Below are positions 1-36,508 of a stretch of 36,508 nucleotides of DNA, piece after piece. The notes beneath the pieces are model-generated. The model was given only the letters and a program-made list of their open reading frames with translations, ran no database searches and was not told the origin of the DNA. A program made the position numbers and the translations under genes. This DNA comes from Archaeoglobales archaeon (GTDB taxonomy: Archaea > Halobacteriota > Archaeoglobi > Archaeoglobales > Archaeoglobaceae), in assembly GCA_003662995.1 (NCBI GenBank), contig QMZC01000014.1, positions 1-36,508 of the forward strand, read 5' to 3'. How positions within the stretch are numbered: position 1 is the first letter of the stretch; the number at the start of each line of letters is the position of its first letter.

Positions 1-56
1 AATTTTTTATTTTTGTTTTTCCGATTCATTTTCCAGTTCATCATTTAGAAAACTGT

Positions 57-64
57 TTTATAAA
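57..64 (+). promoter_or_regulatory. TATA box of the surface-protein cluster
   Basis: The octamer TTTATAAA is centred about 25 nt before the ATG at 86. Archaeal TATA boxes lie about 25-27 nt before the transcription start, so the transcript probably begins at or next to the start codon (leaderless). No Shine-Dalgarno motif precedes this ATG, which agrees. The rest of bases 1-85 is AT-rich with no gene visible. Confidence 0.6.
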
Positions 65-85
65 CCAAGTATCGATAACCTAAGC

Positions 86-805
86 ATGAGATGGCTCAAG
101 CTGGCGGTAATAGTTACATTTCTGTTGCTAATCCCTGCCAACGCTCAACCGGTTAAAGTGGAATCAATATCAAATTATAACATGATAATCGAGGTTAATG
201 GCGATGTTGTACACGTTAAAAACAACATAACGTTGAAAAATTTAATAAACAAGCCGATAGTTCCGGGAATTGGAGAGATAAGGCTACAAAAAGTTTCCCC
301 TCAAAAAATTGGTTTTATTTCAATCCCTTTTACAAAGGAGGTTAAGCCAGTAAAAGTTGAAAATTTGAAGGGTTATAAGAGTGATGGAGATAAGATTGAG
401 GTTAAGGTTGAGGACAAAAAGGATTATACAATCATACACTACGAAATCTGGTATCCAATTGAGCCGGGTAAAGAATTAACCTTTGTCATTGAATACGATT
501 CGTCGGACTTAATTGAGAAGGGTTTGTTGTTTAAAACGCTCAAAGTTCCAGTTGGTGCTGATTTGGATGTTGAAAGGTTAAAGCTGGAAATTAAATCCGA
601 CTGGAAAATAACCTACACAGACCCTGAAATGTCAAGTTACTGGGAAGCAAGTATTCCTGCTGGTAGTATAGCATTCTTTACTGCTGAACTCTCAATCTTG
701 CCATTGCCCAAAACACCATTTAGCAGTTACATTATGTTCTGGACTGCAATAATCGTTTTGGTTGTTTTGCTGGCATTGGTTGTTAGGAAAAGAGGAAAAA
801 CATAG
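86..805 (+). CDS. Small type I membrane surface protein, unknown family
   Basis: 239 residues. A signal peptide (basic start, hydrophobic core, cleavage near Ala-Gln at about residue 20) is followed by a beta-rich extracellular region of about 190 residues. A single membrane segment at about residues 212-232 ends in a basic tail (RKRGK), so the C-terminus should be cytoplasmic. I recognise no named family. The stop TAG is followed immediately by the ATG of the giant surface protein, so the two are almost certainly cotranscribed and translationally coupled. By position it may be a membrane anchor, partner or assembly factor for that secreted protein, which has no membrane anchor of its own; that role is inference. 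The start is supported by the TATA box 25 nt upstream. Confidence 0.85.
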   Translation: MRWLKLAVIVTFLLLIPANAQPVKVESISNYNMIIEVNGDVVHVKNNITLKNLINKPIVPGIGEIRLQKVSPQKIGFISIPFTKEVKPVKVENLKGYKSDGDKIEVKVEDKKDYTIIHYEIWYPIEPGKELTFVIEYDSSDLIEKGLLFKTLKVPVGADLDVERLKLEIKSDWKITYTDPEMSSYWEASIPAGSIAFFTAELSILPLPKTPFSSYIMFWTAIIVLVVLLALVVRKRGKT

Positions 806-3800
806 ATGCGCATGAGATGCGTGCTAATCTGTTTTGTTTTCATTCTGCTAAATTTTATTGTTATTGCGCACGCTGGAGCTGATGACACGGCAATTAATAC
901 AAGCATAAATAACACAAGCAAGATTAACAACACTGTAAGTGGGGTTGTCAATGAAGCCAATGAAACTAATGAAACTAACGGGATCAATGAAACCAAAATC
1001 ATAACCCTGCAAAAAGATGTTTTCTTTCCGAAAGAAGTGGTTTTGATTGAAACAAACTTCAATCCGGAGAAAGCAGAATTACTGACTCCCATCTTATCGT
1101 ACAACTTGGATTTTGAAGAAATTGATGGTAAGTTCGTTGCTGAATATAATCTAACAAAAAAAATTGTTTTGGGAGAATATACGGTTGTTGTTGATGGCTT
1201 GACAAAGAAATTTGTGGTTGATTCGTATTCGATAGATGCATCTTACAACAACTCAACCATTGTTGGAGACGTAAAAACTTATTTCTCCCATCCAAAAACC
1301 CTGATTTTTGAGATATTCAGGAAAGACAACAAAGAAAAAGACAGGATAGTTAAGGACTGTGTGGATATCGAAAACAATAGCTTTGCAATCCCAATTACAA
1401 AACTGAAGCTTTCTCCGGGAAAATATATTATAACTTTAACTTGTGGAAACGCAAGAAAAGCACTGGAATTTGAGATTGAGGAGTTAAGTGTAAAAATCAT
1501 TTCGGAAGATGAGTACGATATTGGTGAGGAAGTAAGCGTTAAAATCTTGACTTTTCTGGGTGAAGAGTTGGTGAATGCTCAGGTAAACGTTAAAATTAAT
1601 GGAAGCGTTGCATATCCAATCAAAGTCAATAAAACTTACTACTTGAACTTCACAGCTTTAAAGGATGTAGAAATAAGTGTTAAGGCAAAATTTAATGGGG
1701 TTGAGGGAGATGCTACAAAGATTATTAGAGTTAGAAAGGTGTTTACGATAGATGCAAAGCCAATTGTTAAGGGTGACAATGTTAGCATTATTGGCAGCGT
1801 ACTTTTGAATGGCAAATTCACAAATGCAACGATTCGTTATGTGTTAAATGGGCAGGGAAGCGAAATAGCCACTAATGGCAAATTTAAAATCAACTTCACA
1901 AATCTGTGTCGTTCAAACTACACGTTAAATCTAACAGCTATTAAAAAGGTTGGAAGTGTAACACTGAAGGCATTCAAGCAACTTAATTTCACAACACTAA
2001 ACCTAACAAAGTTCAACAAAACAAGCAAACCTGAGATAATTAAATCTGAAATAATCGAAACAATCAAATTAAAAGCTGTTTACTTCCCGGGAGAGGTTGT
2101 TAGAATTAATCTTAAGTATATTCCGTCTGAATTAACCATAACTGATCCAGAGGGTGTGAAACACATCCTCAATCTAACAAAAACTCAAACGGGTTTTGTG
2201 GCTGAGTATCCATTGCTCAAAGGAGTTATACTGGGCGAATACGTATTAACCGTGGACGGATACCAAACAAAGTTCTATGTTGATACTTACACGATCAAAG
2301 CTGAGTACAAAGACTGGGTTATTGAGGGAAGAATTAAAAGCTACTTTACAAAGCCAAACTACGTTGAGTTTGTTTTAAGCAATGAAAGCATGGAGATTGA
2401 AGGTAATGCAACAATAACAAATGGAAAATTCACAATCCCCGTCAATTTGACTGGAAATTGTACTGCAATTTTGGAATGTGGAAATGCAAAACTTGAGTTG
2501 AAGTTTAAGAAGGAATTTAGAGTTATAGGCAAAATCGTAGCTTATGATGCAATTAATAAGTCAATAGTTGTGAAGTACAAGTTCAAAAAAGGTATGGCAA
2601 ACCTTGAAGATTTAAAAGTAAGTTTGTTCGTTGAATCATATAAATCTAAACTAAAGAAAATTGGAAGTTTTGGTGATTATAATTTTATAGAAATTAGAAT
2701 TCCAGCTTCAAAAGACATTATTGAGAAATTTGGATTTCCTTTAGATGTTTTAAACACAAAAACGACGGTTAAAAAGCTTAGGAACGATTTAATCAGACTA
2801 GAGCTAAACAACAAACTCAATGTCTGGTATCGTTTTAGTGTGAAAATACCTGAAGGATATAAAGTTAAGGAAATAGTTGGGGATGATTGTAGAAAAATTG
2901 TGAATTCAATCCATCTTAACAGGACTACAGGCGAAATTGAAGGAGAGTTAAGGTGGTATGTTGAAGATAACACTTTATATTTTTACGACGATCCAATATG
3001 GGGTTACAACATCACTCTTCAGCCCCCACAACCCAATAGATCCATCGCAATCGAACTTGCTTACTCTGGAGCTTACTCTGGAAGTGGTCAAATTTCAGCT
3101 ATTGTTTTTCCCTACTCTCAAGACGATGATGATGCAACAATTACAATCCACGATCACGCTGGCAGAACAGAAGATAACGATTATGGAAACGATATCGACA
3201 TAGACGCTGGATCTAAAATAGCAATCAGATACAGCAACAGACAATATGGCAATCCTTATTCTGCAGGATCTCTCGGAAATGGCAACATCAACCATATAAA
3301 TAGAACGGATGTACAGCTTAACAACGTACCTAACGGGGAGCTTGAAAGTGTAATCATTACTAAAATGCAGACACCTCTATGGGGACAGAGGCAGGTAAAC
3401 ATAACCCAGAAAGTGATAATCAGAAATAACAACAGATGGTTTGCGACCGTTTACTACATAGAAAACGTTGGAAGTCAAACTCTTACCAATCTAAGATTTT
3501 TCCAAGGAATGGATTGGAACTTTCGAGGAAGCTTTACTAACGATAACTCGTATTACGATTCCAACACCGATATTGTCTATGGATATGATGTCAATGCACC
3601 ACCAAGCGATATCCAATACGGTGGTTTCGGCTCTGTATATCAGAGTTCCCAGCACGATGTTGGATATTACTATACGATCTGGCAAAGGATCGCTTCAAAT
3701 TCACTTACCAACTCAAACAGCTATAGTGGGGATGCAGGAACTGCCCTTGCATGGGATAAAACTACATTAAATCCTAGAGAAAAATGGGTAATCCCAATTA

Positions 3801-6800
3801 TATGGGCTCTTGGGTTTGATTTCAATGACATGGTAAGTAACATAAATGCAGGAAAATCAGAACTATACGACGCTGGCATACTCTCAATCGACTCACCAGA
3901 AAACAATTCAAACTACAATCCAGCAACTGCAGGAGTTGTGTACTTCAATGCCACAGTTGCACTGTTTGGAATTGTTGATCTTGATAATCTTCAGGTAATA
4001 TTCAACGTGACCAAAGAAGGTGGGGGGTACAGCTATCAGAATTCGACCACAGTCAACCTTTCCATCCCATATTCAGAAACTGTAAAGGTGTCTTTTCCGC
4101 TCAACCTCTCAACACTTAGCTATGGAAAGTACAAAGTCAGTTTTAGAACTAATTTGTCCAACGATCAAAATACATCAAACGATGAGGCATGGATATACAT
4201 CAACATAGTTTCTTTCACAGTTGAGCCGGATCAGTCTGCTACATCAAATCCAGGAAGTGAAGTTTTTTATAATCTTTCTGCCCAAAACTATGGTTCTTCT
4301 GGAAGATTTGACGTTAATATTACTCAATCAACCAAAGGCTGGACCACAAGGCTTTATGAAAGTGGCTTGATTATTGCTGAAGATACTGATGGTGATGGAA
4401 CTTGGGATTACATAAATTCGAGTTACGACACAAACTCAAATAACCTACCCGATATATTCATTCCATACGGCAGTAGCAATATAACCATTTCAAAGGTAAT
4501 ACCCTCTTCAGCATTACTGGGTGAGACGGATTTTACAACACTTGATTTTGTAAATGTATCGATACATGATGATGTTACGTTAACAACAAAAACACCTGAA
4601 CCCCCTACGGTTCAGAAGACGTTTTACCTGCATAATACACTCACACTAAATACGACCAAGCCAAATTTGGTAAGTAGTTATACCCAAATCTCTCCAAATT
4701 CGTTACAATCATGGCAGCAAATCCCAAAGTTTGCCGATGACTTTAATGTGGTTGGGGAAATTAGGATCCCCCTCTGGTTATCTTCTTCTACCTCCGCAAC
4801 CCACACAGTCGCAGTCTCTCTACTTTATACAAACGGATTAACCTCTTATGTTTTGGGCAGCCAGACAAAAATATTAAGTCTAACAACGATTCCCACCCTC
4901 GAAACGTTCAATATTACACTGTCTTCCCAGCAAACAATTCCAAGAGATAATTACTTCATTTTGAGAATTGAAAATTCCAAAACTACTGCAACATTAAATG
5001 TTTACCATGATTTTACCCATCCATCAAGAATAATCACAAACACCACAACTTACATAAGGGTTTTAAGTGTGGATGAGAACGTTGTGGAATCCAATGCCAC
5101 AATTATAGCAAATATTACAGATCCAATAGGTTCATACGATATAGTAGAGGCAAAACTAACAGTATATTACCCGAATGGAACGCTCTATATAGACAATGCC
5201 ACAATGAACCTTGTTTCGACTGATTCAAACACTCCTTCCTTATGGAAAATTTACAATTACTCCTTTTATCTTCCAGTCGCAGGAGAATACAATGGAATAG
5301 TTTATGGAATAGAATCAAACGGTGTTAAGTCGAACCTAACGTTTACGGTTACACTTGGCAAAACAATTGTGGGCAGGGTGCTTGAAGATGCATCCCCACT
5401 TGGAATAAACTACAACGAGGATGTTGGAATAAAAAACGTTACAGTTGCTTTGCTCAAAGATGATGGAGATGGAGTTTTAGACTTTGATGATAAAATTGTT
5501 GGATTGAATAAAACAAACGAAAGTGGTTATTACTCTTTTGAGATTGCAAATACCACATCAGTTTACTTTATAGCTGTAGATTCAAAAACTGTTAACACAA
5601 CCCGTGGTTTAAACGCTAACTACAACAGCGGTCATATTTGGGCTGAGCAAACGTATCAAACAGAGTGGAGTGGCAGTGGTTGGGCTGTTGTTAAAAAGTT
5701 TGGAGGACAAGAAGCTACGAAAAGCGATGTATTTGGAGTGGACTTTGAGCATTACATAAAGTTGAATTTAACCAATTATAATGGAGAAAACTTGGACTTT
5801 GGATTCAGCTTTGATGTAATTGTGAATGTAAAAGATGTTAAAGAGAATTTAAAAGCAGTAGGAGAGGTTTTTATTATAAATGCCAGCAGCTCGTGGAAAA
5901 AAGTTTATCTTAGGAATTACTACGAAAATCCTGTCATCGTTTGTACCTACAATTTACCAAGTAGCTCTAATCCGCCAGCGGTGATTAGGATAAAAGATGT
6001 TAATAGTTACAGTTTCGAAATAAAAATACAAAATCCTGGGGACACAACCACTCCAACTTCGTCAGATATTCATTGCATTGTGATGGAAGAAGGAAACTGG
6101 ACGCTATCGGATGGAAGGAAAGTTGAAGCTCATAGAGTTTTGAGCGATGGAACGAATGAGAACAACAACTGGGCTTCAAGTTTGATGGAACAGATAGCCT
6201 ACAACTGGAGCTATACAAACCCAGTCGTTTTAGGGCAGGTTATGAGCTACAACGACTCTAATTGGTCTGTTTTCTGGGCGAGCGATGGAAATAGGCTAAA
6301 TCCACCAGATTCAACAAATTTGTATGTTGGTAAACATGTTGGTGAGGATACAGACACGACAAGAAATCCAGAAATTCTTGGTGTAATAATTGTGGAAGCT
6401 GGGAGCGGTGTGGTAAATGGTATAAAATACGAAGCGTTGCTTGGTTCAAATTCTATAAGAGGTGTGGGAAACAGTCCACCCTATAGCTACACTTTAAACG
6501 ATATGTACTCAATTGGAATAGCAACTCAGAATGCAATGAATGGTGGAAATGGAGGTTGGGCAATTCTTTATGGCTCAAATCCTGTAAGCAACACCATAAA
6601 CTTGGCAATCGATGAAGATACGATAAGAGACTCTGAAAGGAGACATATATCAGAACAGGTAGCTTATTGGGTATTCAACAAATCAGGCATATTAACAGCC
6701 AAAATTGATTCAAACAGATTTTGCCAGGGCTGTCTCAGGCAGTTCATTGTCAATTCAAATGCTATTAGCGGGAAGCAGAGAAGTTACTTTGTCATGCAAA

Positions 6801-8560
6801 CAAGTCCAAACTCACAGGATTCTAATGGAAAGTGGTGGACTGTATTGTTAAATTCATCTCTTGGCTCTCTCAACATAAGAGATGAGGTGGAAATTAACGG
6901 AAGTGTGTTGAATTCAGACATGAGCATCAACAACAGCAATACTGGATTTGTGCATTACAATTATGAAACAACCCAACTTGAGAGTTATTCAACGCAAGTT
7001 GAGAGGGCTGTTGGTGTTGGAAGTGATGGAATCCCATTCAGCGGTGATGAACCAAAGGTAAAAGCGGTTCCCAAACCAGAAATTGAAATATACGGCGATA
7101 GCTTAAATCCAGTAATAGACATTCATGCAAGTAACGTGATAATCAAAAACGTATCAATTTTTGGCAGTAGCTATAACACGTATCCCGGAGCTGTTAAAGT
7201 TGAGAATTCAGCGAGCAACTTTGTAGCTGAAGACGTATTCTTCGGTTTGAGAGCAAATGGCAGTGATCCAAACGACAGCGGTTTAAGAAGGACGGGAGGA
7301 GCAAATCTCTGGATAGAGGGGAACAATGCTACGATAAGACACTCAATTATCGCATTTGCTGAAAGGTACGGTTTGCTTTTCTATACCTCCAATGTTGTTA
7401 GTGGCTTGGTTGAAGAGGTTATAGCTTACAGAAACGCCATAGTTTTTGACGGTGGAGACAACATGGGTGTGGAGAGTGGTGTAAGTAATGTGACTTTCAG
7501 AAAATGCATCTCAGCCAAAGCATCTGCGAATGGAATCGAATCCAACGGTGCCTTAGGAAACATACAAATTCACAACTGTAGCATAGAACACAACAACATT
7601 GGAAATGAGAGTGGTTTTATATCAGAAACAGCTGGTATAAGGATAAATAGTAATAATAGCGTTGTATCAAACTCTTTGATAAGGAACAACGTCATAGGCG
7701 TACTTATTTCAAACAGATTAGACGATACGACAACAAAGCAGTTGTTTAATGTCACGTTAACTAAAAATTCCATATATAACAATTCGAAACTTGGAATAGA
7801 CTTGGCAGATGGTAGTGATTTTGAAATTGCTTTCTCTGGCGATAATGTAACCTTAAACGATGGAATGTTAAACGCATCCCAACCAAATTACGGTGTAGAT
7901 TACCCAGTCATAACCTATGCACAACTGAATGGAAGTAAATTGTACGTTGAAGGGTTTATAGGCAACGAATCTGTTGGAGCATCACAAGTCTTCTCAAACG
8001 CTATAGTTGAGATTTATTTGGTTAAAAATGCAAACGGAGGTGATAACTTAGTTGGGAATAATGTCTCATCGTCTGTTTTAGACAATTACTACGGAGAGGG
8101 TTGGATTTATCTTGGCAACATTACATCTGACAGTAATGGTAGGTTTAGTGGAAGTGTAGATGTGCCAGTCAGCGTTGACTCAAATTCAGTAATAACCGCC
8201 ACAACTACCTTAAATGGAAACACATCAGAGTTCGGACCAAATTATCAGTTCAAACCCTATAGAAACGTTAGCGCATCGATAGAGGTTGTTTGGTTGGAAA
8301 ATCATTACAACGTTATGATAAATGTTACTGCCTATACAAAAACACAGTATGGTGTCACAGCTTACTGGATTGAGCCAGATGGCATGGTTGTTAATTCGAT
8401 GTCAGGTGATTACAATGCAAGTGGTAATAATAGCAATTTATTCTGGTGGAGGTTTGATGTGATACAAGCTGGAGAAACTAAGCACATATATTTGAATTTG
8501 ACCGCCTCAAATGATTGTTCCATTAAAGACGCTTACATCGTAGGTGTAGATCCAAATTGA
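806..8560 (+). CDS. Giant secreted surface protein (2584 aa) with internal duplication and beta-helix
   Basis: Signal peptide at residues 1-24, then a Thr/Asn-rich stretch full of N-glycosylation sequons. A unit at about residues 65-225 is repeated at about 412-565. Both copies carry FP(K/G)E near the start, LGEY(T/V) in the middle, and end in (T/E)CGNA(R/K). Further on come a CARDB-like beta domain (about 1030-1130), a DTDGDG calcium-binding-like loop near 1193 and an SdrD B-like domain with another D-rich loop (about 1515-1595). A Trp/Gly-rich domain occupies about 1685-1955, and right-handed beta-helix repeats of the NosD/pectate-lyase type occupy about 2095-2350. There is no C-terminal membrane segment and no recognisable sorting signal. 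Probable role: cell-surface adhesin, sheath or carbohydrate-binding protein. The domain names come from pattern recognition, not a search. Confidence 0.85.
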   Translation: MRMRCVLICFVFILLNFIVIAHAGADDTAINTSINNTSKINNTVSGVVNEANETNETNGINETKIITLQKDVFFPKEVVLIETNFNPEKAELLTPILSYNLDFEEIDGKFVAEYNLTKKIVLGEYTVVVDGLTKKFVVDSYSIDASYNNSTIVGDVKTYFSHPKTLIFEIFRKDNKEKDRIVKDCVDIENNSFAIPITKLKLSPGKYIITLTCGNARKALEFEIEELSVKIISEDEYDIGEEVSVKILTFLGEELVNAQVNVKINGSVAYPIKVNKTYYLNFTALKDVEISVKAKFNGVEGDATKIIRVRKVFTIDAKPIVKGDNVSIIGSVLLNGKFTNATIRYVLNGQGSEIATNGKFKINFTNLCRSNYTLNLTAIKKVGSVTLKAFKQLNFTTLNLTKFNKTSKPEIIKSEIIETIKLKAVYFPGEVVRINLKYIPSELTITDPEGVKHILNLTKTQTGFVAEYPLLKGVILGEYVLTVDGYQTKFYVDTYTIKAEYKDWVIEGRIKSYFTKPNYVEFVLSNESMEIEGNATITNGKFTIPVNLTGNCTAILECGNAKLELKFKKEFRVIGKIVAYDAINKSIVVKYKFKKGMANLEDLKVSLFVESYKSKLKKIGSFGDYNFIEIRIPASKDIIEKFGFPLDVLNTKTTVKKLRNDLIRLELNNKLNVWYRFSVKIPEGYKVKEIVGDDCRKIVNSIHLNRTTGEIEGELRWYVEDNTLYFYDDPIWGYNITLQPPQPNRSIAIELAYSGAYSGSGQISAIVFPYSQDDDDATITIHDHAGRTEDNDYGNDIDIDAGSKIAIRYSNRQYGNPYSAGSLGNGNINHINRTDVQLNNVPNGELESVIITKMQTPLWGQRQVNITQKVIIRNNNRWFATVYYIENVGSQTLTNLRFFQGMDWNFRGSFTNDNSYYDSNTDIVYGYDVNAPPSDIQYGGFGSVYQSSQHDVGYYYTIWQRIASNSLTNSNSYSGDAGTALAWDKTTLNPREKWVIPIIWALGFDFNDMVSNINAGKSELYDAGILSIDSPENNSNYNPATAGVVYFNATVALFGIVDLDNLQVIFNVTKEGGGYSYQNSTTVNLSIPYSETVKVSFPLNLSTLSYGKYKVSFRTNLSNDQNTSNDEAWIYINIVSFTVEPDQSATSNPGSEVFYNLSAQNYGSSGRFDVNITQSTKGWTTRLYESGLIIAEDTDGDGTWDYINSSYDTNSNNLPDIFIPYGSSNITISKVIPSSALLGETDFTTLDFVNVSIHDDVTLTTKTPEPPTVQKTFYLHNTLTLNTTKPNLVSSYTQISPNSLQSWQQIPKFADDFNVVGEIRIPLWLSSSTSATHTVAVSLLYTNGLTSYVLGSQTKILSLTTIPTLETFNITLSSQQTIPRDNYFILRIENSKTTATLNVYHDFTHPSRIITNTTTYIRVLSVDENVVESNATIIANITDPIGSYDIVEAKLTVYYPNGTLYIDNATMNLVSTDSNTPSLWKIYNYSFYLPVAGEYNGIVYGIESNGVKSNLTFTVTLGKTIVGRVLEDASPLGINYNEDVGIKNVTVALLKDDGDGVLDFDDKIVGLNKTNESGYYSFEIANTTSVYFIAVDSKTVNTTRGLNANYNSGHIWAEQTYQTEWSGSGWAVVKKFGGQEATKSDVFGVDFEHYIKLNLTNYNGENLDFGFSFDVIVNVKDVKENLKAVGEVFIINASSSWKKVYLRNYYENPVIVCTYNLPSSSNPPAVIRIKDVNSYSFEIKIQNPGDTTTPTSSDIHCIVMEEGNWTLSDGRKVEAHRVLSDGTNENNNWASSLMEQIAYNWSYTNPVVLGQVMSYNDSNWSVFWASDGNRLNPPDSTNLYVGKHVGEDTDTTRNPEILGVIIVEAGSGVVNGIKYEALLGSNSIRGVGNSPPYSYTLNDMYSIGIATQNAMNGGNGGWAILYGSNPVSNTINLAIDEDTIRDSERRHISEQVAYWVFNKSGILTAKIDSNRFCQGCLRQFIVNSNAISGKQRSYFVMQTSPNSQDSNGKWWTVLLNSSLGSLNIRDEVEINGSVLNSDMSINNSNTGFVHYNYETTQLESYSTQVERAVGVGSDGIPFSGDEPKVKAVPKPEIEIYGDSLNPVIDIHASNVIIKNVSIFGSSYNTYPGAVKVENSASNFVAEDVFFGLRANGSDPNDSGLRRTGGANLWIEGNNATIRHSIIAFAERYGLLFYTSNVVSGLVEEVIAYRNAIVFDGGDNMGVESGVSNVTFRKCISAKASANGIESNGALGNIQIHNCSIEHNNIGNESGFISETAGIRINSNNSVVSNSLIRNNVIGVLISNRLDDTTTKQLFNVTLTKNSIYNNSKLGIDLADGSDFEIAFSGDNVTLNDGMLNASQPNYGVDYPVITYAQLNGSKLYVEGFIGNESVGASQVFSNAIVEIYLVKNANGGDNLVGNNVSSSVLDNYYGEGWIYLGNITSDSNGRFSGSVDVPVSVDSNSVITATTTLNGNTSEFGPNYQFKPYRNVSASIEVVWLENHYNVMINVTAYTKTQYGVTAYWIEPDGMVVNSMSGDYNASGNNSNLFWWRFDVIQAGETKHIYLNLTASNDCSIKDAYIVGVDPN

Positions 8561-8618
8561 TTCCGATAGACTTCAATCTAGCTAATTTGCGTTGTGAAAT
8601 TACATCTTTGGAGGCAAA

Positions 8619-8670
8619 GTTTATTAGTTTGAAAAATCTTCTAAGTATTAACTCAATCTAAGGTGTTGGG
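8619..8670 (+). promoter_or_regulatory. Promoter and ribosome binding site for the 503-aa protein
   Basis: An AT-rich GTTTATTAG at about 8620-8628 can serve as a TATA box, giving a short leader of about 20-25 nt. AGGTG at 8661-8665 lies five bases before the ATG at 8671 and matches the archaeal anti-Shine-Dalgarno sequence. This gene may therefore have its own promoter in addition to read-through from the giant gene, which ends 110 nt upstream. Confidence 0.45.
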
Positions 8671-10182
8671 ATGAGGTTGGTTGTGTTACTCGCTTTACTA
8701 ACTTGTATAACTACAATCTCAAGTGCAGAATGTATTAATGAATATAGATATGCTGTTTTTTATCCCAATGGGACGCAAGTTGTTTTTGAGGACTGGTTTG
8801 CTGGCAATCTAACCAACAATTACCCGCACCAAATTAATAGTATAAACGTTACGTACAGAGACGCAACTGCTTTCATTCCATCCATAAATCCAGGCGAGAG
8901 TAAGGGTTTTAGCAAAACTCTAAAACCTAAGAATTTTAATATAGGTGTTAAAATCTATGCGGAAGGTGACAGAAATGCCTTTTCAATTGTTTATGAGATT
9001 GAAAACTTCTACAACTTTACCGTTTCTATCAACATCTCAATTCCAAAGCCAGATTTTGCAACTTCTTGGGAAAATTGCAGTTTGATTGGAAAAAACTTGG
9101 TTTCAAATTTTTTTCTGCCTCCCAACACCAAATATTTCATCAGAATAAGAGGTTCGGGAAATTATGCAAAGGTTGACGATTCACTAATTGATTTCAGCAT
9201 TCCCTCAAAAGCCAACATAAGTTTTTCAGCTCCGACTGTATTTTCGATCACGAAGGAGTTGGACAATGGAACATGGTATGCAAACTATTCAATAAAAAAC
9301 AAGGCAGAATGTACTTTAAAAATCAACGGAACTACATGGGCTGAGACGGATACTAAGCATAACCTCTTCAATTTTTCCACAATCCTTAATCCAAATGAGA
9401 CGTGGAGTAAAAAAACAAAGTTTGAATCTGAAGTAGTTCCAACTTTCTACATCAAATACGTCGCATTGAATTACACTCAGTGTGATGTTGTTATAAAACC
9501 AGTTTACAAAGTTGGGAATAACTACGTAATTGGTATGGCTAAAGTGTTCGGCACAACATTCAACTTTGGAGCTGTTGCTGGAGGTGTTGGAGGGGTTGGA
9601 CATGGAATACTTGTAACACCCACACCAAAATCAACAAAACCGGCCCAACCGGTTCAACCAACTCAACCAACTCTAACCCCGCCAACCCAGCCAACAAAAC
9701 CAACACCAATACCCACACCACCTATGCCAATTCCAACTCCACCCATAATCATACCAACCAAAATCACCAAAGAGAAGGCAAAAACATACGTTGCATACAC
9801 GTTGCCTGTAGCGTATGCCACAGCAACCTCCCTTATAGTCTCTCCTGTGTTTAGAAGAAGAGGTTTTGTTGTTGACGGTAAATTTTTAGATGCTATTGGA
9901 GACAAAGCAATTCTTTTTAGCAGGTATGCGAGGAGAATGTATACGACATCATCAAATGCCAGACCTTTTGCATATGTTGTTGATTTAAACGTGGAGAGGG
10001 AAATGGTGGAATCCATAGCCATTAGAAACGGGTTGAGTGTTGAAGAAACTGAAAGCATAATCTTGGCTATACAAATGAAAAGACCCTTGTTTATAGCTGA
10101 TGAAAAAGCTGCTGAAGTTGCTAGAAGGTACGGTGTTTTGGCATATACAGTAGAAGATATTATTAAATACTCGTACGTTTAA
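8671..10182 (+). CDS. Surface protein with Pro/Thr linker, one TM segment and cytoplasmic PIN-like domain
   Basis: 503 residues. A signal peptide (about 1-19) is followed by an extracellular beta-rich region with many N-x-S/T sites (about 20-300) and a Gly-rich turn. A Pro/Thr/Gln linker (about 314-362) leads to a membrane segment (about 371-393) ending in FRRRG, which by the positive-inside rule puts the tail in the cytoplasm. The tail (about 398-503) looks like a PIN-type nuclease fold of the DUF3368 kind: an early FVVDGKF strand (Asp402), a GLSVEETES helix (Glu458/459/461), then a LFIADEKAAEVARRYGV-type strand-helix with Asp477. A PIN fold behind a receptor-like ectodomain is unusual. The membrane layout is clear; the PIN assignment is from pattern only and needs a structure-based search. 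Confidence 0.75.
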   Translation: MRLVVLLALLTCITTISSAECINEYRYAVFYPNGTQVVFEDWFAGNLTNNYPHQINSINVTYRDATAFIPSINPGESKGFSKTLKPKNFNIGVKIYAEGDRNAFSIVYEIENFYNFTVSINISIPKPDFATSWENCSLIGKNLVSNFFLPPNTKYFIRIRGSGNYAKVDDSLIDFSIPSKANISFSAPTVFSITKELDNGTWYANYSIKNKAECTLKINGTTWAETDTKHNLFNFSTILNPNETWSKKTKFESEVVPTFYIKYVALNYTQCDVVIKPVYKVGNNYVIGMAKVFGTTFNFGAVAGGVGGVGHGILVTPTPKSTKPAQPVQPTQPTLTPPTQPTKPTPIPTPPMPIPTPPIIIPTKITKEKAKTYVAYTLPVAYATATSLIVSPVFRRRGFVVDGKFLDAIGDKAILFSRYARRMYTTSSNARPFAYVVDLNVEREMVESIAIRNGLSVEETESIILAIQMKRPLFIADEKAAEVARRYGVLAYTVEDIIKYSYV

Positions 10183-10185
10183 CTG

Positions 10186-10740
10186 TTGATAGTGGACGAG
10201 CTGGAAGTTGCTTTGGATAGACTAATAAGAGATGCAAAAAGAAGGGATACCATAGCAGCTGTGTTAATCGCTACATCCTTTTTTATGTTTGGGATTGTGG
10301 CATTACTACTGTTAGACGTAATAGTTGTTCCCGATACGATAAAAGGTAGCTTAATTATGGCTATTTTGCTATTAATTTGGATTTTTATGGCAATTGGCAT
10401 TTACTTTTTAGTATCACAACCTTTACCAAAAACTTTCAGAATAGTGGCAGATTCAAGTGGTGTTGTTGGCGTTATAAACAATCGAAAATTTACAAATGAG
10501 AAAATTTACGTTCCAGAGTCGAGTTTTAGAAACTTACCACCTAACGTTGCAATTAAAGCTAATTTAGAGGTTGTTAGACCTCCCGAAAGTGAGGTTGCCA
10601 GATTCAGGGGAGTAGATAGGGAGCTTGCTGAAGCTTTAGCAGTAGCATCCATTTTGAAAGCAAAATATCTAATCACACAAAAGAAAATTGGTAATAAAGT
10701 TAATGGTGTAAAGATTGTAAATCCAAATAAAATTTTGTAA
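10186..10740 (+). CDS. Two-helix membrane protein with PIN-like cytoplasmic domain
   Basis: 184 residues from a TTG at 10186. A GTG at 10192 is an equally good start, and neither has a clear ribosome binding site. A short charged N-terminus precedes two membrane segments (about 24-45 and 52-75), so both ends should be cytoplasmic. The remaining 100 residues look PIN-like: IVADSSG with Asp89, KIYVPESSF with Glu111, GVDRELAEALAVA with Asp144 and Glu149, then AKYLITQKKI. In canonical PIN nucleases the last motif carries an acidic residue (LITDD); here it is Gln165, so activity may be reduced or lost. It begins 3 nt after the preceding gene, whose tail carries the same type of fold, so the two products probably act together. 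Confidence 0.7.
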   Translation: MIVDELEVALDRLIRDAKRRDTIAAVLIATSFFMFGIVALLLLDVIVVPDTIKGSLIMAILLLIWIFMAIGIYFLVSQPLPKTFRIVADSSGVVGVINNRKFTNEKIYVPESSFRNLPPNVAIKANLEVVRPPESEVARFRGVDRELAEALAVASILKAKYLITQKKIGNKVNGVKIVNPNKIL

Positions 10741-10747
10741 AATTAAC

Positions 10748-11497
10748 TTAAACCTCAACTACATCATCAACCTTAACCCTCCACAGCGAATTAATTATAC
10801 TTGCAAGTTTTGGATTCTTAAAACCCTTGATAAGCTTAAAATCCTTTGGATAACCTATAAATGGATCTATACAATCTTTATCCACGTCAGCAACCCATAT
10901 CTTGATGTTTGCAGCTTTAATTTTCTCAGAATGATTTTTGAAGAATTTTATAAATGGATTTGGATTTTTTTCTGTTAGTGTTACAATTACGTATTCTCCA
11001 TCATATTTTTTGTATTCTTTAGCAAATTCAATGTGTGATTGTATGTCTTCACCAACATCGTCGATTAGCGAATAGAAGACAGCATACTTGTGTTTGTTGT
11101 TTGAATACTCTTTTATGACTCCTTCTTTAACGGAATAACCGCTGAAAAAGTTGTTTATAATTTTATCAAGACCATCCGTTGCATCCAATAAACGTTTGGA
11201 GATTGTGTATTCATAATAAGCCTCCTCAAACTGCTCCCTCGTTGGTTTTGTTGTGTGGAGGTGGTAAAAACTTACACCTCCAATCTCAACCTTTTCGGAA
11301 AAATGAATACAGCTCAGCGATACGGGACACTCAATATAGCTATCAACGATCTCTTCAATTAAGTTGTAGTCCAGATTTAAAGCCTCAATCGATTTTGACT
11401 TAATAACTGCCCTAATAGCCCTTCTTTCAAGCTCTTCACGGGTTGTAACTTCTCTCTCCTTCAGCATTTCTGAGAGTGTTTTTATTATTTCGTTCAT
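10748..11497 (-). CDS. Conserved-looking soluble protein of unknown function (249 aa)
   Basis: A cytoplasmic protein without signal peptide or membrane segment. The N-terminal 50 residues are helical and charged. The middle (about 55-130) contains two Cys (IECPVSLSC) and a FYHLHTT motif. The C-terminal half alternates predicted strands and helices (YAVFYSLIDDVGEDIQSH, then GEYVIVTLTE, then IKIWVADVD), as in an alpha/beta or Rossmann-like fold. I do not recognise the family. It converges with the PIN-like membrane gene (stops 7 nt apart). Its start is supported by a TATATA box about 25 nt upstream, implying a leaderless single-gene transcript. Confidence 0.75.
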   Translation of the reverse strand: MNEIIKTLSEMLKEREVTTREELERRAIRAVIKSKSIEALNLDYNLIEEIVDSYIECPVSLSCIHFSEKVEIGGVSFYHLHTTKPTREQFEEAYYEYTISKRLLDATDGLDKIINNFFSGYSVKEGVIKEYSNNKHKYAVFYSLIDDVGEDIQSHIEFAKEYKKYDGEYVIVTLTEKNPNPFIKFFKNHSEKIKAANIKIWVADVDKDCIDPFIGYPKDFKLIKGFKNPKLASIINSLWRVKVDDVVEV

Positions 11498-11519
11498 CAG
11501 TGTTGATTTGGCTTAAAAC

Positions 11520-11525
11520 TATATA
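11520..11525 (-). promoter_or_regulatory. TATA box of the 249-aa gene
   Basis: On the minus strand GATATATAG lies centred about 25 nt upstream of the ATG at 11497, with no Shine-Dalgarno motif between. This is the geometry expected of a leaderless archaeal transcript. Confidence 0.55.
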
Positions 11526-11598
11526 TCGATTTGCGAGTTGCACACTCAATTGCAATTAAACACAGACGATAAAAATAGGAAATAAAAATTTATCAAAA

Positions 11599-12546
11599 TT
11601 ATTCGGTCACAATTTGATACGATTGTAGCAACACTTCAGCGTTCAACTTTCCGTGTATGTAAGTCTTGCCAGTAGACACATCGTTTACTGCTATTTGGGC
11701 TGGGGCAAACAGGTTCGGATCGATCTTGTAGAAGTCGTAGTTTGCAGCCTTGAATATTTCATAGAACGGCTTTCCGTAGTCTTTGGATGTGTTAGATGGC
11801 ACGTTCTTCAAAATCTCATCGTACTGCTTAACGGTTAAAAACACGCTTCCACAGTACATCATGCTATCGTTCGTTGAACCCATTGCTTTTAGATCGTTCT
11901 CAAGAATTGGTGAAATTGGACATCTGCCAGCTCCGCTAATAATCAGCTTTGGATCGTATCCGATTTCAGCCATTTTGTAAATGGCTGTTTCAACTATTCT
12001 GCCTGAAATTTGCACACACCCAACAATTGAGGCTGTGGGGGCAACAACTGCATAGGTATCTTCGACATCGACATCACACTCCTTTGAGATGAACTCCATT
12101 ACCTTCTCATCTGGCAACTTGCTTGCCTCCAATGCAATAATTGCGTAGTCGGCATCATCCTCATATTCTATCTGCTCATAAGTCTTCTTTGGTTTTAATG
12201 CTAAGGCTCTTGCTGGACCGCTTCCCATAGCAAAGTACTTGTCCACTTGCACTGCCCAACCAGCCTTTTGACTGCCCAAACAAGCAACTGCTGGGTGGTC
12301 TGTGTATTCTGTAACGAATGCAAAAGGTATGTCATTCACATAATCCACAACGATGTCAACACTTGCCAACCCACCCATGCAGATTTGCGTGTACATTATT
12401 CCTGCATCATAGCTTCCAGGCACCTCCACACCACAATCTACAACTGTTGCACCATTTTCAAGCTTTTTGGACTGTATTCTTAGCTCCTCCTCATAATCTA
12501 GCATGTCTTCAACAATATCTAAAGCCAATTCATTAATACTCAACAT
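11599..12546 (-). CDS. mch: Methenyltetrahydromethanopterin cyclohydrolase
   Basis: 315 residues, the usual length of the family. Mch interconverts N5,N10-methenyl-H4MPT and N5-formyl-H4MPT in the archaeal C1 (reductive acetyl-CoA or methanogenesis) pathway, in the cytoplasm. Recognisable family stretches are [17 protein letters not shown] near the start, [30 protein letters not shown] around residue 100, and [17 protein letters not shown] in the C-terminal third. The start is supported by GGTGA (in CCAAGGTGAGAAG) just before the ATG. It is a single gene, divergent from hemL. In Archaeoglobales this enzyme belongs to the H4MPT branch of C1 oxidation or fixation, which agrees with the likely host. 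Confidence 0.96.
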
Positions 12547-12788
12547 CTTCTCACCTTGGGTAATAAAAGAGGAGGTAGTACTTTAATATTTTGATTTAAT
12601 TTTAATTTTGGTTTGAGGGGAAAATGAATTAAAGTATTTAAATTTGTATTTTTGATGCAATCTGCAACCTTTTTCCCACTGGACAACATCAAAGGAAATG
12701 AGTTTAAGATTATACGAAATAAACCTTCAATCTAATAAACCAAAAAAAAAACGAGAAATCTTAAAGTATGCGTAACAGATTTACAAAC
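12547..12788. promoter_or_regulatory. Divergent promoter region between mch and hemL
   Basis: A 240-bp AT-rich spacer with no gene. For mch (minus) an AAATATTAAAG box around 12580-12590 gives a short leader containing the GGTGA site at about 12550-12554; a second candidate, ATTTAAATAC, lies at about 12635-12643. For hemL (plus), CTTAAAGTA at 12760-12768 is centred 25 nt before the ATG at 12789. No riboswitch-like fold or clear operator was recognised. Confidence 0.45.
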
Positions 12789-14048
12789 ATGAAACTGGAA
12801 AAATCAGAGGAGCTTTACAAAGAGGCTATCAATCTAATGCCTGGAGGTGTAAGCAGTCCTGTGAGAGCGATAAAACCCTTCCCATTCTACACAGCTTATG
12901 CAAAAGGCTCTAAAATTGTAGATGTGGATGGGAATGAGTACATAGACTACTGCATGGCTTATGGGCCGCTCATCTTGGGACATGGAAGTGAAGTTGTAAA
13001 AAAAGCGATAGCAGAGCAGATTGAGAAGGGTTGGCTTTATGGGACACCAATAGAATTGGAAGTTGAGTACGCTAAGCTAATAACCAAGCTTTACAAGTCA
13101 ATAGACATGCTAAGATTCGTAAACACTGGAAGTGAGGCGACGATGGCTGCCTTGAGGGTTGCTAGAGGTTACACAAAAAAAGACAAGATAGTAAAAGTTG
13201 AAGGAAGTTTTCATGGCGCCCACGACTCAGTTTTGGTTAAGGCTGGGAGCGGGGCAACAACACATGGCATTCCAAATTCTGCTGGAATACCTAAAGAATT
13301 CGTGAAGAATACGTTGCAAGTTCCATACAATGACTTGGAGGCTTTAAGCATACTTGAAAAAGATGAAGACATTGCTACCTTAATATTGGAACCTGTTATG
13401 GGCAATTCTGCATTAATACTGCCCGAAGAAGATTACTTGAAGGAGGTAAGGAAGATTACTGAGGAAAACGATGTGTTGTTAATCTTTGATGAAGTTATAA
13501 CGGGATTTAGACTTGCTTTAGGTGGGGCACAAGAGTACTACAACGTTAAGCCGGATTTAACGACTTTGGGCAAGATAGCCGGAGGAGGTTTACCAATCGG
13601 AATTTTTGGAGGGAAAAAAGAAATAATGGAAAGAGTTGCCCCTTCAGGAGACGTGTATCAGGCTGGAACGTTTAGCGGAAATCCTTTGACGTTGGTTGCT
13701 GGCTACACAACTGTCAGATTTCTGATGGAGAACGATGTTTATTCAAAGATAAACAAGACGACTGAAAAAATCGTTGAAGGAATAAAGGACTGGATTGAAG
13801 ATAGCAATAGAGAGTGGGAGGTTGGAAGCATAGCTTCTATGTTCTGCATGTACTTCGGCAAAAAGCCAAAAAACTACAACGATGCTTTAAAACTTGACAA
13901 GGACAAGTTTATCGAATTCTTCTGGGCTATGCTCAACAATGGAGTATTTTTACCTCCATCTCAGTATGAAACATGCTTTGTTTCTTATGCCCATGAAAAG
14001 GAAGATGTTGAAAAGACCTTAGAGGCATTAAAATGCGTGGAATTGTAG
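12789..14048 (+). CDS. hemL: Glutamate-1-semialdehyde 2,1-aminomutase
   Basis: 419 residues from the ATG at 12789. A longer reading from 12768 adds seven residues, but the shorter start matches the family (ME.SEELY.EA) and has a TATA-like CTTAAAGTA 25 nt upstream. The enzyme is a PLP-dependent class III aminotransferase-fold mutase converting glutamate-1-semialdehyde to 5-aminolevulinate in the C5 tetrapyrrole pathway. Visible hallmarks are [10 protein letters not shown] at the N-terminus, [18 protein letters not shown], the FHGAHD motif, [11 protein letters not shown] (the PLP-ring Asp) and the Schiff-base lysine in [13 protein letters not shown] (Lys262), followed by AGTFSGNPL. It overlaps hemC by 16 nt, so translation is probably coupled. 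Confidence 0.96.
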
Positions 14049-14917
14049 TTGGAACGAGGGGGAGTAAATTAGCATTAGCTCAGACGGAAAAAGTCGTTAA
14101 AAGATTGAAGGAGGAAGGATACAAATCAGAAATCAAGATAATCAAGAGTATGGGGGATGTGATGAAAGATAAGCCTCTACACGAATTTAAAGGAGTTGGA
14201 GCGTTTGTTAGGACTCTCGATTTAGCTTTAGCTAATAAAAAGGTTGACATCGTTGTTCACAGCTACAAGGACGTTCCGAGTGATAGGGTTAAAGGAACGG
14301 TGATTGCAGCAGTTCTTGAAAGAGAGAGCCCATGCGACGCTTTTATTTCCAAAAACGGCAAAAGTTTGGATGAGCTGGAAAACAATTCAGTAATTGGAAC
14401 ATCAAGCCTAAGAAGGAAAGCCCAACTTAAGAGATACAGAAAAGACCTGAAATTTGAAAATTTAAGGGGTAATTTAGATACTAGGCTAAGAAAGCTGAGA
14501 AATGGCTTATACGATGCGATAGTCGTGGCTGAGGCTGGATTAATCAGATTAAACCTTGTCGATAAAATAGATTATCAAAGATTAAACCCAGAAATCTTCG
14601 TGCCATCGGCAAACCAAGGAATAATAGCAATTGCAACAAGAATTGGGGAAGAGGACTTAGTTTCATTTATGAACCATGAAAAGACGGATTTAGAGGCTAA
14701 AGTTGAGAGAGAAGTTATTAAAGGCTTGGGAGTTGGGTGTGCAGTGCCAGTTGGTATTTATGCGGAGTTAAAGGGTAAAGTAAGGTTGATATGCGAGATT
14801 TTGGACAAAAAGTACCTTAGGGTTGAGGAGGAATTGAGCAGAAAGAGTGCAATTGAGGAAGCGAAAGAAATAGCTGAAAATTTGAGGGGTGAGATTTACG
14901 GGAAACAAAGAATGTAA
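14033..14917 (+). CDS. hemC: Porphobilinogen deaminase (hydroxymethylbilane synthase)
   Basis: 294 residues, normal length. It polymerises four porphobilinogens into hydroxymethylbilane, the step before uroporphyrinogen III. Visible motifs: [13 protein letters not shown] at the N-terminus, [22 protein letters not shown] (substrate-binding Lys and catalytic-region Asp), [12 protein letters not shown] (Arg pair that holds the cofactor), [10 protein letters not shown], and the dipyrromethane-cofactor cysteine in [11 protein letters not shown] (Cys236). It overlaps hemL by 16 nt and the following methyltransferase by 29 nt. No hemD (uroporphyrinogen-III synthase) lies in this cluster, so that step must be encoded elsewhere. 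Confidence 0.96.
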
Positions 14918-15653
14918 GGTTTACATTGTTGGAGCTGGTCCGGGAAAACTGGATTTGCTTACCAAGAGGGCTGAGGAGGTAATAAAGCAGGCAGATGTGA
15001 TTCTATATGATGAGTTGATTGGTGAGGTTAGAGATTTGGTGAAAACTAAGGCTGATGCAATCCTAGTAGATGTTGGGAAAAGAAGCGGAAAACACAAGAA
15101 AAGTCAGGAAGAGATAAATCAACTAATTTTAGATTATGCAAAGAAGGGATACAAAGTCGTCAGGCTTAAGGGCGGTGACCCATTCATCTTTGGGAGGGGT
15201 GGAGAGGAAGCTGAATTTTTAGCAGAGCACGGAGTAAAATTTGAAGTTGTCTCAGGTATAACATCAGCAATCGCTGTTCCAACGAAGGCGGCAATTCCCT
15301 TAACACATCGAAACTTTGATCCGGCTTTGGTTTTTATTACGGGCAGAGAGGCTAAAGAACGAATTAATTGGGGAGCTTTGGCTAAGCTAAATGCCACCAT
15401 CGTAATCCTAATGGGCGTAGGCAAGTTAGAGGAAAATTGCAAAAAGTTGATCCAGCATGGAAAAAGTCCAGAAACACCTGTAGCGATAATTGAAAAGGGT
15501 TTTAGTGGTGAGGAAAGAGTTATCGTCGGAAATCTTGAAAATATTGGCGATATAGCAAAAAAAGAGAATGTAAAACCGCCAGCAATCGTTGTTGTAGGTG
15601 AGGTTGTTAGGTTAAGGGATAAGTTGAAGGATTTTTTGTGTTTTATGGACTAG
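14889..15653 (+). CDS. cobA: Uroporphyrinogen-III C-methyltransferase
   Basis: 254 residues from a GTG at 14889, preceded by a GAGGGG-like ribosome site inside hemC. It transfers two methyl groups from S-adenosylmethionine to uroporphyrinogen III, giving precorrin-2, the branch point to siroheme, cobamides and the siroheme-dependent archaeal haem route. Family motifs: VGAGPGKLDLLT at the N-terminus, DVILYDELI, VRLKGGDPFIFGRGGEEAEFL (the SAM-site GGDPF signature), VVSGITSAIAVP, PLTHR and LMGVGKLE. It is a single-domain SUMT without a CysG-type dehydrogenase part. The 29-nt overlap with hemC means it is read from the same message. It could equally be named sumT or uroM. Confidence 0.94.
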   Translation: MRFTGNKECKVYIVGAGPGKLDLLTKRAEEVIKQADVILYDELIGEVRDLVKTKADAILVDVGKRSGKHKKSQEEINQLILDYAKKGYKVVRLKGGDPFIFGRGGEEAEFLAEHGVKFEVVSGITSAIAVPTKAAIPLTHRNFDPALVFITGREAKERINWGALAKLNATIVILMGVGKLEENCKKLIQHGKSPETPVAIIEKGFSGEERVIVGNLENIGDIAKKENVKPPAIVVVGEVVRLRDKLKDFLCFMD

Positions 15654-15677
15654 TCTGTCTCTTATTCTGTCTCTTAT
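15654..15677. repeat. Perfect 12-bp tandem duplication after cobA
   Basis: TCTGTCTCTTAT occurs twice head to tail directly after the cobA stop codon and is followed by TTT. The pyrimidine-rich, T-ended tract could act as an archaeal terminator for the hem operon. That role is inference; the duplication itself is plain. Confidence 0.5.
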
Positions 15678-15745
15678 TTTAACCCTAACTTTAAACAAAA
15701 CTTGTTTGTTAAAAAAATTAGAAAAATTTAAGTTATTAATTTGTT

Positions 15746-16630
15746 ATGAAAAATATAATGAATATTGAAAAGCTCAGAAGTTGGGAAACGTACGTCATAT
15801 TCCTTATTATCGGTATTATTTCACCTCCAGTAAGCATATTCATACTGCCAAACTTTTTTAGGTTGGAGGGGATGATGCAGTTATATTCAGCTTTGGCTTT
15901 CAACTTGGTTTTAATAACCTTACCATTCTACTTTTTAACGCATTCTTTAACCACAGTTTTTAAAGCGATAGGCATATATCTACCACTCTTCTTTCTGTTG
16001 TTTCTGGGTTTTTCCAGCTACACTTTTTCCAATCCACTCTTAACATTCATAGTCTTGCCGTTTTTTATGGTTCTACTCATCATCCTTTCGAGATTTAAGG
16101 GATCGGAGAATGTAACAATAGCTGGAATTGTTTCATTAACAATACTTACATCCCTCCTCGTTTTCATGGCTTTTCTGGGTTATGCGGCACATCAACACTA
16201 CACAGCCAAATACATTCATGCCAGCAAGCTTGAACTTCCTAAATATTACGCCAACCTTACCGACAAAATCGATGAGTTTGCATCTCTAAAAGAATTAAAT
16301 TTCAGCAAAGATTCCATAAACGTTGAAATATCTTTGGCTGAGATGGCAGAGTTGGAAAAAATTGCAGAAAAATATACTAAACCGGGAGACGCATTCTTCT
16401 ATGCAAAAATAGATGGAAATTACTTCAAGGTCTGGCTGATTAAGCTTGTTGGTGTTGAGATTCTTATAGGGAATCAGATGAATCAGACAAACTATGTTGT
16501 GGTGAACAAGAGTATAAAATGTTGTCCTTCTCTGGTTAAGCTGATGAATGATGTAAAGGAGTTTAAGAGAGAGATTGAAAAGGATGGTGCAAAGAAAAAA
16601 TTGGTAAGGCATTCTACCAAGTTTCCTTAG
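15746..16630 (+). CDS. Multi-spanning membrane protein, N-terminal part of an apparently frameshifted gene
   Basis: 294 residues from the ATG at 15746 (an in-frame ATG at 15758 is an alternative). About five membrane segments fill residues 10-155, then a soluble domain runs from about 160. Its core holds VEISLAEMAELEKIAEKY followed by FFYAKIDGNYFKVWL. I recognise no family. The last dozen residues after the A6 run at 16595-16600 (TTG GTA AGG onward) look like out-of-frame sequence. One extra A there would continue smoothly into the next reading frame (IGKAFYQVSLDELEKIK...), which repeats the same soluble domain. The intact protein would be about 400 residues. The cause could be a real mutation, a sequencing error in the homopolymer or programmed slippage. 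Confidence 0.65.
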   Translation: MKNIMNIEKLRSWETYVIFLIIGIISPPVSIFILPNFFRLEGMMQLYSALAFNLVLITLPFYFLTHSLTTVFKAIGIYLPLFFLLFLGFSSYTFSNPLLTFIVLPFFMVLLIILSRFKGSENVTIAGIVSLTILTSLLVFMAFLGYAAHQHYTAKYIHASKLELPKYYANLTDKIDEFASLKELNFSKDSINVEISLAEMAELEKIAEKYTKPGDAFFYAKIDGNYFKVWLIKLVGVEILIGNQMNQTNYVVVNKSIKCCPSLVKLMNDVKEFKREIEKDGAKKKLVRHSTKFP

Positions 16631-16650
16631 ACGAGCTGGAAAAGATTAAA

Positions 16651-16944
16651 GTGTTAATTGATGAGGGAAACGTTTTGAAATTTGGAGAAGATTACTTCAT
16701 CGTTTTTGTTAATTGTTCATTACGCATGAAAAGGATTGTAATTCCCGAATGTAATGAAATTACAGATGATGAACTTCAGATGTATCCTACATTGAAGAAT
16801 GCATTAATTACTGCTGAAAAGAAAGGTAGCACAACTCTAAAAGCCCCTCCAGAAGAGTGGAGCAAAACCTTAAGCTTTGTAAGGGAGAAGGGGTGCATAA
16901 AATTCAACGGTAGTAAATTTGAAGTTCATTTCATGTTGAGTTGA
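16651..16944 (+). CDS. C-terminal part of the frameshifted membrane protein
   Basis: 97 residues from a GTG at 16651, but the open frame extends further upstream without a stop to before 16600, overlapping the end of the preceding gene in the -1 frame. No ribosome binding site precedes the GTG. It contains two related modules: SLDELEKIKVLIDEG then VLKFGEDYFIVF, and later PPEEWSKTLSFVREKG then IKFNGSKFEVHFM. Both resemble the soluble module at the end of the preceding gene, so this is probably its detached C-terminus with tandem copies of one small alpha/beta domain. It converges with the livF-type gene; the stops are 12 nt apart. Confidence 0.55.
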   Translation: MLIDEGNVLKFGEDYFIVFVNCSLRMKRIVIPECNEITDDELQMYPTLKNALITAEKKGSTTLKAPPEEWSKTLSFVREKGCIKFNGSKFEVHFMLS

Positions 16945-16956
16945 TTGATTTACAGC

Positions 16957-17631
16957 TTACACAATCATGTATCTTCTCAAACTATCAAATGTCTTTTCAA
17001 CATCCTCTATCTTTTCAATGTATGCTATCTTACCGCCTAACAGCAAAACAACCAAATCTGCATTGTAAATCATCTCCTCAATTCTCTCATGGGTTATTAC
17101 TGCTATCGACAACTCATTGCTCAACTCGATTATCTTCTCCTCAATTTTTATTGCCAAATCCTCATACAAGCCCTGAAAAGGTTCATCCAACAACAGCAAT
17201 GAAGGTTTGGATGCTATAGCCCTTGCAAAAACGACTAACTGCTTCTCTCCACCACTCAACGTTCCAGCCTTTTGTTTCCTCAATCTCTTTAGCTCAGGAA
17301 ACATAGCAAAAACTTCCTCAACATCCATTTTAGCCCCAATCAGAATGTTGTCCTCAACCGTCAGGTTTGATGATACCCTCATCCTCTCTGGAGCCATCGT
17401 AATTCCCATTTCAAATCTCTTGTATGGGCTTAGATTTGTTATGTCAATTCCATTAAACTCTATTTTTCCATCCGCCTTAACCAAACCGAGTATGGCTTTA
17501 AAGAGCGTTGACTTCCCACTTCCATTTGGTCCTAAGATTAAAGTCAACTCTTTATCGTCCAATTTCAAATTTATATCTTGGAGTATGTTTCTGTGATTTA
17601 TTGTAACGCTCAAATCCTCAACTTTTAGCAT
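16957..17631 (-). CDS. livF: Branched-chain amino-acid type ABC transporter ATP-binding protein (LivF-like)
   Basis: 224 residues, normal for the family. It is a cytoplasmic ATPase energising import through the two permeases encoded upstream. In order: Walker A GPNGSGKST (about residue 35), Q-loop region, signature LSGGEKQ, Walker B LLLLDEP with catalytic Glu, D-loop and the switch His in VITHERIEE. A LivF rather than LivG assignment follows from its short length and last place in the operon. It starts 4 nt after the LivG-like gene. A ribosome site GGTGATAAG lies just before its ATG. Confidence 0.9.
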   Translation of the reverse strand: MLKVEDLSVTINHRNILQDINLKLDDKELTLILGPNGSGKSTLFKAILGLVKADGKIEFNGIDITNLSPYKRFEMGITMAPERMRVSSNLTVEDNILIGAKMDVEEVFAMFPELKRLRKQKAGTLSGGEKQLVVFARAIASKPSLLLLDEPFQGLYEDLAIKIEEKIIELSNELSIAVITHERIEEMIYNADLVVLLLGGKIAYIEKIEDVEKTFDSLRRYMIV

Positions 17632-17635
17632 CTTA

Positions 17636-18268
17636 TCACCTTATTCTCCCCTCTTTCACTTCAATAAATTTGTCTGCCACGTCTTTTAGTATTCTAAATC
17701 TATGTGCGGTAATCATCATCTTGTAGCCCATTCTTTTAAATTCCAGCAACCTATCCTTCACAATTCTGGCATTCTCCTTATCTAGCGCTGCAAAAGGTTC
17801 ATCCAGCAAGATTATTTCAGGTTCTGTGGCTATAACTTTGGTCAATTCAAGCAATTTTAATTCGCCTTGTGACAAAACATTCGCTTTTCTATCAGCTAAA
17901 TGCTCAATCCCAATCATTCTGCAAATCTTTAATGCTCTCTCTTTAACACCCTTCTTTCCCCTAACCATACAACTTACTGCCACATTTTCCAAGACTGTGA
18001 GCCTATAAAATGGCTTTGGAATCTGAAATGTGTAAACTATCCCATATTCAACTCTCTTGTTTGCACTCAGCTTCGTAATGTCCTTGTCTCTGAACAAAAC
18101 CCTACCACATGTCGGTTTTTCCAATCCAGCAATGATTTTGAGTAAAGTTGATTTTCCACTTCCATTCGGTCCCACAATGCCCAGCACTCCCTTCTTTAAC
18201 TCCAAATTAATTTCTTTCAACACAACGTGAGAGTTATACGTTTTTGAGACTTCTTTAACTATCAGCAT
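17636..18268 (-). CDS. livG: Branched-chain amino-acid type ABC transporter ATP-binding protein (LivG-like)
   Basis: 210 residues, somewhat shorter than typical LivG (about 250). Walker A GPNGSGKST at about residue 33, a Q-loop in YTFQIPKPF, signature variant LSQGELKLLEL (Gln in place of the usual second Gly), Walker B IILLDEP and switch His in ITAHRF. The FQIPKPF-type Q-loop is typical of LivG. The protein pairs with the LivF-like subunit below it to form the heterodimeric ATPase. It overlaps the LivM-like permease gene by 14 nt. Confidence 0.9.
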   Translation of the reverse strand: MLIVKEVSKTYNSHVVLKEINLELKKGVLGIVGPNGSGKSTLLKIIAGLEKPTCGRVLFRDKDITKLSANKRVEYGIVYTFQIPKPFYRLTVLENVAVSCMVRGKKGVKERALKICRMIGIEHLADRKANVLSQGELKLLELTKVIATEPEIILLDEPFAALDKENARIVKDRLLEFKRMGYKMMITAHRFRILKDVADKFIEVKEGRIR

Positions 18269-19139
18269 TTGAGAACCTCCTCAACTTTGGTGAGACTATC
18301 AACAACAAGGCATACAAAACAAGGTGGAACTGGGGGGAAATTGTGTTCAACGCATTTGAAGCAAATATTAACAAATAACTGCCCAACACAGGCGTAATAA
18401 ACCCTCCTGCAAAGACCGATGCTATAAATGGAAATATCGCATTTTCCACTGAGAAAACATCGGGATCTACATGGGAGAGGTGCAAGATGTAAACCAAACC
18501 GACAAAGGAAGTGAAGAGTGAAGATAAAAAGCTGTTTAACAGCTTAATCCACTTTACATCAATACCTATTGCTAATGCTGCCTCTTCATCATCTCTAACA
18601 GCCATCATTCTTAAACCCAACGAAGATTTGTGGAGGATGAATGAAAACGCAAATGTTACGATTAATAAAGCAGATGAAAAAACGTAAACTGTCTGTGTTG
18701 GTAGTAAAGTGATTGAAAAACCCTCTTCACCACCATAAAGTACGTCTTTCTTTAAAACGATGAATGGGGCCAATTCCCAAAGCAGTACGCCATACAGAAA
18801 TGTAGCAAACACAAACTTTACCCTATCAAGCATGGAGGTGATGTAAAAGATGATTGCAGAGATCAACGCAACGATCAATGCTATTATTGGCAGAAACTGT
18901 AGGGGATATCCAAAAAAATAGGCTATTGCTGATAGATATGCTGTCAATCCGAAAGGTAACGTGTGACCTAAGCTTGTTCTACCACAAAACCTCTCCATTA
19001 AATACCATGAAAGCGTATAGGATGCAAAGATGGATGCCAACGTAAACAACCAGAAGTAGTAGAAGTTCGTGAACAAAGGTAAAATTAAGAGTATTGCTAA
19101 AATTGGAATCTGTATCCATGCTTTACCCATCAAAACCAC
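18255..19139 (-). CDS. livM: Branched-chain amino-acid type ABC transporter permease (LivM-like)
   Basis: 294 residues, nearly all hydrophobic, with about eight to nine membrane segments. The family motif lies near residues 170-190 (LHKSSLGLRMMAVRDDEEAA, then LAIGIDVKWIKL), the cytoplasmic coupling loop that contacts the ATPases. Later stretches match the usual LivM pattern (FVGLVYILHLSHVDPDVF; FAGGFITPVLGSYLL). It forms the membrane channel with the LivH-like subunit. It overlaps livH by 10 nt and livG by 14 nt. Confidence 0.9.
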   Translation of the reverse strand: MVLMGKAWIQIPILAILLILPLFTNFYYFWLFTLASIFASYTLSWYLMERFCGRTSLGHTLPFGLTAYLSAIAYFFGYPLQFLPIIALIVALISAIIFYITSMLDRVKFVFATFLYGVLLWELAPFIVLKKDVLYGGEEGFSITLLPTQTVYVFSSALLIVTFAFSFILHKSSLGLRMMAVRDDEEAALAIGIDVKWIKLLNSFLSSLFTSFVGLVYILHLSHVDPDVFSVENAIFPFIASVFAGGFITPVLGSYLLIFASNALNTISPQFHLVLYALLLIVSPKLRRFSNADS

Positions 19140-19885
19140 CCAACAACCTCCGCATAGGCTATTGAAACTGCTGCCAACACCAGATAATGCTTCAATCCAA
19201 CAAGCTTAAATTGAGAAGTTATGGCAAACACGATTATTCCAGCAACCAAAATACTCCAGCCCATTGATGGAAAAATTGCTTGGTGAGGAGAGGACAAAAA
19301 ACCCAGAAGTGTTGCTAAAATGGAAGTGTTGCATATACACAGAGCTTCGTAGAAGTTGTGGTTCACACCGTACATCGAAGCCAGTTCGACATCCTCCTCA
19401 ATAAACTTGATTTTTATCCCGTATCTCGACTTGAAAACTAAGGTTAGCGTTAGTAACACAATCATCAGGACACCAAGCTGCATAACTTCCCATTGCGAAA
19501 TTTCAACTCCAAGTATTGTGTAGGTTTTTATGGGAGTATCCAAAATTAAAAAGTAGCCCGTTGTGTGACACAACCTTAATAACTCTTCAAGGAGTATCCC
19601 AAAACCCAAGCTTACAATTGTAGCCTCCAAAATGCCCTTACCGATTAACCTCATTAGAATGTAGAGCGATGCGCCAGATAACGAGGATACCAAAAGCAGT
19701 ATTACTAAGCTTAAAACACCAAATTTTGTAAAAAAGTGGTAGGCAACGTATGCGCCCAACGTAAAAAAAGAGCCATATGCAAGATTTAAAAACTTAACAA
19801 TTCTGAAATTTGAGCTTAAGCCAATTGCAAATACCGCTAAAAAAACTCCAGAAAAAAAATTGATGGTTAGTTGTTCTATTTCCAT
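19130..19885 (-). CDS. livH: Branched-chain amino-acid type ABC transporter permease (LivH-like)
   Basis: 251 residues, slightly short for LivH (about 290), with about seven to eight membrane segments. It shows the family start (GLSSNFRIVKFLNLAYGSFFTLGAY; the NLAxGxxxxLGAY motif is diagnostic of LivH) and a coupling loop (RYGIKIKFIEEDVELASMYGVN). Family members usually have R(A)xxxDxExA here, and this version is more divergent (Glu-rich, FIEEDVELA). It overlaps the binding-protein gene by 10 nt and livM by 10 nt. Confidence 0.88.
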   Translation of the reverse strand: MEIEQLTINFFSGVFLAVFAIGLSSNFRIVKFLNLAYGSFFTLGAYVAYHFFTKFGVLSLVILLLVSSLSGASLYILMRLIGKGILEATIVSLGFGILLEELLRLCHTTGYFLILDTPIKTYTILGVEISQWEVMQLGVLMIVLLTLTLVFKSRYGIKIKFIEEDVELASMYGVNHNFYEALCICNTSILATLLGFLSSPHQAIFPSMGWSILVAGIIVFAITSQFKLVGLKHYLVLAAVSIAYAEVVGWF

Positions 19886-21081
19886 GCCACATCAGACGTC
19901 TTGAATTCGGGAGGATAGATAACTTCAACTTTACCTACCCATTCACCAATAATCCCTTTAAGCTTCTCAGAACCCCATTCAGCCTGATGCAATTCGTTGA
20001 ACTTGTAAATTCCGCATGCCCCAGTAAACTCGCTCTCTTCCAACGCTTTGATAAGATCTGTGTCACCCTTCTCCAAAGCCTGTGCAAGGATTAAGATTGC
20101 ATCATAGGTCAAAACACCAGCGTAGTTGTTCGCCTCCTCCCCATACAAAGCTTTGTAGTCGTTGAAGTACTTTGAAGTGTATTCGGTCTTCTCCGTTTCT
20201 TTCAACACAGCAGCTTGAAATGCTGTGTAGTTTGAATCGCTAATTGATGCCAAGACTTGAGGTAACGCCAAGGTTCCGCCAACTGAATATACTATACCTT
20301 TACCACCGTTCTGCCTGTAAACCTTCAAGAACTTTATCGATAATGAGCCCGGATCACCTAGAATTAGTACATCTTTCTCCCCAACAACGTTGGCTGCCTT
20401 TACAGCGGAATCTTCAACATCCTTCGGATTTACCTTTGGATTGTAGTACTCCTCACCCTTCAATGTTAAGTTTACTTGCTGCTTTATTGCGTTCAGCATT
20501 CCCTGATTGAATGTCTTTAGTGGACTAAAACCTTGGAAGTAGTAAGCTTCAGCGTTTGAAATCTTTAAGAATTTTGCCGCCAAAACTCCCCAGTACGTTG
20601 TGTTGTAAGCATTTCTGAACACGTACTTGTTACCGTCTTTAACCTTCTGCTCCAACTGTCCTGTTGAGGCGACGCTTGCAATGTAAACGACTTTTGTTTG
20701 GCTTGCAGCATCAGCACAAGCCACCGCTTGTGGACTTGTGTAAGCCCCAACAACTGCCACAACACCTTGATTTGCCAGATTGAGGAATGCTGATTTTGCT
20801 GTGTTGGGATCATCTCCACAATCTGCAAACACGAGCTTTATGCTGTAGTCTTTAGCAATATCCAGCTCTTTTATGTGCTTCTCCGCCAACTTTGCCGCAT
20901 TCTCCATGTAAACCCCTGCATTTGAGAATTTACCGGTCTTCGGAATTAATACACCAATCTTGGTTTCCTTTGGTTGAGTGGGTGTGACGGTTGAAGTTGG
21001 AGTGGGAGTTGTTGTTGGCTTTTGCTGGACACAACCTAGTATGAGCAGGCTAACAATTAATAAAACAACAACCTTTTTCAT
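19876..21081 (-). CDS. livK: ABC transporter substrate-binding lipoprotein (LivK-like, periplasmic-binding type I)
   Basis: 401 residues. A lipobox-like N-terminus (LLILGCVQQ, Cys at about residue 17) should be lipid-anchored outside the cell. A Thr/Pro linker (PTTTPTPTSTVTPTQP) follows, then the Leu/Ile/Val-binding fold starting at KIGVLIPKTGKFSNAG. Other family parts are VVGAYTSPQAVACADAASQ (ligand-site serine/threonine region), VYIASVASTG and the C-terminal YAGVLTYDAILILAQALE. The ligand cannot be read from sequence: branched-chain amino acids, other amides or ureas are possible. It is first in the five-gene operon, with GGTGATAAC as ribosome site before the ATG. Confidence 0.9.
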   Translation of the reverse strand: MKKVVVLLIVSLLILGCVQQKPTTTPTPTSTVTPTQPKETKIGVLIPKTGKFSNAGVYMENAAKLAEKHIKELDIAKDYSIKLVFADCGDDPNTAKSAFLNLANQGVVAVVGAYTSPQAVACADAASQTKVVYIASVASTGQLEQKVKDGNKYVFRNAYNTTYWGVLAAKFLKISNAEAYYFQGFSPLKTFNQGMLNAIKQQVNLTLKGEEYYNPKVNPKDVEDSAVKAANVVGEKDVLILGDPGSLSIKFLKVYRQNGGKGIVYSVGGTLALPQVLASISDSNYTAFQAAVLKETEKTEYTSKYFNDYKALYGEEANNYAGVLTYDAILILAQALEKGDTDLIKALEESEFTGACGIYKFNELHQAEWGSEKLKGIIGEWVGKVEVIYPPEFKTSDVAWK

Positions 21082-21134
21082 GTTATCACCAATAGGAAAA
21101 TCTTTTTAATGGAATAAAAATATAACGATTTTGT
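21082..21134. promoter_or_regulatory. Compact divergent promoter between the liv operon and the LLM-oxidoreductase operon
   Basis: Only 53 bp separate the two divergent starts. On the minus strand GTTATATTTTTATTCC (about 21111-21126) can be the liv TATA box, followed by the GGTGA site of livK. On the plus strand CTTTTTAAT (21102-21110) lies 29 nt before the ATG at 21135. The two core promoters therefore overlap or abut, which makes shared or mutually exclusive regulation likely. Confidence 0.45.
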
Positions 21135-22160
21135 ATGGAGGTTAGATTTGGCTTGCAACTCCCCCACGATCCCGTTGATTTGATTTTGAAGGCTGCAATC
21201 TTTGCAGATAAAAGTGGATTCAATTCCGTTTTTACACCAGATCACTTGGTTGGCGTAGGAATAAAAAATTGGGATGCATTTGAAGCTTTCACATTACTTG
21301 CAGCAATCTCCCAGCAAACAGGAAACGTTGTGTTGGGAACATGCGTCAGTGATGTTTTAAGAAAAAATCCTGCTGTAGTTGCACAATCCGCCATAACTTT
21401 GGATTGGTTGTCAAAAAGAGATGTTGTATTGGGATTGGGAGCTGGAGAGGGAATGAATTTGGTTCCATATGGCATTTCAACAAAATTTTTGGCATCAAAA
21501 CTTGAAGAGGGGGCGGAGATAATTAGAAAACTATTGGATGGGGAAGTCGTGAACTTTAACGGTAAATTTTTCAAAATGAAGAATGCAACGATTCCTAAAT
21601 CTAAAAAGAAGGTTAAACTGTGGATTGCTGGAAATCAGAAGAGGACTATGCTTATAACTGCTAAGTATGGAGATGGTTGGATTCCAACAGCAAGCATCGG
21701 AAGTAAGAGGTACAGGGAGGGTTTAAGGTTCATAAGGGAGAATTCAAACAGAGAAATCGAACCAGCTTTGTTTGCCTACATAGTCGTTGATTATGAAGAA
21801 GAAAAAGCAAGAAAGATGATAGAGTTGCCAGCAAAGTTTATTTCTTTGCTATCCCCGCTAAGAAACGTTTTTTTGGAGAAAGCTGAGATTAATGAGAAGG
21901 AATTGCCATTCCCAAATTTGCTTGAGTTTGCATTCAATGAAGAGAATGTAAAAAAAGTTTTGGAGTTTGCAAGGAAAATTCCATTTGAGTTGGTTGAAGA
22001 GAGGTTCATCTTTGGAAATCCATCTCAGGTTATTGAAAGGTTAGATGAATTCGTTAAGGCTGGGGTCAGACATTTTGTTTTAACTCCCTTAGTTCAGCAC
22101 CACAAATATTTGGATGTTGCAAAGCTAATTTCAGAAAAAGTTATCCCGTATTTCAGGTGA
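21135..22160 (+). CDS. LLM-class (F420- or flavin-dependent) oxidoreductase, Mer-like
   Basis: 341 residues of the luciferase-like (bacterial luciferase/Mer) TIM-barrel superfamily. Visible hallmarks: RFGLQLPHDPVDLI at the first strand, SVFTPDHL, GNVVLGTCVSDVLRKNP, TLDWLSKRDVVLGLGAGEG, the NFNGKFFKMKNA segment, KLWIAGNQKRTM and AAKYGDGWIPT-like text, ending with FGNPSQVIERLDEFVKAGVRHF. In archaea such proteins usually use coenzyme F420; methylenetetrahydromethanopterin reductase (Mer) is the best-known member. This sequence diverges from canonical Mer in the N-terminal and central segments, so I do not call it Mer; the substrate is unknown. It is followed 4 nt later by an amidohydrolase and is divergent from the liv operon. 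Confidence 0.85.
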   Translation: MEVRFGLQLPHDPVDLILKAAIFADKSGFNSVFTPDHLVGVGIKNWDAFEAFTLLAAISQQTGNVVLGTCVSDVLRKNPAVVAQSAITLDWLSKRDVVLGLGAGEGMNLVPYGISTKFLASKLEEGAEIIRKLLDGEVVNFNGKFFKMKNATIPKSKKKVKLWIAGNQKRTMLITAKYGDGWIPTASIGSKRYREGLRFIRENSNREIEPALFAYIVVDYEEEKARKMIELPAKFISLLSPLRNVFLEKAEINEKELPFPNLLEFAFNEENVKKVLEFARKIPFELVEERFIFGNPSQVIERLDEFVKAGVRHFVLTPLVQHHKYLDVAKLISEKVIPYFR

Positions 22161-22164
22161 TCGT

Positions 22165-23019
22165 ATGATTGTTACCGAAAACGTTGTTGAGAAAATCATC
22201 GATGTTCATGTACATCTGTATCCAGACGAGATAGTTCCACGATTTTATGCATGGATTGAGAAGAAACATAAATTGAAAGCTAAGATGCCAATCGAGTGGG
22301 AAAAGACGCTTGAAAGGCTAAGGATGATGGGTGTGAGCAATGTGTTTAATTTGACGCATGCGATAGTTCCCGAATACACGCAGATGCTAAACGAATGGCA
22401 GGGGTTTTTGAAGGAAAATTATGGATTTATTACTTTTGGAGCATTTCATCCTGAAAATGAAGATGAACTGCTAATTGAAGCTTTTGAGAGGGGTTGGATT
22501 GATGGATTGAAGTTGCACCCTCCAGTCCAAAAGTTCAAGCCAAATTCAAAGGAGGCTTTAAGGATATACGAATTACTTGAAGAACTGAAGAAGCCTTTAC
22601 TCATCCACTCTGGCTGGTTTCCGGACAATAGCTTCGAGTATGCTGATGCTAACATGTACGACGAATTGGTTTTTAACTACTCCTTTCCAGTTATACTTGC
22701 CCACATGCTGGTGGGTAAGACTAGGGAAATTGAAAGGTATCTGGATGCAAGAAAAAACGTATTTACTGAGACATCAAATGCACTTGTAGAAATGGAGATA
22801 ATTGAGAATGGAGAGAAGATATTATGGTATTGTGAAGATGTCAAGCAAATAATCGAAGAATTTCCCGATAGAGTCTTTTACGGTAGCGAAATACCGTTGG
22901 TTTGGTGGGAGCCTGAGGAGACTTTGCTCAATCTGCTGAAATTGGATGTTGATGACAGAATAAAAGAAAGAGTGTTGTACAGAAATGCTGAGAGGTTTAT
23001 TGAAAGATACTTGCGTTGA
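22165..23019 (+). CDS. Amidohydrolase-family metal-dependent hydrolase (COG2159-like)
   Basis: 284 residues, a TIM-barrel metallohydrolase. Metal-binding motifs: IDVHVHLYPDE near residue 13 (HxH), GLKLHPP near residue 112, PLLIHSGWFPD near residue 145, PVILAHML near residue 175, and VFYGSEIP near residue 239. In the last motif Glu stands where Asp (GSDxP) is usual. The substrate is unknown; the superfamily includes hydrolases and decarboxylases of small ring or carboxyl compounds. Its GGTGA ribosome site overlaps the stop codon of the LLM oxidoreductase, so the two form an operon and probably act on related substrates, perhaps one brought in by the divergent transporter (inference). Confidence 0.85.
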   Translation: MIVTENVVEKIIDVHVHLYPDEIVPRFYAWIEKKHKLKAKMPIEWEKTLERLRMMGVSNVFNLTHAIVPEYTQMLNEWQGFLKENYGFITFGAFHPENEDELLIEAFERGWIDGLKLHPPVQKFKPNSKEALRIYELLEELKKPLLIHSGWFPDNSFEYADANMYDELVFNYSFPVILAHMLVGKTREIERYLDARKNVFTETSNALVEMEIIENGEKILWYCEDVKQIIEEFPDRVFYGSEIPLVWWEPEETLLNLLKLDVDDRIKERVLYRNAERFIERYLR

Positions 23020-23047
23020 TTTAGTAGAATTGAGAAAAAATTGAAAA

Positions 23048-23450
23048 TTAAGGTGTAGCAATAGGAAACAGTTGCCCGTATTTGGCTAGGAAAAAGTCAG
23101 ACTCTTTGAATACAGAAACATGGTAAACGTTCAGTACTCCCAATAACTCGCCTTTTTTAATTTTTAATCTTAACAACCTCAACTCTGTTCGCTTCTACAC
23201 TTGCCCTTTCGTCAGCAATTAAGGATACCACTCTGCTATGCGCCATCTGGCATACCAATATTCTGAGACAAGATTATGTTCTCTAACAACTTCTCCGTTC
23301 GTCCCGTAAACCATATTTACATTTTCAGACTTTATCGAGAACTTCAATAGTTTTTCAGAGTGTTCAGTTTCCATCCTAACCTTACCAATCGTTTCTACAG
23401 GCATCACACCAACAATAAAACTTTGATAACACCCAGCAAGTCACCCTTCC
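23048..23450 (-). pseudogene. Decayed gene remnant with several frameshifts downstream of rpp30
   Basis: No intact gene fills this 430-bp gap, but minus-strand fragments read as one protein if frames are joined. They are RIRKGDLLGVIKV just after the Rpp30 stop, MPVETIGKVRMETEHSEKL onward from about 23404, an IGMPDGA piece, HSRVVSLIADERASVEANRV, and KIKKGELLGVLNVYHVSVF to a stop at 23048. The first and last fragments share the motif (R/K)I(R/K)KG(D/E)LLGV(I/L)xV, so the ancestral protein had at least two repeats. At least three frame changes are needed. The pattern reminds me of the archaeal DUF22 family, which occurs in multiple copies per protein, but I cannot verify that. A short intact frame (23219-23407) is part of it, not a gene of its own. 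Confidence 0.55.
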
Positions 23451-24041
23451 TTATTCTAAAATCTCCAAACCTTCCATTATATAGTTTGGGTCGTAGTACT
23501 TTCTTACAAGCTTAACAGCGCACTCTTCAGCTTTTTTTACATTTGCCTTAAGAAATGCAAAAAAATCGTATATCTGTTTCTTTGTCCGCATTTCATATAC
23601 ACTAGAGGCTGCTGAAGTGATAACGAATGGTGTGTCAAATTTGTTTATTATTCTAATCAACTCCATGTCCTCCTCAAAAAGTCTTGTTCGCTTAACACCA
23701 CTCACGTTCAAGTATTTTGAGAAACCTAACTCGATTATCACATCTTTCTCAGCAGCAAGTTTGACTGTTGCGTAATCCAATTTTCTGTTAATGCTGTCCA
23801 ATAAAACGTCAACCTTCCTTCGCATCATTGCTTCCCTGTTAACTTTTATATCGTCACTCAAAACTCCTACGATTTGAGTCTTTTTTACTCTTCTGAGTTG
23901 TGAAATTAATTCATTAACACTTTCAGCTTTAATTAAACGAGCCTTGTAAAATTCATGGTTTTCCGATTCCGTAAAGACAACGTAGTTTTTAAATCCAAAA
24001 TCCATATTTGTGTTTGGAATAAAACGCAGGAAGTCGTACAT
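23451..24041 (-). CDS. rnp3: Ribonuclease P protein component 3 (Rpp30)
   Basis: 196 residues, a PHP-like TIM-barrel protein of archaeal and eukaryotic RNase P, which removes 5' leaders from pre-tRNA. It partners with Pop5 to activate the RNA catalytic domain. Family stretches: MYDFLRFIPNTNMDFGFKNY at the start, QIVGVLSDDIKVNREAMMRRKVDVLLDS, LDYATVKLAAEKDVIIELGFS, RLFEEDMELIRIINKFDTPFVITSAAS, and KYYDPNYIMEGLEILE at the end. It starts one base after the stop of the COG1325 RNA-binding gene (TAACATG), an association common in archaeal genomes. Pop5 (component 2), often the next gene, is absent here and a decayed gene follows instead. Confidence 0.94.
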   Translation of the reverse strand: MYDFLRFIPNTNMDFGFKNYVVFTESENHEFYKARLIKAESVNELISQLRRVKKTQIVGVLSDDIKVNREAMMRRKVDVLLDSINRKLDYATVKLAAEKDVIIELGFSKYLNVSGVKRTRLFEEDMELIRIINKFDTPFVITSAASSVYEMRTKKQIYDFFAFLKANVKKAEECAVKLVRKYYDPNYIMEGLEILE

Positions 24042-24042
24042 G

Positions 24043-24501
24043 TTATTTGAGCATGCTTTTAATAGCCTCTATAACCTTTTCCCTCTTTGCTGGATAAGTC
24101 ACAATCTTTGCCTTTACAACTATTGCATCTCCCCCCTCAATCAATTCAACATCACCAAGATACGCCTTTTGTTTGTCAATTCTTAGATGTAAAACGTTTT
24201 GCTCATCCAATTTTTCCTCCACTGTATTCAATATCATCTCTCTTTGATTGCCAAGCAAATTCATCAAGTTATCCCAGAATTCCTTAATTTCCTTTTTTTT
24301 CTTAATTTCTACCTCCAAAAATTCGAGTGGGTTACCGTAATGACCCTTAGCCTTGCTCGTAAAAATCTCAAACTCAAATGGGAATAGTGTAGCGATAGCT
24401 TCTCCAACCTTTTCCCTGTTCTCGGTCGAGTGAACTACTGCAGAAACCGTTATTCTCTCCATCTTCACATTTGTAATCTTTGATTTCTTGGATTTTTGCA
24501 T
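24043..24501 (-). CDS. RNA-binding protein, COG1325 family
   Basis: 152 residues from the ATG at 24501; an in-frame ATG about 14 codons later (MERITV) is possible. It belongs to a small archaeal family annotated as RNA-binding, whose genes usually lie beside the RNase P subunits. Family features: RITVSAVVHSTENREKVGEAI, FEIFTSKAKGHYGNPL, the EFWDNLMNLLG helix, and LHLRIDKQKAYLGDVELIEGGDAIVVKAKIV. A GATATAAC box at about 24519-24527 can serve as TATA box. It is first in the operon with Rpp30, so a role in tRNA or ribosome RNA processing is likely but not proven. Confidence 0.88.
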   Translation of the reverse strand: MQKSKKSKITNVKMERITVSAVVHSTENREKVGEAIATLFPFEFEIFTSKAKGHYGNPLEFLEVEIKKKKEIKEFWDNLMNLLGNQREMILNTVEEKLDEQNVLHLRIDKQKAYLGDVELIEGGDAIVVKAKIVTYPAKREKVIEAIKSMLK

Positions 24502-24553
24502 GTTCTATTTTCGATGATTGTTATATCAAATTTTTGGGAACAACCAATTCTTT

Positions 24554-24561
24554 TTTATAAA
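24554..24561 (+). promoter_or_regulatory. TATA box of the MoxR-VWA cluster
   Basis: TTTATAAA (preceded by a T run) is centred 24-25 nt before the ATG at 24582, with no Shine-Dalgarno motif between. This points to a leaderless message beginning at the coiled-coil gene and probably running through all six genes to 31961, since no gap in the cluster exceeds 5 nt. Confidence 0.6.
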
Positions 24562-24581
24562 GCTTATTACAACTACATACG

Positions 24582-25181
24582 ATGAGGGGTGTTAATTTCC
24601 TGCTCATGTGGCTTACACTGATACTTGTACTTGCAATGGCAGGATTAACCGTTTACTATCAGACGGCATCAGCAAGAATAGTAGATGAATACAAAGCCAC
24701 AATAGATGAATTAAATCGAGTTTTGGAAGAAGTTAAGGAGAAAGAAAGAAAGTTGAATGAGACCGTATCGGAGTTAAATCTGACAAAGAAAAAAGAATCA
24801 TTCCTAACTGAGAAGTATGAGGAATTGAGGGGAGAGAAGGAAAAGGTGGAGGAGGAAAAGAAGGAATTAGAGATAGAACTGAGAGAGAGAACTCAGGAAT
24901 TAAATGTTCTAAGGGAGAACTATCTCGCATTGGAGAGCAAATACAACACTGTCAAGGAAGAGCTATCACAGAAAGAGATGGAATTGGAGCAGGCTTATGA
25001 AGAGATATCCACGCTTACTGATACAATTAACACGCTTCAAAATAAAATAACGCAATTGCAAAATGAAATTTCATCGTTGAAAGATGAAATTGATGAGCTT
25101 AATGATGAGCTAAATCAGAAAGACGAAACAATTCAATATTTACAAGATCTGCTTATACAATGTAATTGTACACAATCTTAG
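24582..25181 (+). CDS. Membrane-anchored long coiled-coil protein
   Basis: 199 residues. One N-terminal membrane segment (about residues 5-26) is followed by an almost uninterrupted coiled coil (about 30-192) rich in Glu/Lys with Leu at heptad spacing (KEEKKELEIEL-type stretches, then TINTLQNKITQLQNEIS and DELNDELNQKD). It ends in a short tail with two cysteines (IQCNCTQS). The composition makes homology assignment unreliable, so no family is claimed. It is the first gene of the MoxR-DUF58-VWA cluster, 13 nt before the next start, so it may act as a scaffold or extracellular/cytoplasmic stalk for that complex (inference). Which side the coil faces is uncertain. Confidence 0.85.
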   Translation: MRGVNFLLMWLTLILVLAMAGLTVYYQTASARIVDEYKATIDELNRVLEEVKEKERKLNETVSELNLTKKKESFLTEKYEELRGEKEKVEEEKKELEIELRERTQELNVLRENYLALESKYNTVKEELSQKEMELEQAYEEISTLTDTINTLQNKITQLQNEISSLKDEIDELNDELNQKDETIQYLQDLLIQCNCTQS

Positions 25182-25194
25182 AAAGGTGTTTGAG

Positions 25195-25989
25195 ATGTAC
25201 GACTTTGTTAAGAAAATTAAAGAAATCGAAAAGGGGTTGAAGAAGATTCGTCTGTTTGAAATACTGCTATCTACCACCGTGATATTCTTATTCTTCAACC
25301 TATTATTCTTCATCCTTGGTTTGCCAAGACCCTATGCTGTTTTGTTGGCTATCGCCTATCTCATACTGAGATTAATTGTAGATTTTTCTAAGCTGAAATT
25401 TTTCAAAATTGCAGAAAATTATAAATTTAAGGACAAAATTAAAACTGCTTGGGATAACATAAACCTGAAAAACGTTTTGATGGAGTACTTAGCCTTAGAG
25501 GTTTTAGAGGATTTAAGTTACGTTAAACTAAATCCATTTGTGAGAAAAGGTAGGATAGCTTTACTCGTTTTGGGATGCATATTACTCTCATTCTCCACAA
25601 TCTACCTAACTACCAATGATGAATTGATTGAAAAAGGTAGAAACTGGGCTGAAGATTTTAAGAATTTGTTTAAATACGCTCCAATCCAATCAAACAACAC
25701 AGCAAACAACGAAAACACAAATCCGGTTAATTTAAACAGAAAAACTGGTGCTGGTGGAGATATTTATGGGAAACCATCAATCGCATCTCTTGAAAACACA
25801 GCCAACATAAAATTCCAGCTTGGCGGTGTTGAATCTAAGGTGTCAGCTACGTCTGGAGCCTCTTTCAATACAAATCAAAGTGAAGAAGAAATAAATCCTG
25901 TTGTGAGTGAAGCTTATCACGAAAACGTTCCTCAGGCTTATGAGGAGGTTGTTAAGAGGTATTTTGAGAAGTTGAGGGGTGGGACTTAG
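25195..25989 (+). CDS. Three-helix membrane protein of the MoxR cluster
   Basis: 264 residues from the ATG at 25195, chosen because AAAGGTG (25182-25188) lies 6 nt upstream; a GTG at 25186 would overlap that site. Two close membrane segments (about 23-65) and a third (about 118-140) enclose a charged cytoplasmic loop. After the third comes an Asn/Thr-rich, low-complexity segment (SNNTANNENTNPVN) and a C-terminus EAYHENVPQAYEEVVKRYFEKLR. That ending resembles the tail seen on membrane proteins encoded beside MoxR/DUF58 genes (VPxxYxxxVxxYFxxL). No enzymatic motif was seen. It may be the membrane base of the complex. Confidence 0.8.
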   Translation: MYDFVKKIKEIEKGLKKIRLFEILLSTTVIFLFFNLLFFILGLPRPYAVLLAIAYLILRLIVDFSKLKFFKIAENYKFKDKIKTAWDNINLKNVLMEYLALEVLEDLSYVKLNPFVRKGRIALLVLGCILLSFSTIYLTTNDELIEKGRNWAEDFKNLFKYAPIQSNNTANNENTNPVNLNRKTGAGGDIYGKPSIASLENTANIKFQLGGVESKVSATSGASFNTNQSEEEINPVVSEAYHENVPQAYEEVVKRYFEKLRGGT

Positions 25990-25990
25990 A

Positions 25991-27004
25991 ATGAATGATG
26001 AGGAGAGTATAGAAAAATTAGAAATTCGGGTTAAGGGAGCAAAGGAGACGAAAGAATTGGAAGATTTGTATTTAAAAACCGATGAAATCTTCGAAGCCAT
26101 ATTTAACGAAATTGGAAAGGCTATTGTTGGTCAGCGAGACGTTGTTGAGCAAATAGTGATAGCATTGCTATGTGATGGACACGTTCTCGTTGAAGGCTAT
26201 CCGGGATTGGGCAAGACGAAGATGATAAGTGTGTTGTCTAAGGTTATTGATTTGAAGTTTAGTAGAATTCAGTGCACACCCGATTTAATGCCCAGCGATC
26301 TGACGGGGGTTTACATAATTGAGGAGGAGGATGGGAAAAAGGTTTTTAGGTTTAAACCCGGCCCCATTTTTGCAAACATAGTGCTTGTTGATGAGATTAA
26401 CCGTGCAACACCCAAAAGCCAGAGTGCATTACTTGAGGCGATGCAGGAAAGACAGGTTACAGTTGGAGATGAAACACATCCGTTGGATAAACCTTTCTTT
26501 GTCCTAGCCACCCAAAACCCGATTGAAATGGAGGGGACGTACCCATTGCCCGAAGCACAACTCGATAGGTTCCTTTTTAAGATACTCATAGACTACCCAT
26601 CTTTTGAGGAGGAGAGTAAAATTGTCGATTTGTATTCAGTCGACATCTCACCAGACACTGAAATTAGAAAGATTATAACAAAATACGAATTGCTAAAGCT
26701 GCAAAGATTGACAAGGCAGGTGCCAATATCAAAGGATATCAAAGATTATGCGTTGAGAATTGTTACTAAAACAAGAGACATGGAAGACATAGAATATGGA
26801 GCTTCACCAAGAGCCTCAATTGCCTTAGTTCTAGCAGCAAAAGCAAGGGCTTTAATAAAGGGTAGAAATTACGTGAGTAAGGAAGATGTAGAAGTGATGG
26901 CGTATCCCGTGTTAAGGCACAGGATAATCCTAACGTTTGATGCTGAAAGGAGGGGCGTAACCCAAGACGAAGTTGTAAGGCAGATAATCAAAGAAGTGAA
27001 GTAG
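25991..27004 (+). CDS. MoxR-family AAA+ ATPase
   Basis: 337 residues from the ATG at 25991, one base after the previous stop, with GAGGGGTGGG at 25973-25982 as ribosome site. A GTG at 25979 is a weaker start. AAA+ motifs: Walker A GYPGLGKT (residues 69-76), Walker B IVLVDEINRA (about 130-138), sensor 1 in FFVLATQNPIE, the arginine-finger region in LPEAQLDRFLF, and sensor 2 in ASPRASIALVLAAKA. MoxR ATPases act as chaperones that mature or remodel partner proteins, usually with VWA-domain proteins encoded beside them, as here. The client is unknown. Cytoplasmic. Confidence 0.94.
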   Translation: MNDEESIEKLEIRVKGAKETKELEDLYLKTDEIFEAIFNEIGKAIVGQRDVVEQIVIALLCDGHVLVEGYPGLGKTKMISVLSKVIDLKFSRIQCTPDLMPSDLTGVYIIEEEDGKKVFRFKPGPIFANIVLVDEINRATPKSQSALLEAMQERQVTVGDETHPLDKPFFVLATQNPIEMEGTYPLPEAQLDRFLFKILIDYPSFEEESKIVDLYSVDISPDTEIRKIITKYELLKLQRLTRQVPISKDIKDYALRIVTKTRDMEDIEYGASPRASIALVLAAKARALIKGRNYVSKEDVEVMAYPVLRHRIILTFDAERRGVTQDEVVRQIIKEVK

Positions 27005-27008
27005 CTAT

Positions 27009-27884
27009 ATGAAGGATACAATTGACATCGATTTTCTCAAAGAGCTGGATAGATTCAGTTTTATGATAAAAAAAAGAGTTAGCAGTGTTTATGCTGGGGA
27101 AAGGAGGTCAATAAAGCTCGGCAAAGGAATAGATATAGTTGATTTAAGAGAGTACTATCCGGGAGATGACATAAAGCTAATAGATTGGAACGCTTATGCT
27201 AGGACCGAGAGGTTGTACGTAAAGAGATACGAAGAGGAAAGAAACTTAACGACACACATTCTTTTAGATTCAAGCAATTCAATGAATTTTGGCTTTGACA
27301 TCACAAAGTTTGAGTATGCAAAGAAGCTTGCGATTGGATTTGCGTATCTTGTTACAAAAGAGAACGAAAAATTTGCTTTATCAACGTATTCTGATAAAAT
27401 AAACGAGATTATCCAGCCAATGAGGGGCAAAAAGCACTTTTTAAAGACTGTCGAGTTCCTTACATACAAGAAGTGTGAAGGAAAAACGAATATTGAAGCT
27501 TCAATGGGTGAATACGTTAAATATATAAGGTCTAAATCCCTGATAATTTTGATTTCCGATTTTGTAGAGCCTATTGAGGAAATAGAAAGGGGTTTGTATA
27601 AAATCTCACGATTTGCCTACGATTTCATAGTCATCCACTTGTTGGACCCTATTGAGAGATATTTGGAGCTGAAGGGCGATTACAAGTTGTACGACATGGA
27701 GACGGAAGTCATGCTAAAGAGTTACATTAGTGAGAGGTTCAGAAAGGAGTACATGAAAAGGATTAACAACCACATTCAGAGCATAAACAGAATCTGTAAT
27801 GAGCTCAATACGGATTTTTACAGTTATACTACAAACACACCGATTTTTAATGTGTTCTTGGAGGTTTTATCGCATGCCGTTTGA
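27009..27884 (+). CDS. DUF58 domain protein
   Basis: 291 residues, the expected length for the DUF58 family that accompanies MoxR. Diagnostic stretch: VDLREYYPGDDIKLIDWNAYART (residues about 40-62), then RLYVKRYEEERNLTTHILLDSSNSMNFG, where DSSNS is a VWA-like metal-site motif (DxSxS). The C-terminal half follows the VWA-like fold (FALSTYSD; LIILISDFVEP). It is soluble and probably a MoxR partner or adaptor to the membrane VWA proteins. It starts 4 nt after moxR and overlaps the next gene by 11 nt. Confidence 0.92.
   Translation: MKDTIDIDFLKELDRFSFMIKKRVSSVYAGERRSIKLGKGIDIVDLREYYPGDDIKLIDWNAYARTERLYVKRYEEERNLTTHILLDSSNSMNFGFDITKFEYAKKLAIGFAYLVTKENEKFALSTYSDKINEIIQPMRGKKHFLKTVEFLTYKKCEGKTNIEASMGEYVKYIRSKSLIILISDFVEPIEEIERGLYKISRFAYDFIVIHLLDPIERYLELKGDYKLYDMETEVMLKSYISERFRKEYMKRINNHIQSINRICNELNTDFYSYTTNTPIFNVFLEVLSHAV
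27860..27865 (+). promoter_or_regulatory. Ribosome binding site that fixes the BatA-like start
   Basis: GGAGGT inside the end of the DUF58 gene lies 8 nt before the ATG at 27874. It supports that ATG over the longer open frame beginning at 27799, whose extra 25 residues are simply DUF58 codons read out of frame. Confidence 0.7.
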
Positions 27885-29661
27885 TAATGTTCTGGGTTTT
27901 CTGGGTTTGTTAGGCTTAATACCTCTGATTATTCTGTATCTCATCAAACCCAAGCCAAAGGAGATCAAAATTCCCACTTTGATGTTTATGGTAAGAGAGA
28001 AGGAAAGTAAGCTAAAATCTTTGATTAAAAAGATGCTATTTGACCCCCTTTTTTTGCTGCAAGTCTTGATCATAATTTTAATCTCAGCCTCAATGGCAAA
28101 GCCATACTGTATAGCTGAAAAGATTGCAGGAAGCGAAAACGTAGCAATCGTTTTGGATGTGTCGGCTTCGATGCAAGCTAAGGACGTGTTGCCAAGCAGA
28201 TTTGATAAGGCGATTGAAATAGCTAAGAATGTGGTATCAAAATCCGGAAAGGTTAGCATAATCTTGGCAGCCAAGCATCCTGCTGTGCTGGTTGAGAAAG
28301 GAGATCCAAAGGCAGCATTAGCACTCCTCGATTCTGTAGGACCTTTAGACACTCCAACAAACCTTGTTGACGCAATGGAGTTGGCGAGGAGCATTGTTGA
28401 AAAAGATGGGAGGATAGTGGTTGTTTCAGACTTTGTTGCTAAAGGAGATATTCTCTTAGAAAAAAAGCTTGTAAATGCGAACAACATAATGGTTGATTTT
28501 GCAAAAGTTGGTAATAACGGAAAAAACGTTGGAATCGTTGATTTGAAGAGGATCGGAAGTACCGTATATGTGACACTTAGGAACTACGATGAGGATAACA
28601 GAAACGTTGTTCTAAAAGTTTTGAACAACAATGCAGAAGTTTTAAAGGTGGACGAATCAGTACAACCAAAATCCAGTTATGTTTTTATTTTGGAAAACTT
28701 GCCTCTCGGTAGAAACGTTATAGAGATTGAGAGCAATCTTAGAGATGATTTTCCAACAGACAATCAAGCGTATATATACATAAAAAAGAGTAAATACAAA
28801 GTTTTGGTGTTGTGCGAGAAAAAAGACTCGCACATCAGAAAAGCTTTGTTGGCAACCAATTTAGTAACAATTGAAGAGTCTTACTTACCTATAATTCCAA
28901 ATCTAAACGATTATGATATCGTTTTAGTTGAGAATGTGAGCATAGACTTATTTCCACCGGGTTCTTTTGATGACATAGCGAAATTTGTTAAAAATGGTGG
29001 AAACTTGATTGTTGCCAGTAATAACTTTGAATTGTTGAAAAATTTGGAAAGTATTTTGCCTGTAACTGTTAACAATAAAGTTGAAGAAGGGGTTGTAACC
29101 AGAGCAATCGTGAATGAGATAACGAAGGATGTTGAATTTAATTTTAAAACGACCTATTTAACAGCAACACCAAAAAACGGTTCAATAACTATTGCAAAGG
29201 CTGAAAGTCCCGTCATTTCAATTTGGACAATCGGAAAAGGAAAGGCAATTTACTATGGAATCTCTGAAAACAGCAGTTTTTATCAGAAAACATCCTATCC
29301 AATTTTCTGGCTTAAGATTGTTGAATGGCTGGAAAGTAGTAAGATTGGAGATAGCTACAAGACAGGCGAGGTTATTAAGCTTGGTGGTGTTAATGTTGAG
29401 TATGATTCAAAGAAGTTCAATACCGACACATTGCTGTTTGAAAAAACTGGGTTTTACAAGATAGGTGGAGAAATCGTTAGTGTCAATTTACTTGATCCCC
29501 TTGAGTCTGATATTTCAAATTCCGTTATCGCGAAAACACAATTCAGCTTTGAAGAGAAAAAGAAGGAAGTTAAGGAGGATTTGACTGATTTGCTAATAGT
29601 TTCGGTAATTCTGCTGGTGATTGGTGAGATAGCCTATCTCAAGTGGAGGGGAGATATTTGA
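27874..29661 (+). CDS. BatA-like membrane protein with VWA domain
   Basis: 595 residues. The N-terminus has the Bat-family arrangement: a membrane segment (GFLGLLGLIPLIILYLI), a short cytoplasmic stretch (PKEIKIPTLMFM), a second membrane segment (about residues 58-78), then a VWA domain with MIDAS motif DVSAS at Asp95 and later VVVSDFV. After that come a beta-sandwich region (about 215-300) and an alpha/beta region starting KVLVLCEKKD (about 307-490) that resembles a class I glutamine amidotransferase-like fold. A last membrane segment lies close to the C-terminus (about 570-588). It should be a membrane partner of the MoxR ATPase. Confidence 0.88.
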   Translation: MPFDNVLGFLGLLGLIPLIILYLIKPKPKEIKIPTLMFMVREKESKLKSLIKKMLFDPLFLLQVLIIILISASMAKPYCIAEKIAGSENVAIVLDVSASMQAKDVLPSRFDKAIEIAKNVVSKSGKVSIILAAKHPAVLVEKGDPKAALALLDSVGPLDTPTNLVDAMELARSIVEKDGRIVVVSDFVAKGDILLEKKLVNANNIMVDFAKVGNNGKNVGIVDLKRIGSTVYVTLRNYDEDNRNVVLKVLNNNAEVLKVDESVQPKSSYVFILENLPLGRNVIEIESNLRDDFPTDNQAYIYIKKSKYKVLVLCEKKDSHIRKALLATNLVTIEESYLPIIPNLNDYDIVLVENVSIDLFPPGSFDDIAKFVKNGGNLIVASNNFELLKNLESILPVTVNNKVEEGVVTRAIVNEITKDVEFNFKTTYLTATPKNGSITIAKAESPVISIWTIGKGKAIYYGISENSSFYQKTSYPIFWLKIVEWLESSKIGDSYKTGEVIKLGGVNVEYDSKKFNTDTLLFEKTGFYKIGGEIVSVNLLDPLESDISNSVIAKTQFSFEEKKKEVKEDLTDLLIVSVILLVIGEIAYLKWRGDI

Positions 29662-31961
29662 ATGTGGAAAATCTATACATTGTGTTGCTAATAATTCCAA
29701 TAGCTATAGCCCTTTTCAAGTTAGGGAAAGGAGTGTTAACCTTAAACAGGATTTTGATATGCCTTTTACTGTTGGTAGCAATCTCCTCACCTTACTACTT
29801 GGTGGAGAAATGGGTTGAGGGGGAAGCTAAAGCCACAATTCTTGTTGACAATTCCACAAGCATGGAAATTTACGATTTGGGTTTTTTGAGCGAGATGCCA
29901 AAGGACATGATCGATTATTTTGGCTATGAAAACAAGTCAGATATTGGAGATGCCCTCTTCAATCACATAGAGCATAACAGCAACGTGCTGTTGATTACAG
30001 ATGGTAGAAACAACTACGGAAGGGATTTAATCGGTGTTGCATCGTTGGCTGCATCGATGAATGTAAGTGTTAGTACTGTAAAGCTTGATGTGGTTAAAGA
30101 TGATGTTAGCGTGAGTATTAAAGGTAATAGAAGGGTTTTTCTAAATTCAAACGAGACCTACGATGTTGTTGTGAGAAAGGTTGGTAAGGATATTTCGTAC
30201 AAACTGACAGTTTTTATAGACGATACTGAAGTGTTAAATCAAAAGATTACGCAGAAGGAAGATGTTAAAGTGTTTAAAATAAATCACAAGTTCAAATCGA
30301 TGGGCAATCACAAGATTATAGCAAGGGTTGATACTGATGATTTTTTCAAATTAAACAACGTGTTTTACAAATCTGTTTACGTGTTAGATAAACCAAAAAT
30401 ACTGTTTGTCGGTAGAAATTCTCCACTAACAAGATTTTTATCGAGTTTGTACGATGTTGATGTGGTAAGCAGTTTACCAAACAGACTGGATGAATACAAT
30501 GCAGTAATATTGGATGACTTGCCAATCAACAAGCTTAGTGGTAGGGTTGGACTGCTGGAAAGTTATCTAGAAGAGGGAAACGGATTGGTCGTTGTTGGTG
30601 GGAGAAACTCCTTTGACAATGATTACTACAAAGATACCCTATTTGAAACTTTACTGCCAGTAAAGGTAGTTGAGAGGGGTTTCAAAAAATCTATCTCACT
30701 CTTGATAATCATAGACATCTCAGGAAGTACGGGAGAAGAATTTGGGAACTACACGAAGGCTGATGTAGAGAAGGCGATTGCCTTAAGCTTGGTTGAAAAC
30801 GTTAGCAAGAAGTATCCTGTTGGGATAATTGCCTTTAATTACGAAGCGTATCTTGTTGCTCCATTGTCGATATACGAAAACAAAGAAGTTTTGAAGGGCA
30901 AAATCGCATCTCTAAAATTTGGTGGAGCAACGATTATGTACTATTCACAAGTGATGGCTGAATCTATTTTGGACAACGTCACTGGAAGTAAGGCAGTAAT
31001 AATAATATCCGATGGAATTACTCAATTAAAGGAAGAATCTATAAAGAAAGCTAGAGAGATGGCTGAGAAGGGAATAAGGACGTATACTGTTGGTGTTGGA
31101 TACGACACAGATAGGGAATTTTTGTACAAGCTCGCCAAAGCTGGAAATGGTATATTTTTCCCTGTCGAGGAAAACCAAAAGTTGAGGGCGTTGTTTGGAG
31201 AAGAGGAGAAGGAAAAAGAACACAAACTCATTGCGGTTGATACGAACCATTTCATAACCAGAGATTTGAAGCTAAATGCCACAATATTTGGGTACAACAA
31301 AGTTGTAGAGAAGGATGGAGCTGAGTTACTCATCACAACATCCTCAGGCTCGCCTATTGTTACTACGTGGCGTTTTGGACTTGGAAGGGTTGTTGCATTT
31401 ACAACCGATGATGGACGTGATTGGGCTGGGCAGGTTTATTCAAGAAACGGGATTTTGATCTCAAGAATGGTGAACTGGGCTATTGGTGACCCTGAAAGGA
31501 ATAAAGACATGAGAATTTACGCTTCAGATGTATATGGGGGTGAAAGTGTTAAGGTAAAGGTTGTGTCAAAGAAACAACCTAACATCAAAATCGATGGTGT
31601 TGAGGCAAGTTTTTATCTGACAAGTCCAAATGAGTATGCCGTTTCATTCAATGTACGAAATTTAGGGTTTCACACAGTAGAGGTTGATGGAGTTAAGGAA
31701 ATCTTTGCGGTAAACTATCCAAGGGAGTTGGAAAAATTAGGGATCTATGAAACACTTTACAAGGTTGTTGGAATTACAGGTGGTAAAATTTACGATAAAA
31801 ATTCTGATTTTATCAATGACGTGTTAAAAGAAGCAAAGCGCAAGTCTATCCACACCACTCTGGAAAAACGAGATCTGAAGCTACCCCTGCTAGCTATGGC
31901 GTTATTTCTGTTTTTACTGGAAGTTACCATAAGGAGATTAAGAGAGGTGAGGGGAAGATAG
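29658..31961 (+). CDS. Large membrane protein with two VWA-type metal sites and a GATase-like domain
   Basis: 767 residues from the TTG at 29658, whose TTGA overlaps the upstream stop and lies 8 nt after GGAGG (29645-29649). A GTG at 29643 or 29664 is possible. Order: two N-terminal membrane segments; a first VWA-like domain with MIDAS-like DNSTS (near residue 60) and LLITDGRNN; a beta-sandwich; a GATase/ThuA-like alpha/beta part (KILFVGRNSPLT, then GLVVVGGRNSF); a second, canonical VWA domain with DISGS at about Asp353, GGATIMYY and IIISDGITQ; a C-terminal beta domain; and a final membrane segment with a basic tail. Having two MIDAS-type sites in one chain is notable. It is last in the six-gene cluster. 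Confidence 0.88.
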   Translation: MNVENLYIVLLIIPIAIALFKLGKGVLTLNRILICLLLLVAISSPYYLVEKWVEGEAKATILVDNSTSMEIYDLGFLSEMPKDMIDYFGYENKSDIGDALFNHIEHNSNVLLITDGRNNYGRDLIGVASLAASMNVSVSTVKLDVVKDDVSVSIKGNRRVFLNSNETYDVVVRKVGKDISYKLTVFIDDTEVLNQKITQKEDVKVFKINHKFKSMGNHKIIARVDTDDFFKLNNVFYKSVYVLDKPKILFVGRNSPLTRFLSSLYDVDVVSSLPNRLDEYNAVILDDLPINKLSGRVGLLESYLEEGNGLVVVGGRNSFDNDYYKDTLFETLLPVKVVERGFKKSISLLIIIDISGSTGEEFGNYTKADVEKAIALSLVENVSKKYPVGIIAFNYEAYLVAPLSIYENKEVLKGKIASLKFGGATIMYYSQVMAESILDNVTGSKAVIIISDGITQLKEESIKKAREMAEKGIRTYTVGVGYDTDREFLYKLAKAGNGIFFPVEENQKLRALFGEEEKEKEHKLIAVDTNHFITRDLKLNATIFGYNKVVEKDGAELLITTSSGSPIVTTWRFGLGRVVAFTTDDGRDWAGQVYSRNGILISRMVNWAIGDPERNKDMRIYASDVYGGESVKVKVVSKKQPNIKIDGVEASFYLTSPNEYAVSFNVRNLGFHTVEVDGVKEIFAVNYPRELEKLGIYETLYKVVGITGGKIYDKNSDFINDVLKEAKRKSIHTTLEKRDLKLPLLAMALFLFLLEVTIRRLREVRGR

Positions 31962-31967
31962 AAATAA

Positions 31968-32174
31968 TCAACCATCCAAACTTCTAAACAGAGTACCGCT
32001 CCCCTGCAACTTTCTAACAATTTCAGATGCTGCTCTTTCATCTACCGCTTTAGCCAGGACTTTAACCTTCTTTAAATCATTGCTAAATCCGCAGACGCAC
32101 TTCCTTCTTTTAACGTTCTCCAATGCATACAGATGCCTACCACAATTTTTACACCTAAAAATGAGGTACGTCAT
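31968..32174 (-). CDS. Small zinc-ribbon protein, DUF1922-like
   Basis: 68 residues. Starts TYLIFRCKNCGRHLYALENVK and continues RKCVCGFSNDLKK, giving four Cys (CxxC and CxC) that suit a zinc ribbon. A helix-forming tail follows (DERAASEIVRKLQ). It resembles the archaeal DUF1922 zinc-ribbon family known from methanogens; function unknown. It overlaps the topoisomerase gene stop by 4 nt (ATGA), so it is translationally coupled to topA. Confidence 0.8.
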   Translation of the reverse strand: MTYLIFRCKNCGRHLYALENVKRRKCVCGFSNDLKKVKVLAKAVDERAASEIVRKLQGSGTLFRSLDG

Positions 32175-34168
32175 TTCTCATTCTTCTTTTTCCACTCCAA
32201 ATAATTACAGTATGGGCATCCGACATCCCAGTAACCTTTCTTTGTTTTTATCCGAATTTTCTTGATATTGTGTTTTTCACACTTCTTTGTCAGATAAATC
32301 GTGCCGTTTTGGGGTAGTGGTAATGTAAAATTGCAGTTTGGAAAGCCTGAGCACCCAATAAACCTCTTGGAATTCCTACCTCTGCTTTTCCTCAAAACCA
32401 ACTCCTTTCCGCATCTTGGACAAGTACCAACAACCTTATCCTTTTTTATCCCAGCCTTTAAACTCTTCGACAATTCCTCGTAGTCTATACTGTCCAGTAT
32501 CTTGTCAAGAAACTCCTTTGACTCCTTAACTATCTCTTCCTCTTTCCTCTTCCCCTCAGCAATCTCGTACATGTCTTTTTCAAGTTTTGCTGTCATATCT
32601 GGGAGTGTAATGGTTTCTGCCCCCTTCTTCAGCGATTCGATGACAGCAACAGCGGTTTGTGTAGGTTTCAGTGGGTTTCCAAAAACGTACTTCCTACTGT
32701 ACAACTTTTTGATGATTTCATGCCTTGTTGATTTTGTCCCTAAGTTTAGCTTTTCCATTACACTGATTAAGTTGCCTGTTGTATACCTTGCGGGGGGTTT
32801 TGTCTCCTTTTCAAGGATCTCCTTATCAACAAGTTTCAGTTTTTCTCCAACTTTTAAATCGGGTAAATGAGATTCTTCAATCTTGTAATATATATAAATC
32901 TCTCTCCAGCCCTTTTCTATTAACTTTCTGCCAGATGCCTTGAAAATCTCGCCATTACTATCTACTTCAACACTCTTTACTTCCCACACCGCATTGGGGG
33001 CTAAGGTGGCTAAGAATCGCCTTATGACCAACTCATAAATCCTCCATTCATCCTTACTCAACTTATCTTTGGTTGCTACACCTGTAGGATAGATTGGTGG
33101 GTGGTCTTTACTCTCCCTTTTACCCCTCGATGGAACAATCTTATCTTGTTTCAACACGATTTTTGCCTCCTTTGGAAAAACATCAGCCAACATTTCGGCA
33201 ATCCCAACAACGTTGATTGATGGAGGGTAGACTGTGTTATCAGTTCTCGGATACGAGATTAGTCCGTTCATGTAGAGTGTTTCTGCAACCATCATCGCCC
33301 TATCGGGACTCATGAACTTTGATGCCTCCTTTAAGAACAACGTTGTGTTAAACGGAGAGGGTTTAGCTTCAATCCTTTCTCTCTTCTCAAATTTTTTTAC
33401 AATACCATCTCCAACTCTATCAAACGTCTCTTTTACCTCTTTTTCATCCTCAAATCTCTTGATGTGCTTGGCTTTAAATTCCTCAGAGTTCCTAAAGGTA
33501 GCAAATATTTCCCAGTATTTTTTGGGCTTAAACTCCTTTATCTCCTTTTCTCTCTCAACAATAAGCCTTAAAGTTGGAGATTGAACCCTACCAACGCTAA
33601 GGAAATCTTTGCCAAGCTTTCCCGAATGCAGGGAAATTAACCTCGTTAAAACAGCACCCCAAATCAAATCTATTTTCTGTCTCGCCATTGCTGATGATGC
33701 GAGATTAAAATCTACTCTACTCAGATTGTTAAATGCCTTTTTAATTTCAGAAGGTGTTATAGCACTATATTTTGCCCTATCAACCTTAACGTTCGGATTT
33801 ACCTTTTTTATAATCTCTAGTGCTTCGACACCAATCAACTCTCCTTCTCTGTCATAATCTGTAGCTATTGTTACATGCTCAACTTTTTTAGCCAATTCTT
33901 TGAGCAGATTTACTACCTTCGTCTCCTTTATCTTTTTCTCCAATTCAGCATTGAGTAATGACTTTAATGGCACTTCTGACCATCTGTTGTATTCTGGCGG
34001 AAAATCGATCTCAACTATATGCCCTTTCAGCCCAACAACGTAAGCATCGTTTGATTTGGAGTAGTAACAATTCACCCCTTTCTTTAGCACTTTAACATCC
34101 CTAAACAGAATTGAGGCAATTCTCCTTGCCGTATTATCCTTCTCTGTTATTATAAGCCAGCCACTCAT
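32171..34168 (-). CDS. topA: DNA topoisomerase I (type IA)
   Basis: 665 residues from the ATG at 34168, chosen because GAGGAG lies 8 nt upstream; a TTG at 34174 adds two residues. It relaxes negatively supercoiled DNA through a 5'-phosphotyrosine link. Visible: Toprim domain starting GWLIITEKDN and containing ATDYDREGE (about residue 103); active-site Tyr306 in GLISYPRTDN; LSVGRVQSPTLRLIVERE; the PPARYTTGNLISVMEKLNLG motif; and two C-terminal zinc-finger modules (CPRCGKEL...GCSGFPNC near 580-610, and CEKH...GCPYC near 630-655). It overlaps the Dim2-like gene by 35 nt. Confidence 0.95.
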   Translation of the reverse strand: MSGWLIITEKDNTARRIASILFRDVKVLKKGVNCYYSKSNDAYVVGLKGHIVEIDFPPEYNRWSEVPLKSLLNAELEKKIKETKVVNLLKELAKKVEHVTIATDYDREGELIGVEALEIIKKVNPNVKVDRAKYSAITPSEIKKAFNNLSRVDFNLASSAMARQKIDLIWGAVLTRLISLHSGKLGKDFLSVGRVQSPTLRLIVEREKEIKEFKPKKYWEIFATFRNSEEFKAKHIKRFEDEKEVKETFDRVGDGIVKKFEKRERIEAKPSPFNTTLFLKEASKFMSPDRAMMVAETLYMNGLISYPRTDNTVYPPSINVVGIAEMLADVFPKEAKIVLKQDKIVPSRGKRESKDHPPIYPTGVATKDKLSKDEWRIYELVIRRFLATLAPNAVWEVKSVEVDSNGEIFKASGRKLIEKGWREIYIYYKIEESHLPDLKVGEKLKLVDKEILEKETKPPARYTTGNLISVMEKLNLGTKSTRHEIIKKLYSRKYVFGNPLKPTQTAVAVIESLKKGAETITLPDMTAKLEKDMYEIAEGKRKEEEIVKESKEFLDKILDSIDYEELSKSLKAGIKKDKVVGTCPRCGKELVLRKSRGRNSKRFIGCSGFPNCNFTLPLPQNGTIYLTKKCEKHNIKKIRIKTKKGYWDVGCPYCNYLEWKKKNEK

Positions 34169-34697
34169 AATCAAGGCTCCTCATCTTGATATCTCTCCTC
34201 CTCCTCTCCAAGAATCTTTGAACAGTTGAATGCTGTGCACCATCTATCAACATCATTATCGCCTCTCTTGCCGCATTGACGTTTTCCGGCTCACCAAGTA
34301 TTGCCACAACTTTATCGTGAATTGAAACGTTCACACCAAGCATGTCTTCAATTGTTTTTTTCATTCTTCCCTCCTTTCCAATTATCCTTCCTTTAATTCG
34401 TTGCATTGCCGATGCTGGAACAAAATCGTTTAGATCGATTATCTCAAGCAGTGTAAAATCTCCTTCCAGCAGCTTCAATGCTGTCTCAGCGTTAAAGCCG
34501 GCAGATATCGCATTGACGATATCTTTAACCTTCAAAAAACCGATTGCATCCTCACATTCTATTCTTACAGTTTCTGTTTTTGGATTTATCTCGATTTTAC
34601 AATTTGTAGATTCTTCAATCCTCTTCTTGATTTTACCATCCTTTCCTATCAAAACGCCTATCCTGTTTCTTGGCAATTTCATTTCAATCTTGTTCAT
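34134..34697 (-). CDS. KH-domain RNA-binding protein, archaeal Dim2/Pno1
   Basis: 187 residues with two KH domains. The first holds RIGVLIGKDGKIKKRIEE (GxxG loop GKDG), the second RIKGRIIGKEGRMKKTIEDM (GKEG). The C-terminal RRRRDIKMRSLDYEWLAY tail is typical of the Dim2/Pno1 family, which binds the 3' end of small-subunit rRNA during ribosome maturation and in archaea also contacts translation initiation factor 2. AAGGTGAC precedes the ATG. Its gene is often found beside RIO kinase and eIF1A; here those are absent and topA follows in an overlapping arrangement. Confidence 0.92.
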   Translation of the reverse strand: MNKIEMKLPRNRIGVLIGKDGKIKKRIEESTNCKIEINPKTETVRIECEDAIGFLKVKDIVNAISAGFNAETALKLLEGDFTLLEIIDLNDFVPASAMQRIKGRIIGKEGRMKKTIEDMLGVNVSIHDKVVAILGEPENVNAAREAIMMLIDGAQHSTVQRFLERRRRDIKMRSLDYEWLAYNNREG

Positions 34698-34757
34698 TTT
34701 TTGTCACCTTGGTGTTAAGTGTAAACTCCACCCTTCTTTTTAACTTTTACTTAAAAA

Positions 34758-34789
34758 TCGGTTTATATTCAAATCGATTTATATTCAAA
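34758..34789. repeat. Two tandem 16-bp copies carrying TATA-like boxes
   Basis: TCGGTTTATATTCAAA is followed directly by TCGATTTATATTCAAA, differing in one base. On the minus strand each unit contains AATATAAA, a good archaeal TATA box. They lie 60-90 bp upstream of the Dim2 start (34697), and the second unit spans the stop codon of the phosphatase gene. They may be duplicate promoters for the Dim2-topA operon, each giving a leader of roughly 40-55 nt. Confidence 0.5.
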
Positions 34790-35456
34790 TCAACCCAAAA
34801 AATTCCAAAGCCTCGATAACTCCTTCACCATCCTTCTTGCTTGTAACCATATCAGCTATTTCCTTGAGTTTTAAATCAGCATTTGCAACAGCAACACCAA
34901 AGCCAGCAGCTTTTAGCAAATCAGCGTCGTTTTCTGAATCCCCTATAGCCACAAAATCCTTTGCAGATAAACCAAGCTTTTTGGCGATGTACTCCAAAGC
35001 TTTGCCTTTGCTAACACTTGCATCAACTACATGATATGCAAAGCCAGAATCTATCAGTTTTATACCATCAATCCGCTCCAAAATCTTACGTCCCTCTTCA
35101 ATATCAAAATTTCTCCTCAAACAAACCTCGGATTTCCTATATTCTGCATCCAACATCTCAATATCAAAGTGTTGTTTTAAAAGCTCAACACCCTTCAAAC
35201 ATTTCACTATGTCTCCCAGAACAACGTCCTCACCATCGTAAGAGAATCTTACCACACCTCCATTCTCACAAATTACAATGTCTGATACGCCAATAAGCTT
35301 TGCCGCTGTTCTTGCATAACAGGAGATGTTTCCAGTAGCCAAAACTACAGGAATTTTCAGCCTTCTCAAAGCTTCAACAGCTTTGCAATTCAACGCCCTG
35401 TTTTTGTACGTTATTGTTCCATCGATGTCCACAGCAACTGCCTTTGGTTTGAACAT
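34785..35456 (-). CDS. Archaeal phosphoglycolate phosphatase (HAD superfamily)
   Basis: 223 residues, normal for the archaeal family. It dephosphorylates 2-phosphoglycolate. HAD motifs: I, AVDIDGTIT (nucleophile and acid/base Asp about residues 10 and 12); II, VVLATGN; III, the Lys in SVSKGKALEYIAKKLG; IV, FVAIGDSENDADLLKAAG. The ICENGGVVRF stretch and lid region are typical of the Cof/IIB subclass that includes Thermoplasma TA0175. Related IIB phosphatases act on other sugar phosphates, so the substrate is by family only. A TATA box 23-24 nt upstream implies a leaderless message. Confidence 0.9.
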   Translation of the reverse strand: MFKPKAVAVDIDGTITYKNRALNCKAVEALRRLKIPVVLATGNISCYARTAAKLIGVSDIVICENGGVVRFSYDGEDVVLGDIVKCLKGVELLKQHFDIEMLDAEYRKSEVCLRRNFDIEEGRKILERIDGIKLIDSGFAYHVVDASVSKGKALEYIAKKLGLSAKDFVAIGDSENDADLLKAAGFGVAVANADLKLKEIADMVTSKKDGEGVIEALEFFGLI

Positions 35457-35475
35457 GATGCTTGGTTAACGCAGG

Positions 35476-35501
35476 TTTATAAAAGAGTTTATAAAATTTG
35501 G
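35476..35501 (-). promoter_or_regulatory. Twin TATA boxes upstream of the phosphatase gene
   Basis: On the minus strand TTTATAAA at 35476-35483 is centred about 24 nt before the ATG at 35456, giving a leaderless start. A second copy of ATTTTATAAAC at about 35488-35498 would start transcription about 12 nt further upstream. No Shine-Dalgarno motif precedes the ATG. Confidence 0.55.
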
Positions 35502-35556
35502 GTATATTGCAAGATTCCTAAGCTAATATTGAAGAGTTTTTGGTTATTAACGGAAA

Positions 35557-36426
35557 CTATGCAGCAATCTGAACGTTTACTTTACCAGCTCCCCTACTCC
35601 TCTGCCCTCCCAACACTTTTATGTTCTGAATTGCTGGAAGTAATACTTTCTCGATCAGAGTTTTTGCTCTGTTTCTTTTGTCTGTTTCCCTCCAATTTTC
35701 CAACCATTTATCAATTACCACATCTCCAATCTTTCTTTCATCACCGAACTGTATTCCCTGCATTTCCAATATCGGTTCGGAGATTACAATGCTTACATTG
35801 CCCTTAAATACTGTTCCCGGTTTTACCTGTTCGCCTTCAACTTTTGCACCGTGGGCTGCAGTCCCTGTTTTCCTATCAATTCTTATATTTGTTTGGTCTA
35901 TTACGCTACCTTCGCCCTCAGGATAGAAGTTGCTAAATCTAAGAAATCCCATGAGTCCCGTAGTTCCCATGAAGTAGCATACGGGACAAATACTAAGGTC
36001 TCCAACACTTATTTGTCTGTCATCAACTTTTATCTCACAATGCTTTCTATACTTTCCCACATTAATTAGCTCCTCCTCAGCTTTTGTTGGTCTTGGAGAT
36101 GGGATACACGGCTTTAACAAACCTTTCTTGTCATTGGGTATATTAAATAGCTGGGTAAATTCATCAACCTTCTCAATGAATAGCAACTCTAACTGATGTC
36201 TCAATGCTCCTTTGAAGCTCGTTGCCGGTATAACGGGAGTTCTATCCACCTTGAATACAGCACCCTTTTTCTCAGTAAGTGGTGAAGGTGCAGAACCTAT
36301 ATGCAGAAAACTCCCTTCAGCAACTTCTATCCTTACTGGAAGTTCTAAAATTGTCATCTTTCCCTCTTTTTTCAATTCTATGTCCTTTTCTTGCCCTTCA
36401 ATTTCTATCCTTATTTTCTCGCTCAT
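35557..36426 (-). CDS. Type III CRISPR-Cas RAMP protein (Csm3/Cmr4/Csx7-like Cas7)
   Basis: 289 residues from the ATG at 36426, fixed by GGAGGTGA 4 nt upstream; a TTG five codons earlier would place that ribosome site inside the gene. It is a RAMP-superfamily backbone subunit of a type III effector complex that binds crRNA. Evidence: FLHIGSAPSPL at residues 41-50, TPVIPATSFKGALRHQLE (63-80), ICPVCYFMGTTGLMGFLRFSNFYPE (Cys147/Cys150), and the C-terminal Gly-rich loop GGQRSRGAGKV (273-283). Csm3 and Cmr4 carry a target-cleaving Asp near IGxxD; here the corresponding place reads IGSAPS, so cleavage may be lost. Subtype is uncertain because the rest of the operon lies beyond the window. Confidence 0.85.
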   Translation of the reverse strand: MSEKIRIEIEGQEKDIELKKEGKMTILELPVRIEVAEGSFLHIGSAPSPLTEKKGAVFKVDRTPVIPATSFKGALRHQLELLFIEKVDEFTQLFNIPNDKKGLLKPCIPSPRPTKAEEELINVGKYRKHCEIKVDDRQISVGDLSICPVCYFMGTTGLMGFLRFSNFYPEGEGSVIDQTNIRIDRKTGTAAHGAKVEGEQVKPGTVFKGNVSIVISEPILEMQGIQFGDERKIGDVVIDKWLENWRETDKRNRAKTLIEKVLLPAIQNIKVLGGQRSRGAGKVNVQIAA

Positions 36427-36508
36427 TCTATCACCTCCCAATATTTTGCTAATGAATCAATTTTTCTTACCAAATATGCTATTTCTTCAGGGGAGATTCC
36501 AGCTGTAT
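36423..36508 (-). CDS. C-terminal end of an upstream CRISPR-operon gene (truncated by window edge)
   Basis: An open minus-strand frame enters from the window edge and reads TAGISPEEIAYLVRKIDSLA then KYWEVIE before a TGA that overlaps the RAMP start codon (ATGA). The 4-nt overlap and the ribosome site lying within this frame show it is a real cotranscribed gene. About 27 residues are visible, mostly helical; the family cannot be named. By context it should be another type III CRISPR-Cas component. Confidence 0.6.
   Translation of the reverse strand, partial: TAGISPEEIAYLVRKIDSLAKYWEVIE
36431..36438 (-). promoter_or_regulatory. Strong ribosome binding site of the RAMP gene
   Basis: GGAGGTGA on the minus strand, 4 nt before the ATG at 36426, complements the archaeal 16S rRNA 3' end over its full length and decides the start codon of the RAMP gene. 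Confidence 0.75.

Follow-up and report, generated by a model that had tools for sequence, protein, structure and literature searches.

Gene C, an open reading frame at 8671-10182 on the forward strand that starts with ATG and encodes 503 aa, is probably the membrane subunit of an archaeal surface complex, with a degenerate PIN domain that would act as a dock and probably pair with the product of the adjacent gene D; the pairing, the docking and the function are what we infer, and taken as a whole the reading seems to us a reasonably good bet. Toxin–antitoxin and RNA-processing systems are where PIN domains are chiefly known, as soluble RNases. The PIN fold and its attachment to membranes are on record; what appears to be new is its joining, as a PIN-like tail, to a surface protein that crosses the membrane once and that has a membrane partner with a probable PIN-like domain. 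Such a conserved archaeal surface cassette, its last genes bearing one cytoplasmic degenerate PIN-like domain or, in Archaeoglobaceae, probably two, would mean that the PIN fold has been recruited as a docking or sensing module of the envelope.

The cassette and the anatomy of gene C

Gene C belongs to a surface-protein cassette, A-B-[E]-C-D, whose order is A-B-C-D in most Archaeoglobaceae, E being missing from most cassettes of that family; E stands between B and C in the window (the whole stretch of 36,508 nucleotides that was analyzed) and also in deep relatives, Hydrothermarchaeota among them. Gene A is unseen in the window because the contig begins just before B, and D starts 3 bases downstream of the stop of C. 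The features are as follows.

86..805, forward strand: gene B, a cassette member encoding a 239-aa exported protein with a signal peptide and a C-terminal membrane helix
806..8560, forward strand: gene E, a giant exported protein of 2584 aa with a beta-helix region, ending in GVDPN and without a C-terminal membrane helix
8671..10182, forward strand: gene C, a surface protein that crosses the membrane once and ends in a PIN-like tail (open reading frame and orthologue alignment)
8671..8730, forward strand: C signal peptide, residues ~1-20 (hydrophobic N-terminus in all orthologues)
8731..9570, forward strand: C ectodomain, residues ~21-300, with 13 sequons (sequon analysis)
9607..9759, forward strand: C Pro/Thr-rich stalk, residues ~313-363 (sequence; stalk length varies among orthologues)
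9784..9852, forward strand: C membrane helix, residues ~372-394, followed by RRRG (hydropathy and orthologue alignment)
9853..10179, forward strand: cytoplasmic tail of C, a degenerate PIN-like domain at residues 395-503 (AlphaFold2, Foldseek and hhalign)
10186..10740, forward strand: gene D, a 184-aa membrane protein with an N-terminal helix, two membrane helices and a cytoplasmic tail
10435..10737, forward strand: probable PIN-like tail of D, residues ~84-184; the Asp of its V[AV]D motif is invariant (hhalign)

Twelve orthologues of C align over its full length and, with the window copy, make a set of 13 proteins. The initial annotation, made from the window alone, had read a receptor-like order of signal peptide, glycosylated-looking ectodomain, stalk and one membrane helix with a basic follow-up, and this anatomy is borne out by the 13 proteins, their sequons and their hydropathy. 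The ectodomains of the set hold 109 N-x-S/T sequons against 32 ± 5 expected, a count reached in none of 500 shuffles, and the tails are nearly free of them (none in the window copy; 2 across the 13 tails against 4.4 expected); enrichment on one side of the membrane helix and near absence on the other speaks for export of the ectodomain and for a tail that stays in the cytoplasm. The helix itself is weakly hydrophobic in the window copy, with a best Kyte–Doolittle value of 1.23 against the usual threshold of 1.6, yet all 12 orthologues reach 1.8-2.2 at a position near that of the window helix, and the membrane helix proposed earlier stands. It is followed by an invariant R-G, extended to R-R-G in most orthologues, and a KKP stretch is conserved in the orthologues as well.

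Gene B (86-805) gives a weak, sub-threshold Pfam match (E 0.008) to Ribophorin I, a subunit of the eukaryotic oligosaccharyltransferase. In one relative (L130, 3022-8605; G218), the E slot after B is occupied by open reading frames with 2 and 11 CxxCH heme motifs, the product being likely a multiheme cytochrome to judge by these motifs, and the cassette thus seems to display different large exported proteins.

The PIN-like fold of the tail and its lost acids

A PIN-type cytoplasmic tail at residues 395-503 had also been proposed, and here a structure model with its fold search and sequence profiles agree independently. Modeled by AlphaFold2 from 12 aligned tails with good confidence (pLDDT 88.4, pTM 0.82), the domain is predicted to have the alpha/beta topology of the PIN-like fold superfamily. 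In a Foldseek search of this model against the PDB, ranks 1-19 (probability 0.93-1.00, TM ~0.54-0.70, E 2e-3 to 7e-2) are all PIN or VapC-type as far as identifiable, although some of the entry titles do not name PIN; the matches include PAE2754, P. horikoshii VapC4, SSO1118 and the Thermus domain 3ix7, which we take to be a YacL-type domain. On the sequence side, hhalign aligned the tail to DUF3368-type PINs at 94.7% (E 6e-8), control comparisons giving 0.1-1.6%, and a C-tail profile run over 55 Archaeoglobaceae genomes recovered 16 true C tails and, as the next best match, a DUF3368 PIN at E 1.8e-5; several weaker matches also fall in DUF3368 proteins. A single-sequence PDB search with the tail gave chance-level matches only, and a nine-sequence profile placed SSO1118 (2mdt) first at E 0.13; a match to the same protein at E 8e-6 was not counted as independent, its alignment having already included true PINs.

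Pfam does not call the C tail PIN, and PF11848 has no match above its cut-off for the tail of either C or D. More broadly, the Pfam, NCBIfam and PADLOC scans gave no convincing match for C or D (the best for C, from PADLOC, at E 0.013), and none of their curated families covers C, D or the C tail. That the tail could be another small alpha/beta fold resembling PIN is nevertheless scarcely to be expected: the missing Pfam call, the lack of a significant hhalign match to VapC-type PINs and Foldseek E-values of 2e-3 at best would be in keeping with it, but model and profile evidence converge independently on PIN, and the tails of C-type proteins from a second archaeal family match DUF3368 PINs at 85% over 121 columns, first strand included. 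The window's own genome has 33 PF01850 PIN matches, 29 of them above the cut-off, and PIN genes in such number could form a pool from which tails like that of C are recruited.

The tail of D aligns by hhalign at 94.5% to DUF3368 PINs and at 93.7% to the C tail, and is probably PIN-like as well; the structure model of D is of moderate confidence (overall pLDDT 77), and the structures that Foldseek returns for it are mixed and do not single out PIN.

The acidic residues that the initial annotation had picked out, Asp402, Glu458-461 and Asp477, are indeed present in the window tail (D402, E458/E459/E461, D477), but their columns vary among the orthologues, with the exception of E461. Asp is found in 3 of 13 proteins in the D402 column and likewise in 3 of 13 in the D477 column, and the E459 column has Glu or Asp in 7 of 13 and otherwise Tyr, Gln or Phe; E461 is invariant (13/13), alone among the catalytic columns examined. 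The second PIN acid, the Glu after the second strand in PIN nucleases, has no counterpart, its segment being missing from the shortened C tails. An active PIN nuclease has a conserved acidic active site, typically of four Asp/Glu residues, and the aligned C tails do not conserve one. With most catalytic columns varying and the second acid gone, the data do not support the earlier idea of a working RNase, nor the envelope-to-RNA signaling that was built on it. The window tail is the least degenerate of the 13 and, because it keeps acids at three PIN positions, may have residual nuclease activity.

Selection on the tail is strong and purifying. Four close pairs give tail dN/dS values of 0.08-0.17, at almost saturated synonymous divergence, and out of 78 pairs 63 show a tail less diverged than the ectodomain. 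A spurious open reading frame was considered and ruled out by the 12 orthologues and the low dN/dS. As most catalytic acids are lost and the tail is yet strongly constrained, it is most likely a maintained pseudonuclease and not a decaying domain.

Distribution, exchangeable tails and known systems

Relatives were found in genome contigs with an alignment of B, C alone as query having found none; no relative of C is encoded in phage records. B, tailed C and D occur in an identical set of 16 of the 55 Archaeoglobaceae genomes, the co-occurrence of C and D being partly explained by their linkage in one operon, and a search of 393 genomes of the phylum turned up no D elsewhere. In one further Archaeoglobaceae genome, without a C tail, a D fragment with an internal stop is present (G077:C1:30062-30277; L107), and this genome has apparently lost the cassette. 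In the second archaeal family mentioned above, of the same phylum, a PIN-like tail is present in at least five C-type proteins and matches the Archaeoglobaceae C tails at 87.5%; the D gene is absent at the C loci inspected there; D is therefore not always needed. In C proteins of Methanomicrobia-like genomes, a PKD domain follows the membrane helix in place of the PIN-like tail, and in those of Hydrothermarchaeal genomes a short helix replaces it, so that the tail slot is exchangeable by lineage between a PIN-like tail, a PKD domain and a short helix, which fits an interaction module. Placed after a single helix, the PKD domain would lie on the cytoplasmic side, an unusual location for PKD; homologues bearing it are encoded at L028 10700-12202 and at L129 4509-6008 (reverse strand). 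The cassette, the neighbor D with its probable PIN-like tail and the joining of the same ectodomain to other tails all go beyond what the initial annotation described.

Comparison with known systems places C near several of them and within none. The profile match to DUF3368-type PINs (PF11848; VapC-like) takes in the tail of C over its C-terminal half and that of D over most of its length. DUF3368 proteins are, however, short soluble proteins in which the acidic GE and DD motifs are preserved; C and D sit in the membrane, and in their shortened tails the majority of these acids are missing. The VapC toxins encoded by vapBC systems share the PIN fold with the C tail, whose nearest solved structures are archaeal VapC-type proteins, but C is membrane anchored, its catalytic acids are not conserved, and the VapC-type PINs of its own genome are not significant by hhalign. 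We rejected C as a VapBC toxin, as it is a 503-aa membrane protein whose neighbors are exported or membrane proteins, with no adjacent antitoxin gene. YacL-type PIN-TRAM proteins, which are known membrane-attached PINs, begin with several membrane helices and have a TRAM domain but are without an exported ectodomain. They resemble C in carrying the PIN domain of a membrane protein on the cytoplasmic side; C, however, has one membrane helix after an exported ectodomain and is without a Pfam domain, and we set aside a YacL assignment for lack of the multi-pass N-terminus and of any TRAM match in Pfam. A search of the literature found no archaeal or membrane-anchored PIN of the C design, which does not prove its absence from the literature.

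Possible roles of the degenerate domains

In the reading that we favor, the A-B-(E)-C-D cassette would encode an archaeal surface complex, with C as the subunit that spans the membrane. The ectodomain of C, which looks glycosylated and is raised on the Pro-rich stalk, would touch exported partners, the single helix would span the membrane, and the tail would be a pseudonuclease acting as a docking module. PIN domains commonly dimerise, and from this we infer that the likeliest partner of the C tail in Archaeoglobaceae is the neighboring membrane protein D, through its PIN-like tail. The surface complex would then be anchored, or sensed, from inside through inactive domains and not by RNA cutting.

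The tail might instead bind RNA without cutting it and tether a transcript or ribosomes near the surface complex. The PIN fold is an RNA-binding fold, basic residues outnumber acidic ones in all 13 C tails, and the RG beside the membrane is invariant, a KKP stretch being conserved too; a basic excess near the membrane is, however, also predicted by the positive-inside rule, and we consider such a tether unlikely. Somewhat further from expectation is a composite nuclease, in which the tails of C and D, each an incomplete PIN-like domain, would jointly form one active site under the membrane. The two domains are adjacent, co-occur and have different invariant acids, E461 in C and the Asp of V[AV]D in D, and there is a precedent in human SMG5-SMG6, a composite PIN for which one joint active site has been reported (PMC12923823). 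As is probably the case with C and D, paralogous PIN domains reside there in partner proteins and one of them is degenerate, but the human pair is eukaryotic and soluble, and the C-D pairing is a proposed one; moreover, the SMG6 PIN has the full acid set, to which its partner adds one residue (PMC12923823), whereas neither C nor D conserves such a set, and in the second archaeal family the PIN-like C tail exists without D. Least probable of these roles, and very much so, is that C alone is a receptor with an active PIN RNase tail switched by an outside signal. In its favor, D402, E459/E461 and D477 of the window copy fall where PIN acids could plausibly lie; against it, the acidic columns are not conserved across the 12 orthologues, the second PIN acid is missing from the shortened tails, and no ligand or switch is known.

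The C-D pair offers a precise test case of whether paired incomplete PIN domains cooperate outside eukaryotes. It would be a long shot for the incomplete pair to form a regulated RNA-cutting or RNA-binding center under the control of the surface complex; a composite PIN of C and D would, if true, amount to transmembrane signaling to RNA.

Farther along the window, the stretch 25979-31961 encodes, one after another, a MoxR-type ATPase, a DUF58 protein and two further membrane proteins, at least one with a VWA domain, and forms a BatA-like cluster. The open reading frame at the contig end (35557-36441, reverse strand) reads, by eye, like a Csm3/Cmr-type RAMP protein of type III CRISPR.

Follow-up and report, generated by a model that had tools for sequence, protein, structure and literature searches.

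Two adjacent genes of an archaeal contig each encode a membrane protein whose C-terminal domain resembles the PIN fold of ribonucleases. Do they form an active membrane nuclease with an inactive regulatory partner, as the original prediction proposed, or does the pair use this fold in another way? We analyzed the locus within a window of 36,508 nucleotides, the whole stretch of DNA under study, from a member of the Archaeoglobales, and searched for relatives of both genes, hereafter A and B, in 57 genomes of the order.

8671–10182, + strand: gene A, the 503-aa partner (alignment A3, 16 sequences)
10192–10740, + strand: gene B, the subject of this study, with a probable GTG start deduced from comparison with relatives

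Conservation of the gene pair

The open reading frame at 10186–10740 on the forward strand encodes 184 aa if read from the TTG codon at 10186 to the stop at 10740. By comparison with other genomes it is a real gene, because 15 further genomes among the 57 have relatives with 35–46% identity. The frame and its length were correctly predicted; the start, originally placed 3 nt after A, probably lies elsewhere. The start methionine of the relatives aligns with the GTG codon at 10192, which is 9 nt past the stop codon of A, and for this reason we prefer it to TTG 10186. The corresponding residue M3 is nearly invariant in the alignment, and the match of the B profile to the window also begins at 10192. 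The protein would then have 182 aa; residue numbers below refer to the 184-aa frame. Used alone as a query against Pfam, NCBIfam and PDB sequences, B matched nothing relevant.

B is present in 16 of the 57 genomes. In each of these 16 loci the gene immediately upstream, in the same orientation, is A, with gaps between the two genes ranging from −26 to +47 nt. In the window the two genes share one reading frame. The expected conservation of the pair in relatives is thus borne out. A was detected in 17 of the 57 genomes; the additional match, in G024, is weak and covers the linker region only, where two stops break the frame, and it was not counted. Another genome retains a remnant of the B gene (G077:C1:30012-30277, E 4.3e-8) that is interrupted by a TAA codon, a sign of gene loss. 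Downstream of B, the window contains on the opposite strand (10748–11497) a gene with the DUF6846 and DUF6834_C domains, both well above the cut-off and of unknown function.

Domain architecture and fold

8728–9552, + strand: outer part of A (residues 20–294), a confident all-beta model whose fold resembles mu-homology domains
9571–9768, + strand: Pro/Thr-rich linker of A (residues 301–366), modelled with low confidence (pLDDT about 30–40)
9769–9840, + strand: probable membrane helix of A (residues 367–390) followed by RRR; a low-confidence model helix over an aligned hydrophobic stretch
9859–10179, + strand: C-terminal PIN-like domain of A (residues 397–503), predicted
10249–10416, + strand: two membrane helices of B (about residues 22–45 and 50–77), from the model and a hydropathy run
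10435–10737, + strand: C-terminal PIN-like domain of B (residues 84–184), predicted

The structural model of B, built from five sequences, is of middling confidence (pLDDT 73, pTM 0.48). It contains long helices at residues 2–45 and 50–77, connected by a loop of about five residues, and a small alpha/beta domain after them, in agreement with the predicted order of two membrane helices and a PIN-like domain. The hydropathy script fused the two helices of B into one run and left the helix of A below its threshold; the positions given here were taken from the models and from the alignments of relatives. The model of A has an overall pLDDT of 75, which rises to about 90 in the outer all-beta part.

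Foldseek alone gave a weak result for B, with a best E-value of 0.0056 and nothing at E ≤ 0.001. In a second look at the 1000 chains ranked by Foldseek, from which the best 50 rows were considered, residues 84–184 of B matched SSO1118 first (PDB 2mdt, a PilT N-terminus/PIN protein; Z 11.8, rmsd 2.4, 99 aligned residues). PAE2754, Nob1 and VapC proteins follow, and most of these 50 rows are PIN domains, either titled as such or known as PIN proteins, with exceptions such as RohQ. SSO1118 is also the best PIN row for residues 397–503 of A (Z 10.3, rmsd 2.9, 99 aligned). Both tails are thus predicted to adopt a PIN-like fold, on models of middling confidence.

The outer part of A resembles in fold the mu-homology domains of eukaryotic clathrin and COPI adaptors, which consist of two joined beta-sandwiches (Z 11.5, rmsd 3.0, 179 aligned, 8% identity); Foldseek ranks beta-sandwiches of the transglutaminase type equally. 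The resemblance may reflect a common arrangement or a distant relation.

Kinship of the two tails

Comparison of the whole A and B profiles by hhalign aligned residues 86–166 of B with 391–467 of A (probability 88, E 2.8e-6), and the tails alone matched each other with a probability of 94.6 (E 6.8e-8). Matched to 12 PIN proteins encoded in the same genome, the tails reached only E 0.0023 (B) and 0.018 (A); each tail thus resembles the other more than it does the ordinary PIN proteins of this genome. The 12 control proteins come from 20 loci; eight loci were dropped where the selected frame was a duplicate or not a PIN protein. These comparisons support the suggestion that the membrane carries two PIN-like domains related to each other. 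B probably arose by duplication of the tail of A in the Archaeoglobaceae lineage.

The PIN similarity is visible through structure models and profile–profile comparison, and weakly through a profile of ten A tails. This profile gave six matches, including the PIN entries 2lcq (E 0.026) and 2mdt (E 0.039), the latter aligned over residues 64–107. Its top row, a-iTHR-201 (E 0.0018), was not used, since no single stretch of it passes alone. The Pfam PIN model (PF01850) did not recognize a PIN family in ten tails at E-values up to 10. The genome of the window contains many VapC-type genes, seen as 30 matches to PF01850 at E ≤ 0.001; 29 of them exceed the cut-off, one only together with in-frame neighbours. 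The Pfam matches obtained for A, B and the tested neighbours include neither a TRAM domain nor an antitoxin partner.

Erosion of the PIN active site

10450–10452, + strand: Asp89 of B at the PIN motif-1 position (D in 16/16)
10531–10533, + strand: Asn116 of B at the motif-2 Glu position (K8 N5 R3; acidic in 0/16)
10621–10623, + strand: Glu146 of B, adjoining the motif-3 position (E15 D1)
10678–10680, + strand: Gln165 of B in LITQKK, at the motif-4 position (D6 S5 T2 E1 N1 Q1)

The canonical positions were located by aligning the profiles with PIN proteins from the same genome and, for A, also with Nob1. In the 12 control proteins the expected acids are nearly always present: the motif-1 Asp in 11/11 (one row is gapped), the motif-2 Glu in 11/12 and the motif-3 Asp in 12/12; the fourth position contains Asp in nine and Asn in three. 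Neither B nor A carries the four acids (D, E, D, D) of a PIN nuclease, and the alignments show that the catalytic set has eroded in both families.

In B, Gln165 aligns with the fourth acidic residue of the control proteins, as predicted; it is not the only missing acid, given that the motif-2 Glu is absent from all 16 sequences. The motif-4 position is acidic in 7/16, a count that rests on a one-residue gap placed by motif and not by MAFFT, and the motif-2 position was assigned by eye from the strand–helix pattern. Read across the alignment, this column drifts, and Gln165 is one of its states and not a dedicated inactivation.

In A, the motif-1 Asp is present in 3/16 proteins, the motif-3 position is acidic in 8/16 and the motif-4 pair in 8/16. 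The motif-2 stretch (residues 423–436) has no conserved acidic residue in the 16 proteins. The window's own A is the only protein with acids at all three remaining positions (D402, E459, D477), which is presumably what suggested an active enzyme; one of the three is acidic in eight proteins and none in three. Conserved instead are Glu461, Ser428 and an acidic residue at 442, each in 16/16. The proposed division into an active A and an inactive B does not hold for the family.

Selection and topology

Among five genomes of one genus (g5), dN/dS of the tails is 0.07–0.14 in the unsaturated pairs (4/10 for the A tail, 2/10 for the B tail), the ratio being saturated in most pairs (6/10 and 8/10, respectively). 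Where it can be measured, codon comparison indicates that both tails are under purifying selection; they are thus kept despite the loss of the catalytic set. In the same five genomes the B tail mostly has a lower dN (0.10–0.20) than the outer part of A (0.16–0.52).

All 13 N-glycosylation sequons of A fall within residues 33–267, and B has none. The net charge is positive in 32 of 32 tails, from +2 to +9 in B and from +1 to +7 in A. Together with the RRR motif after the helix of A, this distribution fits a location of both tails on the inner, cytosolic side of the membrane.

A patchy surface-protein cassette

86–805, + strand: f2, an about 239-aa type-I membrane protein with a signal-like N-terminus, an outer part and a C-terminal membrane helix
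806–8560, + strand: a 2584-aa secreted surface protein with a beta-helix region (Pfam Beta_helix, E 7e-7) and 92 N-glycosylation sequons

The pair belongs to a larger cassette. The f2 gene, whose type-I layout was derived from hydropathy (alignment A4, 15 sequences), occurs in precisely those 16 of 57 genomes that have B. It adjoins A in 14 of the 16 loci, overlapping it by 4 nt in 12 of these 14; in the window the two genes are separated by the 2584-aa protein, which has relatives in two further loci (L036 and L041). The giant surface protein family (f21) occurs in 3/16 loci of the order. A weak match of f2 to Ribophorin_I (E 0.008) is below the cut-off. Another surface protein, f3, is encoded in 14 of the 16 genomes with B. 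Broken pieces of f3 with several stops were seen in one more genome (G030:C65:3594-5087), which lacks A, B and f2 and appears to hold a decaying cassette. The distribution is patchy even within a genus: G001, the other genome of the window's genus, has none of A, B, f2 and f3. The contig of the window starts shortly ahead of f2, and A and f2 of G078 are partly on other contigs.

Outside the order, a sample of 392 genomes from the phylum yielded seven more f2 loci. Each of the seven has f3 and an A-like gene in its vicinity; B was detected in none of them (best E-value of the B profile 0.8). The A3 profile reached only one of the seven A-like genes at E ≤ 1e-4 in whole genomes, and the other six were recognized by local comparison. 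A PIN-like tail is present on A in four loci (L068, L070, L071 and L072). The A-like protein ends in a PKD-like domain, recognized by eye, in L066, and in a short tail after the helix in L067. The A-like gene of L069 is interrupted by a transposase-like frame (3396–4340), and the rest of A, at 2888–3214, has a short tail. Since B is missing from all seven of these cassettes and the PIN-like tail from three, neither seems essential to the core function. The cassette is rare in the family of G190 as well, where the A-like protein of L070 has matches in 7 of 100 genomes.

Proposed function and alternatives

We propose that a module at the cell surface of the Archaeoglobaceae, to which some other archaea in the phylum have related counterparts, may have A and B as its membrane core. 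Its members would be the f3 surface protein, f2, an optional giant surface protein, A and B. A would present a glycosylated beta-sandwich head outside the cell on a flexible stalk, cross the membrane and end inside in a degenerate PIN domain. B would place two helices in the membrane and, at its inner side as well, another pseudo-PIN domain related to that of A. PIN domains commonly bind each other, and those of A and B could form a putative contact of this kind. The paired tails would act as a non-catalytic clamp in the cytosol that couples or anchors the glycosylated surface complex and possibly reports its state to the cytosol. We give this transmembrane clamp an even chance of being correct. 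Some observations are odd for a purely structural role, namely Asp89 and the acidic residue at 146 of B, both kept in 16/16, and the three acids of the window's A. The positive charge of the tails could also mean binding of RNA or lipids.

The acidic residues are the starting point of two catalytic readings. That A is an active membrane PIN nuclease controlled by an inactive B would agree with D402, E459 and D477 in the window's A and with Gln165 in B; we consider it very unlikely, as 13 of 16 A proteins lack the motif-1 Asp, 11 of 16 have at most one acid of the three, the motif-2 stretch of A offers no conserved acid, and it is B, not A, that keeps motif 1 throughout. Alternatively, each protein could contribute part of one site, and RNA would be cut once the surface complex draws the two tails together. 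The invariant residues (Asp89 and acidic 146 in B, Glu461 and acidic 442 in A) could be read in this way, and a composite PIN formed by paralogous domains has a reported precedent in SMG5-SMG6 (PMC12923823). There, however, one partner retains all four canonical acids, which makes a composite site less likely here, where in none of the 16 pairs does either partner have a full site. Moreover, motif 2 of B is never acidic, motif 1 of A is present in three proteins and all three acids in one, and the motif-4 states of B, as tabulated, vary without an obvious matching change in A. We therefore regard a composite nuclease as rather unlikely.

The charge and the neighbourhood suggest a different use of the tails: as pseudo-PIN domains that bind RNA, they could keep mRNA, SRP RNA or ribosomes close to the membrane and so help to insert very long surface proteins. 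All 32 tails are net positive, the pair has giant glycosylated neighbours, and degenerate PIN proteins serving RNA complexes exist (Utp23). Positive charge at the inner face is nevertheless common among membrane proteins, the giant is encoded in few loci of the order and no RNA partner was found, and so we think this reading unlikely. A receptor-like complex, in which the head and its surface partners alter how the tails of A and B pair and thereby complete a composite RNA-cutting site or release an RNA or protein partner, would signal or be gated through the same pseudo-PIN pair and appears quite unlikely to us. Finally, Foldseek lists the MthK channel for B (E 0.036, 204 columns including the helices), which would make B a small two-helix channel or transporter that carries an RCK-like sensor domain. 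PIN matches nevertheless lead the ranking and fill most of its best 50 rows, none of which is titled RCK, and the five or so residues that connect the helices are too few to form a pore helix with a selectivity filter; that B is an RCK-gated channel is highly improbable. The non-catalytic clamp remains our preferred reading.

If it is correct, a conserved pseudo-PIN pair at the inner face of the membrane extends the use of the PIN fold to the architecture of the cell envelope or to sensing, and four otherwise unannotated gene families gain a common context. The loss of active-site residues seen in 16 relatives leads to a clear prediction: no nuclease activity, and direct pairing of the tails. 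Should the receptor-like reading be true, an RNA-type domain would form the inner half of a surface sensor.

Comparison with known systems

A search of the open PMC literature, which leaves most subscription papers outside, found no description of a membrane pseudo-PIN pair or of such a surface cassette. YacL-type proteins are membrane PIN-TRAM proteins, and 3ix7, a structure linked to YacL, appears in the structural ranking of B. They share with A and B a PIN-like domain behind membrane helices; in contrast to them, A and B have no TRAM match and belong to a two-gene surface cassette. SSO1118, the top structural match of the B tail and the best PIN row for the A tail, is a 119-residue chain without membrane helices or a cassette. 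VapC- and Nob1-type PIN ribonucleases resemble A and B in fold and motif order, whereas A and B lack the four-acid set, are predicted to be membrane-bound and have surface proteins as neighbours. A VapBC toxin–antitoxin identity, which implies a soluble PIN toxin beside a small antitoxin gene, was rejected, since both are predicted membrane proteins and f2 adjoins A in most loci. Degenerate PIN domains as such are already known, for example in SMG5 (PMC12923823). The SMG5-SMG6 system described there is similar in having two paralogous PIN domains, at least one of them degenerate, that are proposed to pair. It differs in being eukaryotic and in that one partner has a whole active site; pairing was shown for SMG5-SMG6 and is proposed here for A and B.
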